A program made the translations under genes and the position numbers. A stretch of DNA of 64,000 nucleotides from the NCBI GenBank assembly GCA_937911325.1, contig CALDSD010000068.1, positions 1 to 64,000 on the forward strand, in the 5' to 3' direction. This DNA is from an uncultured Neomegalonema sp. (lineage in GTDB: Bacteria; Pseudomonadota; Alphaproteobacteria; Rhodobacterales; Rhodobacteraceae). This document shows, piece after piece, positions 1-64,000 of this stretch (positions are counted from its first letter, which is position 1; each line of letters starts with the position of its first letter). Below the pieces are notes generated by a model that saw only the letters and a program-made list of their open reading frames with translations, was not told the DNA's origin and ran no database searches.

Positions 1-1412
1 AGAAGGCGATGATCTGTATCCGCGAAGCGTCGCTTGGGCCGAACTTCGGCATGAAGGGCGGCGCCGCTGGCGGCGGGTATGCGCAGGTCGTGCCGATGGA
101 GGAGATGAACCTCCACTTCACCGGCGACTTCCACGCGATCACCTCGGCGCACAACCTGCTCTCGGCGATGATCGACAACCACATCTATTGGGGCAACAGC
201 CTCGAGATCGATACGCGCCGCGTCGCTTGGCGTCGGGTCGTGGATATGAACGATCGGGCGCTGCGGACGATCACGGCGTCGCTGGGCGGCGTGGCCAACG
301 GGTTCCCGCGCGAAGCTGGTTTCGACATCACCGTGGCCTCGGAGGTCATGGCGATCCTGTGCCTCGCGTCGGACCTCAAGGACCTCGAGAAGCGCCTTGG
401 CGACATGATCGTGGCCTACCGCCGCGACAAGAGCCCGGTCTACTGTCGCGACGTCAAAGCAGAGGGCGCGATGACCGTGCTGCTCAAAGACGCGATGCAG
501 CCGAATCTGGTGCAGACGCTCGAAAACAACCCGGCGTTCGTGCATGGCGGTCCGTTCGCCAACATCGCCCACGGGTGCAACTCGGTCGTCGCGACCAAGG
601 CGGCGCTGAAACTTGCAGACTACGTCGTCACCGAGGCTGGCTTCGGCGCGGATCTCGGCGCCGAGAAGTTCTACGACATCAAGTGCCGCAAGGCCGGTCT
701 GTCGCCGAAAGCGGCCGTCATCGTCGCGACGGTTCGCGCGATGAAGATGAATGGCGGCGTCGCAAAGGCTGATCTCGGGGCAGAGAATGTCGCAGCGGTT
801 CAGAAGGGCTGTGCGAACCTCGGTCGGCATATCGAGAACATGAAGCAGTTCGGAGTGCCGATCGTCGTCGGGATCAACCACTTCGTCACGGACACGGACG
901 CCGAGGTGGAAGCGATCAAGAGCTTCTGCGCCGAGCAGGGCGTCGAGGCGATCCTCAACACCCACTGGGCGAACGGCGGCGAGGGTATCAAGGAGACCGC
1001 TCAGAAAGTCGTCGAACTGGTCGAGGGCGGTTCCGCGCAGTATGCGCCGCTCTATCCGGACGAGATGCCGCTCTTCGAGAAGATCGAGAGCGTGGCCAAG
1101 CGGATCTACCGCGCCGACGAGGTGATCGCGGACAAGAAGATCCGGGATCAGCTTCGCGACTGGGAAGCGGCGGGCTATGGCCATCTGCCGATCTGCATGG
1201 CGAAGACACAGTACTCGTTCACGACCGATCCCAACCTGCGCGGCGCTCCAACCGGGCACACATTGCCGATCCGCGAGGTGCGGCTGTCGGCGGGCGCTGG
1301 CTTTATCGTCGCGATCTGCGGAGAGATCATGACGATGCCGGGTCTGCCGCGCGTGCCGTCGGCTGAGGCCATCCGCCTCAACGAAGCGGGCGACGTCGAG
1401 GGGCTGTTCTAA
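1..1412 (+). CDS. fhs: Formate--tetrahydrofolate ligase, 5'-truncated by window edge
   Basis: Cytosolic enzyme that makes 10-formyl-THF from formate, THF and ATP, feeding one-carbon metabolism. The reading frame is open from base 3 to the TAA at 1410-1412 and shows about 469 residues. Family members have about 555, so roughly the first 85-90 residues, including the P-loop, lie outside the window. Both family signatures are visible: [13 protein letters not shown] near the start of the visible part and [12 protein letters not shown] around visible residue 240. The C-terminal part ([12 protein letters not shown]) is also typical. It ends 42 bases before the UspA gene and could share its transcript. 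The identification is firm; only the N-terminus is unknown. Confidence 0.96.
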
Positions 1413-1454
1413 GGGTCGCTGCGGCGGCGGGAGATCGCAAAGGAGGATCCTGAG

Positions 1455-2312
1455 ATGATCCGGAAGATCCTGGTCCCGGTGCGGGGCGACGGCAAAGGCG
1501 ACAACGTGCTCAGGCACGCGATGGCGCTCGGACAGAGGTTCGAAGCGCATATCGAAGTCGTCCATTGCCGGCCGCGCCCGGACGATCTCCTGCCGTTCGG
1601 CGTGCCGATCCCCTCTTTCCTGAAGGATCAGGTGGCCGCGCAAGCCAGAGAAGTGGCGGACCAGGAAGAAGCGAAGCTGATCGCCGAGTTCAAGGCGCTG
1701 GTCGCCGCTTCGGCGTTTACGGAGGCGGATGCGCCGGTCGCCGGTGCGCCGACGATCGCTTGGGTCGAGGAGCAAGGCAAACAGGTCGATGTGATCAAAT
1801 CGCATGGCCGGCTCTGTGACGTCATCGCGGTGGCGAAGCCGGATCGGGATCGCAATCTTGGAACAAACACGCTCAAGGCGGCGCTGTTTCACGTCGGCCG
1901 CCCTGTTCTGATGTGTCCCCCCGCCGAGGCGCCGCCGCCGCGGCTCGGCGACAAAGTCGCCATCGCGTGGAATGGATCGCTTGAGGCGACGCGCGCTGCG
2001 GCGATGACCCTGCATCTGATGCAGTCCGCGTCGGAGGTTGCGATCCTGACGGTCGGGACCGATGCCGGCGGTCCGCAGGGCGCAGAGGCCTTTCAGGCGT
2101 ATCTCGCATCGCACAACGTCACCGCGCAGATCAGGCGTTCCGAGGCGGTTGGCGGCGTCGGCGAGACGCTGCTGACGGAGGCGAACACGGTCGGCGCGGA
2201 CATGCTGATCATGGGCGCCTACGGCGACAGCCACGAGCGCGAAACGCTGTTCGGCGGCAATACCCAGACCATCGTCGATACTGCGCGAATGCCGGTTGCG
2301 CTCGTCCATTAA
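1455..2312 (+). CDS. Universal stress protein, tandem UspA domains
   Basis: A 285-residue protein with two UspA folds in tandem (about residues 1-145 and 155-285). The second domain carries the nucleotide-binding pattern G-2x-G-9x-G as GAYGDSHERETLFGGNT near the C-terminus. The first domain has the usual MIRKILVPVRG opening but no intact copy of that motif, which is common in tandem Usp proteins. The start has a good Shine-Dalgarno (AAAGGAGG) about 10 bases upstream. It lies between fhs and a tripartite tricarboxylate transporter. Usp genes are often found next to such transporters, so a stress or energy-status role for the transport locus is possible but not shown by the sequence. Confidence 0.9.
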   Translation: MIRKILVPVRGDGKGDNVLRHAMALGQRFEAHIEVVHCRPRPDDLLPFGVPIPSFLKDQVAAQAREVADQEEAKLIAEFKALVAASAFTEADAPVAGAPTIAWVEEQGKQVDVIKSHGRLCDVIAVAKPDRDRNLGTNTLKAALFHVGRPVLMCPPAEAPPPRLGDKVAIAWNGSLEATRAAAMTLHLMQSASEVAILTVGTDAGGPQGAEAFQAYLASHNVTAQIRRSEAVGGVGETLLTEANTVGADMLIMGAYGDSHERETLFGGNTQTIVDTARMPVALVH

Positions 2313-2335
2313 CAAGGTTGGTGATCGATCGAACT

Positions 2336-2366
2336 TTGACTTCGACCCACACAAAGACAGTTATAT
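2336..2366 (+). promoter_or_regulatory. Candidate sigma-70 promoter for the tct operon
   Basis: TTGACT at 2336-2341 and TTATAT at 2361-2366 (19-base spacing; AGTTAT at 2359 would give 17) lie in the 181-base gap between the usp gene and the tctC-like gene. The -35 match is good and the spacing is poor, so this is a weak call. Confidence 0.3.
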
Positions 2367-2493
2367 CCCTTCCCCATAGGGAAATTCAGGCGAGAGAAAA
2401 GGAGCATCTACTGCAGTCGCGACACTAATCAGGGTCAAAGAACCGACGTCGCGTCTGATCGAGCAAGTCAAAACAGGTCATAGGGAGGAAAAC

Positions 2494-3483
2494 ATGACCA
2501 AGTTTACATCGTTTGTCGCCAAGACTGCGGGCATCGCAGCATTGGCCGTCGGCGCGTTTTCGGGCGCTGCGATGGCCGACGGTCACGGCTTTAAGCCGAT
2601 TAAGCCCATCGAGTTCGTGATCATGGCCGGCAAGGGCGGCGGCGCTGACAAGATGGCGCGTCTGATGCAGTCCATCGTCGAGAAAGAAGGCCTGTCAGCG
2701 CGGCCTCTGGTGCCCAACAACAAGCCGGGCGGCTCGGGCGCGGAAGCGCTGGTCGCAATGAAGAGCGCGTCCGATCCCGATCACACGATCATGGTGACGC
2801 TCAACTCGTTCTTCACCACTCCGCTGCGCCAGCCAGGCCTCGGCGTCGACATCATGACGTTCGCGCCGGTCGGCCGGATGGCCGAGGACACCTTCCTTCT
2901 TTGGGTTCACAAGAACGAAGGCATCAACTCGTTTGAAGAGTTTGTCGCGGAGGCCAAGAAGCGCGGCTCGGGTTGGGTGATGGGCGGCACCGGCAAGGCG
3001 TCGGAAGACAACATCATCACCGACTACCTGAACGATTCCTACGGTCTCGAAATCAAGTACATCCCGTACAAAGGCGGCGGCGCGGTCGCCAAGGACCTGG
3101 CCGGCGAGCAGATCGACAGCTCGGTCAACAACCCGTCGGAGGCGCTGGGCTTTTACGAGTCGGGAGACGTGATCCCGCTGGTGGCCTTCACTGACGAGCG
3201 TCTGCCAATGTTCCCGGATGTCCCGACGCTCAAGGAACTGGGCGGCGACTTCTCCTACTTCATGCAGCGTTCGGTCGTTGGCGCGCCGGGCATGTCGGAT
3301 GCGGCTCTCGCCTATTACACCGACATGTTCACCAAGGTGTACAACTCGGCTGACTGGCAGAAGTACAAGTCGGACAAGTCTCTGATGGGCGACTTCATGG
3401 CCGGCGGCGACCTGACCTCGTACTGGCAGACCCAGCGCGATCGTCACGAGACGATCTTGAGAGCCTCGGGCGCGATCAAGTAG
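2494..3483 (+). CDS. tctC: Tripartite tricarboxylate transporter substrate-binding protein (TctC/Bug family)
   Basis: A 329-residue periplasmic solute receptor. The N-terminus is a Sec signal peptide: basic MTKF, a hydrophobic Ala/Gly-rich core, and probable cleavage after AMA at residues 27-29. The mature part starts with the Bug-family pattern KPIEFVIMAGKGGGADKMAR and contains GGTGKASEDN and YIPYKGGGAVAKDLAG, all typical of TctC proteins. It is followed by TctB and TctA genes in the usual C-B-A order, so it should deliver substrate to that membrane pair. The substrate cannot be predicted from sequence; family members bind tricarboxylates, dicarboxylates, aromatic acids or others. AGGGAGG lies 5 bases before the ATG. 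Confidence 0.92.
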   Translation: MTKFTSFVAKTAGIAALAVGAFSGAAMADGHGFKPIKPIEFVIMAGKGGGADKMARLMQSIVEKEGLSARPLVPNNKPGGSGAEALVAMKSASDPDHTIMVTLNSFFTTPLRQPGLGVDIMTFAPVGRMAEDTFLLWVHKNEGINSFEEFVAEAKKRGSGWVMGGTGKASEDNIITDYLNDSYGLEIKYIPYKGGGAVAKDLAGEQIDSSVNNPSEALGFYESGDVIPLVAFTDERLPMFPDVPTLKELGGDFSYFMQRSVVGAPGMSDAALAYYTDMFTKVYNSADWQKYKSDKSLMGDFMAGGDLTSYWQTQRDRHETILRASGAIK

Positions 3484-3530
3484 TCGCACTCGGACGATGT
3501 TCCTAAAACTGGATCGAGGGGAGGCTCGAA

Positions 3531-4061
3531 ATGCGCAAGGCTGAATTGATTATGGCCATCGTGCTTGGCCTTCTCTCGATCTATCTGATGTGGAAGAGCG
3601 GCGAGGGCCCCTCGTGGGATCCGACTGTTCAACGCTTCGACAACATCGGTTTGATCGAGGGAGAGGGCCCTGGCAGCGGCTTCTGGCCATTCTGGCTGTC
3701 GCTGATCATGCTGGGATGCTGTGTCTGGACCGGCGTCAACTGGTGGCGCAGAACAACGCCGCCATCCCAGTCCGAAGAGCCTTTCCTCGACAGCTACGCC
3801 CAGAAGATGCTGCTGTTCGTCGGCGGCGGGTTGATCGGTTTTCTCGCATTGATCCACGTGGTCGGCTTTTACGGCGCGATGCTCGTGTTCCTGATCTACT
3901 ACCTGTACTTCCTGGGACGGCACTCGATCACCCAGACGCTGGCGATCTCGATCGGCACTCCGATCTTCAGCTTTTTCTTCTTCGACGTCGCGATGCGGAT
4001 CGTGTTGCCGAAGGGGTATCTCGAGCCCCTCTTCATCCCGCTTTACGACATGTTTCTCTGA
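3531..4061 (+). CDS. tctB: Tripartite tricarboxylate transporter small membrane subunit (TctB family)
   Basis: A 176-residue integral membrane protein with four predicted transmembrane segments (about residues 5-20, 45-65, 90-125 and 135-150), as expected for TctB. TctB sequences are poorly conserved, so the call rests on length, topology and the position between tctC and tctA. The start has GGGGAGG 8 bases upstream. It works with TctA in the inner membrane. Nothing unusual was seen. Confidence 0.85.
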   Translation: MRKAELIMAIVLGLLSIYLMWKSGEGPSWDPTVQRFDNIGLIEGEGPGSGFWPFWLSLIMLGCCVWTGVNWWRRTTPPSQSEEPFLDSYAQKMLLFVGGGLIGFLALIHVVGFYGAMLVFLIYYLYFLGRHSITQTLAISIGTPIFSFFFFDVAMRIVLPKGYLEPLFIPLYDMFL

Positions 4062-4153
4062 CGTCGAAACTTCGAGTTCGAGGCGGTTTTCAACCGTCTG
4101 ACGACGCTGCGAACTGCGGCGATTAGACAAGGTCTGCGCAAAGGAGCGCGAAC

Positions 4154-5686
4154 ATGGAAATCATCGCCGCACTCATGGACGGTGTTTGGCAGGCGCTTCA
4201 GCCAACCAACCTCCTGCTGGCTTTCATCGGCGTCGTTGTCGGACTTTTCGTGGGCGCCATGCCTGGTTTGGGCTCGGTCAACGGCGTCGCGATCCTGCTG
4301 CCCTTCACCTTCGTCATTCAAGAGATGACCGGCAGCGCGACCTCGCCGATGATCTTCCTCGCAGCCATCTACTACGGGGCCATGTACGGGGGCGCGATCA
4401 GTTCGATCACGCTCGGGATACCGGGCGCATCGCCGGCTGTCGCCACGACGTTTGACGGTCGGCCCCTTGCGCTCAAAGGCCAGGCCGACAAGGCGTTGGT
4501 GACGGCGGCGCTGGCCTCCTTCGCCGGCGCGACGGTCGCCAACGTCTTCTTCACCGCCTTTGCGCCGCCGTTGGCGTCGGTCGCGCTGAAGTTTGGCAAT
4601 CCTGAAATCTTCGCCCTCATGTTGATGGCGTTCGCCACGTTCGTCGGCCTCGGCGGCGACGACATTCCCAAAACCATCTTTTCGATCTGCTTTGGCCTCG
4701 TCTTGGCTGCGGTGGGCTTTGACGAGATCACCGGCGCGCCGCGGTTGGCGTTCTTCGACATCGTCGAATTTCAGCACGGCATTCGCTTCCTCGTGCTCGC
4801 CATCGGCGTTTACGGCATCGGGGAGATGATCTGGACGATCAATTCCTCACGCTACAAACAGACCCACACCGAGGCGAACATCACCTTCGCGACGGTGACG
4901 GCGGCGATACGAGAGTTCCCGAAGGCCTGGAAGGGGACGTCGATCGGCTCGGGCCTGGGGTTTTTCGTCGGCATCCTGCCGGCCGCTGGCGCGACGCCGG
5001 GCTCGTTGATGGCTTACGGCGTGACCAAGATGGTTTCAAAGAACCCAGAAAAGTTCGGGCAAGGGGATGTGGACGGCGTGGCCGCGCCCGAGGCGGCGAA
5101 CAACTCGGCCTCCACCGGCGCGATGCTGCCGATGATGACCCTTGGCATTCCCGGCTCGCCCACAACCGCCGTTCTGCTGGCGGGCATGGTGATATGGGGG
5201 CTGCAGCCTGGCCCGCTGTTGTTCTCTAACCAGCCCGATTTCGTCTGGCCGCTGATCGGGTCGTTCTACGTGTCGAATTTCATCGCAGTGATCGTGAATC
5301 TCGCTTTCATCCCGATTTTCCTGTGGATGCTGCGCATGCCGTTCACAATTCTTGCGCCTTTGATCTTCGTGTTGTCCGTTGTCGGCACCTATGCGGCGTA
5401 TCAGAACATGTTCGATGTCTGGCTGATGTTGCTGTTCGGATTCGGGTTTTACTTCTTGAGAATACTGGATTATCCAGTGGCGCCGGCGGTTCTTGCGATT
5501 GTTCTGGGCCCGATCGCGGAGCCGACGCTGCGTCAATCGTTGCTGCTGTCCGATGGGGACTGGAGCATCTTCTTCACCCGACCGATCGCGGGACCAATCA
5601 CTGTGGTCGCGATCATTTTGATCCTACTGCCCGTATTTAAGTTGATCCGCGACCGCCTGCGCTCACGGTCGAAAGAAGCCACCTAG
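4154..5686 (+). CDS. tctA: Tripartite tricarboxylate transporter large permease (TctA family)
   Basis: A 510-residue polytopic inner-membrane permease, full length for TctA (about 500). Family motifs are clear: GAMPGLGSVNGVAILLPF near residue 32, AAIYYGAMYGGAISS near 73, and the mirrored repeat PEAANNSASTGAMLP followed by LGIPGSPTTAVLLAG near 310-345. The two related motif sets reflect the internal duplication of the family. AAAGGAG lies upstream of the ATG. It completes the C-B-A operon. The 152-base gap after it holds only an imperfect stem around 5709-5735 and the leader of the next gene. Confidence 0.93.
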   Translation: MEIIAALMDGVWQALQPTNLLLAFIGVVVGLFVGAMPGLGSVNGVAILLPFTFVIQEMTGSATSPMIFLAAIYYGAMYGGAISSITLGIPGASPAVATTFDGRPLALKGQADKALVTAALASFAGATVANVFFTAFAPPLASVALKFGNPEIFALMLMAFATFVGLGGDDIPKTIFSICFGLVLAAVGFDEITGAPRLAFFDIVEFQHGIRFLVLAIGVYGIGEMIWTINSSRYKQTHTEANITFATVTAAIREFPKAWKGTSIGSGLGFFVGILPAAGATPGSLMAYGVTKMVSKNPEKFGQGDVDGVAAPEAANNSASTGAMLPMMTLGIPGSPTTAVLLAGMVIWGLQPGPLLFSNQPDFVWPLIGSFYVSNFIAVIVNLAFIPIFLWMLRMPFTILAPLIFVLSVVGTYAAYQNMFDVWLMLLFGFGFYFLRILDYPVAPAVLAIVLGPIAEPTLRQSLLLSDGDWSIFFTRPIAGPITVVAIILILLPVFKLIRDRLRSRSKEAT

Positions 5687-5839
5687 AGCGTCGCATTTGA
5701 GAGGTTCGTTCGCCGTGTTCGCTGAAAAGCGTTCGCGGCGGTCGACGTTTCAGATCGCCCGATTACTTCAATCAAACGATAGAGACAGACGAACGCCGCT
5801 CGCGCCCGGACCGAGCCGCCCTGACTGGGGAGACGAACT

Positions 5840-7033
5840 GTGACACACGCATCCAACCAACCAATGAAACCCGGCTACAACGGCCTTTTCATTCCTGGCC
5901 CGACGAACATTCCGCCCCAGATCCGCCAGGCGATGGAGATCCCGCTCGAGGATATGCGGGCGCCGGATTTCCATGAGTTTACGATGCCGCTGTTTGAGGA
6001 TGTGAAGAAGGTCTTCAAATCCGAAAGAGGGCGCGTTTTCATTTTTCCGGCGTCTGGCACAGGCGGCTGGGAGTCCGCGCTCACCAACACGCTGTCGCCC
6101 GGCGACAAGATCCTGTGCTCGCGTTTCGGTCAGTTCTCGCACCTCTGGGCCGACATGTGTCACCGGCTCGGTTTCGAGGTCGAGGTGCTCGATGTGGAGT
6201 GGGGCAAGGGCGTTCCGTTGGAGGATTACGAGCGGATCCTGTCGGCGGACAAAGGCCACACGATCAAGGCCGTATTGGCGTGTCAGAACGAAACCGCGAC
6301 CGGCGTCACAAGCGACATCGGCGGCGTGCGCAAGGCGCTTGATGCGGCCGGTCACCCGGCGTTGCTGTTTGTCGACGGCGTTAGCTCTGTGGGCAGCATC
6401 GACTTCCGCATGGACGAATGGGGCGTCGACGTCGCGGTGTCAGGGTCGCAGAAAGGCTTCATGCTCCCGACCGGCCTTGGGATCATCTGTGTGAGCGAGA
6501 AGGCTCTCGAAGCGCACAAGACGGCGCAGATGGGACGCTGCTTCTTGTCTTGGGAAGACATGATCAAAACCAACGACACCGGCTATTTCCCGTACACGCC
6601 GGCGACGACGTTGCTTCGCGGGTTGCGATGCGCGTTGGATATGATCGAGCAAGAGGGACTGGAGAACGTCTTCGCTCGCCATCACCGTTTGGCCGGCGGT
6701 GTTCGCGCCGCCGTGCACGCCTGGGGAATGAACCTCTGCGCCAAGGAAGAGAAATGGTGGTCCGATACGGTGAGTGCGATCGTCGTGCCCGAAGGCCACG
6801 ACGCCGCGCAGGTCATCAAACGCGCCTACGAGAAATACAACCTCTCGCTGGGCACCGGCCTCACCAAGGTCGCGGGCAAGGTTTTCCGGATCGGCCATCT
6901 GGGGTGGCTGAACGAAATCATGCTGATGCAGGCGATCGGAGGCGCCGAGATGGCGATGAAGGATGTCGGCATCCCGATTGAGCTCGGTTCGGGCGTGGCC
7001 GCAGCTCAGGCCCATTATTGCGAAACGGCCTAG
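5840..7033 (+). CDS. Class V aminotransferase, serine/aspartate--glyoxylate aminotransferase type
   Basis: A PLP enzyme of 397 residues that should transaminate glyoxylate to glycine. It resembles serine-glyoxylate aminotransferase (SgaA) and also BhcA, the aspartate-glyoxylate aminotransferase of the beta-hydroxyaspartate cycle; sequence alone does not separate the two. Visible features are FIPGPTNIPPQIRQAM near the N-terminus, FVDGVSSVGSIDFRMDEW with PLP-contact Asp179, and SGSQKGFMLP with the Schiff-base Lys205. The C-terminus has GHLGWLNEIMLM. The start is GTG at 5840 with GGGGAG 8 bases upstream; ATG at 5864 is an in-frame alternative. No bhcB/C/D partners are in view, so a serine-cycle-like or photorespiratory-type glyoxylate role is equally possible. 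Confidence 0.88.
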   Translation: MTHASNQPMKPGYNGLFIPGPTNIPPQIRQAMEIPLEDMRAPDFHEFTMPLFEDVKKVFKSERGRVFIFPASGTGGWESALTNTLSPGDKILCSRFGQFSHLWADMCHRLGFEVEVLDVEWGKGVPLEDYERILSADKGHTIKAVLACQNETATGVTSDIGGVRKALDAAGHPALLFVDGVSSVGSIDFRMDEWGVDVAVSGSQKGFMLPTGLGIICVSEKALEAHKTAQMGRCFLSWEDMIKTNDTGYFPYTPATTLLRGLRCALDMIEQEGLENVFARHHRLAGGVRAAVHAWGMNLCAKEEKWWSDTVSAIVVPEGHDAAQVIKRAYEKYNLSLGTGLTKVAGKVFRIGHLGWLNEIMLMQAIGGAEMAMKDVGIPIELGSGVAAAQAHYCETA

Positions 7034-7040
7034 GACTGTG

Positions 7041-7080
7041 CGCGGTCGCCCGCCGCTAGTTTTGGGCGACCGCGGTCTTT
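7041..7080. terminator. Bidirectional terminator between aminotransferase and kbl
   Basis: A perfect 11-bp stem: CGCGGTCGCCC at 7041-7051 pairs with GGGCGACCGCG at 7064-7074, with a 12-base loop containing TTTT, followed by GTCTTT. It starts 7 bases after the aminotransferase stop and overlaps the last codons of the convergent kbl gene, so it can serve both strands. Confidence 0.75.
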
Positions 7081-8288
7081 ACCGCTGCGAGGGCTTCGTC
7101 GATGTCCGTCGGCGTGTGTTCTGCGGAAATCTGAAATCGTATTGACTCGTCGCCCTGTGGGACAACCGGGTAGCTCAGGCCGGTCGACAGCACGCCTTGC
7201 GAATACAGGCTCTCGACCAGGACCTTGGTGCGTGGGGTGTTGCGAACCATCAACGGCGTCACAGGGTGCGGGCCAGCGATTGTCTCAAGGCCCATACTGG
7301 CGAGGCCATTCTCAAAACGAGCTGTCATCGCGCTGAGATGCGCAAGCATCTCGATGCCCTCGGAGCTGTCGACGATCTCGACCGCCTTTATCGCTGCGGC
7401 GGCCTCGCCGGGAGTGATCGGGTTCGAGTAGATGTAATTCGCCGCCGTCTCTCGCAGATAGTCGACCAGCGCCTGGGGCCCGGCGACATAGCCGCCGTTG
7501 ACGCCAAAAGCCTTGCCAAGCGTCGCGACCAGAACGTCCGAACGCGATGATCCGGTGACTTCTTCCGTTCCGCGGCCAGTGCGTCCGAAAGCGCCGGCGC
7601 CATGGGAATCGTCGACGAAAACGAACACGGTCTCTTCGAACTCGTGATCGTACTTCTCAGCCAATGCCATCACCTCCGGCAAAGGGGCGAAGTCGCCGCG
7701 CATGCTGAAGACGCCGTCTGTCACGATCAAAGCGCGCCGGCACTTGCCGCGCACGGACTGCAGATGCTCTTCGAGAGCGCTCAAGTCGTTGTGCGCGTAG
7801 ATCCGCTTCTCGGACGGGTTTGCGAGTCGGATGGCGTTGATGATGCAGTTGTGGTTGAGCGCGTCGCTGATGACCGCGGTTTCTTTGGTCACCAGCGGCA
7901 CAAGCGAACCGAGGATCGCCATATAGGCCGAGCTGAAAATCATCGCGGCTTCGCGGTTATGAAACGCGGCGAGCCGGCGCTCCAATTCAGTGTGCGGACC
8001 CATCGTGCCGCTGATGAACCGTACGGCGCCAGGACCGACGCCGAACGCACGCACAGCCTCTTCCTCGGCGGCGATCATCTGAGCATTGGTCGACAAGCCA
8101 AGGTAGTTGTTGGCGTTCATGCGCAGGAAAGGTCGATCTCCCTCCCCGTCGAGCAGGAGGCGCGGGCCTTTACCGTCTCGCGGCGGCGAGACCTCGCGGA
8201 TCACGCGTTCGCGGCTCTTCGGGTTTCCTGTCGCTTCGATGTCCTCGACATGCTTTCGCAGGGCGGCTTTCAGACGGTCGTGAGGCAT
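7056..8288 (-). CDS. kbl: Glycine C-acetyltransferase (2-amino-3-ketobutyrate CoA ligase)
   Basis: A 410-residue PLP-dependent alpha-oxoamine synthase that cleaves 2-amino-3-oxobutyrate with CoA to glycine and acetyl-CoA. Features: NANNYLGLS near residue 60, FISGTMGPHTELE with the substrate loop, VFVDDSHGAGAFGRTGRG with PLP-contact residues around 226-229, and the Schiff-base Lys259 in VATLGKAFG. It lies 21 bases downstream of tdh on the same strand, and Tdh makes the Kbl substrate, which separates it from biotin or haem synthases of the same fold. The ATG at 8288 has AAGG 9 bases upstream. The 3' end forms half of a terminator stem. Confidence 0.92.
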   Translation of the reverse strand: MPHDRLKAALRKHVEDIEATGNPKSRERVIREVSPPRDGKGPRLLLDGEGDRPFLRMNANNYLGLSTNAQMIAAEEEAVRAFGVGPGAVRFISGTMGPHTELERRLAAFHNREAAMIFSSAYMAILGSLVPLVTKETAVISDALNHNCIINAIRLANPSEKRIYAHNDLSALEEHLQSVRGKCRRALIVTDGVFSMRGDFAPLPEVMALAEKYDHEFEETVFVFVDDSHGAGAFGRTGRGTEEVTGSSRSDVLVATLGKAFGVNGGYVAGPQALVDYLRETAANYIYSNPITPGEAAAAIKAVEIVDSSEGIEMLAHLSAMTARFENGLASMGLETIAGPHPVTPLMVRNTPRTKVLVESLYSQGVLSTGLSYPVVPQGDESIRFQISAEHTPTDIDEALAAVKTAVAQN

Positions 8289-8309
8289 CGCATAACCTTC
8301 AATTGAGTG

Positions 8310-9269
8310 TTAGCGGCTGGCGGGCGTGATCTCATGCGAGAGCTTTTCGATCATGTCGTCACACATCGCAGCAAGATCGTATTCGGGGGCGAACCCCCAT
8401 TCCGCACGGGCCGCGCTCACATCAAGCGAGTTTGGCCAGCTATCGGCGATGCTCTGGCGCACGGGGTCGACTTCGTACTCGATCTGAAACCCGTCGATCC
8501 GCTTCGCGATCGCATCGGCCAGCTCGGCGGGCGTGATGCTCATGGCGGAGACGTTGAACGCGTTGCGATGCACTAGGCTCGCCGCGTCAGCCTCCATCAG
8601 AGCGATCATCGCCTGAATGGCGTCGGGCATGTACATCATGTCGAGGCGGCTGTCCGGGCGCAGATAGCAGGTGTAGTGCTGATAGCGTAGCGCCTGACGG
8701 AAAATGTCGACCGCATAGTCTGTCGTTCCTCCGCCGGGGGGCGAGCTGTGAGAAATCAGCCCTGGCAGGCGCAGGCCTCGAGCGTCCACCCCAAACCGAG
8801 AGGCGTAGTAGTCGCACAGGAGCTCGCCCGACACCTTGGTGACGCCGTACATGGTTGTTGGTCGCTGGATGGTGTCTTGAGGCGTCTGATCGAGCGGCGT
8901 GCTCGGGCCGAAGGCGCCGATCGAACTGGGAAAATACACAGCGCAATCGTATTGGCGGGCGACTTCCAAGACATTGTAGAGCCCGCCCATGTTGACGGCC
9001 CATGCGATCTGCGGCTTTTCCTCGGCGGTCGCCGATAGAAGCGCGCCGAGGTGATAGATCAGGTCAACTCCGTGCCGCCGGACGACCTCGTGCAACTGGT
9101 GGGGCGACGTGCAGTCGACGAGTTCGAACGGTCCTTCGCTATCCTGGCCGCTGGGGATCATTCGTATATCGGAGGCGATGACGTGTTCGTCGCCGTAACG
9201 CTGCCGCAGAGCGGTCACCAGATCTGAACCGATCTGGCCGAGCGCGCCGGTCACGAGGATCTTACGCAT
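8310..9269 (-). CDS. tdh: L-threonine 3-dehydrogenase, short-chain (epimerase-type)
   Basis: An NAD-dependent SDR/epimerase-fold enzyme of 319 residues that oxidises threonine to 2-amino-3-oxobutyrate. The Rossmann motif is VTGALGQIG (residues 6-14), and the catalytic pair is Tyr141-Lys145 in TMYGVTKVSGEL. SSIGAFGPSTP is typical of the epimerase-type Tdh family rather than the zinc-dependent E. coli Tdh. The frame extends upstream to 9380, but the start at 9269 is chosen because the homologous N-terminus MRKILVTG begins there and GGAGAGG sits 5 bases upstream. It is the first gene of a tdh-kbl operon, with 40 bases between the genes. Confidence 0.92.
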   Translation of the reverse strand: MRKILVTGALGQIGSDLVTALRQRYGDEHVIASDIRMIPSGQDSEGPFELVDCTSPHQLHEVVRRHGVDLIYHLGALLSATAEEKPQIAWAVNMGGLYNVLEVARQYDCAVYFPSSIGAFGPSTPLDQTPQDTIQRPTTMYGVTKVSGELLCDYYASRFGVDARGLRLPGLISHSSPPGGGTTDYAVDIFRQALRYQHYTCYLRPDSRLDMMYMPDAIQAMIALMEADAASLVHRNAFNVSAMSITPAELADAIAKRIDGFQIEYEVDPVRQSIADSWPNSLDVSAARAEWGFAPEYDLAAMCDDMIEKLSHEITPASR

Positions 9270-9346
9270 GTCGCCTCTCCGTGCTGTTTGAACGGCGTTT
9301 GTAGCGTCGGTTTCGCTCTCGATTCGACGCGCGACTGTGGATGCGC

Positions 9347-9364
9347 CTGGACACCAGTGTCCAG
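9347..9364. promoter_or_regulatory. Inverted repeat (operator candidate) upstream of tdh
   Basis: CTGGACAC at 9347-9354 and GTGTCCAG at 9357-9364 form a perfect 8-bp inverted repeat around CA. It lies 78 bases upstream of the tdh start and about 180 bases upstream of the divergent exosortase gene. It shares the TGGACA half-site with the repeat at 9433-9464. Confidence 0.5.
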
Positions 9365-9432
9365 TAAAATTACGGGCCAAGATCGCATTTGAGAGAGATT
9401 TATGTCTCGATCGGCGAGAGTGGTTTCATTAT

Positions 9433-9464
9433 TGGACAAGATCGGTCAAATAGGGTCTTGTCCA
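9433..9464. promoter_or_regulatory. Second inverted repeat with the same half-site
   Basis: TGGACAAGA at 9433-9441 and TCTTGTCCA at 9456-9464 are perfectly complementary with a 14-base spacer. Four TGGACA/TGTCCA half-sites therefore occur within 118 bases of the tdh/exosortase divergent region, which suggests one dimeric regulator or, less likely, an RNA hairpin. Confidence 0.5.
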
Positions 9465-9546
9465 TGTCGGCGGGCGACTTGCATCCGGCCAGATGTGTAA
9501 GGTGAAGGCCGCGTGAGCCGCCGGATCGTTCTTGTGGGGAAGATCC

Positions 9547-11151
9547 ATGTCAGATGATGTCATTCGGTCGAGAGTCGGCGGTTTTCGCGAGCCGATCGCG
9601 TCCAAACCTCTCGCGTTCTGGGGGGCGATCCTTCTCGGCGTCGTCGCATCGACGGCGTTCTTTTGGAATGGTGTGGTGTCCCTGATCGACGCCTGGGGGC
9701 AGCCGGAGTACAGCCACGGTCCTCTGATCCCCGTGATTTCGGCTTTTCTTCTGTTCCGACAGCTGCGTGACACAAAGATGGCTGACGGGCCGATCACGGA
9801 CCGTTGGCCAGGCGTGGTCTTGTGCGTCTTGGCTCTGTTGCTCGCTGGTATTGGCAACATCACTCAGATCCCTGATCTCGTCACCTATGGACTGATTGCC
9901 TGGGTCGGCGCGCTGCTGCGCGCGCGGTATGGCTGGCGGCGCGGGCGCGTGCTTTGGCCACCTGTTCTCCATCTGGTGTTCATGCTTCCGCTGCCGGTGT
10001 TCGTCGCTTGGCAGTTCTCGCTGTTTCTCCAGTTTATCTCGTCTGAGATCGGCGTTGCGCTGATCCAACTGATGAACGTTCCTGTTTATCTGGACGGAAA
10101 CATCATCGATCTCGGCGTCTACAAGCTCCACGTCGCCGAAGCCTGTTCCGGCTTACGCTACCTGTTTCCGATCCTGAGCTTCTCGTACATCTTCGCGATC
10201 CTCTATCAGGGGCCGATGTGGCACAAAGCTGTGCTGCTCCTGTCGGCGGCGCCGATCGCGATCCTGATGAACAGCCTTCGCATCGGCATCATCGGCTACA
10301 TGGTCAACAGCTATGGCATCGAGCACGCCGAGGGCTTTTTGCACCTCTTCGAAGGCTGGGTGATCTTTGGCCTCTGCATTCTGGCGCTGTTGGGCCTCGC
10401 ATGGGGTTTGAACAAACTCAGACGGCGGAAGGAAAGCCTGGCTCAAGCGTTGGACCTGGACTTCGACGACCTGCAGCCGCAGGTCGCGCGGTTGTTTAAC
10501 GTGGCGCCGTCGCGTGCTCTCACGACCTGCCTCGTCCTGGTTACGGCTGCGGCCGCTTTGTGGCAGCTGACCCCCAGGGCCGATGCAGCCAATGTCGACC
10601 GGGACCCGTTGGCGCTGTACCCGGTCGTGATGGACGGCTGGTCGTCCTCGCCCCAGCAGACCCTGGCGCCTGGCATTGAGCGCATTCTGGGCGCAGACGA
10701 TTACCGCGCCGTGCATTTCAGTCATCCCGACGAACCGGCGAGCGTCGACTTCTTCGTCGCGTACTATGACAAGCTCGCTGGCGGGGCCGGCATCCACTCG
10801 CCGGAGATCTGTCTTCCCGCAGGTGGTTGGGAGATGTCGGCGATCGCGCAGCAGAACATCGAGCTGGAAAGCGGTCTGGCGTTTGCCGTCAACCGCGCGG
10901 TCATCCAGAAGGGGCTGGAGAAGAAGCTGGTCTATTATTGGTTCGAGCAGCGGGGACGCCGCCTCACCAGCGACTACACCGCCAAGGCATATACCGTTAT
11001 CGACGCGTTGACCCGAGGGCGGACCGACGGCGCCCTTGTGCGGGTGATCACCTCGATCCTGCCGGGAGAGACCGAGGCCGTCGCAGACGCGCGGCTAAAG
11101 CGGATGCTGGAGCCGACCATGGAGGTTTTACCGCGGTTCGTGCCTGGATAG
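9547..11151 (+). CDS. Exosortase (XrtD-like) fused to EpsI domain
   Basis: A polytopic membrane transpeptidase of 534 residues. The N-terminal exosortase domain (about 20-300, eight or so membrane segments) carries the catalytic triad in order: Cys200 in VAEACSGLRYL, Arg245 in MNSLRIGIIG and His266 in GFLHLFEGW. The C-terminal part (about 340-534) is an EpsI-type domain with HSPEICLPAGGWEM. This fused layout is seen in VPLPA-CTERM exosortases of alphaproteobacteria. Exosortases sort proteins with a short C-terminal PEP-like tag and usually accompany exopolysaccharide genes. No tagged substrate or EPS gene is in the window. The ATG at 9547 follows GGGGAAG; a TTG at 9532 in the same frame lacks this signal. 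Confidence 0.88.
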   Translation: MSDDVIRSRVGGFREPIASKPLAFWGAILLGVVASTAFFWNGVVSLIDAWGQPEYSHGPLIPVISAFLLFRQLRDTKMADGPITDRWPGVVLCVLALLLAGIGNITQIPDLVTYGLIAWVGALLRARYGWRRGRVLWPPVLHLVFMLPLPVFVAWQFSLFLQFISSEIGVALIQLMNVPVYLDGNIIDLGVYKLHVAEACSGLRYLFPILSFSYIFAILYQGPMWHKAVLLLSAAPIAILMNSLRIGIIGYMVNSYGIEHAEGFLHLFEGWVIFGLCILALLGLAWGLNKLRRRKESLAQALDLDFDDLQPQVARLFNVAPSRALTTCLVLVTAAAALWQLTPRADAANVDRDPLALYPVVMDGWSSSPQQTLAPGIERILGADDYRAVHFSHPDEPASVDFFVAYYDKLAGGAGIHSPEICLPAGGWEMSAIAQQNIELESGLAFAVNRAVIQKGLEKKLVYYWFEQRGRRLTSDYTAKAYTVIDALTRGRTDGALVRVITSILPGETEAVADARLKRMLEPTMEVLPRFVPG

Positions 11152-11156
11152 GCGCA

Positions 11157-11173
11157 GCGCCTGAGCCAGGCGC
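11157..11173. terminator. Short hairpin between convergent exosortase and bchO genes
   Basis: GCGCCT at 11157-11162 pairs with AGGCGC at 11168-11173 around a 5-base loop, in the 29-base gap between two convergent stops. There is no U-tract, so it is only a possible terminator. Confidence 0.3.
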
Positions 11174-11180
11174 AGGCGGG

Positions 11181-12044
11181 CTAGAGGTGAGTGGAGAGAA
11201 AGCGGCGGATCTCTTCGGCCGCCAACGCCGGCGCTTCTTCATGCAGCAGATGTCCATAGTCGGCGAAGGTTTTGAGTTCGGCGGTCGTCATTTGCGCCAA
11301 CACGGAGTCGGCGGTGTCCGGCGGGACGGAACCGTCTTTCTCCCCGACGATCAGCAGTGTCGGCGTCTCGATCTCCTGAAGGCGCCGCAGCAAAGGCGAC
11401 AGCTCCCACTGAGCCATCATCGCGAGGGCGCCGTCGACATGGCGGCTGTCAGAGATGAGACGCTGGTAGAGCGCGACGCCGCTCGCGTCGATTGTGCTGC
11501 CTGTGGACGCGAGCAGGTTTCGAGCGGCGTTCGGCGAACGCGCCATGCGGGCAAAAAATGGCGCGGTCAGCGGGTTCATCGACAGCAGCTTGGCCGCCAT
11601 CGGAAACAAGACGCCCGCCAGTCCTCGGAAATGACCAAACGCCCCGTTGAAGCAGATCAGAGCTTTCGGCTTGTCCGTCAGATCGAGCGCTAACTGGGCG
11701 GCGATCACCGCCCCGGCCGAATGCCCGATGATCGCGTCCGGCGTGACGCCCTGATCGGCGAGAAGCGCGATGATGTCCGCGACCATCGGCTCGAGACCGC
11801 ACCGCGAGCGCGCGCCGAGTTCCGTGAAGCCCTGGCCCGGCAGATCGATCGCGACGACGTGGTGGTCGCTGGCCAGGTCCGGGAACAGATCGCGCCACGT
11901 GTGGGTCGAAGCGCCGGCGCCGTGCAGCAGCAGCAACGTCGGCCCCGTTCCCGCCTCTTGAACATGCCAACGATGCGGCTTCGCCAAAACGAACCGGCTC
12001 TGCGCTCGGTTCGGCCAATCAGCTCCGTCGCGATCCCACTTCAC
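11181..12044 (-). CDS. bchO: BchO, alpha/beta hydrolase of magnesium chelatase operon
   Basis: A 287-residue alpha/beta-hydrolase-fold protein encoded after bchI and bchD, the usual place of bchO. Its exact role is unsettled; it is usually linked to the Mg-insertion step of bacteriochlorophyll synthesis. The N-terminus DWPNRAQSRFV and WHVQEAGTGPTLLLLHGAG are BchO hallmarks. The nucleophile elbow is GHSAG with Ser109, the acid is probably in VGEKDGSVP, and the His in YGHLLHEE. Its ATG overlaps the bchD stop by four bases (ATGA at 12041-12044), so translation is coupled. Last gene of the crtA-bchI-bchD-bchO operon. Confidence 0.93.
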   Translation of the reverse strand: MKWDRDGADWPNRAQSRFVLAKPHRWHVQEAGTGPTLLLLHGAGASTHTWRDLFPDLASDHHVVAIDLPGQGFTELGARSRCGLEPMVADIIALLADQGVTPDAIIGHSAGAVIAAQLALDLTDKPKALICFNGAFGHFRGLAGVLFPMAAKLLSMNPLTAPFFARMARSPNAARNLLASTGSTIDASGVALYQRLISDSRHVDGALAMMAQWELSPLLRRLQEIETPTLLIVGEKDGSVPPDTADSVLAQMTTAELKTFADYGHLLHEEAPALAAEEIRRFLSTHL

Positions 12045-13732
12045 GCAGACCTGCTCATTGCAGAAGTCACCGCCGCGGACAGGCCGCGGGCGTCGGCGCG
12101 GGGCAGGGGGAGATACTCGGCGTCCAGCGACGCGGCGAGGTCGCGCGCCGGCGCCTGAGGTCGACGGGACGCGTCGATCACGATCGAGCTTGTTCCGTTC
12201 GCGGCGTGAACGCGACCAAGGCGTTGAGCGTCTTCACCGGCTTTGGAGCGATCCGCGGTTCCGTCGAGCGCGATGTTCGCACGGCCGTCCGTGAGCAGGA
12301 TCAGGCTTGGACTCATGCCGCGGCGACGCGCGGTCTCGGTCTGTTCGAGCGCGGCTTGGAGGCCCGCTGCGAGAGGCGTTGCGCCGCCGCCGGGCAGCCC
12401 GGACAGGCAGCGCTTTGCTCGGGTGAGCGAGCGCGTGGGCGGCAATAGCGTTTCGGCCGTATCGCCGCGAAACGCGATCAAGGCGACATGGTCGCGCTTG
12501 GCGTAGGCGTTGGCCAGAAGGATCTCGACGGCGCCTTTGGCCTCCGCCAATCGTGCGAGAGCAGTCGATCCCGACGCGTCCACCGCGAAGACCAACAGCC
12601 GGTCTGTTCTGTCCTCCCGTCGGCGCAGCCGGATGTCGTCGCCGCGCACGAGCACCCTCTGGGCGGCGTTCGGCGTCTCCTGTCGACGCAACGGTTGCCA
12701 AGGGGCCGCCGCTCGCAGCGTCGCGGTCAGGTCGATCCGCGATCGACCGTCCAGACGGCCGCGCCGCGAGGGCAATGGTCGCCCTCGTTGAGCGCTCCGC
12801 CGCGAGGCGCCATGCCCCGCGCCGGATTGGTTGGCGCGAGTGGACGCATGGCTAAGCCGGTCGAGCACATCGGGCGGCAGGGCCGACTTTACCGCATCGA
12901 GAAGGATCTCTGAGGGGATGTCTTGGGACCGCTGATCGTCTGTTTCAGCGCTGTTCTCTTCGGGAGTGTCAGGCGCCGGCGTATCGTCGTCGCCAACGTC
13001 TTCGTCCGGAACGACAAGCGCGCGCGGCGCCAGGACAAGCTGCGCGGAGAGCGCCAGATCTTCCTCGCTGACGTCGGTGCGGCCGGCCAGAGCGCAGGCC
13101 GCCTTCGCGGTTCGAAGCGCAAGGATTGGGGCCCGCAGACTGTCGACGCCCAGTCGGACCGCGATCACGGTGAGATCTTTCATCGCGTCGTCAGCGACTT
13201 TGACGTCCGGCAAGCGATCTCGTGCGGCGGAGACGGCTTCGGCGTCGACCGTGAACGGAAGCGCGTCCACATGCCGGAGACCGTCAAGATCGATTTGGAA
13301 GGCGAGCCGGTCGGCAAGCGCAGACGGCGCCGCTTCATCTGTGGCCGCGCCTTCATCCAGCGCGACCAGCGCAGCGGCGTCGTCGTCCAGCGCCATGCCA
13401 AGTCGAGCGGCCAATTGGGCGGACGCGCGTTCGGCCATGGGCAGGACAAGGAGCACAGGCTCCGCCAACAGCCCTTTGTCGCGAACCGGTCTGCCGGCGG
13501 CCAACGTCGCCGCCAAGTCCAGCCCCCCGCTGAGCTGTTCTTCGGACACGTCGGTCGCGATGCGGCGCACGGGCAGCGGCGCGAGGGCTGGAGCCAAAGC
13601 AGCGCGCCATCGATCTCGCGCCGGGCCAGCTTGCGCCCGCAGCCAGACGCCGCCCAACCCGATCGGATCCACGGCGACCAGCGTCAGCGCCGACTTCGCA
13701 GCGCGCCACGGATCGTACCCGCGGTCCGTCAC
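12041..13732 (-). CDS. bchD: Magnesium chelatase subunit D
   Basis: A 563-residue subunit that forms, with BchI, the AAA+ motor inserting Mg2+ into protoporphyrin IX together with BchH (not in the window). It has an N-terminal degenerate AAA+ region with no intact Walker A, a Pro/acidic linker near residues 245-275 ([18 protein letters not shown]), and a C-terminal von Willebrand A domain with the MIDAS motif DASGST around residue 380. The length fits BchD (about 550-670). The start is GTG at 13732, overlapping the bchI stop in GTGA (13729-13732). The ORF is continuous. Confidence 0.94.
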
Positions 13733-14763
13733 GTCTCTCGCGCCTCGCCAAAAACTTCCTCAAGCGCGCGTCCGACGCGTGCGCTTGAACCAGCCTCGTC
13801 TAGCGGATCCCTCCGCAGACGATGGCGCAAGGCGCTCGGGGCCACCGCCCGCAGCTCGGCGCGCTGAACCTTGGCCTTGCCTTCGAACGCGGCGAGGGCC
13901 CGAGCGGCGCGCATGAGCGTCAGTTCGCCCCTCAGGCCGTCAGAACCGAGCGCGAGGCAAAGTCGCGCGCAATCCTCCAGGGCGGCGTCCTCCACCGCGA
14001 CATTGGTCAAGCGCGTTCGGGCGGCGAGGATGGATTGCCGCAGCTCTGCGTCGGCCGCGCGCCAAGGCGGCAGGAAGGTTTCGGGATCGGTGTCGTAGGC
14101 GTCGCGGCGGCGGATCACTTCGACCCGCTCGGAAACGTCTTTTGGCGAGCTCACCTCGACCGACAGTCCGAACCGATCGAGCAGTTGTGGTCTGAGTTCG
14201 CCTTCCTCGGGATTGCCCGATCCAACCAGAACGAACTTCGCCGCGTGGCGAATGGAGAGCCCCTCGCGCTCCACGACGTTCTCGCCAGAGGCGGCGACGT
14301 CGAGAAGAAGATCGACCAAGTGATCTTCGAGCAGGTTCACTTCGTCGATGTAGAGATACCCGCGATGGGCCCGCGCAAGGAGCCCGGGTTCGAACGCTTT
14401 CTCGCCGCGGGTGAGGGCGCGCTCTATGTCCAGCGCGCCGACAACCCGGTCTTCCGTCGCGCCGAGCGGCAAATCGACCACCGGCGTCGGCCGCTCTACA
14501 AGCGTCTGTGGCGGATGCTCGCGACAGTGCGGGCAGTCGCCATCGAGGGTCGCCGTGTTGTAGGGGCATCCTTCCACCGCTTGGATCGGCGGCAGCAGGG
14601 CCGCCAACGCTCTGACGGCGGTGGATTTGCCGGCGCCGCGGTCGCCGAACGCCAACACCCCGCCGATGCTGGGGTCGATCGCCGTCAGGACCAGGGCGCG
14701 TTTCATTTCGTCTTGCCCGACGATGGCGGAGAATGGGAACGGTTGAGGAGCGGTGCGGCTCAT
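13729..14763 (-). CDS. bchI: Magnesium chelatase ATPase subunit I
   Basis: A 344-residue AAA+ ATPase of the Mg-chelatase. Walker A is GDRGAGKST (residues 40-48), Walker B is in [12 protein letters not shown] (136-147), and the sensor/Arg region includes [20 protein letters not shown]. The [15 protein letters not shown] insertion is typical of BchI. The frame is open upstream to 14814, but the start at 14763 is chosen because the homologous sequence [16 protein letters not shown] begins 8 residues later and the ATG overlaps the crtA stop as ATGA (14760-14763). Confidence 0.96.
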
Positions 14764-15500
14764 GCGGCGGCCTCGGTCAGGTTGAAACGGGCAAGGGGAC
14801 GATCGCCCTGCCAACGCGGATCGGTCCAGGCGCCTTCGTCGGCGAGGATCTCAAACCGCGCATAGAGTTCTTCTGCGAACCAGGCGCCGTCTCTCACGGC
14901 CTTGATCGCCCGCGCATGCGGACCGTCGGCGCGCGCGAACGCCGCCATGCTCGCCGCATTGGGCCAGATCGAGAAGGTGACCTGATTGATCAGCGGCGCC
15001 TCGCCCATTCCGATCTTGAAGGCGACGTTCGGGTCGGCGCCGATGGCTGTGCTGATGTCCGGCACCCGACGCCAGAATTGGCGCATGATCGAGGGCTTCA
15101 ACCGCGCTCGCGTCAACGCGGCGATCGGACCCGTTTGCGGGGGTGAGGACCGGGGCGGCGCCTTGAAGGGCTCGACGCCCGCCCATTTGCCGCGCGCGGA
15201 CGTCGGAGCCATGAACAGCGTCCAGTTTTCCGACGATTGGTCCCGGAACGCCTTGAAGGACCGCGCGTTTCGAACCTGATCGCGCGCGTGCTCAAGCGAC
15301 GGCCACGTCGCCAGGATCGTATAGACGCCCGTATTCGGCGCAGGCGTGAATCCTTCGCCGGTCCCGGTTCCGCAGAGCTTATAGAAACCGACGCCAGGGG
15401 TGGTTTTCAAGCCCGAGTGGGCGAAACCCATCTGGCTGAAGGCCCACAGGCGCGCGGCGATGCTCCGAAAGCGGAAGAAGCTGAGGCTTACGGTCTGGAT
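14760..15500 (-). CDS. crtA: Spheroidene monooxygenase CrtA (start codon apparently ATC)
   Basis: A haem-dependent monooxygenase of about 246 residues that adds the keto group of spheroidenone under oxygen. Family motifs are [18 protein letters not shown] at the N-terminus, [31 protein letters not shown] and the distal [17 protein letters not shown]. CrtA proteins normally begin MQTV; here that Met codon is ATC (15498-15500). A strong GGAGG (complement of 15506-15510) lies exactly 5 bases upstream of this ATC. The nearest canonical in-frame start is GTG at 15521, which has only AAGG 2 bases away. The ATG at 15671 would run into the divergent crtI. I place the start at the ATC on Shine-Dalgarno and homology grounds, but GTG 15521 is possible. 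First gene of crtA-bchIDO. Confidence 0.9.
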
Positions 15501-15574
15501 GGTCGCCTCCTCTTTACGCACGGCCTTACAGACCAAAACCAAGCGTTTTCTAATGAAACGCGCTCGCACTTGAT

Positions 15575-15592
15575 TGTCAATTATACTAGACA
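15575..15592. promoter_or_regulatory. PpsR/CrtJ operator between crtA and crtI
   Basis: TGT-N12-ACA (TGTCAATTATACTAGACA), the recognition pattern of the PpsR/CrtJ repressor, in the divergent crtA/crtI region. On the minus strand it overlaps a TTGACA that can act as the crtA -35 element, with TTTCAT 16 bases on. On the plus strand TTGTCA overlaps its left half. Binding would therefore block both promoters. Confidence 0.75.
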
Positions 15593-15637
15593 CTGATAGC
15601 GTGCCAAGATGCTGACACGTTGAGTGTAGGAAACACG

Positions 15638-17191
15638 ATGTCGCGCCTGAACCATAAACCGCCTTCAGCACTGGTGATCGGCGCTGGCTTTGGCGGCCTC
15701 GCCGCGGCGATGCGCCTGGGCGCGAAGGGATACCGCGTCACGGTCCTTGACCGGCTTGAGAGCCCCGGAGGGCGAGCGACGTCGGTGACGCGGAACGGTC
15801 ACCGTTTCGATCTGGGGCCGACCATCGTCACGGTGCCTGACGTTTTCCAGAAGCTCTGGGCTGCGACCGGACGCCGATTTGAGGACGATGTGGATCTGCG
15901 TCCGCTCGATCCGTTCTACGAGATCCGATTTCAAGACGGCTCCGCCTTTACGGCGCGCAAAGACCCCGCGGCCATGCGCGAAGAGGTGAGGCGCTTGGCG
16001 CCAGACGATCTCGCCGGATTCGACCGGCTTATGCGCGGCGCCGAGCGACGCTATCAGTTTGGTTTTGAGAACCTGGGCCGGCGCCCGATGCATGAGCTGT
16101 GGGAGTTGATAAAGGTCCTTCCGACCTTCGCCTGGTATCGGGCGGATCGTTCGATCTACGCTCATGCCGCGAGACAGGTGCGCGATGAGCGACTGCGGAT
16201 GGCGTTGAGCTTTCATCCGCTCTTCATCGGCGGCGACCCCTTCAAGGTCACCTCCATGTATGCGCTGGTCTCGCATCTCGAAGCTGCGTTCGGCGTCCAT
16301 TATGCGATGGGCGGAGCTGGCGCGATCGCGGAAGGAATGGCCAAAGTCGTGGGCGATCAGGGCGGCGAAGTCCTTTATGGCGCTCAAGCCGACGAAATCA
16401 CCGTCGAGAATGATCGAGCCACAGGCGTGAAGCTCGCCAGTGGCGAGACGCTGCGGTCGGAGATCGTCGTCTCGAACGCGGATGTCGGGCACACCTACGA
16501 TCATCTTCTGCGAAAGCGTCGCCGCAAGCGGTGGACCGGACCACGCCTGAAACGCGCGCGTTGGTCGATGGGCTTGTTCCTTTGGTACTTTGGAACCAAG
16601 GGAACGCGGGACCTGTGGCCGGATGTCGGGCATCACACGATACTGAACGGTCCTCGCTACCGCGGACTGGTGCGCGATATCTTCATCAAGGGCCGCCTCG
16701 CCGAGGATATGAGCCTGTATGTGCATCGGCCCACTGTGACCGATCCGAGCGCTGCGCCCGCGGGCGGCGACACCTTCTACGCCTTGTCGCCGGTGCCGCA
16801 TCTGGGGCACGCCGATCCGGTTGATTGGGCGGAAAGAGCAGAGCCTTACCGCCAAAAGGTGCAGGAGGTGTTGGAGCGCGACCTGCTGCCGGGTCTCAGC
16901 GCCCATCTCAGCGCGAGCCATGTGATGACCCCGAACGATTTCGAAAGCCGCTATCTCAGCCCGCACGGTTCGGGTTTCTCGATCGAGCCGCGGATCCTGC
17001 AGAGCGCCTGGTTTCGGCCGCACAACGTGTCGGAGGAGGTCAAGGGCCTGTTCCTGGTCGGGGCGGGGACCCATCCGGGCGCCGGGCTGCCCGGGGTCGT
17101 CGTCTCGGCCGAAGTGATGGATCAACTTGTCCCGGACGCGCGGCCCGCGATGGCTGATGCGACAGCTGCTGATCTGGTGGCGGCGGAATGA
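15638..17191 (+). CDS. crtI: Phytoene desaturase CrtI
   Basis: A 517-residue FAD enzyme that desaturates phytoene (to neurosporene in the three-step form used in the spheroidene pathway). The dinucleotide-binding motif is VIGAGFGGLAAAM (GxGxxG at residues 15-20) with PGGRATS, and the C-terminal bacterial phytoene dehydrogenase signature is VGAGTHPGAGLPGVVVSAEVM (about 470-490). The start is ATG at 15638, 7 bases after AGGA; an in-frame TTG at 15620 lacks a ribosome site. It overlaps crtB by ATGA. The number of desaturation steps is inferred from the companion crtC/crtD/crtF genes, not from the sequence. Confidence 0.96.
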   Translation: MSRLNHKPPSALVIGAGFGGLAAAMRLGAKGYRVTVLDRLESPGGRATSVTRNGHRFDLGPTIVTVPDVFQKLWAATGRRFEDDVDLRPLDPFYEIRFQDGSAFTARKDPAAMREEVRRLAPDDLAGFDRLMRGAERRYQFGFENLGRRPMHELWELIKVLPTFAWYRADRSIYAHAARQVRDERLRMALSFHPLFIGGDPFKVTSMYALVSHLEAAFGVHYAMGGAGAIAEGMAKVVGDQGGEVLYGAQADEITVENDRATGVKLASGETLRSEIVVSNADVGHTYDHLLRKRRRKRWTGPRLKRARWSMGLFLWYFGTKGTRDLWPDVGHHTILNGPRYRGLVRDIFIKGRLAEDMSLYVHRPTVTDPSAAPAGGDTFYALSPVPHLGHADPVDWAERAEPYRQKVQEVLERDLLPGLSAHLSASHVMTPNDFESRYLSPHGSGFSIEPRILQSAWFRPHNVSEEVKGLFLVGAGTHPGAGLPGVVVSAEVMDQLVPDARPAMADATAADLVAAE

Positions 17192-18276
17192 GCGGGCGAA
17201 TGGCGATCACGCACCGTATGACGCCGGAAGACCTGGCGATCTGCCGGGAGATGATCCGCACCGGGTCTCATTCCTTTAACGCCGCCTCAAAGCTCTTGCC
17301 TTCGAGCGTGCGAGACCCGGCGCTGGCGCTCTACGCCTTTTGCCGTCTTGCCGATGACGCCGTCGACTTGAGCAACGCCAAGCCCGCGGCGGTGCTTCGG
17401 TTGCGCGATCGCCTCGACCTCGCCTACGCGGGGACGCCGAGAGACGCGGCGCCCGATCGCGCGTTCGCGGCTTTGATCCGAACCTATGATATGCCGCGAG
17501 CGCTTCCGGACGCGCTGCTGGAAGGCCTCGCTTGGGACGCGATGGAGCGGCGTTACCAGACATTCTCGGATCTGCTGTCCTACTCCGCCAGGGTCGCCGC
17601 CGCGGTCGGCGCGATGATGTGTGTTCTGATGGGGGTTCGCGGACGGGACGCCTTGGCGCGGGCCTGTGATCTGGGCGCGGCGATGCAGCTGACCAACATC
17701 GCCCGAGACGTGGGCGAGGACGCGCTGGCCGGGCGGCTCTATCTGCCTCTCGATTGGCTCGAAGAGGTGGGCGTCGATCCCGAGGCGTTTCTGTCCAATC
17801 CAAAACCGACGGCGAAAATCACCGCGCTGACAAAGCGGTTGCTGACGGAGGCGGAGCGTCTTTATCAGCGTTCCGAAGCGGGTGTCGCAGCCCTTCCATT
17901 GCGCTGTCGGTCGGGGATCCTTTCCGCCCGCCACATTTATTCGGCGATCGGGGGACGTATTGCGGCTGCAGGCTTCGACAGCGTGACGCGCCGCGCGCAC
18001 ACGTCGACAACCGAAAAGATCTGTTTGCTCGGTCTGTCCATGGGCCAGACAGCGCTGGTGACGATGATGCCCAGATCCGCGGTGCTGCACGCGCCGCCCT
18101 TGCCGGAAGTGGCTTTCCTGGTCGAGGCCGCCGCCCATGATGCGGCTCCCTTCTCGCAATGGGGAGATGGACGCGTCGGCGCTTTGTTGTCCGCCCTGGC
18201 CACGCTGGAGGAGCGGGACCGGATGCGGCGGCGCAACGATCGGCCATTTGATGGCCCGGCGAACCCTGCTATCTAG
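17188..18276 (+). CDS. crtB: Phytoene synthase CrtB
   Basis: A 362-residue prenyltransferase that condenses two GGPP to phytoene. Both Asp-rich Mg2+-binding motifs are present: DDAVD (residues 56-60) and DVGED (174-178, in NIARDVGED). The squalene/phytoene synthase core (RLYLPLDWLEEVGVD) is intact. The length is slightly above most CrtB because of a C-terminal tail. The ATG at 17188 overlaps the crtI stop; an ATG at 17200 is a possible internal alternative. tspO follows after 6 bases, giving the classical crtI-crtB-tspO order. Confidence 0.96.
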   Translation: MSGRMAITHRMTPEDLAICREMIRTGSHSFNAASKLLPSSVRDPALALYAFCRLADDAVDLSNAKPAAVLRLRDRLDLAYAGTPRDAAPDRAFAALIRTYDMPRALPDALLEGLAWDAMERRYQTFSDLLSYSARVAAAVGAMMCVLMGVRGRDALARACDLGAAMQLTNIARDVGEDALAGRLYLPLDWLEEVGVDPEAFLSNPKPTAKITALTKRLLTEAERLYQRSEAGVAALPLRCRSGILSARHIYSAIGGRIAAAGFDSVTRRAHTSTTEKICLLGLSMGQTALVTMMPRSAVLHAPPLPEVAFLVEAAAHDAAPFSQWGDGRVGALLSALATLEERDRMRRRNDRPFDGPANPAI

Positions 18277-18282
18277 CAAGTC

Positions 18283-18765
18283 ATGGATTGGTTGGTCTTC
18301 TTCGTGTTCCTGGCGGCGACTTTCGCGGCGGCGTCGACCGGAGCCATGTTCTCCCCGGGAGCGTGGTATGAGCGATTGGACAAACCCGCCTGGACGCCGC
18401 CGAACTGGTTGTTCCCGGTCGCCTGGACCATTCTCTATATCGCGATGGCCGCGGCGGCGGCTCGGGTCGCAACATTACCCGATCCGGGATTGGGGCTCGC
18501 GTTTTGGGCGCTTCAGATCGCGTTGAACGCGATCTGGTCGCCGGTCTTTTTCGGCCTCCGCCGCATCGACATCGGATTGATCGTCATCGCGTTCCTCTGG
18601 CTGGCGGTGACGGCGACCATGATCGTCTTCTTCCTCTACGATGCGACGGCGGGATGGTTGTTGGCGCCCTACGTGTTCTGGGTAAGCTACGCCAGCGCGT
18701 TGAACTACGCGGTGTGGAGCCGGAACAAAGACCGCTTGCCTGATATCGCGAACGCTGCGTCCTAA
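18283..18765 (+). CDS. tspO: TspO/MBR family tryptophan-rich sensory protein
   Basis: A 160-residue outer-envelope/membrane protein with five hydrophobic helices and the Trp-rich signature (KPAWTPPNWLFPVAWTILY, and ALQIALNAIWSPVFF). TspO binds tetrapyrroles and, in Rhodobacter, modulates photosynthesis gene expression in response to oxygen. Its position behind crtIB (crtK in older nomenclature) is conserved. The XRE-cupin regulator starts only 6 bases downstream on the same strand, with no terminator visible, so readthrough is likely. Confidence 0.94.
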   Translation: MDWLVFFVFLAATFAAASTGAMFSPGAWYERLDKPAWTPPNWLFPVAWTILYIAMAAAAARVATLPDPGLGLAFWALQIALNAIWSPVFFGLRRIDIGLIVIAFLWLAVTATMIVFFLYDATAGWLLAPYVFWVSYASALNYAVWSRNKDRLPDIANAAS

Positions 18766-18771
18766 CATCCA

Positions 18772-19359
18772 ATGCCGGCAGACCGAGACAACACATTGGA
18801 AGCCGCGGTCGGCGCGCAGCTCAAGGCGACGCGGCAGGGGATGGGCGTGACCCTGACCGATCTTGCGCGCACGGCGTCCGTTTCCGTAGGCATGTTGTCA
18901 AAGATCGAGAACGGCCAGACCTCGCCGTCGCTTGGGACCTTGCAGTCTCTCGCGACCGCGCTGAACGTCCCGATCGCGACGTTTTTCGCGAAGTTCGACG
19001 AGAAGCGCGAAGCCACGTTCGTCAAGGCCGGCAACGGTCTTGCGATCGAACGCAGAGGGTCCAGCAAAGGGCATCTCTACCAGTTGCTGGGGCATTCCTT
19101 GCGCAGCGCCACGCAAGTTGAACCGTACTTGATCACGCTTGACGAGACGTCGGACGCCTATCCGATCTTTCAGCATCCTGGCGTTGAGTTCATCTATCTG
19201 CTCGAAGGCGAGGTGTCCTACCGACACGGCGAGGAGACCTATGAGCTTCAGCCTGGCGACTCGCTGTTCTTCGACGCTGAAGCGCTTCATGGCCCCATGG
19301 AGCTGCGCAAGCTGCCCGCCGTGTATCTGTCGATCATCGTCAAGCCTCGGGACGATTAG
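18772..19359 (+). CDS. XRE-family regulator with C-terminal cupin
   Basis: A 195-residue transcription factor. The N-terminal helix-turn-helix (about 14-68) reads LKATRQGMGVTLTDLARTASVSVGMLSKIENGQTSPSL (shown here in part). The C-terminal cupin (about 110-185) has HPGVEFIYLLEGEVSYRHGEE and LQPGDSLFFDAEALHG, the usual ligand-sensing fold. Regulators of this type commonly sit beside glutamine synthetase-like or amine metabolism genes and control them. Here the next gene is glxB 98 bases away. That gap contains an A/T-rich palindromic stretch (AAAATATTTT, 19394-19403) that could be its operator. It is the first gene after tspO where the photosynthesis cluster is interrupted. Confidence 0.88.
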   Translation: MPADRDNTLEAAVGAQLKATRQGMGVTLTDLARTASVSVGMLSKIENGQTSPSLGTLQSLATALNVPIATFFAKFDEKREATFVKAGNGLAIERRGSSKGHLYQLLGHSLRSATQVEPYLITLDETSDAYPIFQHPGVEFIYLLEGEVSYRHGEETYELQPGDSLFFDAEALHGPMELRKLPAVYLSIIVKPRDD

Positions 19360-19457
19360 GCTTTCGGTCGGGCAGGCTATTTCCTGAGAGTAAAAATATT
19401 TTCTTGACCGCCCTAGGTCTGCGCTCCAGCTTCCAAGCGACGCGGTAGGAGCTCGGT

Positions 19458-20366
19458 ATGTGCGGTATCGTTGGACTTTTTCTCAAATCTGAAGCGCTTC
19501 GCCCGGAATTGGGGCGGCTGACTGCGCTCATGCTGCACGAGATGCGGGACCGTGGCCCCGATTCAGCGGGCTTCGCCGTATATGACGCGCCCGAGGAGGT
19601 CACGAAGATCACCTGCCTTTCGACGACGGGCGACACGGATTGGCGCGCGATTGACGCCGATCTAGAGCGTCATCTCGATGCGGAGGTGACCACGACGGTC
19701 GTCGAAGATCATGCGATCTTGCGCACCTCCGGCGACGGCTCCGCCGCGCGCAAGCGGATTATCGAGATCGCGCCCTGTGTCACGGTGTTGTCGGTGGGGC
19801 GGTCGATCGAGTTGTTCAAAGGGATCGGAGATCCCGACGACGTCGCCGAGCGGTTCGGATTGGCCGGGCGCAGCGGCGCCCATGCGATCGCACATACGCG
19901 GATGGCGACGGAAAGCGCGGTGACCACCGCAGGGTCTCACCCCTTCTCGACGGGCGCGGATACGTGCCTCGTCCACAATGGGTCGCTGTCGAACCATAAC
20001 CGCCTTCGCGAAGCGCTGGAGACGCGGGGGGAAAGTTTCCAAACGGAAAACGACTCGGAGGTCGCCGCAGGGTATATGTCCTGGCGCATGCGCGAGGGCG
20101 ACGATCTCAGGGCTGCGGTCGAGCACGCTCTGCGAGATCTCGATGGGTTCTTCACATTCGCAATTGGCGTCCGCGACGGGTTCGCGGTGGTGCGGGATCC
20201 AATCGCTTGCAAGCCTGCGGTCATCGCTGAAACAGACGAGTGGGTGGCGATGTCCTCGGAGTTTCGCGCGATCGACAAGCTGCCGGGCGTCGCTCATGCG
20301 GAGATCTGGGAGCCGCAGCCAGGGCGGATCTACACCTGGAGCCACGCCAACCGAGCAGCCGCATGA
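19458..20366 (+). CDS. glxB: Class II glutamine amidotransferase (GlxB / N-methylglutamate synthase subunit A-like)
   Basis: A 302-residue Ntn-type glutaminase domain homologous to the N-terminal part of glutamate synthase (GltB). Cys2 follows the initiator Met in MCGIVGLF and would be the nucleophile after Met removal. HTRMATESAVTTAGSHPFS and LVHNGSLSNHN are class II GATase motifs. Together with glxC and glxD it reconstitutes a split GltB, as in N-methylglutamate synthase (MgsABC) and the rhizobial GlxBCD. TAGGAG precedes the ATG by about 7 bases. Its stop overlaps the start of a small ORF in ATGA. Whether the product is N-methylglutamate or glutamate cannot be told from the sequence. Confidence 0.88.
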   Translation: MCGIVGLFLKSEALRPELGRLTALMLHEMRDRGPDSAGFAVYDAPEEVTKITCLSTTGDTDWRAIDADLERHLDAEVTTTVVEDHAILRTSGDGSAARKRIIEIAPCVTVLSVGRSIELFKGIGDPDDVAERFGLAGRSGAHAIAHTRMATESAVTTAGSHPFSTGADTCLVHNGSLSNHNRLREALETRGESFQTENDSEVAAGYMSWRMREGDDLRAAVEHALRDLDGFFTFAIGVRDGFAVVRDPIACKPAVIAETDEWVAMSSEFRAIDKLPGVAHAEIWEPQPGRIYTWSHANRAAA

Positions 20367-20518
20367 CGACCTCTCAAACCCCGCGGACGCCCGCCAGCGG
20401 GAGCGGGAGCGGCGCGTTCGATCCGCGCGCCGCCACGTTTCACAGGCTGGACGTGCAGCGCTTGAGCGCAAGCGACATGATCGACGGTCCGCCACTCCAT
20501 GACGGGGGCGCAACATGA
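20363..20518 (+). CDS. 51-residue ORF coupled between glxB and glxC
   Basis: A small ORF with ATGA overlaps at both ends: its ATG at 20363 overlaps the glxB stop, and its TGA at 20516-20518 overlaps the glxC ATG at 20515. The product is Gly/Ser-rich at the N-terminus (ASGSGSGAF) and ends DMIDGPPLHDGGAT. No transmembrane segment, signal or known motif is visible. The perfect fit between two enzyme genes suggests it is translated, either as a small subunit or simply to couple translation. It could also be the remnant of an N-terminal extension of GlxC in another frame. I do not recognise it. Confidence 0.55.
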   Translation: MTTSQTPRTPASGSGSGAFDPRAATFHRLDVQRLSASDMIDGPPLHDGGAT

Positions 20519-21195
20519 CCCAAAACACGGAGTTCGATCTTACCAAGCACACGGTGCGGGAGTTGAACGCTGCGCTGCACGCAGCGGAAGAGGGCAGTTT
20601 CACCGTCTTGAACACTGGCGGCGCCCACGCTTTGGCGTGTGGCTTGAACGCGCCGCTCGAAGTGACCCTAAAAGGACATGCCGGTTATTACGCGGGCGGC
20701 ATGAACAAGGAAGCGTCGGTCGTTGTCGAAGGCAATGTCGGCACAGGCTGCGCCGAGAACATCATGTCTGGCGTCGTCCGCGTCATGGGAGATGCGAGCC
20801 AGTCTCTTGGCGCGTCTGGGCACGGCGGACTGGTCGTGTGCGAGGGGTCCGCCTCGGCGCGCGCTGGCATTTCGATGAAGGGCGTCGATATCGTCGTAGG
20901 CGGCGATGTCGGCCACATGTCCGGTTTCATGGCGCAGGCGGGACGGTTGGTGGTGCTCGGCGATGCGGGCGCGGATCTGGGCGACTCGATCTACGAGGCC
21001 GAGATTTTCGTGCGCGGCGACGTCGTCAGCCTCGGAGCCGATTGCGAGCAAAAGCCGATGGATCCGGCGCATGTCGACGCGCTGGGCGCGCTGCTCCGCC
21101 AGGCTGGTCTCGACGCAGACCCGGCTTCGTTCACGCGCTACGGCTCTGCTCGAACGCTCTACAACTTTCATATCGACAACGCCGGGGAGGGCTGA
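20515..21195 (+). CDS. glxC: GXGXG-domain protein GlxC (N-methylglutamate synthase subunit B-like)
   Basis: A 226-residue protein matching the C-terminal GXGXG beta-helix domain of glutamate synthase. The repeating glycine pattern is visible from about residue 40 to 175 (GYYAGGMNKEASVVVEGNVG, GASGHGGLVVCEGSASARAG, GDVGHMSGFMAQAGRLVVLG). Alone it is not catalytic; it supports the amidotransferase and FMN subunits. It overlaps the small ORF upstream and shares TGATG with glxD downstream, so stoichiometric, coupled translation is expected. Confidence 0.88.
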   Translation: MTQNTEFDLTKHTVRELNAALHAAEEGSFTVLNTGGAHALACGLNAPLEVTLKGHAGYYAGGMNKEASVVVEGNVGTGCAENIMSGVVRVMGDASQSLGASGHGGLVVCEGSASARAGISMKGVDIVVGGDVGHMSGFMAQAGRLVVLGDAGADLGDSIYEAEIFVRGDVVSLGADCEQKPMDPAHVDALGALLRQAGLDADPASFTRYGSARTLYNFHIDNAGEG

Positions 21196-22508
21196 TGAGC
21201 GACAAACGCAGCATTCGCGGTTTTGCGACGTTCCCAGAAGACGTCATCTCTGAAATCCAACGCGCGGCGAACACCGGCGTCTACGACATCCGCGGTCTGG
21301 GCGCACGACGTCAGGTGCCGAGCTTTGACGATCTGGTGTTCCTAGGCGCTTCGATGTCGCGCTACCCGTTGGAGGGATACCGCGAAGCCTGCGGCGTCGA
21401 CGTCGTGCTTGGCGACCGCTTCGCCAAGAAACCGATCGAGTTGAAGGTCCCGATCACCATCGCGGGCATGAGTTTCGGCGCGCTTGGCGCAAACGCGAAG
21501 GAGGCGCTTGGTCGGGGGGCCTCGGCGGCGGGCACGTCGACCACCACCGGCGACGGCGGGATGACCCAGGAAGAGCGCGGTCATTCCAACCTGTTGGTTT
21601 ATCAGGTGCTGCCAAGCCGCTACGGCATGAACCCGGACGATCTGCGCCGGGCCGATGCGATCGAAATCGTGGTCGGACAGGGCGCAAAGCCGGGCGGCGG
21701 CGGGATGCTGCTGGGTCAAAAGATCACCGAGCGCGTCGCTGGCATGCGCACGCTGCCCGAAGGCATCGATCAACGCTCCGCCTGCCGACATCCGGACTGG
21801 ACGGGTCCGGACGATCTGGAGATCAAGATCAATGAGCTGCGCGAGATCACCGATTGGCAAAAGCCGATCTATGTGAAAGTCGGCGCCGCCCGGCCATACT
21901 ACGACACCGCGCTGTCGGTGAAGTCCGGTGCCGATGTCGTCGTGGTCGACGGCATGCAGGGCGGCACGGCGGCGACGCAGGATGTGTTCATCGAGCATGT
22001 CGGCATTCCAACCTTGCCGGCGGTGCGAGAGGCGGTGCGCGCGCTCAAAGAGCTCGACATGCATCGGAAGGTCCAACTGATCGTCTCTGGCGGCATTCGC
22101 ACGGGCGCCGATGTGGCGAAGGCGATGGCGCTTGGCGCCGATGCGGTCTCGATCGGGTCGGCGGCGATGATTGCGCTGAACTGCAATCGCCCGCTTTATG
22201 TCGAAGACTATGAAGCGCTCGGCACAGCCCCGGGCGCTTGCGCGCATTGTCATACTGGGCGCTGCCCGGTCGGGGTCGCGACGCAGGACCCGGAGCTTGA
22301 GGCGCGGCTCGACCCGGAGATGGCCGGGCGTCGGGTTGCGAACTATCTTCAGGTCATGACGCTCGAGGCGCAGACGCTCGCGCGCGCCAACGGCAAAAGC
22401 CATCTGCGCAATCTCGAGCCGGAGGATCTGGCGGCGCTCACGGTTGAAGGCGCCTCGATGTCGCAAGAGCCTCTCGCGGGTTCGAACTGGGTGCCCGGCC
22501 GCCCGTAA
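21195..22508 (+). CDS. glxD: FMN-binding glutamate synthase-family protein GlxD (N-methylglutamate synthase subunit C-like)
   Basis: A 437-residue catalytic synthase subunit corresponding to the FMN/3Fe-4S domain of GltB. Features: MSFGALGANAKEALGRGA and GTSTTTGDGGM near residues 90-125, the phosphate-binding barrel end VSGGIRTGADVAKAMALGADAVSIG, and the iron-sulphur cluster loop CAHCHTGRCPVG near 350. The frame is open upstream to 20499, but the start at 21195 is chosen because it forms TGATG with the glxC stop, has GGGGAGG 5 bases upstream, and matches homologues. It combines ammonia from GlxB with a 2-oxo acid, or accepts methylamine-derived nitrogen if this is a true MgsC. Confidence 0.9.
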   Translation: MSDKRSIRGFATFPEDVISEIQRAANTGVYDIRGLGARRQVPSFDDLVFLGASMSRYPLEGYREACGVDVVLGDRFAKKPIELKVPITIAGMSFGALGANAKEALGRGASAAGTSTTTGDGGMTQEERGHSNLLVYQVLPSRYGMNPDDLRRADAIEIVVGQGAKPGGGGMLLGQKITERVAGMRTLPEGIDQRSACRHPDWTGPDDLEIKINELREITDWQKPIYVKVGAARPYYDTALSVKSGADVVVVDGMQGGTAATQDVFIEHVGIPTLPAVREAVRALKELDMHRKVQLIVSGGIRTGADVAKAMALGADAVSIGSAAMIALNCNRPLYVEDYEALGTAPGACAHCHTGRCPVGVATQDPELEARLDPEMAGRRVANYLQVMTLEAQTLARANGKSHLRNLEPEDLAALTVEGASMSQEPLAGSNWVPGRP

Positions 22509-22535
22509 CAGACACTTATTTTTGGGGAGACGACG

Positions 22536-23843
22536 ATGGCGATTGATCTGGCGGCGGAAGCGAAGGCGCGAGGGATCGACTACTTTCTGATCTCCTTCAC
22601 GGACCTCTTTGGCGTCATGCGGGCAAAGCTGGTGCCGGCCTCCGCGATCGGCGACATGGCCAAGGAGGGCGCCGGTTTCGCCGGCTTCGCCGCCTGGCTC
22701 GACATGACGCCGGCGGACAGCGACATGTTCGCCGTTCCCGATCCCGACAGTCTGATACAGCTTCCATGGAAGCCGAATGTCGGCTGGCTCGCCGCCGATC
22801 TTTACATGGACGGCCAAGAGGTGGCTCAGGCGCCGCGCAACACATTGAAGCGCGTGCTCGCGGACGCGCAGTCGAAAGGGTATCGCCTCAAGCACGGCGT
22901 CGAATGCGAGTACTTCATGATCACGCCGGAGGGCGATGCGATCTCGGACGCCGCCGACACCCAGTCGAAACCCTGCTACGACGTCTCGGCCTTGATGCGC
23001 CGCTACGACGTGATCTCCGAGATCTGCGATGCGATGCAGACGCTCGGTTGGGGGCCCTATCAGAACGACCATGAAGACGCGAACGGTCAGTTCGAGATGA
23101 ACTGGGACTACGCGGATGCGCTCGTTACGGCGGACCGGCACGCCTTCTTCAAATATATGGTCAAATCGATCGCAGAGAAACACGGGCTGCGCGCGACGTT
23201 CATGCCCAAGCCCTTCGCTGATCTGACCGGCAACGGCTGCCACGCGCATATCAGCGTCTGGTCGCCCGATGGCGGCATGAACCTCTTCGCCGATCCGGGC
23301 GGCGAGATGGGGATCAGCCAGACCGGATATCACTTCCTGGGCGGGCTGATGGCGCACGCGACGGCGCTTTGCGCGATCACCAACCCGACCGTGAACTCCT
23401 ACAAGCGGATCAACGCGCCGGTGACGAGTTCGGGGGCCACTTGGTCGCCGAACACGGTGACCTATGGCGGCAACAACCGCACCCACATGGTGCGCATTCC
23501 GGATGCCGGCCGGTTCGAGCTGCGTCTCGCGGATGGCGCCGCGAACCCCTATTTGCTGCCGGCTGCGATCACGGCGGCAGGGCTCGACGGCATCGAGCGC
23601 TCGCTCGATCCGGGCAAACGCCTCGACATCAACATGTATGCGGAGGCCGAGAAAGCCGAAGGCGCCAAGAAGCTTCCGCTGAACATGCTCGATGCGTTGC
23701 GCGAGCTGGAATCGGACGCGACGCTGGCGGAGAAACTCGGTTCGGAGACCGTATCTGCGTTCTTGAAACTCAAGATGAACGAGTGGAACGACTTCAAGGG
23801 CCACTTGACGGAATGGGAGCGGACGAACGCGCTCGATTGTTGA
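22536..23843 (+). CDS. glnT: Type III glutamine synthetase-like ligase (GlnT / gamma-glutamylmethylamide synthetase-like)
   Basis: A 435-residue ATP-dependent amidoligase of the glutamine synthetase superfamily. Active-site segments are visible: HGVECEYFMITPEGD (Glu metal ligands), NGQFEMNWDYADAL, GNGCHAHISVW and RFELRLADGAANPYL. It lacks an adenylylation-type Tyr motif. GlnT-type enzymes next to glxBCD/mgsABC act either as glutamine synthetases or as gamma-glutamylmethylamide synthetase (GmaS). The latter would initiate the N-methylglutamate route for methylamine. The mgdABCD dehydrogenase genes of that route are not in the window, so the methylamine role is unproven. GGGGAGA lies 7 bases before the ATG. 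Confidence 0.87.
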   Translation: MAIDLAAEAKARGIDYFLISFTDLFGVMRAKLVPASAIGDMAKEGAGFAGFAAWLDMTPADSDMFAVPDPDSLIQLPWKPNVGWLAADLYMDGQEVAQAPRNTLKRVLADAQSKGYRLKHGVECEYFMITPEGDAISDAADTQSKPCYDVSALMRRYDVISEICDAMQTLGWGPYQNDHEDANGQFEMNWDYADALVTADRHAFFKYMVKSIAEKHGLRATFMPKPFADLTGNGCHAHISVWSPDGGMNLFADPGGEMGISQTGYHFLGGLMAHATALCAITNPTVNSYKRINAPVTSSGATWSPNTVTYGGNNRTHMVRIPDAGRFELRLADGAANPYLLPAAITAAGLDGIERSLDPGKRLDINMYAEAEKAEGAKKLPLNMLDALRELESDATLAEKLGSETVSAFLKLKMNEWNDFKGHLTEWERTNALDC

Positions 23844-23856
23844 GCGCAGCATCCGA

Positions 23857-25029
23857 TTAGACGTCGGCGGCCTCCACTCGTTCCGCGCGCCGCTGAAGCG
23901 CCCGGAACGCAAGCGTCGCGGGGATCACCAACGCAAACAGGAGCACGCCGATCTGTAGCGGGTAAAACGGTTCGCCGGTTCGGTCGTAGATCCAGCCCGC
24001 GATTGGCGGCGCGGCCGCCATGACCGCGTAGTAGACGCTGAAGAACACGCCCATGCCGAACGCCCGGTTTTCCGGACGCATCGCTTCGCCCGAAAGCGCC
24101 ATGATCACCCCCGCAGGCGCCATCCCGATCAAACCGAACAGCAGGCTCGCCGGCAGGCCCGCCCCATCGACGGCCAGCAGGCCCATGGCGATGATCGCGC
24201 CGAGAATGCAGATCACAAGCACAGCGTCTGGCCGTCCAGTTCGGTCGGTGATGTAGCCGCAAAGCGCCCCGGAGAAGATCATCACCCAGCTGCCGATGCT
24301 GATGATCGCCGCCGCCTCAAACGCCTCTGCGCCTTGGGTCTCGAGCGCCAGCGGACCGAATGTAAGATAGACGACATAGCCCGCGTTGAAGACGGCCCAG
24401 GCGGCTCCTGCGAGAAGGATCAATCGCAGCTCGCCAATGCTCAGCTTGGACGGCGTCGGGGCCGTCGCGCTCGCCTGTTCGCCGGGCTGTCTGTAGAGCG
24501 TGAGCAGCCCGGCGGCGAACAGCGCGCAGTAGCTTGAGGCGACAAAGAACGGCCAGCGCCAATCGACTGCCGCGGCGAGCCACTCATGCCCAACCTGCCC
24601 GATCGCGATCCCCAACGGCCAACTCATCACGAGGATGCTCATGGCCGTCGCGATCTCCTTTCCGACAAACCAGTCGGCCGTCATCTTGGTCAGGTAGAGG
24701 TTGGCGAAGACAAAGCCGGCGCCGGCGAGCAGCCGTCCGGCGCCGATCATCCAGCTGTCGGTCGCCATACCCGACAAGGCCCCGCCGAGAGCTAGCGCCG
24801 TAAGGCCAAGGCCGGTCAACACGCGGTCAGATAAGAAGCGGGAGGCGTATCCTGCGGGCAGAGTGAGAAACAGACCTGGGGCCATAAAGAACCCGATCAT
24901 CGCGCCGATGGCGACGTAATCGAGTCCGAAGACCGCGACCAGGTCGTCGCCCACCGAGCCCAGGGTCTGGAACTGGAGCCCCAACCCGACGCGGGCGGGG
25001 AACAGTAACAGCAGGATACGCCAGCGCAT
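23857..25029 (-). CDS. MFS transporter
   Basis: A 390-residue major facilitator with 12 predicted membrane helices. The loop 2-3 motif appears as GYASRFLSDRVLTG and the mirrored cytoplasmic motif as GYITDRTGRPDAV in the second half. The substrate is unknown. It is encoded downstream of a SnoaL-like gene with a TGATG overlap (25027-25031), so the two are cotranscribed, and both diverge from a LuxR-GAF regulator. It converges with glnT with 13 bases between stops. A small-molecule exporter or nitrate/cyanate-type importer are both conceivable; nothing decides. Confidence 0.85.
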   Translation of the reverse strand: MRWRILLLLFPARVGLGLQFQTLGSVGDDLVAVFGLDYVAIGAMIGFFMAPGLFLTLPAGYASRFLSDRVLTGLGLTALALGGALSGMATDSWMIGAGRLLAGAGFVFANLYLTKMTADWFVGKEIATAMSILVMSWPLGIAIGQVGHEWLAAAVDWRWPFFVASSYCALFAAGLLTLYRQPGEQASATAPTPSKLSIGELRLILLAGAAWAVFNAGYVVYLTFGPLALETQGAEAFEAAAIISIGSWVMIFSGALCGYITDRTGRPDAVLVICILGAIIAMGLLAVDGAGLPASLLFGLIGMAPAGVIMALSGEAMRPENRAFGMGVFFSVYYAVMAAAPPIAGWIYDRTGEPFYPLQIGVLLFALVIPATLAFRALQRRAERVEAADV

Positions 25030-25442
25030 CAGGCCCAGCCCAACGCGCGCAGCGAAATGACGTCGTTCCAGATCTTGGTCATGTGACGGATCTTGGGTCC
25101 GTCGAACTCCATGACGTAGACATAGTCGGCGGCCACGGTGTTGCCGGTTGGGGCCATCGGACCACCTTCGGCGCTGTGCGTGCCGTGAAAGACGGCGGCC
25201 GCCGTCACCGCGTTTCTGTCTTCATCTGTTGAAAACGCCTTGAGTTCGTAGCGGCCGTCTGGAACCGGAACGAGCAACCCCTTCATCCATTCAGAGTAGG
25301 CCTCGACAGTGTTGACGTCGGCGAGCGCGTCCGCCTGGCAGGAGAACGTCGCGCCCTCATGGCAGTGTTCCTGGCATGCGTCCCAACCTTTGCCGGTTTC
25401 GCAGGCTTCGAAAAAGGCTCTCGCGGTTGCGGTGATCGTCAT
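25029..25442 (-). CDS. SnoaL-like / NTF2-fold protein
   Basis: A 137-residue protein of the SnoaL-like ester cyclase/NTF2 fold. The pattern ARAFFEACETGKGWDACQEHCHEGATFSC followed by YSEWMKGL and the C-terminal FDGPKIRHMTKIWND is typical. Such proteins bind or isomerise small ligands; no reaction can be assigned. The frame extends to 25607, but ATG 25442 is chosen because GGAGG lies about 10 bases upstream and homology starts there. Three closely spaced Cys and one His around residues 13-37 stand out. The stop overlaps the MFS start, so they form a two-gene operon. Confidence 0.8.
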   Translation of the reverse strand: MTITATARAFFEACETGKGWDACQEHCHEGATFSCQADALADVNTVEAYSEWMKGLLVPVPDGRYELKAFSTDEDRNAVTAAAVFHGTHSAEGGPMAPTGNTVAADYVYVMEFDGPKIRHMTKIWNDVISLRALGWA

Positions 25443-25533
25443 TTCTTGTCCTCCGTGTAAGGTCGCCGCCAGGACAGCAACGCAATCCGAAGGTAGAAGT
25501 TTCGCGCTCGCGCAAGCATCGGTCAGACGCCGT

Positions 25534-25579
25534 AAATGCAACTTGCATTTGTAGTATTTACCCTCCTGCATTTGTAGTA
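25534..25579. promoter_or_regulatory. Palindrome and direct repeats (operator candidate)
   Basis: AAATGCAA-C-TTGCATTT (25534-25550) is a perfect palindrome. Its right arm begins a 13-base direct repeat TGCATTTGTAGTA at 25544-25556 and 25567-25579 (23-base period, about two helical turns). It lies between the SnoaL/MFS operon and the LuxR-GAF gene, just upstream of the latter, so it is a probable operator. Confidence 0.6.
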
Positions 25580-25601
25580 GTCTCCGTGCGGCGGAGGGGG
25601 T

Positions 25602-26420
25602 ATGCACGAAGATCGCCTGAGTCCCAGAGAGCTAGAGATCGCGCGGGCTTACGCGCATGGCGACACCTACAACGCCATCGCCGAGCGGCTCCACATCGCG
25701 CCTTCGACAGTGCGCACGCACCTGGGCGCGATCTATCGCAAACTCGGGGTCAGTTCGAAGGTGCAACTGCACCAGATCCTCGACGCCGACAGACCACATC
25801 CTCCGCAACAGAGCGATCAGTCCGCCGTGATCTCCGAGCTGGCCCTTGGTCTCGAAGAAGCGCTGCGGCGTGAGCGCGCTTACATCGAAGTCTTGCGGAT
25901 CATCAGCGGCTCTCAGGGCCGGATCGAGGAAGTGATCGCCGCAGCGCTCGATTACGCGCTCGATCTTTGCGACGCCGAGTTTGGGATCTTGTTCGAATAC
26001 GACCCGAGCAAAGGCTTCCGCGCCGCGCACACGCGGCGCATTCCCGAAGCGTTCCGCGACTGGTTCGAGCAGCGCGGCGACTTTCAGCCTTCGGAAGAAA
26101 CGGCGCTCGGCCGCATCCTTCGGACGCATGAGACGGTCAATCTTTTCGACGTGCGCGCCGAGGGGGTCTATCGAAGCGATGAGCCGTTGCGCGCTGCGAC
26201 AGTGGAGCTGGGCGGCGCGCGCTCATTTATCGGCATTCCGATGATGGCGCGAGATCGGCTGATCGGAGCGTTCACGATCTACCGACAACAGTTGCGCCCG
26301 TTCGACGAGAAGACCGCCGAAGTTGCGAGCGCCTTCGCGGAACAAAGCGTTATCGCGATCGAGAACGCGCGCATGATGAGCGAGTTGCGAGCGGCGGCGA
26401 TCCGCCGCTCAGCGACTTGA
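25602..26420 (+). CDS. LuxR-type HTH regulator with C-terminal GAF domain
   Basis: A 272-residue regulator with reversed order compared with classic LuxR proteins. The LuxR helix-turn-helix is at the N-terminus (about 5-60: LSPRELEIARAYAHGDTYN, IAPSTVRTHLGAIYRKLGV) and a GAF sensor domain follows (about 110-262: EEVIAAALDYALDLCDAEFG, FIGIPMMARDRLIGAFTIY). GAF domains bind small ligands or chromophores; no conserved chromophore Cys is evident. GGAGGGGGT precedes the ATG. It is divergent from SnoaL/MFS with a repeat-rich intergenic region, so it likely controls that pair. Confidence 0.85.
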   Translation: MHEDRLSPRELEIARAYAHGDTYNAIAERLHIAPSTVRTHLGAIYRKLGVSSKVQLHQILDADRPHPPQQSDQSAVISELALGLEEALRRERAYIEVLRIISGSQGRIEEVIAAALDYALDLCDAEFGILFEYDPSKGFRAAHTRRIPEAFRDWFEQRGDFQPSEETALGRILRTHETVNLFDVRAEGVYRSDEPLRAATVELGGARSFIGIPMMARDRLIGAFTIYRQQLRPFDEKTAEVASAFAEQSVIAIENARMMSELRAAAIRRSAT

Positions 26421-26429
26421 TCAGGCGCG

Positions 26430-27449
26430 TTAGAATCCTTCGAGGACAAGCTTGCCTTTCGCGGTCCCCGTTTCCAGAAACGCGTGGGCTCTTTTCAGGT
26501 TGGTCGCGTTGACGACCCCCAGCGTTTCGGTCGCGGTCGACTTGATCCGCCCTTCGTCCAGCAGGGCTGCGACCTCATTCAGGATCTGGCTTTGCCGCCC
26601 CATGTCGGCTGTCTGGAACAGCGAGCGTGTGTACATGAACTCCCAATGGATCGACGCGCTCTTCGCCTTGAACGGTTTGATGTCGAACGCGTCGGGGTCG
26701 TCGATCAATCCGAAACGACCCTGCGGCGCGATCAACTCGCCGATCTGCTCGCCGTAAAGCTCGGTTCGGTTCGTGGAGAAGACATAAGCCGGCTGCCCGA
26801 CGCCGAGCGCTTCGACCTGGGGTGGGAGCGGTTGGCCATGGTCGATGACGTGATGCGCTCCGAGATCGCGCACCCATGCCTGAGTTTCCGGCCGTGACGC
26901 GGTTGCGATGACCGTCAGATCAGTCAGCGCCCGCAGCAGCTGGATCGCGATCGATCCGACGCCGCCTGCGCCGCCGATGATCAGAACAGCAGCCGCAGCG
27001 CCGGGAACCGGTTCATGAACCCGCAAACGGTCGAACAGCATCTCATGTGCGGTGAGCGTGGTCAGCGGCAGCGCCGCGGCTTCGGCGTCCGTGGCCGAGG
27101 TTGGTTTCGCCCCGACAATCCGTTCATCCACGAGATGGTATTCGGAGTTGGCTCCTGGACGATCGATCGCGCCCGCGTACCAGACCTGATCGCCTGGTTT
27201 GAATTGGCTGACCTCCGGGCCGGTTTCGACGACCTCGCCGACGGCGTCCCATCCGAGCACCGCAGGCGCATCGCCTTCTGGCGCGCGCAGCTGCCGGATC
27301 TTGTAGTCGACCGGATTGACCGAGATCGCCCGAACCCGCACGAGCAGGTCGCGCCCGGTCGCGGTGGGCGTGTCCATCTCGAAGTCGATAAGGGCGTCGT
27401 CTCGGTCGATTGGTCCTGTTCTCGTATAGCCAACGGCTTTCATGATCAT
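26430..27449 (-). CDS. Zinc-type alcohol dehydrogenase-like / quinone oxidoreductase
   Basis: A 339-residue MDR-superfamily NADPH oxidoreductase. The sequence MKAVGYTRTGPI, SVNPVDYKIRQLRAP, GWDAVGEVVETGPEV and the Rossmann motif GGAGGVGSIAIQLLR are those of the zinc-binding alcohol dehydrogenase-like/QOR family; structural zinc cysteines are absent. It probably reduces quinones or enones. The frame is open to 27755, but ATG 27449 overlaps the SDR stop as ATGA and homology starts there; ATG 27443 (8 bases after AGGA) is equally possible. Part of a four-gene run reading away from an HxlR regulator. Confidence 0.86.
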   Translation of the reverse strand: MIMKAVGYTRTGPIDRDDALIDFEMDTPTATGRDLLVRVRAISVNPVDYKIRQLRAPEGDAPAVLGWDAVGEVVETGPEVSQFKPGDQVWYAGAIDRPGANSEYHLVDERIVGAKPTSATDAEAAALPLTTLTAHEMLFDRLRVHEPVPGAAAAVLIIGGAGGVGSIAIQLLRALTDLTVIATASRPETQAWVRDLGAHHVIDHGQPLPPQVEALGVGQPAYVFSTNRTELYGEQIGELIAPQGRFGLIDDPDAFDIKPFKAKSASIHWEFMYTRSLFQTADMGRQSQILNEVAALLDEGRIKSTATETLGVVNATNLKRAHAFLETGTAKGKLVLEGF

Positions 27450-28258
27450 GTTCCTGTGGAAAGGGAGGTGATGATGTCTTCGACGGCGGCGACGACGTTG
27501 TTGATCTTCACGTGGTCCAACCCGTCGCGATGCGGTGGGGCGAAGCGGCCGCTGTCGTTGTCGAAGTATTTCCCGCTGGCGGTTGCGAACTCGTCCGAAA
27601 GCGCCGCGCGCACCAGGATTTCGGCGCCGATCGACAGGTCGTTTCCAGCCACGCCGAACCCTTCTTTGACCATCTTGCTCGCGAGCAAAGATCCGGGATT
27701 GACGGAGACTACGACGGGCCCGCTTCTCAGCTCCTCGGCCAGAGACTTCGTCCACATCGTGATCGCCAGTTTGCTCTGCGCGTAGGCCTGCATGTCCTCC
27801 ACTCTGATCTGACCACGGAGGGCCTCGATCTGAACGGGGGCTTGCGCGGCGGAGGACAGATTGACCACCCGGCCCGACGCTGGGATCTGCGGCAGCAGCA
27901 ACCTTGTCAGTCGATAGGGGGCGATCGTGTTGACGACGAAGCGGGCGTCGAGATCGTCCGCTGTGATCGGGTCGCGTGTTTTGTAGACGCCGGCGTTGTT
28001 GATCAGAACGTCGAGCGGGGCGCCGCGTGCGGCGACCGCTTTGGCGAGAGCGTCGACATCCGCGAGCGAAGACAGATCCGCTTTGAACGTCTCAATCGCT
28101 GCGCCATCGGTATGTTTGGCGACGGTCTGCATCGCCGCGGCGAGTTTCTCGGAACTGCGGCCATGCATCAGCACGGTATGCCCGTCCGCCGCCAGCAGCT
28201 TCGCGGTCTCCAGACCAATGCCGTCGGTCGAACCGGTGATCAGGATGGTCTTGCTCAT
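27446..28258 (-). CDS. Short-chain dehydrogenase/reductase
   Basis: A 270-residue SDR with cofactor motif TGSTDGIG (residues 8-15), NNAG at 87-90, and catalytic Ser135/136, Tyr159 and Lys163 (YAQSK). The substrate is unknown. It sits between an LLM-class oxidoreductase and a quinone oxidoreductase-like gene. It overlaps the latter by ATGA and is 9 bases from the former, so this is one transcription unit. Confidence 0.88.
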   Translation of the reverse strand: MSKTILITGSTDGIGLETAKLLAADGHTVLMHGRSSEKLAAAMQTVAKHTDGAAIETFKADLSSLADVDALAKAVAARGAPLDVLINNAGVYKTRDPITADDLDARFVVNTIAPYRLTRLLLPQIPASGRVVNLSSAAQAPVQIEALRGQIRVEDMQAYAQSKLAITMWTKSLAEELRSGPVVVSVNPGSLLASKMVKEGFGVAGNDLSIGAEILVRAALSDEFATASGKYFDNDSGRFAPPHRDGLDHVKINNVVAAVEDIITSLSTGT

Positions 28259-28267
28259 GAGGGGGTT

Positions 28268-29257
28268 TCACTCCGTTGCGAAGCGCGGCAGGATTTCGTC
28301 TGCTAGACGCTTCAAGGTGTCGTCGGTGTCGAGTTGGTTGAAACGCAGGTTCAGGGCGACGTGATTGACGCCGATGCCTTCGAGGTCTTCGAGATGCGCG
28401 CGCAGGTGGCGGACGCCACTCTGGAAGCCGAGATAAATCGGTCGCGGAGCTGCGTCGGGATCTTCAACAAGGTCGATGTACAAGGACTGCATCAGCGGCT
28501 TTGGCGGTTGACCGCGGGCTTCGACGCGATCCCGCCAACCGCTGACGATGCGGCCTTGCACAGGAACGTTCCGGGGATAGGTCATCCATCCGTCGGCGTT
28601 GCCTGCGATCCAGTCTGGGTCCTGCTGGCTGCCGCCGGTCACCAGCAGCGGCAGCCGAGCTCCTGCGGGCTTCGGCGCCATGTCGATCCCTCCGCCTGGA
28701 GAACCGAACGTGTTCTTGAACTCCGGCGCCGTCTCGCCCATGCGGCGGATGTACTCGAAGCTGTCGCGAAACCGCGCCCCGCGCTCGGAAAACGTCGCAT
28801 TCATCGCCGGAAACTCTTCCGGACGATCGCCAGACGCCACGCCGAGGATCAGCCGCCCCTGTGAAAGCGCGTCCACACTCGCCGCCGCCTTGGCGACATG
28901 GGCTGGGTGTCGGAGCGGCAGAATGATGCTGGCGACGCCGAGCGCAATCCGATCCGTGCGGCCCGCGAGCATGCCCAGATAGACGAACGGGTCATAGACC
29001 TGGCCGACATCCCCAAAGGACGGGACTTCGAAGGGTATGTCGCGCAGCCAGACCGCAGCGAAGCCGAGCTGCTCCGCCAAGATGATCCGGTCGCTCTGTC
29101 CCGCCATCGTCGGGTGCGCTCCCACTGGATAGGCCTCGACCGGAGCGACGAGGCCGACCGTCAATCGGCCTGCTCTGAAGGTCCGGGCGAAGCCAGGGTT
29201 GATCAGCTCGAACGGCGTGATCGCCTCGGTGGGAAGATTTTTTTGAGGTGACAGCAT
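28268..29257 (-). CDS. LLM-class flavin-dependent oxidoreductase
   Basis: A 329-residue luciferase-like monooxygenase fold protein (TIGR03571-type LLM oxidoreductase pattern). AEQLGFAAVWLRDIPFEVPSF and ALGVASIILPLRHPAHVAKAAASVDALSQGRLILGVASGDRPEEF (cited in part) show the barrel and flavin region. It probably uses FMNH2 or acts as a flavin reductase partner. The frame extends to 29407; ATG 29257 is chosen because it begins the homologous MLSPQKNLPTEAI region, although its ribosome site (AGAGACGG) is weak. Confidence 0.84.
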   Translation of the reverse strand: MLSPQKNLPTEAITPFELINPGFARTFRAGRLTVGLVAPVEAYPVGAHPTMAGQSDRIILAEQLGFAAVWLRDIPFEVPSFGDVGQVYDPFVYLGMLAGRTDRIALGVASIILPLRHPAHVAKAAASVDALSQGRLILGVASGDRPEEFPAMNATFSERGARFRDSFEYIRRMGETAPEFKNTFGSPGGGIDMAPKPAGARLPLLVTGGSQQDPDWIAGNADGWMTYPRNVPVQGRIVSGWRDRVEARGQPPKPLMQSLYIDLVEDPDAAPRPIYLGFQSGVRHLRAHLEDLEGIGVNHVALNLRFNQLDTDDTLKRLADEILPRFATE

Positions 29258-29280
29258 CGGGTCCGTCTCTGCTTGGTTTG

Positions 29281-29589
29281 CTAGGCGAGATCGTCTTTTC
29301 CCGCGATCAGGGCGTGACGGCTGAGCGACCCGGCCGTTCGGGCCGCCAGATGCGACGCATAGGCTGGATCGTTCATGAAAGCGGCCGCAGCCTCTTTGGA
29401 CGGCCATTCGATGATGATGCGGAGCGCCGGCGCTTCACCGCCGCCGTCGCCTTCGAGCGTCTCATGGCTTGCGGTTCTCGCCAGGTATCGACCGCCATGC
29501 CGGGCGACAAGGGCGTTCGCGGCTGGCAGATAATCGGGGATCCACGCGTCGCTCGTCGGGGTCACCTCAAGAACGGAGTAGTAGGCCAC
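29281..29589 (-). CDS. DUF1330 family protein
   Basis: A 102-residue ferredoxin-like alpha/beta-barrel protein of the DUF1330 family: AYYSVLEVTPTSDAWIPDYLPAANALVARHGGRYLAR (cited in part) and IIIEWPSKEAAAAFMNDPAY are diagnostic. The function is unknown. The start is GTG at 29589 with AAGGAA about 9 bases upstream; the longer frame to 29685 would run into the hxlR start and has no ribosome site. First gene of the minus-strand run. Confidence 0.82.
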   Translation of the reverse strand: MAYYSVLEVTPTSDAWIPDYLPAANALVARHGGRYLARTASHETLEGDGGGEAPALRIIIEWPSKEAAAAFMNDPAYASHLAARTAGSLSRHALIAGKDDLA

Positions 29590-29643
29590 GTTGCGAAGTT
29601 CCTTTGACAAACCTAGGTCGCATCGGCATCTGATGTTCTGAGG

Positions 29644-29668
29644 AAATTTGCGCAAGTACGCACAATTT
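29644..29668. promoter_or_regulatory. Imperfect palindrome, candidate HxlR operator
   Basis: AAATTTGCG-CAAGTA-CGCACAATTT: near-symmetric arms (one extra base in the right arm) between the divergent DUF1330 and hxlR genes, 18 bases before the hxlR ATG. A TTATAG at 29672-29677 could be the hxlR -10, which would place the operator over the promoter. Confidence 0.5.
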
Positions 29669-29685
29669 AGGCTTATAGGCACCAA

Positions 29686-30075
29686 ATGGATACCATGGAC
29701 GTTGATCGTCTCACGACCCCGAGGTTCTCACGATACGACTGTAGCGACGGGTGCCCGGTGGAAGCCGCGCTCGAGCTGATCTCTGGCAAGTGGAAAGGGT
29801 TGGCGCTCTATCACCTTGCCGATGGCGTGAAGCGTTTCACCGAACTGAAGCGGCTGGTCGGCGGCGTGACGCAGCGCACGCTGACCAAGCAGCTGCGGGA
29901 GCTCGAAGCAGACGGTTTGGTCTCCCGAAAGGTGTATCCCGTCGTTCCGCCGAAGGTTGAGTACGCCCTGACCGAGAAGGGTGAGGCCTTGATCCCGGTT
30001 CTCATCGCCTTGAGGAACTGGGGCGCCGCCTACGCGCTGCCGGAAAAAACTCCACAGATTGAAGAAAAGAGCTGA
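29686..30075 (+). CDS. HxlR-family transcriptional regulator
   Basis: A 129-residue winged-helix regulator. The HxlR signature is complete: CPVEAALELISGKWKGL, RFTELKRLVGGVTQRTLTKQLRELEADGLVSRKVY (cited in part) and PPKVEYALTEKG. Cys19 and Cys23 near the N-terminus match redox-sensing or electrophile-sensing cysteines in some family members. It diverges from the DUF1330-LLM-SDR-QOR genes. Regulators of this class often respond to quinones or aldehydes that such enzymes detoxify. ATG 29695 is an alternative start. Confidence 0.88.
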   Translation: MDTMDVDRLTTPRFSRYDCSDGCPVEAALELISGKWKGLALYHLADGVKRFTELKRLVGGVTQRTLTKQLRELEADGLVSRKVYPVVPPKVEYALTEKGEALIPVLIALRNWGAAYALPEKTPQIEEKS

Positions 30076-30088
30076 GAACGAAGGCCTT

Positions 30089-30105
30089 TGCATAGTTTTT
30101 ATGCA
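30089..30105 (+). terminator. Small hairpin downstream of hxlR
   Basis: TGCATA and TATGCA form a perfect 6-bp stem around GTTTT. It is A/T-rich with no following U-tract, so at best it is a weak terminator. The rest of the 171-base gap to the next gene holds a TTGACG (30110-30115) and a GGGGAGG 15 bases before the next ATG. Confidence 0.3.
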
Positions 30106-30246
30106 GGACTTGACGCCGATTAATTATTGGACAGTGCATCGGTCCGTGTCAGACTGATGACGGTGATTTTTCAAGGGCGTGTCGCGTTCGGCATGATGTG
30201 TTTTCTAGGGCATGAACGCCTTAAGGGGAGGTGCGAATAGACCTGG

Positions 30247-31749
30247 ATGGCCGAACTCAAGGCGTTTCGAGATCCCACCGAACCTGCGCTTCTGGCGAAC
30301 TATAAACGCGGCGCTTCTTTTTGCGAGCTCATGGGCGACGGCGCGGACGAACGTCCCAGGCTTCTGCAGTTTTGGCGGCGTTTAGAGCAACTGCGTTCGA
30401 GCGAATTGTCCGAGCGCGCGGCCGACGCTCTGACCGAATTGCACGAGCGCGGCGTGACCTTCACCGTTTACACCGAAAAGGACGAGATTGACCGGGCGCT
30501 GCCGTTCGACGTGATCCCGCGCGTGCTGCCCGCATCAGAGTGGGAGACCCTCGAAAAGGGGGTCGTTCAGCGCGTCGCGGCGATCAACGCGTTCCTGTGG
30601 GACGTCTATCACGACCAGAAAATCCTGAAGGACGGGATCGTCCCTCGCGAGTTGGTTCTCGGCAACGAGAACTTCCGCAAGGAGATGATCGGGGTGGATG
30701 TGCCGAATGGAACCTACGCCCATATCTGCGGGGTCGATCTGGTTCGCAACGCAGCCGGCCAGTTCATGGTTCTCGAAGACAACGCGCGGACGCCTTCGGG
30801 CGTGTCCTACGTGGTCGAAAACCGCCACTTGATGCAGCGCGCTTTCCCGGATCTGCTTCAGGGGTTCAATGTCCGCGAGGTGTCGTCTTACGGGCAGAAC
30901 CTACGGGACAAGCTGCTCGAATGCGCGCCTGCGGCCTGTGATGATCCCAAGCTCGTGCTGCTGTCGCCGGGCGTGTTCAACTCTGCTTATTACGAGCACA
31001 TCTTCCTCGCCCGCGAGATGGGTGTGCCGCTGGTCGAAGGGCGCGATCTGGTCGTGATCGACGATCGGGTTTTCGCAAAGACGGTGGCCGGTCTGTCGCC
31101 GGTGGACGTGATTTATCGTCGGATCGACGACAACTTCCTCGACCCGAAAGTCTTCAATCCTGACAGCATGCTCGGGGTTCCGGGGCTTGTGGACTGCATG
31201 CGCGCCGGCACGGTGACGATCGCCAATGCGCCAGGCGCGGGCGTCGCCGACGACAAGGCGATCTACGCTTACATGCCGCGCATCATCGACTACTACCTCA
31301 GCGAAGAGGCGATTTTGCCGAACGTCGAGACGCATATCTGCCGAGAGCCCGAGGCGCTGCAATACACGCTGGATCATCTCGATGAGCTTGTGGTCAAGCC
31401 CGTCGGCGAGTCGGGCGGTTACGGGATCGTGGTCGGACCTCGGGCGACGACGGAAGAGCTTGAGGACGTCCGCAAGGCGCTGAAGGAGGACCCCGCCAAC
31501 TACATCGCGCAGCCGATGATCCAGCTCTCTGTCTGTCCCACCGTCACCGAGGAAGGCGTGGCGCCGCGTCATGTCGATCTCAGACCGTTCGCTGTCACTG
31601 GTCGCGACACGTGGGTGCTGCCGGGAGGCCTGACGCGCGTGGCGCTGAAGAAAGGCTCGATCATCGTCAATTCCAGTCAGGGCGGCGGGACGAAGGACAC
31701 CTGGGTTTTGGAGCCCGGTCAGAGCGGCGACGGGGTCGCTGGCGCATAA
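30247..31749 (+). CDS. Circularly permuted ATP-grasp protein (DUF404/DUF407), set A
   Basis: A 500-residue predicted ATP-dependent carboxylate-amine ligase with the circularly permuted ATP-grasp fold. Diagnostic segments are FLWDVYHDQKILKDGIVP, VLEDNARTPSGVSYVVENR, DVIYRRIDDNFLDP, VVKPVGESGGYGIVVGP and a C-terminal GGLTRVALKKGSIIVNSSQGGGTKDTW (in part). Family theory (Iyer and Aravind) places these enzymes in uncharacterised peptide-synthesis systems with alpha-E and transglutaminase proteins, exactly the neighbours here. The ATG is fixed by an in-frame stop 9 bases upstream, but the nearest Shine-Dalgarno (GGGGAGG) is unusually far at 15 bases. Its stop overlaps the next start as TAATG. Confidence 0.9.
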   Translation: MAELKAFRDPTEPALLANYKRGASFCELMGDGADERPRLLQFWRRLEQLRSSELSERAADALTELHERGVTFTVYTEKDEIDRALPFDVIPRVLPASEWETLEKGVVQRVAAINAFLWDVYHDQKILKDGIVPRELVLGNENFRKEMIGVDVPNGTYAHICGVDLVRNAAGQFMVLEDNARTPSGVSYVVENRHLMQRAFPDLLQGFNVREVSSYGQNLRDKLLECAPAACDDPKLVLLSPGVFNSAYYEHIFLAREMGVPLVEGRDLVVIDDRVFAKTVAGLSPVDVIYRRIDDNFLDPKVFNPDSMLGVPGLVDCMRAGTVTIANAPGAGVADDKAIYAYMPRIIDYYLSEEAILPNVETHICREPEALQYTLDHLDELVVKPVGESGGYGIVVGPRATTEELEDVRKALKEDPANYIAQPMIQLSVCPTVTEEGVAPRHVDLRPFAVTGRDTWVLPGGLTRVALKKGSIIVNSSQGGGTKDTWVLEPGQSGDGVAGA

Positions 31750-32795
31750 TGGACCATTTGCTCGCCCGGCACGCCGACTGTTTGTTCTGGCTTGGCCGCT
31801 ACATCGAGCGCGCCGCCAGCCTCAGCCGCGTTCTCATGGTGCAGACGGCGTTCGACCGGGGTCGCGCCGGTGGGGCGGGTTGGGCGTGGATCCTGGCGCT
31901 CTACGACGAAAGCAAACCATTTCTGGAACGCTACGGCGAGACTTCGGCCGAGAACGTCATCGACTACTACCTGGCGGATCGCGAACATGGCGGCTCCATT
32001 GCGAGCTCGATCATGGCGGCGCGCGACAATGCGCGTGCGCTCCGGGCGATGATCTCGACGGACTTCTGGATGCAGATCAACCGCCTGCACAAGAGGGTCG
32101 CCACCTTCGACACACAGGCGCGGTCGGAGAAACGTCTGGCCCAAACCTGCGAGAAGCTGCAGACCGATTGCTACGCGCTTTTGGGCACGGCGGAAGCCAC
32201 GTTCTACCGCGACGCTGGGTGGCGCTTTTTCCGCATGGGCGTGGAGATCGAGCGCGCAGATCAGATGAGCCGATTGCTCGATGTTCGTTTCGCCCAGCTG
32301 AAAACAGGGACGGCCGATCGCGGCGACGCGATGGGAGACTTCGCGTTCTGGTCGGTGCTGCTGCGCGCCTGTGGCGGACATCACGCCTACCGTCGGACGG
32401 TCGTCGGCCCGATGCAGCCGGAGACCGTCGCGCGCTTTTTGATTTTTGATCAGAGTTTCGCACGCTCTTTGGGGCATTCGGTCCATGCGATCGAGCGTTT
32501 GGCCAACGAGCTGCGCAGCGTCTGCTATCTCTCAACTCCGCCAAGCGTGCTTGAACGTATCGAGAGCCTGCGCGGTTTGCTCGATCTCGCGGCTCAGGAA
32601 CCCGGGTTCATCGGACATCTGCACGACATGAACGATGCGCTGCAGCGGCGACTGGCGGATTTGACCGGTCAGTTGGGCCGGACCTATTTCAAGCAATCTG
32701 ATCCTGAAGAACCAGTCGCGGTCGAGGAAGACGGGGCGCCTGTCGACGCGCCCGCCGCGACACAAACCCAATCCCAGACGCAATCGCTCGACTGA
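31749..32795 (+). CDS. Alpha-E domain protein (DUF403), set A
   Basis: A 348-residue all-helical alpha-E (DUF403) protein. The diagnostic N-terminus is HADCLFWLGRYIERAASLSRVLM, and Arg/Glu pairs recur in the helices (GWRFFRMGVEIERADQMSRLLDVR, in part). The tail after residue 315 is low-complexity and Gln/Pro-rich (QTQSQTQSLD). The biochemical role is unknown; it always accompanies the circularly permuted ATP-grasp. TAATG overlap with the upstream gene implies coupled translation. The longer frame from 31611 lies inside the ATP-grasp gene and is rejected. Confidence 0.9.
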   Translation: MDHLLARHADCLFWLGRYIERAASLSRVLMVQTAFDRGRAGGAGWAWILALYDESKPFLERYGETSAENVIDYYLADREHGGSIASSIMAARDNARALRAMISTDFWMQINRLHKRVATFDTQARSEKRLAQTCEKLQTDCYALLGTAEATFYRDAGWRFFRMGVEIERADQMSRLLDVRFAQLKTGTADRGDAMGDFAFWSVLLRACGGHHAYRRTVVGPMQPETVARFLIFDQSFARSLGHSVHAIERLANELRSVCYLSTPPSVLERIESLRGLLDLAAQEPGFIGHLHDMNDALQRRLADLTGQLGRTYFKQSDPEEPVAVEEDGAPVDAPAATQTQSQTQSLD

Positions 32796-32843
32796 ACCGC
32801 TAGTCCGTCGCGATCCGCCAGATGACATAGAAGAGGTCCCCCG

Positions 32844-35800
32844 GTGTCGATCCAGGTCGCTCTCACTCACCGCACGTCATACAAATACGACCGACCGGTG
32901 CGCTTAGGACCGCAGGTTATTCGGCTGCGTCCCGCGCCGCACAGCCGGACCGAGATCCTCAGCTATTCGCTGACCTTGGCGCCGTCCGAGCACTTCTTGA
33001 ACTGGCAGCAAGACCCCTTTGGCAACTTCCTGGCCCGGATGGTTGCGACAGAGCCGACAGAAGAGTTCTCCGTCACCGTGGATCTGGTCGCATCGATGGC
33101 GACGCTGAACCCGTTCGACTTCTTCATCGAGGAAGAGGCGCGGCAATGGCCTTTCGCCTATGACCCGCTGCTGAAGGAGGATCTGGCGCCCTATCTCAAG
33201 GCCAACGCGGTTGGTCCGCATCTGAAGAAGTACCTCTCGGATCTGAAAGGCTTGCTGAAAGATGACGTGACGATCGATTTCATCGTCGCTCTGAACCAGA
33301 AACTCGAAAACGACATCGAGTATCTCATCCGGATGGAGCCCGGCGTGCAAAGCCCGGAAGAGACGCTCAAACGCGGCTCGGGCTCGTGTCGGGACAGCGC
33401 CTGGCTGATGGTGCAGATCCTGCGGAGCTTCGGCCTCGCGGCCCGGTTTGTTTCGGGGTATCTCATCCAGCTGAAGCCGGACGTGAAGCCGCTCGAAGGA
33501 CCGGTGGGGGCGGAAGAAGACTTCACCGACCTGCATGCGTGGACCGAGGTCTATCTGCCCGGCGCCGGTTGGGTCGGATTGGATCCGACCTCTGGCTTAT
33601 TGGCGAGCGAGGGGCATATTCCCGTCGCCGCGACGCCAAGCCCGCAAACGGCGGCGCCGATTTCCGGCGCGCATGAAAAGGCGGAAGTCTCCTTCGATTT
33701 CGAGATGGGCATTCGTCGCATCTTCGAAACTCCGCGGGTGACCAAGCCCTACTCCGACGAGCAGTGGGTGCGCATCGACGCCCTTGGCGATCAGGTTGAC
33801 GCGCGCCTGAGCGAGAATGACGTGCGTCTGACCATGGGCGGAGAGCCGACCTTCGTTTCTGCGATCGACATGGAGGGCGAAGAGTGGATGAACGGCGCGG
33901 TGGGCCCGACCAAGCGCCGCTACGCCGAGGATCTGACGCGGCGGTTGACTGCGCGGTTCGCCCCAGGCGGGCTGATGCATTTCGGTCAAGGCAAGTGGTA
34001 TCCGGGCGAACAACTGCCGCGCTGGGCGTTCGCGACCTACTGGCGTGATGACGGCGAAGCGTTGTGGGAGGCACCTGAGCTTATCGATCGCGAACAGCCG
34101 GTCAAGCCGGCCAAGGCGGCCGATGCCGAGCAGTTCATGGCGGCCCTCTGCGACCAGCTGGGTTTGCCGACGGACAGCGCCATGCCGGCCTATGAGGACG
34201 CCGCGCATTTTGCGTTGGTCGAGCAGAAGCTGCCGATCAATCTCGACGTCGCCGACAACAAGATCGAGGACAAGGCCGAGCGCGCGCGCGTCATCAAGAC
34301 CTTCGAGCGTGGTTTGGGCGAGCCCAGCGGCTACGTGCTGCCGATCCAGGTTTGGCAGCAAAAGGACCGAAAGCACCCGGCGCCGACCCGCCGCTGGGTC
34401 ACCGAGCGGTGGAAGCTGCGCCGTGGACGGTTGTTCCTGATGCCGGGCGACTCGCCTGTCGGCTTTCGCCTGCCAATCGGCGGGTTGCCGTACATTTCTC
34501 CAGCCGCTTATCCCTATGTGACGCCCTCCGATCCGATGCAGGATCGCGCGCCGCTGCCGGGGCGAGGCGCATTGCTGCAGCAGCGGCGCACCGAGACGCT
34601 CGAAGCGAGCTTCCCACCGCCCATCGACATGCCAAACGAGGTTGCCGGGGCGGTGCGGACAGCGATGACCGCCGAACCCCGAGACGGGCATTTGTGTCTT
34701 TTCCTGCCGCCGCTTGCAGACGCAGAGGATTATGCGGCGTTGACCGCGGCGATCGAAGAAACTGCGGCGAAGCTGGATCAACCTGTTCATATCGAAGGGT
34801 ACGAGCCGCCGCATGATCCACGGCTGAACAACATCAAGGTGACGCCGGATCCAGGCGTCATCGAGGTGAACATTCACCCAGCCAAGTCCTGGCGACAGGC
34901 GGTGGACACCACGACCGCGCTCTATGAAGAGGCCTTCGAGTGCCGACTGGGCACGGAAAAGTTCATGGTCGACGGCAAGCACAGCGGCACCGGCGGCGGC
35001 AACCACATCGTTCTTGGCGGCGCCACGCCGGCCGACAGCCCGTTTCTGCGGCGGCCGGATCTGCTGGCGAGCGTCATCACTTATTGGCAACACCATCCGT
35101 CGCTGTCGTATCTGTTCTCGGGGATGTTCATCGGGCCGACGAGCCAGGCGCCGCGCGTGGACGAGGCGCGCCACGAGGGGCTTTACGAGCTCGAGATCGC
35201 GATGAAGCAGTTGCCTCCGCGTGGACAGGACATCCCGCTGTGGCTGGTGGACCGACTGTTCCGCAATCTGCTGATCGACGTCAGCGGCAACACGCATCGC
35301 GCCGAGATCTGCATCGACAAGCTCTATTCTCCGGACGGGCCGGCCGGCCGCCTTGGTCTGGTGGAGTTCCGTTCCTTCGAGATGCCGCCGCACGCGCGGA
35401 TGAGCCTGGCGCAGCAGCTGCTTCTAAGAGCGCTGATCGCGTGGTTCTGGGACCAGCCCTATTCGGGTCGGCTGGCGCGCTGGGGAACGGATCTGCATGA
35501 CAAGTTCATGCTGCCGCACTTTGTGTGGTCCGATTTCCAGTCGGTGCTTGCAGACCTCCGCCGCGCGGGCTTTGCGTTTGAGGACGACTGGTTCGCCCCG
35601 CATTTCGAGTTCCGTTTCCCCCGTTACGGGGCGGTGACCTATGGCGACGTCACGATAGAGCTTCGCGGCGCGTTGGAGCCCTGGCACGTGTTGGGTGAAG
35701 AGGGCGTCGTCGGCGGCACCGCACGCTATGTCGACAGCTCGCTTGAGAGGCTGCAGGTGAAGGTCGACGGCGCGGACGATCGCCATGTGGTGGTGTGCGT

Positions 35801-36152
35801 CGGTCAGCGCGCGCCGCTCTCGCCGACTGAAGTCCGCGGACAGCAGGTCGCTGGCGTTCGCTACCGGGCCTGGCAGCCTTCGGCGTCCTTGCACCCGACG
35901 ATTGGCGTCCATACGCCGTTGATCTTCGATCTCCTCGATACCTGGACGGGGCGTTCGGTCGGGGGGTGTCGCTATCATGTGGCGCATCCTGGCGGGAAGT
36001 TTTTCGACACCATGCCGGTGAACGCCTTTGAGGCGGAAGGCCGGCGACATGCGCGCTTTGAAGCTCAAGGTCACACGCCCGGGCCAATGGCGACGCCTCC
36101 CGAGCATCGCAATCCCGACTACCCCACGACGTTGGATTTAAGGCTGTTCTGA
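32844..36152 (+). CDS. Transglutaminase-like protease fused to DUF2126
   Basis: A large cytosolic protein of 1102 residues. The N-terminal part (about 1-270) is a bacterial transglutaminase-like N domain plus papain-fold core with an intact triad: Cys182 (GSGSCRDSAW), His231 (DLHAWTEVY) and Asp247 (GLDPTSG). From about 320 to the end is DUF2126, a circularly permuted amidoligase-related domain with LTMGGEPTFVS, HSGTGGGNHIVLGGATPADSP and VEFRSFEMPPHARMSLAQQ. The start is GTG at 32844 after GAGG. Such fusions are part of the ATP-grasp/alpha-E systems. The transglutaminase is predicted to be a peptidase or amide-bond editor. It belongs with the set B genes or bridges the two sets. Confidence 0.9.
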   Translation: MSIQVALTHRTSYKYDRPVRLGPQVIRLRPAPHSRTEILSYSLTLAPSEHFLNWQQDPFGNFLARMVATEPTEEFSVTVDLVASMATLNPFDFFIEEEARQWPFAYDPLLKEDLAPYLKANAVGPHLKKYLSDLKGLLKDDVTIDFIVALNQKLENDIEYLIRMEPGVQSPEETLKRGSGSCRDSAWLMVQILRSFGLAARFVSGYLIQLKPDVKPLEGPVGAEEDFTDLHAWTEVYLPGAGWVGLDPTSGLLASEGHIPVAATPSPQTAAPISGAHEKAEVSFDFEMGIRRIFETPRVTKPYSDEQWVRIDALGDQVDARLSENDVRLTMGGEPTFVSAIDMEGEEWMNGAVGPTKRRYAEDLTRRLTARFAPGGLMHFGQGKWYPGEQLPRWAFATYWRDDGEALWEAPELIDREQPVKPAKAADAEQFMAALCDQLGLPTDSAMPAYEDAAHFALVEQKLPINLDVADNKIEDKAERARVIKTFERGLGEPSGYVLPIQVWQQKDRKHPAPTRRWVTERWKLRRGRLFLMPGDSPVGFRLPIGGLPYISPAAYPYVTPSDPMQDRAPLPGRGALLQQRRTETLEASFPPPIDMPNEVAGAVRTAMTAEPRDGHLCLFLPPLADAEDYAALTAAIEETAAKLDQPVHIEGYEPPHDPRLNNIKVTPDPGVIEVNIHPAKSWRQAVDTTTALYEEAFECRLGTEKFMVDGKHSGTGGGNHIVLGGATPADSPFLRRPDLLASVITYWQHHPSLSYLFSGMFIGPTSQAPRVDEARHEGLYELEIAMKQLPPRGQDIPLWLVDRLFRNLLIDVSGNTHRAEICIDKLYSPDGPAGRLGLVEFRSFEMPPHARMSLAQQLLLRALIAWFWDQPYSGRLARWGTDLHDKFMLPHFVWSDFQSVLADLRRAGFAFEDDWFAPHFEFRFPRYGAVTYGDVTIELRGALEPWHVLGEEGVVGGTARYVDSSLERLQVKVDGADDRHVVVCVGQRAPLSPTEVRGQQVAGVRYRAWQPSASLHPTIGVHTPLIFDLLDTWTGRSVGGCRYHVAHPGGKFFDTMPVNAFEAEGRRHARFEAQGHTPGPMATPPEHRNPDYPTTLDLRLF

Positions 36153-36318
36153 CGCGAGCCGACGCTGCGGCGCCAGTAAGTGTGCAACAATCGGCGCATT
36201 GTTTCGCCCACGAGGCCGCAACGGTAGACAATAAAATGGGACTAAACCCTCGTTGGGTTGTACGGTGTGGTTGGGGAGAGGCCGTTTTACGCGATGCGGC
36301 GTGAGGAGAAACACTGGA

Positions 36319-38934
36319 ATGACGGCGTCGGTGGGCGAACAGGAAGTCGAAGCGGGAATATCGCCTAGCTGGACCTATGCGCCGGTATCTGGCGTCTACG
36401 ACGAGATGATGGATGCGAGCGGCGCGGTACGCCCGGCGTGGCGTCCGCTCGTCAGTCGGTTCTCGAACATGAGCGAGGCGGTCCTCTCGGATCGAGCGCT
36501 GAAGACCGAACACCTTCTTTTTGAGAACTTCAGCGATCCACAAGAAGGTGGTCCGCCTTGGCGGCTGGACGTCGCGCCGCTGATGCTCGGCGAGCAAGAA
36601 TGGGTCAGGATCGAGGCCGCCGCTTTGCAGCGGGCTCGGCTTTACAACGCGCTCATCGCAGATGCCTATGGCCCGCAACGCCTGTTCACGAATGGCGTGG
36701 TCCCCCCCGACGTGGTGCTGAACGATCCGAGCTTTCTGAGACCTCTGCACGGCGTGACGCCGCCGAACGGCCATCTCAGCATGCTGGCGTTGGATCTGGC
36801 CCGAGATCCTTCCGGGGATTGGCGGGTGATCGACGCGCATGCCGAGACGCCGGCCGGCCACGGATACGTGCTCGCCAATCGCATGATGATGGCGGAAGTG
36901 TCCGGCGACCTTTTCAGCAGTTGCCGCGCATACCGGATCGGTCAGTTCTATCAGGCGTTCGCAGACAGCCTTGTGGCGCGCGCTCAATCGGATGATCCGA
37001 CAATCGCGTTGCTGACCTCGGCCCCTGGCGAGCCGGCCTATCTCGGCCACGCCTATATGGGCCGCTACCTCGGTTACATGCGGGTTGAAGGGTCGGATCT
37101 GCGCGTCGCCGACAAGCGCCTGTACCTCAAGACGATCGACGGTCTCAAACGCGTTGATCTGCTTTTGCGCGGCGTCGAGGGACGTCGTTGCGACCCGCTC
37201 GAGCTGGCTCCAGACGGGTTTCAGGGTCCGGCTGGTTTGGTCTCCGCCGTGCGGGAGAACGCCGACTTGGTCGCGAATGCGCTGGGCGCCTCAATCGTCG
37301 AAAACCGGGGACTGTCGCCCTTCCTGCCAGGCGTCGCGCGCGAATTGCTGGGCGAGGATCTGCTCATGCCGGATCCGCCGCGTCATTGGTTGGGCGAGCC
37401 GGGCGTGCGCGATCACGTTCTGTCGAAGCTGGACGACTTCGTGATCCACGACGCGCATGAAGGCATCGGGCGTCCTGGCGAAGCGCAAGCTGGCCAGCGC
37501 GCCGCGTCGATGGACCCTGACAGCCGGGCCGCGCTGGTCGAGAACGTCGGCCTGCGGGGCGGGCGACTGGTCGCTGAGCGGCCCGTCGGCTTTGCAACGG
37601 CGCCGCACTGGGGCGCGAACGGACTGGCTCCGGCTCCCTACGCCTTGCGGGTCTTCGTCGCCGCCTTGGACGGCGGTTTCGCGGTGATGCCGGGCGGGGT
37701 CGCGTTGACGATCGATGCGGACTCCGCCGTCGCCGTCACGTCGCAGACGGCGCTGTCCCGGGACGTCTGGGTCGCGGGGCCAAATCCGCCGCCGCCTGCG
37801 ATAAGCCTCAAGCGCATCGTCCGCGAGAACGCGGTCGCGCCGCGACAATCGCAAGAGCTGCAAAGCCGCGCGGCGGATAACCTCTTTTGGCTGGGCCGCT
37901 ATTGCGAGCGGGCGGAGTCGCTTCTGCGGATCCTGCGCCAAACGCTGACCCAGACCGCCGCCGACCTCGCGCCGATCAGCCGTCGACGACATCCCCTTGC
38001 GCCGCTGCAGCATCTCTTGATGAAGGACGAGGCGGAGACGGACGAGCAATTGATGCTCCGTCGACGGCTCTGCGACGCCATCGACGAGCTCAGCGCCGCG
38101 CCGGGTCGTTTGCACGGTTTGCCGAACACCATCGACAACATCAAGAGAACAGCGCTGCAATGCCGTGAGCGTCTGTCGATCGACAGTTGGCGCATCTTGA
38201 CAAGTCTTTCGACGCGCGGCCTCGCCAGCCAACCGCCAACGCTGCGCGACATCAACGGCGCAAACGGGCGCGGAAGTCACGGACTAGAGGACGTCCTCGC
38301 GGAAAGCGCGCCGTCCAACGCGCTCGATATCGTTGAAAACTGCGATGCGCTGCTCGAACAGCTGGCGGCGTTTGCGGGCATGACGCACGAGAATATGACG
38401 CGCAACCGCGGGTGGCGGTTCCTCGACATGGGGCGCCGGTTGGAGCGCGCGGCCCAGCTCAGCGAGCTGCTGCATGCGCTTTTCGCCGACGCCGCCCCGG
38501 ACGAGGAAATCGGCGACGATATGACCTTCGCGCTCTACGTCGCCGACAGTTACTTGACCTTCCGGTCGCGGTATCGCTTCGCCCCTGATCTCAAGTTGAT
38601 GCTCGATCTTCTGTTGATTGACGAAACCAATCCGCGCAGCGTCGCCTACCAGCTCAGCCGGCTCTCCGAACATATCGGGCAACTGCCGAAATCCGCCGGC
38701 GACGCGCACCGTGCGCCTGATCAGCGCTTGGCTCTGGATCTTCTGACGCAGGTGCGGCTCGCGGATCTGGATCAGCTTGCGGCCGTTTCGGAAGAAGGGC
38801 GGCGGGAGGAGCTGGCGGAGCTCCTCGGAGCTGTTTTCGCCGAGTTGCCGCATTTGTCTGAACTCGTCTCCCGGCAGTACTTCAGCCTCGCCGATGAGCA
38901 GCCGCGCAGGCTGCAGTCGCAAACGCGCTCTTGA
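36319..38934 (+). CDS. Circularly permuted ATP-grasp fused to alpha-E domain, set B
   Basis: An 871-residue fusion of the two proteins that are separate in set A. The ATP-grasp part (about 1-500) has WRVIDAHAETPAGHGYVLANR, GLKRVDLLLRGVEGRRCDPLEL (in part) and SPFLPGVAREL. It is more diverged from the standard motifs than the set A enzyme (HAETPAG in place of DNARTPSG). The alpha-E part begins near residue 510 with RAADNLFWLGRYCERAESLLRIL. The start at 36319 has GAGGAGA about 10 bases upstream; the frame is open to 36253 without signal. The 166-base leader has no clear promoter. The next transglutaminase gene follows after 16 bases. Confidence 0.89.
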   Translation: MTASVGEQEVEAGISPSWTYAPVSGVYDEMMDASGAVRPAWRPLVSRFSNMSEAVLSDRALKTEHLLFENFSDPQEGGPPWRLDVAPLMLGEQEWVRIEAAALQRARLYNALIADAYGPQRLFTNGVVPPDVVLNDPSFLRPLHGVTPPNGHLSMLALDLARDPSGDWRVIDAHAETPAGHGYVLANRMMMAEVSGDLFSSCRAYRIGQFYQAFADSLVARAQSDDPTIALLTSAPGEPAYLGHAYMGRYLGYMRVEGSDLRVADKRLYLKTIDGLKRVDLLLRGVEGRRCDPLELAPDGFQGPAGLVSAVRENADLVANALGASIVENRGLSPFLPGVARELLGEDLLMPDPPRHWLGEPGVRDHVLSKLDDFVIHDAHEGIGRPGEAQAGQRAASMDPDSRAALVENVGLRGGRLVAERPVGFATAPHWGANGLAPAPYALRVFVAALDGGFAVMPGGVALTIDADSAVAVTSQTALSRDVWVAGPNPPPPAISLKRIVRENAVAPRQSQELQSRAADNLFWLGRYCERAESLLRILRQTLTQTAADLAPISRRRHPLAPLQHLLMKDEAETDEQLMLRRRLCDAIDELSAAPGRLHGLPNTIDNIKRTALQCRERLSIDSWRILTSLSTRGLASQPPTLRDINGANGRGSHGLEDVLAESAPSNALDIVENCDALLEQLAAFAGMTHENMTRNRGWRFLDMGRRLERAAQLSELLHALFADAAPDEEIGDDMTFALYVADSYLTFRSRYRFAPDLKLMLDLLLIDETNPRSVAYQLSRLSEHIGQLPKSAGDAHRAPDQRLALDLLTQVRLADLDQLAAVSEEGRREELAELLGAVFAELPHLSELVSRQYFSLADEQPRRLQSQTRS

Positions 38935-38950
38935 CGCTCGCAAAGACGCC

Positions 38951-39850
38951 ATGCCTCGCTACGCAATCTCCCACAAAACGCATTACGACTACGCCTCGCC
39001 GGTCATTCAGTCGTTTCATCTGCTGCATGTCAGCCCGCGAGAGGTTTCCCACCAGAGCGTGCAGCGCCACAGCGTCATCATCGAGCCTGCGCCGACGTCG
39101 CGAGAGAGCGCCCTGGACTATTTCGGCAACCCGGCGGTTCGGATCACCTTGGAAGACGAACATTCGGAACTGTCGGTGACCGCGCTCAGCGCGATCGATA
39201 TCGACCAGGTGGACACTCCTGATCTCGAGGCGTCTTGCCGCTGGGAGGATATCGCTGAACGGCGCGTCGGCGCGGCGGCGGGTCTCAATCGCACCGTGCT
39301 GGATTACGCGTGTTACTCCCGACTGGCGGAGCCGACGCCGGCGACCGCCGCCTTTGCGCGTGAAACGGTCCAGGCGGGCGCCTCGGTGCTGACCGCGGCG
39401 CACACGATCACGCAGCGGATCTTTGAAGAATTCGCTTTCGACAGCTCGACGACGGACGTCTCAACACCGGTCGATCAGGTGCTGGCGCAGAAATCCGGCG
39501 TTTGCCAGGACTTTGCGCATCTTCAGATCGCCGCTCTGAGAGCGCTTGGCTTGCCGACCCGGTACGTCAGCGGGTACATCCGAACCCGGCCGCCGGAGGG
39601 GCAAGAACGGCTCGTCGGCGCGGACGCTTCGCATGCCTGGGTGTCGGTCTGGTCGCCGGAATTCGGGTGGGTCGACTTCGACCCGACCAACAACCTGATC
39701 AATTCGGAAGATCACGTCACGATCGCCTATGGCCGTGACTACGATGACGTCAGTCCGATCTCCGGTGTGCTGCTCGGGGGCGGCGATCATTCGGTCTCCG
39801 TCTCTGTCGACGTCGCGCCAGAGACAGGCGAGGCGCGCTCTCCAACATAG
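38951..39850 (+). CDS. Transglutaminase-like family protein, set B
   Basis: A 299-residue papain-fold protein: bacterial transglutaminase-like N-terminal region (YAISHKTHYDYASPVIQ) followed by the core with Cys185 (KSGVCQDFAH), His228 (DASHAWVSVW) and Asp244 (VDFDPTNN). No signal peptide is seen, so it acts in the cytoplasm. It is the last gene of the ATP-grasp/alpha-E block. An Anbu (proteasome-like) gene, frequent at this position in other genomes, is absent: the next gene reads the other way. The start is fixed by homology; the frame from 38777 lies inside the preceding gene. Confidence 0.9.
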   Translation: MPRYAISHKTHYDYASPVIQSFHLLHVSPREVSHQSVQRHSVIIEPAPTSRESALDYFGNPAVRITLEDEHSELSVTALSAIDIDQVDTPDLEASCRWEDIAERRVGAAAGLNRTVLDYACYSRLAEPTPATAAFARETVQAGASVLTAAHTITQRIFEEFAFDSSTTDVSTPVDQVLAQKSGVCQDFAHLQIAALRALGLPTRYVSGYIRTRPPEGQERLVGADASHAWVSVWSPEFGWVDFDPTNNLINSEDHVTIAYGRDYDDVSPISGVLLGGGDHSVSVSVDVAPETGEARSPT

Positions 39851-39872
39851 AGAGCCCGCCTGCCGAACTCAT

Positions 39873-40643
39873 TCATTCAACCTTGCCTGGCAAGCTGAGA
39901 TCGCCTGACGCGATGTCGAAGACGTCCGTGACGCAGAGCAGCGGCGCGTGGATTTGCGCGTTCACCCGCAGCGCGGCGGTGACGCCGTCATAAGACGCGC
40001 CGGCGGCGGCTTCCACGTCTGCAAAGGCGACGCTTAAGCTGATTTCAGGACCGTCAAACACCGGAGAGAAGCCCGGACTATCGATAAACAAGGGAAGCCC
40101 TGGCCAAGTTGCCGGCATCCGAGGCGTCTCGCCTTCGGGAATGTCCCGCACCGCCAATGCGCCGGGGCCACAGGCTTCGTCGGGAACCAGCACCACCCAG
40201 TGACTGTGCCAGTCGGCTCCGTCATTTGTCAGATCGCCGTCGCCGTTCTCGTCATAGAGGGGCGTATCGTCGAAATCTGGATGACTGGTCGCCGCGAGAG
40301 CCAGGATGCCGGTCCCGCCTTCAAAACCAACGGCGGAGGGATCCAGCGAAATGGGCCAGACATAGGAGAGAACCGGCGCGCCTCCGAGTTCCCCGACAGG
40401 AGATGGCGTCTCGGCGCCGGCGACGCCGTTTGTCGTCATGTGGAAGGTGACCGTTCGACCGCTCCGGTGCACATGCGCTCCAACGATGTCAAAGGCCGCA
40501 CGTTTTGTCTCGTCGGCAGGGGAGAGAACAGCGCCGTCCTGATGGGCGGCGTGACTGTGGTTGTGACCTTGATCGGCGTGCGCCGGCGCGCCGACGGCGA
40601 TGGCTCCGATCGCCAGAGCCAGTGAAACGAGAACCTTCTTCAT
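39873..40643 (-). CDS. Secreted His-rich protein of unknown function
   Basis: A 256-residue exported protein. The signal peptide is MKKVLVSLALAIGAIAVGAPAHA with cleavage expected after residue 23. The mature N-terminus is His-rich (DQGHNHSHAAHQDG), and an Asp-rich EF-hand-like loop, YDENGDGDLTNDGADWHSHW, lies near residue 130. Metal binding is therefore plausible. I do not recognise the family. It diverges from a MarR regulator with a Cys/His tail across 90 bases containing a perfect inverted repeat, so the two are probably functionally linked. ATG 40643 has CTGCAGGAG upstream. Confidence 0.7.
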   Translation of the reverse strand: MKKVLVSLALAIGAIAVGAPAHADQGHNHSHAAHQDGAVLSPADETKRAAFDIVGAHVHRSGRTVTFHMTTNGVAGAETPSPVGELGGAPVLSYVWPISLDPSAVGFEGGTGILALAATSHPDFDDTPLYDENGDGDLTNDGADWHSHWVVLVPDEACGPGALAVRDIPEGETPRMPATWPGLPLFIDSPGFSPVFDGPEISLSVAFADVEAAAGASYDGVTAALRVNAQIHAPLLCVTDVFDIASGDLSLPGKVE

Positions 40644-40682
40644 TGGTCTGCTCCTGCAGTGTTACGGATGTCAGTTGGGTAA

Positions 40683-40723
40683 TAGCGAGTCGAAACAATT
40701 GCAAGAGTGATTTTGACTCGCTA
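40683..40723. promoter_or_regulatory. Perfect 9-bp inverted repeat, candidate MarR operator
   Basis: TAGCGAGTC at 40683-40691 and GACTCGCTA at 40715-40723 are perfectly complementary with a 23-base spacer. The repeat lies between the divergent His-rich protein and marR, and its right arm covers the end of the marR promoter spacer. Confidence 0.65.
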
Positions 40724-40727
40724 CTAT
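40699..40727 (+). promoter_or_regulatory. Sigma-70-like promoter of marR, probably giving a leaderless mRNA
   Basis: TTGCAA (40699-40704), a 17-base spacer and TACTAT (40722-40727). Transcription should start about 7 bases after the -10, at or next to the A of the marR ATG (40734). No Shine-Dalgarno lies before that ATG, which fits leaderless translation. Confidence 0.55.
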
Positions 40728-40733
40728 ATCTTC

Positions 40734-41276
40734 ATGTCAAAATCAGTACGGATACAGCTCTTGCTTGAGCGATTGGCGCGCGTGGCCGCGGCCGAAGACT
40801 GGAGCGCGGATGTGAACCCGGCGCAGTTTGCCGCGCTCAGCTATCTGGACCGCGCAAACCGCTTCTCGCGGTCCCCGTCTCAAGTCGCGGATTACCTGTC
40901 GGCGACCAGGGGCACTGTCTCGCAAACACTCAAAGCGCTCGCGCGAAAGGGGTTGGTGGAAGAGCGTCGATCCGCGGCCGACAAGCGCAGCATCTCTTAC
41001 AACGTCACGCCTGAGGGCTCCGCCGTCCTGTCATCGAGAAGCGCGCTGTCCGACGCGGTCGATCAGCTTGGGTTCAAGCAGACCACGGCGTTGGAGGAAG
41101 GTCTCGCAAAATTGGTTGAGAGGGCGATCAAGGCGCGCGGCGACCGCGCGTTTGGTCTGTGCCGGACGTGTCGCCACCACCGCGGCGGCGACGATACTGA
41201 CCGGTTCTGCAGTCTTCTCAATCTACCGCTTGAAGAGCGTGAGGCGGAGCAAATATGCGCCGAACACGCGTACTGA
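40734..41276 (+). CDS. MarR-family regulator with C-terminal Cys/His motif
   Basis: A 180-residue winged-helix regulator. The DNA-binding region is SPSQVADYLSATRGTVSQTLKALARKGLVEERRS (about 47-80, in part) with the wing DKRSISYNVTPEG. Beyond the usual MarR fold the C-terminal 40 residues carry Cys143, Cys146, His148, His149, Cys159, Cys175 and His178 (CRTCRHH...FC...QICAEH), which looks like a zinc or other metal/redox-sensing site. It likely represses itself and the divergent His-rich secreted protein through the inverted repeat. Its stop TGA abuts the crtC stop with no base between (TGATCA at 41274-41279). The ATG at 40734 appears leaderless. Confidence 0.85.
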   Translation: MSKSVRIQLLLERLARVAAAEDWSADVNPAQFAALSYLDRANRFSRSPSQVADYLSATRGTVSQTLKALARKGLVEERRSAADKRSISYNVTPEGSAVLSSRSALSDAVDQLGFKQTTALEEGLAKLVERAIKARGDRAFGLCRTCRHHRGGDDTDRFCSLLNLPLEEREAEQICAEHAY

Positions 41277-42215
41277 TCAGTCGGGGAAACTCCAGTTGGC
41301 GCGCCGTGGAACCCGGACCGCCAGCATTGGTTTGAGCAAAGGGCTCGCAAACCGGTTCAGATCGAGCGCCTCATGCACGCCGATCGTTTCTTCGCCGTCG
41401 ATTTGCGTGCGGATCGCGGATCGGCTGTAGAACGGCGCGTCAAGCATCGCTTTCACCTGGCGGGGCCGATAACCCTGATCGGCGCGGGTCTCGCGATACA
41501 CAGTCCACAGCCCGCGCGCCATGCGTGCTTTTGGCGGCATCGGAATACGCTCGACCGCGCCGTCCGCAGAGAACTGGAGACCCAGTTCAAGGGTCGACCC
41601 ATCGCGGCGCTCGGCGTCGTAGAAAGCGGTGGTGCCGCCGCTGCGCGGCAGACGCGCCCAAGTCCAGTAGCTGAAGTCGGCCTCGAGCGCCCGAGTACCG
41701 AAATTCGAGTCGAAGTACCCATGTCCGGACCACTTCCATCCCGTTCGGTCTAGGTCGACCTCGATCCGCGCGGTCGGCGCGAAGGGCCGCCAGACGTGGG
41801 AGCCGTCGGGGTGCAGGGCGACCTCGATATCGGTCATGCCCTCGGGAATCAATCGGATCTGACCGCGCAGCTGATGGAGATGCGGCGTGCAGGTTTCGTT
41901 GACGTCGATCACCAGCTCGGAGCCGGTCCACCGCATCGAACTTGGTCCGACCTCAAGCTTGTCGGGAGAGAGTCTGAGCGCTTGGGCGCCCCGGTCCGTC
42001 ATGGTCCACCGGCCGCCTTTCCCGTAAGTGGCGACATTGATGCAGCAGTGGTTCTCGGGCCGCCGCCGTCCCGACCAGCGATACCAGGGCGAGAAGACCG
42101 ATCCTATGAAGCCGATGACGGCGACGGCGCGCGCCCCGTCGTCGGAGATGCCGTCGACATACCACCATGCGTAGCCGTCCGGGGGGACCGCGAGGTCGAA
42201 GCAAGGTCCGTCAAG
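41277..42215 (-). CDS. crtC: Acyclic carotenoid 1,2-hydratase CrtC (5' end uncertain)
   Basis: Hydratase that adds water to neurosporene to give hydroxyneurosporene. The conserved core starts at FDLAVPPDGYAWWYVDGISDDG and continues with FIGSVFSPWYRWSGRRRPENHCCINVATYG (in part) and YFDSNFGTRALEADFSYWTWARL (in part). Between 42494 and well inside this core, the crtC frame contains no ATG, GTG or TTG. ATG 42494 would add about 93 unrelated residues overlapping crtD by 391 bases. The end given here (CTT codon at 42213-42215, 4 bases after GAGG) is a placeholder near the expected start. Non-canonical initiation, frameshifting from crtD or a sequence error are possible. The 5' part is double-coded with the crtD C-terminus. 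Confidence 0.85.
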   Translation of the reverse strand, partial: LDGPCFDLAVPPDGYAWWYVDGISDDGARAVAVIGFIGSVFSPWYRWSGRRRPENHCCINVATYGKGGRWTMTDRGAQALRLSPDKLEVGPSSMRWTGSELVIDVNETCTPHLHQLRGQIRLIPEGMTDIEVALHPDGSHVWRPFAPTARIEVDLDRTGWKWSGHGYFDSNFGTRALEADFSYWTWARLPRSGGTTAFYDAERRDGSTLELGLQFSADGAVERIPMPPKARMARGLWTVYRETRADQGYRPRQVKAMLDAPFYSRSAIRTQIDGEETIGVHEALDLNRFASPLLKPMLAVRVPRRANWSFPD

Positions 42216-43693
42216 ATCGCCTCGGCCGCGCGCCTGCCGGACTGCGCCGCCATCGGCACCCCTGCTCCCGGGTGCACGCCGCCCCCTGCCAGGTAGAGGC
42301 CTCGGATCCGTGAGCGCGCCGTCGGTCGCGCGAACGTCGCCGTCATGCCATGCGGGCTCCGCCCGTAGAGGGATCCGGCCGATCCCGGGAACAGTTCCGC
42401 GAACCGATGCGGTGTCGTGAGGGCGTCCAGACCCGGCTCCGGCTCGAAGCGCAGCCCCATGCTCGAGAGGGTCTCTAAGGTCCGCGTCTGGCATGTCTGA
42501 AACTCCTTTGGGGGCGGCGGTTTTCCGAGGTCGACGGCCGGGCCGTTCATGATGATTTCGAACCGCTCCAAGTCGGTCCCACGAACCCCGTCGCCGCGAT
42601 CTTGGGCGCAGATGTAAAGGGTCGGATCCGTCGGCATGCGTCCGGCGTGCAGGTCGTCGAACTCCGACTTTTGAACCCGACCGAAAAAGACGTTGTGGTG
42701 GACGAGATCCGCGCCAACCGGCTTCGCCGCGAACGTCCAGACGTAAGCCGACAGCGATCTCGGCGCGACGCCAACGCCGCCAACCGCCCGCTTTGGCTTT
42801 TCGCCGAGTAAGCCGTTGCGCAGCGCGGCGGGGTCGCCGTTGAAAACGATCTGATCAGCTTCCAGGCGCTCGCCGTCCGCCAAGCGAACGGCGGTCGCGG
42901 CGCCAGCCTCGACCTCTATCTCGGTCGCTTCGGCCTCATATCGGAAGACGGCGCCGCGGGCTTCGGCCAATCGGACCAGCGTCTGCGCGAGCGCGCGCAT
43001 GCCGCCTTCGACCCGCCAGACCCCTTTCGCCTCAGCGTGCCAGATCAAAGAAAGGATGGCGGGCGCGCGCCAGGGCGAGCCGCCGACATAGGTCGCGTAC
43101 CGGCCAAAGAGTTGCCGCAGGCGCGGGTCGGAGAAATCACGCGCCAGTGTTTGCGCCAGGGTGCTCAACGGCGCCATCGCCTTAGTCAGCCGCATCGGAT
43201 CGCGCATCACGACTGTGGCCAGGCGGGCTAGGTTCGGCGTCCCCGCCTGCATCACGGGCTCGTCGAACGCTTCAAACAATGTGCGGGCCCGCTCGCAGAA
43301 GCGACGAAACTCCTGCTCGCCCTGTTTGCCTGCGAACGCGCGCACGGCTTGGGCGCTGGCTTGAGGGTCGGCGTAGAGATCCAACTTGCCGCCGTCCGGC
43401 CACCAATGCCGAGCGAGAACTGTTTCCGCGTGGAGCGTTAGGTGGTCTTCGAGGCGTTCCCCGACCTCCTCGAACAGCCCTTCGAAAACGTGGCGGAGCG
43501 TGAAAACGGTCGGGCCCGCGTCGATCGGCCCAGCTGGGCTGGGGACGGCGCGCATCTTCCCGCCGGGGGCGGCGGCGCGCTCAAGAACCGTCACCTCGGC
43601 CCCGGCGTTGGCCAGTTTCAGCGCTGCGCAAAGCCCGCCAACGCCGCTGCCGATGACCAGGACGCGCGAGGATCCCGTCGAAGTTCGAACCAT
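42104..43693 (-). CDS. crtD: 1-hydroxy/methoxyneurosporene dehydrogenase CrtD
   Basis: A 529-residue FAD desaturase of the CrtI/CrtD family introducing the 3,4 double bond in the spheroidene pathway. The nucleotide-binding motif is VLVIGSGVGGLCAALKLA (GxGxxG near residues 15-20) with PGGKMRAV, and the C-terminal FAD segment is GLYLAGGGVHPGAGVPMAAQSG. The last 37 residues or so (LTDLASTSRSPRTATHGG onward) overlap crtC in another frame and are Ser/Thr-rich, unlike an enzyme domain. ATG 43693 has only weak AAAGG 12 bases upstream. It is the first gene of crtDC, divergent from crtE across two PpsR sites. Confidence 0.93.
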   Translation of the reverse strand: MVRTSTGSSRVLVIGSGVGGLCAALKLANAGAEVTVLERAAAPGGKMRAVPSPAGPIDAGPTVFTLRHVFEGLFEEVGERLEDHLTLHAETVLARHWWPDGGKLDLYADPQASAQAVRAFAGKQGEQEFRRFCERARTLFEAFDEPVMQAGTPNLARLATVVMRDPMRLTKAMAPLSTLAQTLARDFSDPRLRQLFGRYATYVGGSPWRAPAILSLIWHAEAKGVWRVEGGMRALAQTLVRLAEARGAVFRYEAEATEIEVEAGAATAVRLADGERLEADQIVFNGDPAALRNGLLGEKPKRAVGGVGVAPRSLSAYVWTFAAKPVGADLVHHNVFFGRVQKSEFDDLHAGRMPTDPTLYICAQDRGDGVRGTDLERFEIIMNGPAVDLGKPPPPKEFQTCQTRTLETLSSMGLRFEPEPGLDALTTPHRFAELFPGSAGSLYGRSPHGMTATFARPTARSRIRGLYLAGGGVHPGAGVPMAAQSGRRAAEAILTDLASTSRSPRTATHGGMSTASPTTGRAPSPSSAS

Positions 43694-43755
43694 GGCGACA
43701 AGACGCCTTTCTATCCGCTCATATCACCCGCCAGTGTTGACAGGCGATGATTGAA

Positions 43756-43773
43756 TGTCCAACGATAACGACA
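43756..43773. promoter_or_regulatory. PpsR operator 1, crtD/crtE region
   Basis: TGT-N12-ACA (TGTCCAACGATAACGACA). It lies 63 bases upstream of crtD and 25 bases (start to start) from the second site. Confidence 0.75.
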
Positions 43774-43780
43774 ATCTAAC

Positions 43781-43798
43781 TGTCTACTCAAGTAGACA
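43781..43798. promoter_or_regulatory. PpsR operator 2, crtD/crtE region
   Basis: TGT-N12-ACA (TGTCTACTCAAGTAGACA), an almost perfect palindrome ending 18 bases before the crtE ATG. Together with the first site it gives the paired arrangement typical for cooperative PpsR binding. A TTATAT follows at 43800-43805. Confidence 0.8.
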
Positions 43799-43816
43799 CT
43801 TATATGGGAGGCGATG

Positions 43817-44686
43817 ATGCCTGGCAGCGCGCGGATCGAACAGGCGCTAGTCGCCGCTTTGGATCGAGCTCAGAGGCGCCCATCGCCGCCAAAGCTCTCC
43901 GAAGCGCTGCGCTATTCCGTCTTGCCAGGCGGTGCGCGGGTGCGTCCGCAGCTGTGTCTCTCGGTTGCGCGCGCCTGCGGCGACGATCGCCCGGAGTTGT
44001 CTGACGCCTCCGCTGCGGCGCTGGAGTTGATCCACTGCGCCAGTCTCGCCCATGACGATTTGCCGTGCTTTGACGATGCGGCGACCCGTCGGGGCAAGCC
44101 GTCGACCCATCGCGCCTACGGCGAGGAGATCGCTGTTCTTGCGGGCGACTCGTTGATCATTCTGGCCTTTGAAGCGCTGGCCGCGGCTGGCCGACGGGCG
44201 CCCGATCGCGCGGCGACATTGGTGCTGGCGTTGGCGCAGGCGACGGGAATGCCCGGCGGCATCTGCGCCGGTCAGGGCTGGGAGAGCGAGGCGGAGGTCG
44301 ATCTTCACGCCTACCATCAGGCCAAGACCGGCGCGCTGTTCGTCGCCGCGACCCGGATGGGCGCGGTCGCTGCGGGGCAGGATCCCGAGCCCTGGACAGA
44401 GCTGGGCGCGCGTATCGGGGAGGCGTTTCAGATCGCCGACGACCTGCGGGACGCGCTGCTCGACGAAAAGACGCTCGGCAAGCCAGTGGGGCAGGATGCG
44501 ATCCATGATCGTCCGAACGCCGTCGCGCTGCTTGGGGTCGATGGCGCGGTGGCGAAGTTGAAGGCTGCGCTCGGCGCCGCGATCTCGTCCATTCCGTCAT
44601 GCCCGGGCGAGGCTGAGCTTTGCGAAATCGTTCGCCGTCAGGCGGATCGGTTGACCCCGGCGATGCCTGCGTCGCAAGCGGTTTAA
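43817..44686 (+). CDS. crtE: Geranylgeranyl diphosphate synthase CrtE
   Basis: A 289-residue trans-prenyltransferase supplying GGPP for carotenoids and for the bacteriochlorophyll tail. The first Asp-rich motif is HDDLPCFDDAATRRGKPS (Asp80 to Asp87), the second is FQIADDLRD near 205-213. GGARVRPQL near 38-46 is the diphosphate-binding region. ATG 43817 is preferred because GGGAGG lies 5 bases upstream; ATG 43814 would be only 2 bases from it. First gene of the crtEF-bchCXYZ-puf run, under two PpsR operators. Confidence 0.95.
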   Translation: MPGSARIEQALVAALDRAQRRPSPPKLSEALRYSVLPGGARVRPQLCLSVARACGDDRPELSDASAAALELIHCASLAHDDLPCFDDAATRRGKPSTHRAYGEEIAVLAGDSLIILAFEALAAAGRRAPDRAATLVLALAQATGMPGGICAGQGWESEAEVDLHAYHQAKTGALFVAATRMGAVAAGQDPEPWTELGARIGEAFQIADDLRDALLDEKTLGKPVGQDAIHDRPNAVALLGVDGAVAKLKAALGAAISSIPSCPGEAELCEIVRRQADRLTPAMPASQAV

Positions 44687-44691
44687 TCGAC

Positions 44692-45873
44692 GTGGCGCTC
44701 GCGGATGATCAAGGTGTCGCGCGGGTTTTGCCGACGGGTGTGCGGCGGGCGCTCTCCGTGCTGACGGAACGGCTTGCCGCCTGGCGGAACCGAAGAATCG
44801 CGTCATCCGACTTTCAGACGTGGGCCAGCGGGTTTCCGCTGACGCGCGGGGTGGCGCGTCGCGAGGCGGCGCGGCTCTATGATCTTGTTGCTGGGTTTAC
44901 ATACTCGCAGACGCTGCTCGCTTGTTTGGAGTTGGGCGTGTTCGAGGCGCTGCGCGACGGTCCGCGCACGATCGACGATCTGGCCGCGGATCTGGATGGC
45001 GGACCGGTTGTCGACCCAGAGCGGTTGGGCGTCTTGTGTCAGGCGGCGGCGGCGCTTGATCTGCTCGAGCGCGTCTCGCCGCGGCGTTACCGTCTGGGGC
45101 CCTTGGGGGCGGCGGCCTTGGGGGCGCCGGGTTTGTTGGACATGATCCGGCACCATCGTATCTTCTATCGCGACCTGGCGGATCCGGTTGCTCTGCTTCG
45201 CGGGGAAGGCGACCCAGAGTTGTCTCGCTTCTGGTCTTATGTCGACGGTCAGCGGGACCAACCCGACGGCCAGGCGGTCGCGTATTCCGAACTGATGGCG
45301 AGTTCGCAGACCCTCGTCGCCGAAGAGACGCTGCGCGCCGTCTCGTTCGAGGGCGCTCGCCGGGTTCTCGACGTCGGGGGCGGCGCGGGAGCGTTTTTAA
45401 CGCATGTGGCGTCAGCGTACCCGTCGACGGAGCTGATGTTGTTTGACCTGCCCGCTGTCGTCCGCGAGGCGGAGCGCCGCTTTGACGCCGCAGGGTTGGC
45501 GGGGCGCGCGCGCGCGATTGGCGGCAGCTTTCACGAGGACCCCATTCCCGGCGGTGCGGATCTGATCACCCTTGTGCGGGTGCTGTATGATCATGACGAC
45601 GCCGTCGTCGCGTCTTTGCTTTCGAAGGTTCGCGCGGCGCTGCCTGTCGGCGGGCGCGTGGTCCTTTCAGAGCCGATGTCCGGAGGCGCGCGGCCGTCGC
45701 GGGCTGGGGACGCCTACTTTGGCTTTTACACCATGGCGATGACATCTGGTCGGCCGCGATCCCCTGAGCGCCACGCCGCGCTGCTCGAGGCGGCGGGGTT
45801 TGAAGCGATCCGGACCCATAAGACCGTGCGCCCGTTCATCACGGGCGTGATCTCGGCGCGAAAAGTTCGGTAA
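44692..45873 (+). CDS. crtF: Hydroxyneurosporene O-methyltransferase CrtF
   Basis: A 393-residue SAM-dependent methyltransferase that methylates the C-1 hydroxyl of demethylspheroidene. The N-terminal dimerisation region has ASGFPLTRGVARREAARLYDL and YSQTLLACLELGVFEAL. The SAM motif is RRVLDVGGGAGAFLTHVA near residue 220, followed by FDLPAVV and VRVLYDHDD. GTG 44692, 5 bases after the crtE stop, gives the usual CrtF length; the ribosome site is weak, so coupling to crtE is likely. The frame is open upstream into crtE (44620) but that is rejected. Confidence 0.93.
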   Translation: MALADDQGVARVLPTGVRRALSVLTERLAAWRNRRIASSDFQTWASGFPLTRGVARREAARLYDLVAGFTYSQTLLACLELGVFEALRDGPRTIDDLAADLDGGPVVDPERLGVLCQAAAALDLLERVSPRRYRLGPLGAAALGAPGLLDMIRHHRIFYRDLADPVALLRGEGDPELSRFWSYVDGQRDQPDGQAVAYSELMASSQTLVAEETLRAVSFEGARRVLDVGGGAGAFLTHVASAYPSTELMLFDLPAVVREAERRFDAAGLAGRARAIGGSFHEDPIPGGADLITLVRVLYDHDDAVVASLLSKVRAALPVGGRVVLSEPMSGGARPSRAGDAYFGFYTMAMTSGRPRSPERHAALLEAAGFEAIRTHKTVRPFITGVISARKVR

Positions 45874-45921
45874 CGCCACCAAAATCTTCGCAAACACGAC
45901 CCTGTAGTTCGGTTATATCCT

Positions 45922-45939
45922 TGTATATGTTGATTGACA
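45922..45939. promoter_or_regulatory. PpsR operator 1 upstream of bchC
   Basis: TGT-N12-ACA (TGTATATGTTGATTGACA). Its last six bases are the TTGACA -35 element of the bchC promoter. Confidence 0.8.
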
Positions 45940-45961
45940 TAAATTGCTGTCAACATAAACT
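45934..45961 (+). promoter_or_regulatory. Sigma-70-like bchC promoter
   Basis: TTGACA (45934-45939), a 16-base spacer and TAAACT (45956-45961), about 80 bases before the bchC ATG. The -35 lies in one PpsR site and the -10 in the other, a layout that explains repression. Confidence 0.65.
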
Positions 45962-45965
45962 GACA
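45948..45965. promoter_or_regulatory. PpsR operator 2 upstream of bchC
   Basis: TGT-N12-ACA (TGTCAACATAAACTGACA), 8 bases after the first site ends; it covers the -10 element. Confidence 0.8.
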
Positions 45966-46042
45966 CCTTGAGACTCTCTCCAATCGCGACTCAGGCAATC
46001 GCCCGCTGTCGCCAAAAAAGGGGGGAGCGCAGGGAGAGTGCG

Positions 46043-46999
46043 ATGAACGCGACAGCGGTTGTCCTAGAGGGTCCAAAGAGCATCTCGGTGCGTCCCGTCG
46101 CTTTAGCGACGCCGCAAGCGGACGAGATCGTGGTCGACATCCGCTACTCTGGTGTTTCAACCGGCACGGAAAAGCTGTTCTGGTCGGGTTCGATGCCTCC
46201 GTTCCCAGGCATGGGGTATCCGCTGGTGCCAGGTTATGAGGCGGCCGGCGAAGTCGTCGAAGTCCGCGGAGCATCGCCCTTCAAGGTCGGCGATATGGTC
46301 TTCGCGCCGGGAGCGAACTGCTATCGTGAGTTTGACGGCGAGAAGCTGCGTGGACTGTTCGGGGGCGCGTCCTCTCGGTTGGTCACTCGTTCTGATCGCG
46401 CGATCCGCCTGGACACGGCGCTCGGTCCGGCCTCGGCGCTTTTCGCCCTTGCGGCGACCGCGAGACATGCGATCGCGGGGCTCGATCGCGCGCTGCCGAA
46501 CCTGATCGTCGGACACGGCGTTCTCGGGCGGCTTCTTGCGCGACTGACCATCGCGGCCGGCGGCGAGCCCCCGGTTGTTTGGGAAAAGGATCCAGCGCGG
46601 CGCGGCGGCGCGGAAGGATACGAGGTCATTGACCCGGACGCTGACGAGCGCCGCGATTACCACACGATCTTCGACGCCGCTGGCGACGCGAACCTGCTCA
46701 ACGAGCTGATCGGTCGGATGGCCAAGGGTGGGGAGATCGTCCTTGCGGGCTTTTACGCGCAGCCGCTGAGCTTCGCCTTCGCGCCAGCCTTCATGAAGGA
46801 GGCGCGGTTGCGGATCGCTGCGGAATGGACGCGCGACGACCTGCTGGCGACCCGCTCGCTCGTCGATAGCGGCGCGTTGTCGCTCGACGGTCTGGTGAGT
46901 CACGTCGGGCCGGCCGACAACGCGCAATCTGCTTACGCGAGCGCGTTTTCCGATCCGGATTGCTTGAAAATGATCCTCGACTGGAGGGCTTCCGCATGA
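46043..46999 (+). CDS. bchC: 3-hydroxyethyl bacteriochlorophyllide a dehydrogenase BchC
   Basis: A 318-residue MDR-fold dehydrogenase that oxidises the 3-hydroxyethyl group to the 3-acetyl group of bacteriochlorophyll a. Typical segments are [31 protein letters not shown] (in part), [12 protein letters not shown] and [12 protein letters not shown] (cofactor site). The start at 46043 has AGGGAGAG upstream; the frame is open to 45968 but this would place the start in the operator region. It overlaps bchX as ATGA. Confidence 0.95.
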
Positions 47000-48027
47000 G
47001 TGTGAAAACCCCTGTGTTGGAGGCGCCCAATCTCAAGGTCGCCACCGTCGAAAACCACCACGCGCGGCTGCGTGACGAGGCCAATGCGCCTCTCGATGAG
47101 ATCCCGGTGTCAGAGCCGACGAAGAAAACCCAGATCATCGCGATCTATGGCAAGGGCGGCATCGGCAAGTCGTTCACGCTCGCCAATCTCAGTCACATGA
47201 TGGCGGAGCAGGGCAAGCGCGTGCTTCTGATCGGCTGCGATCCGAAATCCGACACGACGTCGCTGCTCTTCGGCGGCAAGGCCTGTCCGACGATCATCGA
47301 GACCTCGACGCAAAAGAAGCTTGCTGGCGAGGAAGTCGCCATCGGCGACGTCTGCTTCAAGCGCAACGGCGTCTTCGCGATGGAGCTGGGCGGCCCCGAG
47401 GTCGGTCGCGGCTGCGGCGGTCGCGGCATCATTCACGGGTTTGAACTGCTCGAGAAGCTCGGCTTCCACGATTGGGACTTCGACTACGTGCTGCTCGATT
47501 TCCTGGGCGACGTGGTCTGCGGCGGCTTCGGTCTGCCGATCGCCCGCGACATGGCGCAGAAAGTCATCGTCGTCGGCTCGAACGACCTGCAATCGCTTTA
47601 CGTCGCCAACAATGTCTGCTCGGCCGTGCAGTACTTCCGCAAGCTCGGCGGCAATGTCGGCGTGGCCGGGATGGTCATCAACAAGGATGACGGAACCGGG
47701 CAGGCGCATGCCTTCGCCGACAGCGTCGATATTCCGGTGCTGGCTTCGATCCCACAGGACGATGATCTGCGGCGCAAGTCGGCGTCCTACGAGATCGTCG
47801 GCAGCGCGCAGACGCAATGGGGCGATCTTTTCGCGGAGCTCGCGACCAATGTCGCGGGCGCGCCGCCGATGCATCCAACGCCGCTCGATCAGGACGGTCT
47901 GCTCGCGCTCTTCGACGGCAAGGACACCGGCGCGGATTTCGTGCTGGAGCCGGCGACCGACGCCGACATGCGCGGCAAGAACGCCAAACCGAAGAAATCA
48001 TTGGAGGTCGTCTACGACAATGTCTGA
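46996..48027 (+). CDS. bchX: Chlorophyllide a reductase iron protein BchX
   Basis: A 343-residue nitrogenase-Fe-protein-like ATPase that passes electrons to BchYZ for reduction of ring B. The P-loop is GKGGIGKS (residues 52-59), CDPKSDTT is at 81-88, and the 4Fe-4S ligands are Cys140 (GRGCGGRG) and Cys175 (DVVCGGFG). The start overlaps the bchC stop (ATGA at 46996-46999); the end overlaps bchY by 8 bases. Full length, no anomalies. Confidence 0.97.
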
Positions 48028-49645
48028 CCGCCGGTCCGACATATCACAGCCTCAGGCTGACTTGACCGACAGCGCGTCGGCTGAAGTGAGCTATGACGAC
48101 GCCGCAAGCGCGCCTGTGATCGAAGGCGCGAAGCGAGAACCTGCGCCTGATCTGAAGGGCGCGGGCGTCGATGGCGTGGGGTGTCACGCAGGCGCCGCCG
48201 AGATGGAGAATGCGGCCCGCATGGCTGGCGCTTCGGAAGTGCTGGATCGGTACGCGGCCGACTATCCGCAAGGACCGCATGACAAGCCGCAGAGCATGTG
48301 TCCGGCCTTCGGGTCGCTGCGCGTCGGTCTGCGGATGCGCCGCGTCGCGACGATCCTCTCGGGTTCGGCCTGCTGTGTCTACGGCCTCAGCTTTGTCTCG
48401 CATTTCTATGGCGCGCGGCGTTCGGTCGGCTATGTGCCGTTCAGCTCGGAGACGCTGGTCACCGGCAAACTGTTCGAGGACATCCGCGAAGCGGTCCATC
48501 AGCTTGCGGACCCGGATCGCTACGACGCGATCGTGGTGACCAACCTTTGCGTGCCGACCGCTTCGGGCGTGCCGCTTCGGTTATTGCCGACGGAAATCGA
48601 CGGCGTGCGCATCATCGGCATCGACGTGCCGGGCTTTGGCGTGCCGACCCATGCCGAAGCGAAGGACGTGCTCGCCGGCGCGATGCTCAATTACGCGCTG
48701 GCCGAAGCTGAAGCCGGTCCGGTTCAAGCGCCGGCTTCCGGGAAAGCCGATCGGCCGACGGTGACGCTGTTGGGCGAGATGTTCCCGGTGGATCCGATGT
48801 CGATCGGGCAGATGCTGGCGCCGCTCGGCCTCGCCGCGGGACCGGTGGTCCCCAGCCGTGAATGGCGAGAGCTTTACGCGGCGCTCGATTGTGGGGCTGT
48901 CGCTGCGATCCACCCCTTCTACACGGCTTCGATCCGCGAGTTTGAAGCCGCTGGCCGCACAGTGGTCGGCTCGGCGCCGGTGGGTCATGACGGCGCCGCG
49001 CATTGGTTGGCGGCGATCGGCGACGTTTTCGGCGTTGGCGATCCGAAGATCGCCGCGGCGCAAAATGCGATCCTCCCGGCGATCAAAGGGGCGCTGAGCG
49101 CTGCGCCGATCAAGGGGACGGTGACGGTTTCGGGTTACGAGGGCTCAGAGCTTCTGGTGGCGCGCCTGCTGATCGAAAGCGGCGCGGACGTCCCCTATGT
49201 CGGCACTGCTGCGCCTCGGACCATTTGGTCGGATCCGGATCGCGACTGGCTCGAAGCGCACGGCGTCACGGTGCAGTATCGCGCCAGCCTCGAGGACGCT
49301 CTCGCGGCGATGCAGGCGATCCGCCCGGATCTTGCGATCGGCACGACGCCAGTGGTTCAAAAGGCCAAGGAGATGGGCGTCCCGGCGCTCTACTTCACCA
49401 ACCTCATCTCCGCTCGACCGCTTATGGGTCCGGCCGGCGCCGGCAGCCTCGCGCAGGTCGTGAACGCCGCGATGGCCAACAAGGACCGGATGGCGTCGAT
49501 GCGCAGCTTCTTTGAAGGCGTAGGCGGCGGAGACACGGCGGGGGTCTGGGAAGGCGACCCGAACGTACAGCCGGAGTTCCGGGCGCGACATCTGAAGAAA
49601 CTTGAGAAAAAGGCGCGCGCCGCCAAAGCGGCGGAGATGATCTGA
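48020..49645 (+). CDS. bchY: Chlorophyllide a reductase subunit Y
   Basis: A 541-residue NifD-like component of the BchYZ catalytic tetramer. Cluster-ligand cysteines appear in [37 protein letters not shown] and [13 protein letters not shown]. The first 45 or so residues are a low-complexity acidic tail ([19 protein letters not shown]). ATG 48020 has TTGGAGG upstream and overlaps bchX; the same frame is open far upstream within bchX and is rejected. The end shares TGATG with bchZ. Confidence 0.96.
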
Positions 49646-51165
49646 TGTTGATCCAGGATCATGACAGAGCTGGCGGATATTGGGGCGCAGTCTACGCATT
49701 CTGCGCCGCCAAGGGTCTGCAGGTCGTGATCGACGGCCCGGTCGGGTGTGAGAACCTGCCGGTGACGTCCGTGCTGCACTACACCGATGCGCTGCCGCCG
49801 CACGAGTTGCCGATCGTCGTGACGGGCCTGGGCGAAGAAGAGCTGGGCCGCGACGGAACCGAAGGCGCCATGAAGCGCGCCTGGGGGGCGCTCGACCCGG
49901 CGCTGCCGGCGGTTGTCGTCACCGGCTCCATCGCCGAGATGATCGGCGGCGGCGTCACGCCGCAGGGCACCAACATCCAGCGCTTTCTGCCCCGCACGAT
50001 CGACGAGGATCAATGGGAGGCCGCCGACCGCGCCATGACCTGGCTCTTCACGGAGTTCGGGATGACCAAGGGGCGGATGCCGCGCGAGGCCAAGCGCGAG
50101 GATGGCGCGAAGCCTCGGGTCAACATCCTTGGCCCGATGTACGGCGCATTCAACATGCCGTCCGATCTGGCCGAGATCCGCCGCCTGATCGAGGGCGTTG
50201 GCGCCGAAGTAAACATGGTGATGCCGCTCGGCGCGCACCTGGCCGACATGCCGAAGCTCGTAAACGCTGACGTCAATGTCGTGATGTACCGAGAGTATGG
50301 CCGCGGGTTGGCCGATGTTCTGGGCAAACCGTATCTGCAAGCGCCGATCGGCATGGAGTCGACCACGTTGTTCCTGCGCGCCTTGGGCGAGCTTCTGAAC
50401 CTCGATCCTGAACCCTTCATCGAGCGCGAGAAACACTCGACGTTGAAGCCGGTCTGGGACCTCTGGCGGTCGGTCACTCAGGACTTTTTCGCAACGGTGA
50501 ACTTCGCGGTGGTCGCGAATGAAACCTACGCGCGGGGGCTTCGCTATTTCCTCGAGACCGATCTTGGATTGCCCTGCGCGTTCTCGGTTGCGCGATCGGC
50601 GGGCTCGAAGACTGACAACGAACGCGTTCGCGGGTTGATCACACAGCAGCGCCCGATGATCGTTTTTGGGTCGATCAACGAGAAGATTTATCTGGCGGAA
50701 CAGAGCGCGGGCGCCGGGGGTGGTCGCGGACCGCAGCCGGTTTTCATTCCAGCGAGTTTCCCAGGTGCTGCGATCCGCCGCGCGACTGGAACGCCCTTCA
50801 TGGGCTACGCGGGCGCGGCGTATGTGCTGCAAGAGGTCTGCAACGGTCTCTTCGACGCGCTGTTTCACATTCTGCCGCTCGGTGCGGAGATGGACGCCGC
50901 CGAAGCGACGCCCAGCACGCTGCGCCGCGACTTCCCATGGGATCCCGAAGCTCAGGCCCTGCTCGACGAGATTGTCGCGCAGCATCCGGTGCTCACTCGG
51001 ATCTCCGCCGCCAAGCGACTGCGCGACGCTGCTGAGAAAGTCGCGCTCGACAGCGGCGCCGCCTGCGTGGGTCGTGCGACCGTGGCCTCGCTCAAGCCTT
51101 CATCCGAAGCCGCGCCGACGCTGGCGCGGGCTCTTAAAGAATCCAAAGCCGGGAGGACGACATGA
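49645..51165 (+). CDS. bchZ: Chlorophyllide a reductase subunit Z
   Basis: A 506-residue NifK-like partner of BchY. The cluster-ligand Cys35 is in [27 protein letters not shown] (in part); [21 protein letters not shown] and [15 protein letters not shown] (near 200-225) are characteristic. It is coupled to bchY by TGATG and to pufQ by ATGA (51162-51165). The pufQ promoter is usually located within the bchZ 3' part; I did not find an obvious sigma-70 match there. Confidence 0.96.
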
Positions 51166-51389
51166 CCTACCAGGATACAGCCGCGACGCCGCGGCGGTCG
51201 CGCCAGAAGCGCGGACAGTTCGAGTACGGCGTCTACTTCGCGATCATTTTTCTGATCGCCTTACCGATTTCGCTGGTGCGCTGTCTGGCGTCGCTTGTGT
51301 GGAAAGACCCGCACAAGCCGCGGCGCGACTTCATCAGCTGTGCGTGGCGTGAGGCGCAGATCGTCACGCCCATGATCTTCTCCGCCTAA
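51162..51389 (+). CDS. pufQ: PufQ protein
   Basis: A 75-residue protein with one membrane helix. [24 protein letters not shown] is the PufQ hallmark, followed by a cytoplasmic Arg-rich tail. PufQ affects bacteriochlorophyll supply to pigment-protein complexes; its mechanism is unresolved. The ATG overlaps the bchZ stop, continuing the superoperon. The 132 bases to pufB contain two stem structures and the pufB ribosome site. Confidence 0.92.
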
Positions 51390-51476
51390 CCCGCGGAGTT
51401 CCCCATCCTCTCTTCCCGTAGGTCCAAACTCGGGGGGAGGGATAGTCGATCCGGCCTTTGCTGGTTCGGCGTCACC

Positions 51477-51493
51477 GCCGCGATTCCCGCGGC
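51477..51493 (+). promoter_or_regulatory. mRNA hairpin upstream of pufB
   Basis: GCCGCG (51477-51482) pairs with CGCGGC (51488-51493) around a 5-base loop, 28 bases before pufB. A longer imperfect pyrimidine/purine stem lies at about 51403-51443. Such 5' structures stabilise or process puf mRNA in related bacteria. Confidence 0.5.
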
Positions 51494-51521
51494 ATCAGTC
51501 AACCTTTGCGGAGGACCGTAC

Positions 51522-51677
51522 ATGGCTGATCGTAGCGACCTGTCGTTCACAGGTCTAACAGACGAGCAGGCGCAGGAGCTGCACTCCGTCTACATGAGCG
51601 GGCTAATGCTCTTTTCGACCATAGCCATCATCGCTCATGTGGCGACGTTCATCTGGCGCCCGTGGTTCTACCTCTGA
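51522..51677 (+). CDS. pufB: Light-harvesting 1 beta subunit
   Basis: A 51-residue single-helix antenna polypeptide. The bacteriochlorophyll ligand is His39 in the A-x-x-x-H pattern (AIIAH), with a second conserved His21 eighteen residues before it ([10 protein letters not shown]), and the C-terminal WRPWFYL that anchors the helix end. GGAGG lies 7 bases before the ATG. pufA starts 10 bases after the stop. Too short for standard ORF lists but unmistakable. Confidence 0.97.
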
Positions 51678-51687
51678 GGAGTGAAGC

Positions 51688-51849
51688 ATGAGCAAGTTCT
51701 ATAAGATCTGGCTGATCTTCGACCCGCGTCGCGTCTTCGTGGCCCAGGGTGTTTTCCTCTTCCTGCTGGCGGCGATGATCCACCTCGTCCTGCTCAGCAC
51801 GGAACACTACAACTGGTTCGAGATCGCAGCGGCGTCGGCGGGGGGCTAA
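51688..51849 (+). CDS. pufA: Light-harvesting 1 alpha subunit
   Basis: A 53-residue antenna polypeptide. The N-terminus [23 protein letters not shown] is the LH1 alpha signature. The bacteriochlorophyll ligand is His32 (AAMIH), and the C-terminal YNWF segment contributes Trp hydrogen bonds. The ribosome site GAGGAG overlaps the pufB stop. It is followed by a long hairpin before pufL. Confidence 0.97.
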
Positions 51850-51881
51850 CAGCCTTCCGTCGTCGGCGACTTTTGTCACGA

Positions 51882-51939
51882 CCAGTTTCCAAGAACGCTG
51901 CGGGCGTCAGCGCATGCTCTCGCCCGCGGCAGAAACTGG
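51882..51939 (+). promoter_or_regulatory. pufA-pufL intercistronic stabilising hairpin
   Basis: CCAGTTTC (51882-51889) pairs perfectly with GAAACTGG (51932-51939), and inside it GCTGCGGGCG (51897-51906) pairs with CGCCCGCGGC (51921-51930) with one mismatch. No U-tract follows. In Rhodobacter a hairpin at this place blocks 3' decay of pufBA mRNA, raising LH1 over reaction centre; the same role is inferred. The rest of the 192-base gap shows no gene. Confidence 0.8.
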
Positions 51940-52041
51940 ACTAGCGAACCGGCACTGAACGACCGCGCCCGCCGAAAGCGAGCCTGGGACGCGTTTTCGC
52001 CGGGATGCGCGCTAAACAAATGCGAGAGCGGAGACGGGCAC

Positions 52042-52878
52042 ATGGCGCTACTCAACTTTGAGCGGAAATACCGCGTGCGCGGCGGCACGCTAATTGGCGG
52101 CGACCTTTTCGATTTCTGGGTCGGCCCCTTCTTTGTCGGCTTCTTCGGAGTCACCACAATCTTTTTCGCCGCATTGGGCACGATCTTGATTTTCTGGGGA
52201 GCCGCGCTTCAGGGCACGTTCAACCCATGGACGATCAACATCGCCCCGCCAGACTTGAAATACGGTCTTGGCATGGCGCCTCTGGCGGAAGGCGGTCTTT
52301 GGCAGATCATCACCTTCTGCGCGCACGGCGCTTTCATCAGCTGGGCGCTGAGAGAGGTCGAGATTTGTCGCAAACTTGGCATCGGCTATCACGTGCCAGT
52401 CGCCTTTAGCTTTGCGATCCTCGCCTATTCGACGCTGGTGGTCTTCCGACCGCTGCTGCTGGGCGCGTGGGGACATGGCTTCCCATACGGTATCTTCAGC
52501 CACCTCGATTGGGTGTCGAATGTCGGGTATTCCTACCTGCACTTCCACTACAACCCGGCGCATATGCTGGCGGTGACGTTCTTCTTCACCACGACGCTCG
52601 CGCTGGCGCTGCATGGCGGTCTGGTTCTGTCGGCCTGTAACCCTGAGAAGGGTCATGAGGCGAAGACGCCGGATCACGAAGACACCTTCTTCCGCGACTT
52701 CATCGGCTATTCGGTCGGCACGCTGGGCATTCACCGCCTTGGGCTGCTGCTCGCGCTCAACGCCGGTTTCTGGTCGGCGGTCTGCATCATCATCTCGGGT
52801 CCTGTTTGGACCAAGGGTTGGCCGGAATGGTGGAATTGGTGGCTCGAGCTGCCGATCTGGCCAAACCCGAGCCTCTGA
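52042..52878 (+). CDS. pufL: Photosynthetic reaction centre L subunit
   Basis: A 278-residue, five-helix membrane protein holding the special pair and cofactors. Counting the initiator Met, conserved ligands are His154 and His174 (bacteriochlorophyll), His191 and His231 (non-haem iron), Glu105, and Glu213/Asp214 at the QB pocket, each one more than in the Rhodobacter numbering. [15 protein letters not shown] and [16 protein letters not shown] are typical. GGAGACGG precedes the ATG. No insertion or missing ligand. Confidence 0.98.
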
Positions 52879-52896
52879 TCTGTGAGGACATGATCC

Positions 52897-53865
52897 ATGG
52901 CTGAATATCAAAACATCTTCAATCAGTTGCAGGTCCAGGGGCCGCCGGAATGGGGCATGGACACGCCAGAGGGCGTCGCGCAAGAGCGCGGCGGCAGTCC
53001 AGGGTTCTCGACCTGGATCGGCTGGTTCGGCAACGCGCAGCTTGGGCCGATCCATCTGGGTTGGTTCGGGGTGATCTCGCTGATCACCGGCACGCTTGCG
53101 ATCAACATCATCGGGTTCAACATGCTGGCGTCGGTCGGCTGGTCGATCCCGGAGTTCATCCGCCAGGGCTTTTGGTTGGCGCTTGAGCCTCCCGGTCCCG
53201 AACACGGACTGAGCATGCCGCCTCTGAACGATGGCGGATGGTACATCATCGCCAGCTTCTTTTTGCTGGTTTCGGTGCTGAGCTGGTGGGTGAGGTCCTA
53301 CCTGCGCGCCTCGGCGCTGGGGATGGGCAAGCATATCTGCTGGGCGTTCGCAGCCGCGATCTGGTTGTTCCTGGTGCTTGGCTTGTTCCGGCCGCTCTTG
53401 ATGGGGTCGTGGTCCGAGGGCGTGCCCTACGGCATCTTCCCGCACCTCGATTGGACGACCGCGTTCTCCATTCGCTACGGGAACCTCTACTACAACCCGT
53501 TCCACGCGCTTTCGATCGTCTTCCTCTACGGCTCGGTCCTCCTGTTCGCGATGCACGGCGCGACGATCATGGCGGTGACCCGCCTGGGCGGCGACCGCGA
53601 ACTCGAACAGATCTATGACCGGGGCACGGCGTCTGAGCGGGCGGCTCTGTTCTGGCGCTGGACCATGGGCTTCAACGCCACGATGGAGGGGATCCACCGC
53701 TGGGCGTGGTGGTTTGCGATCCTGACCCCGATCACGGGCGGCATCGGCATCCTGTTGACCGGAACGGTGGTCGACAACTGGTTCCTCTGGGCGGTCGAGC
53801 ACAATTTCGCGCCGGAATATGGCGGCGCCTATGGCTACGAAGCCTATCAGGGAGGAAACGAGTAA
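52897..53865 (+). CDS. pufM: Photosynthetic reaction centre M subunit
   Basis: A 322-residue five-helix partner of PufL. With Met counted, His183 and His203 bind bacteriochlorophyll, and His220, Glu235 and His267 bind the non-haem iron with the PufL pair. [20 protein letters not shown] is the standard N-terminus. The stop overlaps the pufC start as TAATG. The C-terminal extension ([19 protein letters not shown]) is usual in pufC-containing species. Confidence 0.98.
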
Positions 53866-54980
53866 TGCCAAACTGGAACCTTCCCTGGTTTCCCGAGTGG
53901 AACAAGAAGAACCCGACCGATGTCTTCGGTCCGGCGATCGTGATCGGAGCTGCGTTCAGCGCTGTGCTCTTTGCGGCTCTGATCATCACCTGGGGCTCGC
54001 CTTACCAGACCGAGTCTGAACAGACCGGACCTGCGGGCACCGGGATGAGCGTGGCGAAGTTCATCTCGATGAAGCGGGCGGGCGATCCTACGGTGGAGGA
54101 CTACTACACCGAAGAAGCCTACACGCCTGAAGCCGGCGATGTTCTGGCCAAGGACGTCTATGAGAACGTGCAGGTGCTCGGAGATCTGACCGAGGACAAC
54201 TTTACTCGGCTGATGGGCGCGATCACCCAATGGGTCTCGCCCGAGCAGGGGTGCGAGTACTGCCATGCGGGCGCTGCGGACGGGAACTACGCTGACGACG
54301 ATCTTTACACCAAGGTCGTCTCCCGGCGGATGATCCAGATGAACCAGTGGCTCAACGAGGAGTGGGGCGACCATGTCGGCGCCGCCGGCGTGAACTGCTA
54401 CACCTGTCACCGCGGTCAGAACGTGCCGTCGGACATCTGGTTCCGACTTGCGCCTCTGAAGGAGAACTCGGCCGGTTGGTCGGCTGTCCAGAACTTTGCG
54501 ACGGCGCAGACCGTGTCGACCTCGTTGCCGCATGACGCGCTCGAGCGGTATCTGCTCGGCGAAGAGGACGTTGCGGTGCATGACCTCGAGCCGCGCGTGG
54601 CGGGGCTGGCTTCGGATCCCGACTACCGGGCCTGGCAGCACACGGAGCGCACCTATTCGCTCATGAACTACTTCTCGAACTCGCTCGGCGTGAACTGCAC
54701 CTTCTGCCACAACTCCCGGGCCTTCTACGACCCGGCGCAGCACACCCCGCAATGGGCTGTCGCTCAGCTCGCGCGGTTGATGGTTCAGGACACGAACAAC
54801 GAGTACCTCGTGCCGCTCAAGGACACCTATCCGGAGAACCGGTTGGGTCCGAAGCATGGCGATGCTCCGAAAGCGGCTTGCAAGACCTGTCACAAGGGTT
54901 GGAACAAGCCGATGAATGGGCTCGACGTGATCTCGGATTGGCCCGAGCTCGCAACCACTGGCGCCCCTGTTTACGAATAG
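53865..54980 (+). CDS. pufC: Reaction centre tetrahaem cytochrome c subunit
   Basis: A 371-residue periplasmic cytochrome that reduces the photo-oxidised special pair. Four CxxCH motifs are at residues 130-134, 178-182, 278-282 and 339-343. The N-terminus has one hydrophobic segment (about 20-43) with no lipobox Cys, so it is probably membrane-anchored by an uncleaved helix rather than by a lipid. AGGGAGGAAACG precedes the ATG. Its presence with no pufX in view matches Roseobacter or Rhodovulum-type puf operons. Last gene of the superoperon. Confidence 0.97.
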   Translation: MPNWNLPWFPEWNKKNPTDVFGPAIVIGAAFSAVLFAALIITWGSPYQTESEQTGPAGTGMSVAKFISMKRAGDPTVEDYYTEEAYTPEAGDVLAKDVYENVQVLGDLTEDNFTRLMGAITQWVSPEQGCEYCHAGAADGNYADDDLYTKVVSRRMIQMNQWLNEEWGDHVGAAGVNCYTCHRGQNVPSDIWFRLAPLKENSAGWSAVQNFATAQTVSTSLPHDALERYLLGEEDVAVHDLEPRVAGLASDPDYRAWQHTERTYSLMNYFSNSLGVNCTFCHNSRAFYDPAQHTPQWAVAQLARLMVQDTNNEYLVPLKDTYPENRLGPKHGDAPKAACKTCHKGWNKPMNGLDVISDWPELATTGAPVYE

Positions 54981-54983
54981 GCG

Positions 54984-55016
54984 CGCCCAATAAAGACCGA
55001 AAACCCTCGTTGGGCG
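54984..55016 (+). terminator. Hairpin immediately after pufC
   Basis: CGCCCAA (54984-54990) and TTGGGCG (55010-55016) form a perfect 7-bp stem with a 19-base A-rich loop, starting 4 bases after the pufC stop. There is no clear U-tract. Confidence 0.5.
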
Positions 55017-55060
55017 ATCCTTGCCCCCACATGGGGTCGCTTGATGCTCTTCGGTCTCGT

Positions 55061-55094
55061 CGCCCGCGGTGCAGCTTCCCTCGCATCGCGGGCG
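55061..55094 (+). terminator. GC-rich hairpin between pufC and dxs
   Basis: CGCCCGCG (55061-55068) pairs with CGCGGGCG (55087-55094), an 18-base loop, followed by CTTTAC. With the hairpin at 54984 it probably ends or stabilises the puf transcript. The remaining part of the 193-base gap shows no gene. Confidence 0.5.
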
Positions 55095-55173
55095 CTTTAC
55101 CCCCGCCCGGGGGATTCAGGGAGGGCTGAAAGCGTCTAAGGGGCGGAGCGCTTGAGCAAAGAAAGAAAACAAG

Positions 55174-57126
55174 ATGACCGCGCCAATCGACACCGGTTTT
55201 CCCGCTCACCGTCCAGCGACGCCACTGCTCGACCGCGTCGCGGGTCCGGCCGATTTGCGCAGCATGCCCGACGGCTCCTTGACGAAGCTTGCGGATGAAC
55301 TGCGAGCGGAGACGGTCTCCGCGGTGTCGGTGACCGGGGGACATCTTGGATCGAGCCTTGGCGTCGTCGAGCTGACAGTGGCGATCCACGCGGTTTTCAA
55401 CACCCCTCATGACAAACTCATCTGGGATGTCGGGCACCAGTGCTATCCGCACAAGATCCTGACCGGGCGGCGCGACCGGATCCGCACGCTGCGCCAGAAG
55501 GACGGGCTTTCCGGGTTCACCAAACGCAAGGAGAGCGTCTACGATCCGTTTGGCGCAGCCCATTCCTCGACCTCGATCTCAGCCGGGCTGGGCTTCGCGG
55601 TCGCTCGGGATATGGGCGAGTCGACAGGCGACGCGATCGCGGTGATCGGCGATGGGGCGATCAGCGCCGGCATGGCCTATGAAGCTCTCAACAACGCGGG
55701 CGATCAGGGACGACGTCTTTTCGTTATTCTCAACGACAATGAGATGTCGATTTCCCCGCCTGTCGGCGCGATGTCGCAGTACCTGTCGGGGCTTTATGCG
55801 AACACGCCGCTCTTTGGTCTCAAGGAGATCGCCGATGGGTTCGCCAAGACGCTTCCGCAGCCCTTCCGCGAGGGGGCGAAGCGGGCGCGGTCGCTGGTCA
55901 CCGGATTGGGCGGCGGCACATTGTTCGAGGAGCTCGGCTTCTCCTATGTCGGGCCAATCGACGGCCACGATCTAAGCCAGCTGCTTCCGGTGTTGCGTGC
56001 AGCCCGGGCACGGGCCACAGGGCCGGTGCTCATCCATTGCGTCACAGTGAAGGGCAAGGGGTATCAGCCCGCCGAAACGTCCTCGGACAAGTACCACGGC
56101 GTCTCGAAATTCGATGTGGTCTCGGGCGCACAGAAGAAATCCAAAGGCAATGCGCCGAGCTACACGTCGGTCTTCGGAAAGGCGCTTGTCGCGGAGGCTG
56201 AGCGCGATCCGAAGATCGTCGCTGTGACGGCCGCCATGCCGGCGGGCACCGGCGTCAATCTGATGATGGAGCGTTTCCCGGCTCGGAGCTTCGACGTCGG
56301 CATCGCCGAGCAGCATGGCGTCACATTCGCCGCCGGCATGGCGGCTGGAGGGCTGAAGCCGTTCTGCGCGATCTACTCGACTTTCTTGCAGCGCGGTTAC
56401 GATCAGCTCGTGCACGATGTTGCGCTTCAAGGACTGCCTGTCCGGTTCGCGATCGACCGCGCGGGGCTCGTCGGCGCCGATGGGGCCACGCATGCCGGCG
56501 CTTTCGACGTCGCGTATCTCGCCAATTTGCCGGGCATGGTTGTGATGGCTGCGGGCGATGAAGCGGAGCTGATGCACATGGTCGCCACGGCGGCCGCCTA
56601 TGACGAGGGTCCAATCGCCTTCCGCTACCCTCGCGGCGAAGGTGTCGGCGTCGATATGCCGGAACGCGGCGAGGTTCTCGAAATCGGCAAAGGGCGGGTG
56701 CTGGTCGAAGGGACGCGCGTGGCGCTCCTCTCTTACGGGGCGCATCTGTCTGAATGCCTGATCGCCGCCGAGGCGCTCGAGGCCCGTGGCGTTTCAACGA
56801 CCGTCGCCGATGCGCGATTCGCCAAGCCGATCGACACAGATCTTCTTGGCCGCCTCGCAGATGAGCACGCCGCGCTGATCACTGTCGAGCAGGGCGCGCG
56901 AGGCGGTTTCGGCGCTCATGCATTGCATTGGCTGTCCGAGACCGGTCGGCTCGACGACGGTTTGCGGATCCGTACGATGACGTTGCCAGATCACTTCATT
57001 GATCAGGCGAGCCCAGAGGACATGTACAAGGAAGCCGGTCTGACAGCGGATGATATCGCCGCGACGGCCCTGAATGCGCTCGGGGTCGCGGCGCCGAGGT
57101 TCGGAACAGGGTCCGCTATCGCTTAA
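55174..57126 (+). CDS. dxs: 1-deoxy-D-xylulose-5-phosphate synthase
   Basis: A 650-residue ThDP enzyme making DXP from pyruvate and glyceraldehyde 3-phosphate, the first step of the MEP isoprenoid route. Features: [28 protein letters not shown], the ThDP motif [18 protein letters not shown] near residue 152, and the transketolase pyrimidine region [18 protein letters not shown] near 370-390. The ribosome site is weak (GAAAGAAAACAAG). It is placed after the puf operon, supplying precursors for pigments. The stop converges with and overlaps idi by 4 bases. Confidence 0.96.
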
Positions 57127-57686
57127 GCGGCTACGGTTCTTTCGAAGATCTGATCGCTGTGCTCGGTCAGATAGATCCGGAGCCACGGCGTGAACTGGTC
57201 TGGCGTCTCGGCGATCTCGGCTGTGAGCGTTGTGCGCGAAACCCACCGGAAATCCATCACCTCATCAGGGTTTGGTCGGATCTGGAAGCGGTCCCGCGCG
57301 GCTTCGGCTACGAAGATGTCAACCAGCTCATGCTCGACCAGCGCCGGCGCGCCGTCACGGGTCGGCACATCTGCGCGGTACTCGATCCGATCGCGGGCGT
57401 CGAGTTGGAGCCCTGTGATCCCAAGCTCCTCGTTCAGACGTCTGCACGCGCAATCCAACGCGTTCTCACCCCAGTACGGATGGGTGCAGCAGGTGTTCGC
57501 CCACAGGCCAGGCGTATGATATTTGCCCATCGCGCGCCGCTGGATCAGCAGGTCGTCGCCATCCATCACGAAAACGGAAATCGCCTTGTGGCGCAGACCC
57601 AGCACATGCGCCTCAAGCTTTTCGACGGGCGTCAGCTTTCCCTCGACCCAGGCCGGGATCATGATTTTCGTGTCGCTTGTCGTCAT
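57123..57686 (-). CDS. idi: Isopentenyl-diphosphate delta-isomerase, type I
   Basis: A 187-residue Nudix-fold isomerase interconverting IPP and DMAPP. The catalytic Cys67 in ANTCCTHP (with His69) falls at the same number as in E. coli Idi. The Nudix-like region is [12 protein letters not shown], with metal/catalytic acidic residues in VEHELVDIF. It ends the ppaA-ppsR-bchG-bchP operon, 8 bases after bchP. The last 4 bases overlap dxs convergently, with no room for a terminator. Confidence 0.95.
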
Positions 57687-57694
57687 TTGCGAAC

Positions 57695-58879
57695 TCAGCC
57701 GGCTGTCGCCGGGATCAACCTTGTGAGATGCGCGATGTTCTTGGCCATGATCTTCAGATGGGCCAGAGGTCGTGCGCGCACGAGCTTCTTGTTCATATAG
57801 GCCTCAAACGTCAGACGCTGCACGTCGACGTCGTGACACAGGGAGACAAAACGCTCTCGGCGTTCGTCGGAACGATAATACGCGTCCTGCATTGCGCCGA
57901 GCACCTGGAAAACGGTCTTGTGTTCTTTCATGAACCGTTTGCGCGCGAGTTGCAGATCCTTCGCTTTCCCGGATGCGAGGCAAGCCGACGCCGCCTGCGC
58001 CGCGAATTCCCCGCCGATCATCGCGTAGTAGATGCCCTCGCCGGAAGACGGCGCCACCACGCCCGCCGCATCGCCGGCGAGCACGACGTCATGGCCATTG
58101 TCCCAGCGAGAAAGAGGCTTGAGCGGGATCGGCGCGCCTTCACGGCGGATCGTTTCGCACTCGTTCAGTCCGGACGCCTCGCGCAGGGATCTTGTCGCCG
58201 CCTTGAGATCAAAGCCGGGTTTGCCGGTTCCCATGCCGACGCTGGCCTTTTGACCATGCGGAAACACCCAGCCGTAGAAATCCGGCGAGATCGCGCCGTC
58301 GTAGATCACGTCGCAGCGGTTGGGATCGTAAGTGCTGGCGGAACCCGCCGGCGCCTCGATGATTTCATGATACGCGATCACGTAGGGGATCTCGTCGCCG
58401 CCCGGCACCTCGGCGCGGGCGACATCGGATCGAGCGCCGTCTGCGCCAATCACCAGCTTTGCTGGAAGTCTCTCGTCGGAGCCGGTTTTCTGATCGCGGT
58501 AGATGACGCGCGGGCCCGCTTCGGACCTCTCAATGCGCTTGAAGGTTCCTGTTATGCGCTCTGCCCCGGCCGCCGCGGCGCGCTCTCGCAGGAACTCGTC
58601 GAAATCCTCGCGATCGACCATGCCGACAAACCCGTTTTCAATCGGAATGTCGACGCTGCGCGCAGTGGGCGAGATCATCCGCGCGGTGTTGATCTTTGCG
58701 ACGAGCAGATGGTCGGGGATCTCAAAGTCCTCGATCAGTCTGGGCGGCACCGCTCCTCCACATGGCTTGATCCGACCGGCTCGGTCGAGCAGCGCCACGC
58801 TATGCCCCTCGCGGGCAAGTTGTTCCGCGGCTGTCGCGCCCGAGGGGCCGCCGCCGACGACTACGACGTCGTAGCGCAT
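57695..58879 (-). CDS. bchP: Geranylgeranyl diphosphate/bacteriochlorophyll reductase BchP
   Basis: A 394-residue flavoprotein that reduces the geranylgeranyl tail of bacteriochlorophyll to phytyl. The FAD motif is VVVVGGGPSGATAAEQLA (residues 4-21), followed by KPCGGAVPPRLIEDF. GWVFPHGQKASVGMGTG and VLAGDAAGVVAPSSGEGIYYAM are family marks. The start lies inside the 3' end of the PucC-like gene (19-base overlap), so it is coupled to it. Confidence 0.95.
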   Translation of the reverse strand: MRYDVVVVGGGPSGATAAEQLAREGHSVALLDRAGRIKPCGGAVPPRLIEDFEIPDHLLVAKINTARMISPTARSVDIPIENGFVGMVDREDFDEFLRERAAAAGAERITGTFKRIERSEAGPRVIYRDQKTGSDERLPAKLVIGADGARSDVARAEVPGGDEIPYVIAYHEIIEAPAGSASTYDPNRCDVIYDGAISPDFYGWVFPHGQKASVGMGTGKPGFDLKAATRSLREASGLNECETIRREGAPIPLKPLSRWDNGHDVVLAGDAAGVVAPSSGEGIYYAMIGGEFAAQAASACLASGKAKDLQLARKRFMKEHKTVFQVLGAMQDAYYRSDERRERFVSLCHDVDVQRLTFEAYMNKKLVRARPLAHLKIMAKNIAHLTRLIPATAG

Positions 58880-60219
58880 GACAAATCTCCTGATGAAAAA
58901 GCGTCTTCGTCCGTTCGCGACGCGGCCGGATAGACGCCGTCGACAACGCGAAGCGCGAGCAGGGCGGACAGAATGAACAAGCCCGCCTCAGCAACGAAAA
59001 CGACTGCGAACGCGTCTGCCGTCGCGGTCATCGTCGCCCGCATCACATCGACCGCGCCAGCGCCGAGCAAGCCGCCAAACCCAGCCGCGATCGCCTGTGC
59101 CGCGCCCCAAAGGCCCATACGCGTGCCTTCGCGAGAGCTGCGCCCTTCGCCGGCGAGCTGCATCATCGAACCGATCGCCGCAACTGCGAAGGCTCCGTTG
59201 GCGAAGCCGAGGAAGACGACCGCCGGAACGAGAGGCGCGGTCGGACCCAGCTGGCCGAGAAACGCGATGAGCGCCAAAGCGGCCGCGGACGCGAGGCATC
59301 CAGCCAGCACCCAGAACCTCAGGGTGCCGATCCGCAGGCCCGTGCACGCGATCCCCACTGTCAGCATCCCAAGGAAGACGCCGCCGTTCTGAGCGCCGGA
59401 AAGCGATGTCGACTGACCTGGCGTAAAGGCGAAGACCAGGCCGGAATAAGGTTCCAGGATCAGCTCCTGCATGAAGTAGGCTGTCATCGACAGAAACACG
59501 AAGACTGTGAAATGTCGGGCCTTGGGTTCGGCCCAGACTTCGCGCAATCCCTCGAAGAACGGCGTCGGCTTTTCATCGCCGCGTTGCGGGAGCGTAACCG
59601 AGCGCTCTACGCCCACGACCGCCAGACAGGTCGCCAGAAATGCGCCGCCCACGACGATGGCGACGATCTTGAGCAGCAAGGCCGGCGAGTAGGGGTCCAG
59701 GAACGCTCCGACGGTCGCCGCTGTGATCGCAATGCCGGCGATCATCATCATCCAAGTGATCGTCGCGGCGGCCGCGCGTCGACGCGGAGCGGTCGCCGTC
59801 GCCAAAAGCGCGAGCAGCGACGTTCCCGATGCGCCGACCCCGACGCCGATCAGCGCGTACGCTACAATCGATAGCACGAGCCCCCAGGCGAAGGCGCTCT
59901 CCATGATCACGACCCCAAGCGCCGCGGCGAACCCGCCCAATGCGAGCGCGCCGACGCCGCCAATGATCCACGGCGTCCGGCTTCCGCCTGCATCGGAGCG
60001 ATACCCCCAGTTCGGGCGCGTGATCTGAACCCCGTAGTGAAGGGCGACCAAGAAGCCTGGCAGAACGGCGGGCAGCGCCAGTTCGACCACCATCAGTCGG
60101 TTCAGCGTCGATGTCGTCAGGACGACGATGGCCCCCAAAGCAGTTTGCACCAAGCCCAGCCTGACGATCGACAGCCATGACAGGGTCCGTATGGACGACT
60201 GTGCGTCTGATGCGGTCAT
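58861..60219 (-). CDS. BCD-family (PucC/LhaA-like) MFS transporter between bchG and bchP
   Basis: A 452-residue protein with 12 predicted membrane helices of the bacteriochlorophyll delivery (BCD/PucC) family. SIVRLGLVQTALGAIVVLTTSTLNRLMVVELALPA (cited in part), HYGVQITRPNWGYRSD and GANNGG-like SGAQNGGVFLGML are diagnostic. The gene between bchG and bchP is called orf428 or bch2 in Rhodobacter; related LhaA and PucC assist antenna assembly, perhaps by delivering pigment. ATGA overlap with bchG and 19-base overlap with bchP. Confidence 0.92.
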   Translation of the reverse strand: MTASDAQSSIRTLSWLSIVRLGLVQTALGAIVVLTTSTLNRLMVVELALPAVLPGFLVALHYGVQITRPNWGYRSDAGGSRTPWIIGGVGALALGGFAAALGVVIMESAFAWGLVLSIVAYALIGVGVGASGTSLLALLATATAPRRRAAAATITWMMMIAGIAITAATVGAFLDPYSPALLLKIVAIVVGGAFLATCLAVVGVERSVTLPQRGDEKPTPFFEGLREVWAEPKARHFTVFVFLSMTAYFMQELILEPYSGLVFAFTPGQSTSLSGAQNGGVFLGMLTVGIACTGLRIGTLRFWVLAGCLASAAALALIAFLGQLGPTAPLVPAVVFLGFANGAFAVAAIGSMMQLAGEGRSSREGTRMGLWGAAQAIAAGFGGLLGAGAVDVMRATMTATADAFAVVFVAEAGLFILSALLALRVVDGVYPAASRTDEDAFSSGDLSCATTS

Positions 60220-61151
60220 AGTCCCGTCTCCAGTCCGCTAATCGATAGGTTTCGCAAAGCGACCGCGGCGACCATCATGCCCGCGACGTAAAGCGTGACG
60301 CCCGCGCCGTTGTACCAGGGCGCCAGGCCCTTCGGGTCGCGCAGCATGACCCGCATGGCCCGCGCCTGGAGGCCAAGCAGCGCTGCGATGATCGCCGCAT
60401 GAATCGGCTGTCCCCACCACAGCAGCAGACCAATGACCACAATCTGCGGCCCGGCCATCACCCAGCAGGCCACCCGCGCCGCGCGCTCGGGGCCGAGCGT
60501 CACCGGCAACGACCGCACGCCCATGGCCCGGTCGCCGACCAGCGCCTTGAAATCGTTGAGCGTCATGATCCCGTGAGCGCCGAGCGCATAAAGGCCCGCA
60601 ATGATCACAATCGGCCAGGACGGCGCGCCGGCGCTCATCACGGCGGCGCCCGTGAACCACGGCAGGCCTTCATAGCAGAGTCCGACAAGCCCCGGACCCC
60701 ACCACCCTGAGCGTTTGAGACGCACGGGTTCCGCCGAGTAGGCCCACGCGCACAGGACGGCCACGACCGTCGCGCCGAAGCCCCAGGGACCAAGCAACGC
60801 GCCGCCGCCGAGGGCCAGAACCGACATGATGAGAGCGATCCAAAGGCCCCAGCGTCCCGGGGTTCGGCCCGACGGGATCGGGCGATGCGGCTCGTTGATC
60901 GCATCGACATGCCGGTCGCACCAATCATTGGCGGCCTGGCTCATCCCGCAAACAATCGGACCCGCAAGAAGCACCCCAAGCAGCAGCTCGGGCCAACGAC
61001 CGCTGGTCAGCCCGCCCAAGGTGGCCCCGGACGAAACGACTCCGCATGCGAAGGCCCACATGGGGGGAAACCACGTGATCGGCTTGATGAGCTCCAGAAC
61101 CGCCGACGGCGCGGGCAGCGCGCGAGGTTGTAAATCTGACGAGACACTCAT
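60216..61151 (-). CDS. bchG: Bacteriochlorophyll synthase BchG
   Basis: A 311-residue UbiA-family membrane prenyltransferase that esterifies bacteriochlorophyllide a with geranylgeranyl or phytyl diphosphate. The Asp-rich motif is NDWCDRHVDAINEPHRPIPSG (Asp76, Asp79, Asp83; in part), and the second is NDFKALVGDRAMGVRSLP. The leader (61152-61238) contains TTGACC, 17 bases and GAATCT on the minus strand, a possible promoter. No Shine-Dalgarno precedes the ATG. It overlaps the PucC-like gene as ATGA. Confidence 0.95.
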   Translation of the reverse strand: MSVSSDLQPRALPAPSAVLELIKPITWFPPMWAFACGVVSSGATLGGLTSGRWPELLLGVLLAGPIVCGMSQAANDWCDRHVDAINEPHRPIPSGRTPGRWGLWIALIMSVLALGGGALLGPWGFGATVVAVLCAWAYSAEPVRLKRSGWWGPGLVGLCYEGLPWFTGAAVMSAGAPSWPIVIIAGLYALGAHGIMTLNDFKALVGDRAMGVRSLPVTLGPERAARVACWVMAGPQIVVIGLLLWWGQPIHAAIIAALLGLQARAMRVMLRDPKGLAPWYNGAGVTLYVAGMMVAAVALRNLSISGLETGL

Positions 61152-61238
61152 GGTGTCAACTAAACAGCAACAGTGAGATTCTGAAAAGTTTTTTTCTCGG
61201 TCAAAACCCAGATCGGCGCGGTGCGTGCGCGGCGACGG

Positions 61239-62654
61239 CTAGTTGTCCGAGTTCTTGTCCAGAAGGCCGTACTTGCGGAGCTTCACGTAAAGGCTCTGTC
61301 GAGAGAGGCCGAGCATCTCCGCCGCCGCGACGCGGTTATTGCGGGTGAGCTCAACGGCGGTCTCAATGCACATCTTTTCAACGACGTCGGTGGTGGCCGC
61401 CACAAGATCCTTGAGCGGCGCGGAGCCGACAAGCTCCATCACGTTTCGAACGCCTTCGTCGCTGACCGCCCCGTCACGCGGCGCGTCGAGCCTGGTCGCG
61501 TCTCGGATGGTCATTGCAAAGAAGGGCTCGGAGCGGTCCTTGAGATGCGTCACCGCGATTTCGACCGGAACCATCGTGCCGTAATTGCTCTTGAGCTGCG
61601 TCGCATACAGCCGCATGCGCCCTGTCCTCGCGGCATTCTCGGTGAGCACTTTCAAGTCTATGGCGCCACGCGCGAGGAAATCGGACAGCGGAGCTGATCG
61701 AAGATCGCTGATCTGGGCGATGTCGCAGAGGATCAAGAACCCTTCATTCGCATAGCGAATATCTCCGCGAGCATCCGTGATAACGACGGCGTCGGGTCCC
61801 TTTTCATAAAGCGCGTGCAGCGCGTCGCGCAGCTCTTCGGTGACAGGCTCCGTCTTGTCCGCGGCTTCAATCCGGCAAAGCAAGATCATCTCGCCGGCCG
61901 AGCGGAAAAGCGTCGGCGCGATCAAGACCTCTTTTCTGGTTTTGCGCGTGCGCGCCGAAACGGTTCGCGAAGAGGATGCAACCGCGGCATCGCTGAGGTC
62001 ATCGAGAAACTCTTTGCGTTGCCGCCCTTCAAACGCCTGGATGAACGATGTCCCGCTCAGGCTTTCGACGTCTTCGTTCAGCAGGCGCGCAGTCGCCGAA
62101 TTGGCGCTCAAAATCCGGCCTGTGCTGGCGTCGACGATCGCGACTGCGTCGGTCATCGCTTCCATCAACACGCGGTAGCGCGTTTCAAAGTCGCGGGACC
62201 GCTCGTAGTCCTTTTCAAGCGCCATCTGAGCTTTGACGAGCTGCTGCTGCACCTCAGCTATTGGGCGCAGGTCGCGTCCCAAAAGAATGAGAGCGCCTTG
62301 ATCATTAGCCGGATGCGCTGTGTAGCGAATGGGAAACTCCCAGTTCGCGTTGTCGACGTGATTGATCTCGAAGGGCTTGGATCCCCGTTCGTCGCCTTTC
62401 TTGAGCGCTGTCAGCCGCGACTTCAGCTTGGGCCGGCTTTCGACAGTCAAGAACTCCTCGAGCGCCCGTCCCTCCCAGTGATCGAGGCAGCCGAGGCTGC
62501 GGTTCTCGGGATTCACGGAAATGCTGGCGACCACGCCGACTGCGTCGACGACGATCGCAAGGTCGCAACTAGAGGCGAGGATCGCACCGAACTTGTCGGG
62601 CGAGACCGCAGGGCGCTGATCTTTGCCCTTGAATTGCGTCTCGTGTCTCGTCAC
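61239..62654 (-). CDS. ppsR: Photosynthesis gene repressor PpsR/CrtJ
   Basis: A 471-residue transcription repressor of bch, crt and antenna genes under oxygen. It has an N-terminal domain, PAS domains (RYRVLMEAMTDAVAIVDASTGRILSAN and ALYEKGPDAVVITDARGDIRYANEGF, in part) and a C-terminal Fis-type helix-turn-helix (NNRVAAAEMLGLSRQSLYVKLRKYGL, in part). Cys429 in KMCIETA is at the position of the redox-active Cys of Rhodobacter PpsR; others are in LLCRIE and LILCDIAQ. The start is GTG at 62654 with a poor ribosome site. The operators found in this window fit its TGT-N12-ACA specificity. Confidence 0.95.
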   Translation of the reverse strand: MTRHETQFKGKDQRPAVSPDKFGAILASSCDLAIVVDAVGVVASISVNPENRSLGCLDHWEGRALEEFLTVESRPKLKSRLTALKKGDERGSKPFEINHVDNANWEFPIRYTAHPANDQGALILLGRDLRPIAEVQQQLVKAQMALEKDYERSRDFETRYRVLMEAMTDAVAIVDASTGRILSANSATARLLNEDVESLSGTSFIQAFEGRQRKEFLDDLSDAAVASSSRTVSARTRKTRKEVLIAPTLFRSAGEMILLCRIEAADKTEPVTEELRDALHALYEKGPDAVVITDARGDIRYANEGFLILCDIAQISDLRSAPLSDFLARGAIDLKVLTENAARTGRMRLYATQLKSNYGTMVPVEIAVTHLKDRSEPFFAMTIRDATRLDAPRDGAVSDEGVRNVMELVGSAPLKDLVAATTDVVEKMCIETAVELTRNNRVAAAEMLGLSRQSLYVKLRKYGLLDKNSDN

Positions 62655-62702
62655 TGCCGCCGTCTCTCGTACGTTTTGTTCGTCGTATGACGCGCTGCGC
62701 CC

Positions 62703-63503
62703 TTAAGAAACCAGCCGCGCTGGCGAGAGGGAAGTCTGCTGGGCGTTGAGGCCGCAGAAATCAAGAACTTCCCGCGTATTTGTGGAAACCAAATCTGCGC
62801 CAGTTGCGCTCTGGACGTCAATATCTAGCTGTGTCACAGCGCCGCCAACCACTAATGGCGCCTGCGGTGCGTCGCACGCCCGGATCTCGTCGATGAGATC
62901 GCGCACATAGGGGAGCGAGCGTTCGCTCGAAGCAGAGATGCCGACCATCGAAAAGCTATGCGCTCGAAGCGTCTCGACGATTTCGGTGTTCGACATGTCC
63001 AACGCCATATGAACCCACAGACCGTGTCTCCGGAAATTGCTCGCAGCGATGAACGCGCCAAACGTGTGCTGTTCTGATTGCGGGACGACTATCAGGGCGG
63101 TGTGGCCGAGCGGGATCGTCTTGCCGCCGCTTTCATAGCGGGCGCTCAGGCCGCGGGCGAGATTCTGCAGGCGCGAGGCGCCGACGCTGACCTGCGCGAA
63201 GGACAGCTCGTCGTCCACCCAGCGTTGGCCGAGCATCCGCGCCGCCTGGGGCAGATAGCATTCGTAGATCTCGTCGGAACTCACGCCGAAGGCGATCAGG
63301 CGAGCGATCACGTTGTGCCGACGGGCCTCGTCGACGTCGACCAGCGCGTCGCAAAGTTCATTGTATCGAGCGCGCCGAAGATCCAGGGCGTCTGTCTGCG
63401 CATGAGACGCCACGACCGCAAGGGCGCGTTTGGCCAGGGCGGCAACCTCCCCTGTGGACAGATTGCTGGCTGTCGGCGATGTTTTTCTGCGGCGGTCTGG
63501 CAT
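62703..63503 (-). CDS. ppaA: PpsR-modulating regulator PpaA/AerR
   Basis: A 266-residue antirepressor-type protein with a C-terminal SCHIC/cobalamin-binding-like domain. The helical four-helix part (about 20-110) has HNVIARLIAFGVSSDEIYECYLPQAARMLGQRW (in part), then VVPQSEQHTFGAFIAASNFRRHG with the His of the B12/haem-binding loop, and SMVGISASSERSLPYV. ATG 63503 has AGAGGTGG upstream. A GTG at 63545 in frame (14 more residues) is an alternative, reminiscent of the two AerR forms of Rhodobacter capsulatus. It precedes ppsR by 48 bases. Confidence 0.92.
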   Translation of the reverse strand: MPDRRRKTSPTASNLSTGEVAALAKRALAVVASHAQTDALDLRRARYNELCDALVDVDEARRHNVIARLIAFGVSSDEIYECYLPQAARMLGQRWVDDELSFAQVSVGASRLQNLARGLSARYESGGKTIPLGHTALIVVPQSEQHTFGAFIAASNFRRHGLWVHMALDMSNTEIVETLRAHSFSMVGISASSERSLPYVRDLIDEIRACDAPQAPLVVGGAVTQLDIDVQSATGADLVSTNTREVLDFCGLNAQQTSLSPARLVS

Positions 63504-63570
63504 GGCGCCACCTCTGCCCCGAAAGTCGCGGGACGCTCCGCTCACGCCTCAAGATGAGAACCTGCCGGTT

Positions 63571-63596
63571 GAACTTAGGTCTGAGAACTTAAGTTC
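63571..63596. repeat. Direct repeat ending in a 12-bp palindrome upstream of ppaA
   Basis: GAACTTA occurs at 63571-63577 and 63585-63591 (14-base period), and the second copy is part of the perfect palindrome GAACTTAAGTTC (63585-63596). It lies 68-93 bases upstream of the ppaA ATG, so it may be an operator for a regulator other than PpsR. Confidence 0.45.
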
Positions 63597-63649
63597 GCGA
63601 ATCCGGTCGGGCTGCGAGCACACGACATCATGTCGCAGCCGGCGGCGGA

Positions 63650-63667
63650 TGTCAAAGGCGTCAGACA
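63650..63667. promoter_or_regulatory. PpsR operator, ppaA side of the ppaA/bchF region
   Basis: TGT-N12-ACA (TGTCAAAGGCGTCAGACA), 147 bases upstream of the ppaA ATG and 139 bases from the bchF-side site. Confidence 0.65.
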
Positions 63668-63788
63668 CATCCGTCCACCTTCAAAACTAATTCAGCGCGT
63701 TGGATCGATGTGGAGCGTTTTTTGTCAACAGAAACGCCGAATTCGCGGCGCTGTGCCCCGAGTCCATAGCAAACTGTCAATTTCAAAG

Positions 63789-63806
63789 TGTAAATTAGCA
63801 TTGACA
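63789..63806. promoter_or_regulatory. PpsR operator upstream of bchF
   Basis: TGT-N12-ACA (TGTAAATTAGCATTGACA). Its end is a TTGACA (63801-63806) that can serve as the bchF -35 element, with TAGCTT 18 bases on (63825-63830). A half-site TGTCAA precedes it at 63775. Confidence 0.75.
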
Positions 63807-63862
63807 CTTTTTTGACCCAGGCGCTAGCTTTCTGGATGAACGCGAGGCGAAGGAGTCACGTG

Positions 63863-64000
63863 ATGCCGGCTCGGGCGGCTGCCTCAAAGACCGACATTAA
63901 TGCGGAGAGCGGCGCGCCTAGCAGCGGGAACCGCCTATACACGGACGCCCAGCGCGCGCGCCGGGACGCGACCGTGTGGACACTGGTGCAAGGGGTGCTC
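63863..64000 (+). CDS. bchF: 3-vinyl bacteriochlorophyllide hydratase BchF, 3'-truncated by window edge
   Basis: The first 46 codons of BchF, which hydrates the 3-vinyl group before BchC oxidation. NRLYTDAQRARRDATVWTLV followed by QGVL is the conserved BchF N-terminus; full proteins have about 160-180 residues. ATG 63863 has GGAG about 8 bases upstream; the first 22 residues are an unconserved tail. Its place after ppaA is the usual start of the bchFNBHLM operon, which should continue beyond the window. Confidence 0.93.
   Translation, partial: MPARAAASKTDINAESGAPSSGNRLYTDAQRARRDATVWTLVQGVL

Follow-up and report, generated by a model that had tools for sequence, protein, structure and literature searches.

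The spheroidene monooxygenase gene crtA in the window, the whole 64,000-nucleotide stretch of DNA analysed here, in all likelihood starts at the AUC codon at 15500. Sequence comparison indicates that initiation of crtA at AUU, AUC or AUA (together AUH; ATT, ATC or ATA in DNA) is very probably a recurrent trait of the window's family. The best explanation overall, and one that we regard as probable, is that the AUC would serve as a weak, IF3-discriminated start behind a strong Shine-Dalgarno (SD) sequence at the head of the crtA-bchIDO gene run. Such a start may act as a control on a light-harvesting operon.

The crtA gene of the window and its start region

CrtA enzymes turn spheroidene into spheroidenone with oxygen. 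The window gene scored 343.6 bits against the curated NCBIfam model NF045923 (cut-off 300) and lies between the divergent crtI and bchI, the position expected of crtA. A reading of the gene as a pseudogene was rejected as the frame is intact with no stop inside the match. A PDB sequence search returned no match at E 0.001 or better, the best being 0.087. The gene, its start region and its neighbours are laid out as follows.

14760..15500, minus strand: crtA, spheroidene monooxygenase; reading from ATC gives 246 codons and a stop (NF045923, translation)
15498..15500, minus strand: ATC, probable start codon of crtA
15506..15511, minus strand: Shine-Dalgarno AGGAGG, spaced 5 bases from the crtA ATC
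15519..15521, minus strand: in-frame GTG, rival crtA start with a poorly placed SD
15580..15607, minus strand: promoter-like TTGGCA-16-TATAAT for crtA, sigma-70-like, 11 of 12 consensus positions (a consensus match only)
15575..15592, unstranded: PpsR/CrtJ-type box TGT-N12-ACA, overlapping the -10 hexamer of the predicted crtA promoter
15638..17191, plus strand: crtI, phytoene desaturase, divergent, canonical ATG start (TIGR02734)
13729..14763, minus strand: bchI (TIGR02030), its ATG overlapping the crtA stop (ATGA, 14763-14760)
12041..13732, minus strand: bchD, following bchI in the crtA-bchIDO run (profile match)
11181..12044, minus strand: bchO, which closes the crtA-bchIDO run (TIGR03056)

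On the minus strand the start region reads GTG CGT AAA GAG GAG GCG ACC ATC CAG ACC GTA AGC CTC AGC. According to the initial annotation crtA appears to begin with ATC and not ATG, and this observation is confirmed, with ATC at 15500-15498 and AGGAGG at a spacing of 5. The CrtA query taken from T3 on aligned at position 3 of the NF045923 profile, which places the ATC on profile position 1. An ATC at the start position behind such an SD fits what is expected of AUH-start genes of the infC/pcnB type. Folding of the RNA around the crtA start gave nothing notable (z -0.95).

The frame is open for 80 codons upstream of the ATC and contains GTG and TTG codons, so the window by itself does not force AUC. 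GTG 15521 has the badly spaced AAGG that the initial annotation ascribed to it, only 2 bases away, and its best correctly spaced SD match is the 3-base GGT at a spacing of 11. Of the remaining canonical codons listed in this frame, TTG 15536, TTG 15542, GTG 15569 and GTG 15593 have no SD match and GTG 15671 has a match of 3 bases. The promoter-like site at 15607-15580 had a mean of 0.0 such sites in shuffles; given this predicted promoter, the crtA mRNA would begin near 15573, and both GTG 15593 and GTG 15671 would fall outside it. The preference of the initial annotation for ATC over GTG 15521 as the likely start is borne out by the placement of the SD and by the related genes that have no canonical option, described below.

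AUH codons at the aligned crtA start across the family

A search of the window's family, with each genus represented by one genome (394 in all), gave a crtA match in 166. The crtA start region was read in 151 of these genomes, the 15 weak matches being left out. The aligned start codon was ATG in 48 genera, ATT in 33, ATC in 16, ATA in 3, GTG in 8, TTG in 3 and another codon in 40. The initial annotation's premise that CrtA proteins begin MQTV stood for the 48 genera with an ATG at the aligned position and did not stand for the rest, which carry other codons. AUH codons were found in 52 of the 151 genera, about a third. In 23 of the 151 genera the stretch from the in-frame stop upstream to the aligned codon is free of ATG, GTG and TTG, and the aligned codon is AUH in all 23.

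The full set consisted of 193 distinct rows, made up of the survey, 6 further loci, congeners, named plasmid records (8 minus one duplicate) and 3 relatives from outside the family, with the window included. Left out of it were L017, L018, L233 and L234 (not CrtA by score), L186 and L187 (start missing) and the duplicates L174, L189, L193 and L229. Thirty-two of the 193 rows offer no canonical option from the stop to the aligned codon, and every one of the 32 has AUH there (24 ATT, 5 ATC, 3 ATA). In nine of these the upstream stop is only 2-5 codons away, leaving hardly any other start. A downstream start was considered and rejected: the canonical codons shown in the first 20 codons of the 32 rows (the first three candidates per row) had an SD match of 3 bases at most, with the exception of L033, which has a 4-base match at a spacing of 13. 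An ATG is present at +21 to +23 in 31 of the 32 rows, and a start there would cost about 22 residues.

A canonical codon is present upstream in every one of the 53 rows (of 193) with some other codon at the aligned position, in 36 of them at a distance of one codon. Among the 37 rows whose closest canonical codon lies at that distance upstream, AUH occupied the aligned place in 1, so Ile is not favoured there as an inner residue. AUH was absent from the crtA start in the 8 named plasmid records, the 6 named draft-genome loci and the 3 full-length relatives from outside the family.

Codon choice and SD matches at AUH starts

The AUH starts were AUU in 45 rows, AUC in 19 and AUA in 4, whereas the internal Ile codons of the same genes, in the part covered, were 52, 270 and 13, respectively. 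Starts other than AUC made up 49 of the 68 AUH rows, compared to 13.4 expected and a largest value of 26 in 20000 simulations. As the starts are mostly AUU and the internal Ile codons mostly AUC, the aligned codon is not an ordinary Ile codon.

An SD match of at least 4 bases was detected in 64 of the 68 AUH rows as compared to 31% in shuffled upstreams; one of the AUH rows, L051, has ATT without an SD match. Of the 36 AUH rows in which a canonical codon is also present upstream, 33 had their longer SD match at the AUH (the exceptions being L051, L066 and L103). Matches of at least 4 bases were likewise present in 10 of 11 GTG/TTG rows and in 34 of 61 AUG rows, and the difference between the AUH and AUG rows is not secure under kinship, with 2 supported independent pairs. 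Compensation of the weak codon by the SD was tested on the tree and set aside, the independent pairs being too few. At the other end of the gene, a start-type codon lies over the crtA stop (ATGA, GTGA or TTGA) in 27 of 27 AUH rows with a readable end versus 49 of 59 others, a comparison (Fisher 0.027) that is uncorrected for kinship and is not used as evidence.

Conservation within genera and on the tree

In the sequences compared, two small genera keep the AUH codon throughout, as does one clade within a third. AUH was present in 5 of 5 crtA rows in the genus of G035 and in 3 of 3 in the genus of G364. The genus of G215 gave 21 readable starts, with AUH in 11 species (10 AUU, 1 AUA) versus AUG in 10, and the 9 AUH species represented in the tree form one clade. 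The genus of G034 had one crtA only and is uninformative.

The tree was a quick one of 86 full-length CrtA proteins from which the first two codons were excluded, and gains and losses are not separable on it. This tree requires 14 switches of start state compared to a shuffled mean of 23.3, with none of 500 shuffles as low. However, just 14 of the 83 inner branches are well supported, and at most 2 of the switches are forced by them.

Start codons of other genes

In the same loci, under a looser rule and with duplicates kept, a canonical start was lacking in 0 of 82 crtI rows and 0 of 84 bchI rows. For crtA, 18 of 157 rows had no canonical start between 40 codons upstream and 5 downstream. A further comparison used 20 genomes hand-picked, non-randomly, for long contigs and AUH cases. 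Here 12 other photosynthesis-cluster genes produced 3 apparent cases without a canonical start in 203 rows, and crtA produced 7 in 20; bchZ, pufL and pufM yielded no rows. Two of the three apparent cases are artefacts of the rule, with an ATG just past the limit, and the third is bchD in L240. This bchD, from G150, has no ATG, GTG or TTG before its conserved part, and a CTG over the bchI stop may be its start.

The infC loci used as a positive control came from the 30 genomes that scored best out of 57 matched, some from other families, and from the window's own genome (L160, L199-L228). The aligned codon was AUA in 27 loci or AUC in 2, accounting for 29 of the 31; the other two read AGA (with ATA next) and CCC, and their N-terminus is poorly aligned. 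The aligned infC start in most of the sampled alphaproteobacteria is AUA rather than AUU. The infC of the window's genome has AUA at its start and its nearest canonical codon is a TTG 19 codons upstream, so AUA is not forced there by that genome's sequence alone.

Alternative readings of the ATC codon

A start at GTG 15521, or at TTG 15536 or 15542, would extend CrtA by 7 to 14 residues and turn the ATC into an internal Ile codon, and for GTG 15521 the frame is open and the codon is a standard start. However, a usable SD is found at none of these codons while one stands directly before the ATC, relatives with an in-frame stop 2-12 codons upstream and no canonical codon between cannot start in this way, and the codon choice is unlike that of internal Ile codons, making an upstream GTG or TTG start highly improbable. 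N-terminal proteomics of Ruegeria pomeroyi may count against AUH starts, as an excerpt of that study gives ATG for 94%, GTG for 5% and TTG for 1% of 486 starts (PMC3305630). An error of sequencing or assembly hiding a true ATG was also weighed, the genome being a draft in 102 contigs and the sole genome of its genus in the comparison. The recurrence of AUH in 52 of the 151 genera read, and in congeners, argues that the ATC of the window is not a sequencing slip, and the suggestion in the initial annotation of one odd gene that resequencing might correct did not hold. AUH starts were also found on very long contigs, e.g. L012 (4.15 Mb), L105 (3.90 Mb) and L002 (3.79 Mb), and we consider such an error extremely unlikely.

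A possible IF3-dependent throttle on crtA

IF3 disfavours weak third-base pairs, as given in an excerpt of an in vitro translation study (PMC10158994). With AUC at 15500 as the start, the initiator fMet-tRNA would pair with the first and second bases of the codon and decode it in vivo despite the third-position mismatch, and the strong, well-placed SD would keep initiation possible and may offset part of the loss. The crtA genes of the family move repeatedly between AUG and near-cognate AUH, the class rejected by IF3. A strong SD combined with a weak codon would throttle translation of the first gene of the crtA-bchIDO run, presumably carried on a single operon mRNA, lowering its yield and making crtA output sensitive to IF3 and to the state of the ribosome. 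The throttle could shift the balance of CrtA and BchI or, if the two are coupled, affect them together. On whether an IF3 throttle of this kind operates at crtA we are evenly divided.

IF3 (PifC) is reported to be needed for the photosystem of R. sphaeroides (Babic 1997, as cited in excerpts of PMC6199135 and PMC2268962), and a candidate link to this requirement is the AUH start with which the pigment operon opens. If the link is true, the crtA start would be a target through which IF3 acts directly on photosynthetic complex formation, and the old report, known here from those excerpts, would become testable. An IF3 layer would also make carotenoid oxidation depend on the status of the ribosome, as well as magnesium chelatase through coupling at the gene overlap. 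The broader proposal, that the level of IF3 controls crtA-bchIDO through the AUH start of its leader gene as a post-transcriptional layer beneath PpsR, is possible but doubtful.

The AUH start could also be real and free of regulation if CrtA is needed in small amounts and weak starts drift in at no cost. This would agree with the repeated switching of start state on the tree, and weak starts would be tolerated at low demand. Set against it are the 11 AUH species in the genus of G215, in which there is no return to an ATG one base away, and the retention of the SD together with the excess of AUU over AUC, although none of these observations proves regulation. We hold drift without regulation to be a serious contender, falling somewhat short of an even chance. 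The initial annotation expected AUC initiation to give low CrtA levels and little spheroidenone, an unsupported expectation that would amount to a gene-specific defect of the strain. The AUU starts of E. coli infC and pcnB are described as limiting expression in an excerpt of PMC9410913. Recurrence of AUH in a third of the genera read speaks against a defect peculiar to one strain, and we find this version improbable.

Relation to known non-canonical starts

The probable weak AUC start of crtA can be compared with several described systems. E. coli infC has an AUU start and is autoregulated through IF3 discrimination (excerpt of PMC9410913). Like infC, which reads AUA in the window's genome, crtA has a third-position near-cognate start behind an SD. 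Unlike infC, it encodes a pigment enzyme and not a translation factor, so that an autoregulatory loop would be absent, and among relatives its codon is AUG in some and AUH in others. E. coli pcnB also has an AUU start and a product that is not a translation initiation factor (same excerpt), but crtA heads a run of photosynthesis genes and its trait recurs across a family. The pncA/bbe22 gene of Borrelia burgdorferi is, like crtA, a gene for a metabolic enzyme, with an AUU start misannotated in databases (excerpt of PMC13398362); the evidence given there is experimental, whereas that for crtA is a comparison of 193 sequences. In Rhodobacter capsulatus, of the same group, SAerR provides a non-canonical start in photosynthesis control and regulates the same operons (excerpt of PMC6199135). 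Its start is an internal CTG that yields an alternative isoform, in contrast to the AUH of crtA, which would be the main start of an enzyme gene.

Among the matches listed from the open-licence PMC literature, no paper on the crtA start codon was found. In the genera without a canonical option, crtA would be misplaced or truncated by gene finders restricted to ATG, GTG and TTG. If the IF3 reading is true, the repeated adoption of IF3-discriminated starts by a metabolic gene across a bacterial family would provide IF3 with a regulatory target besides its own gene.

Predicted regulatory sites and gene neighbourhood

The TGT-N12-ACA motif for PpsR/CrtJ, found at the -10 hexamer of the predicted crtA promoter, is also given in an excerpt of PMC6199135. 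The window contains 15 such boxes, e.g. at 15575-15592, 43756-43798, 45922-45965 and 63650-63806, versus 4.7 expected in shuffles, and some of them are paired. A terminator-like hairpin with a T-rich tail is present on the minus strand at 15561-15543, in the predicted crtA leader between the promoter and the SD; shuffled versions of the region contained a mean of 0.2 such sites.

The photosynthesis cluster seems to be interrupted between tspO and crtC (window 18772-39850). This interval, whose ORFs were identified in part, contains an HTH-cupin regulator, a glutamine amidotransferase domain, a glutamate-synthase-like protein, a type III glutamine synthetase and an MFS protein, followed by an ATP-grasp/DUF2126/transglutaminase block. 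At the bchO end, the photosynthesis genes are adjoined by a gene for the VPLPA-CTERM exosortase XrtD (window 9532-11151).
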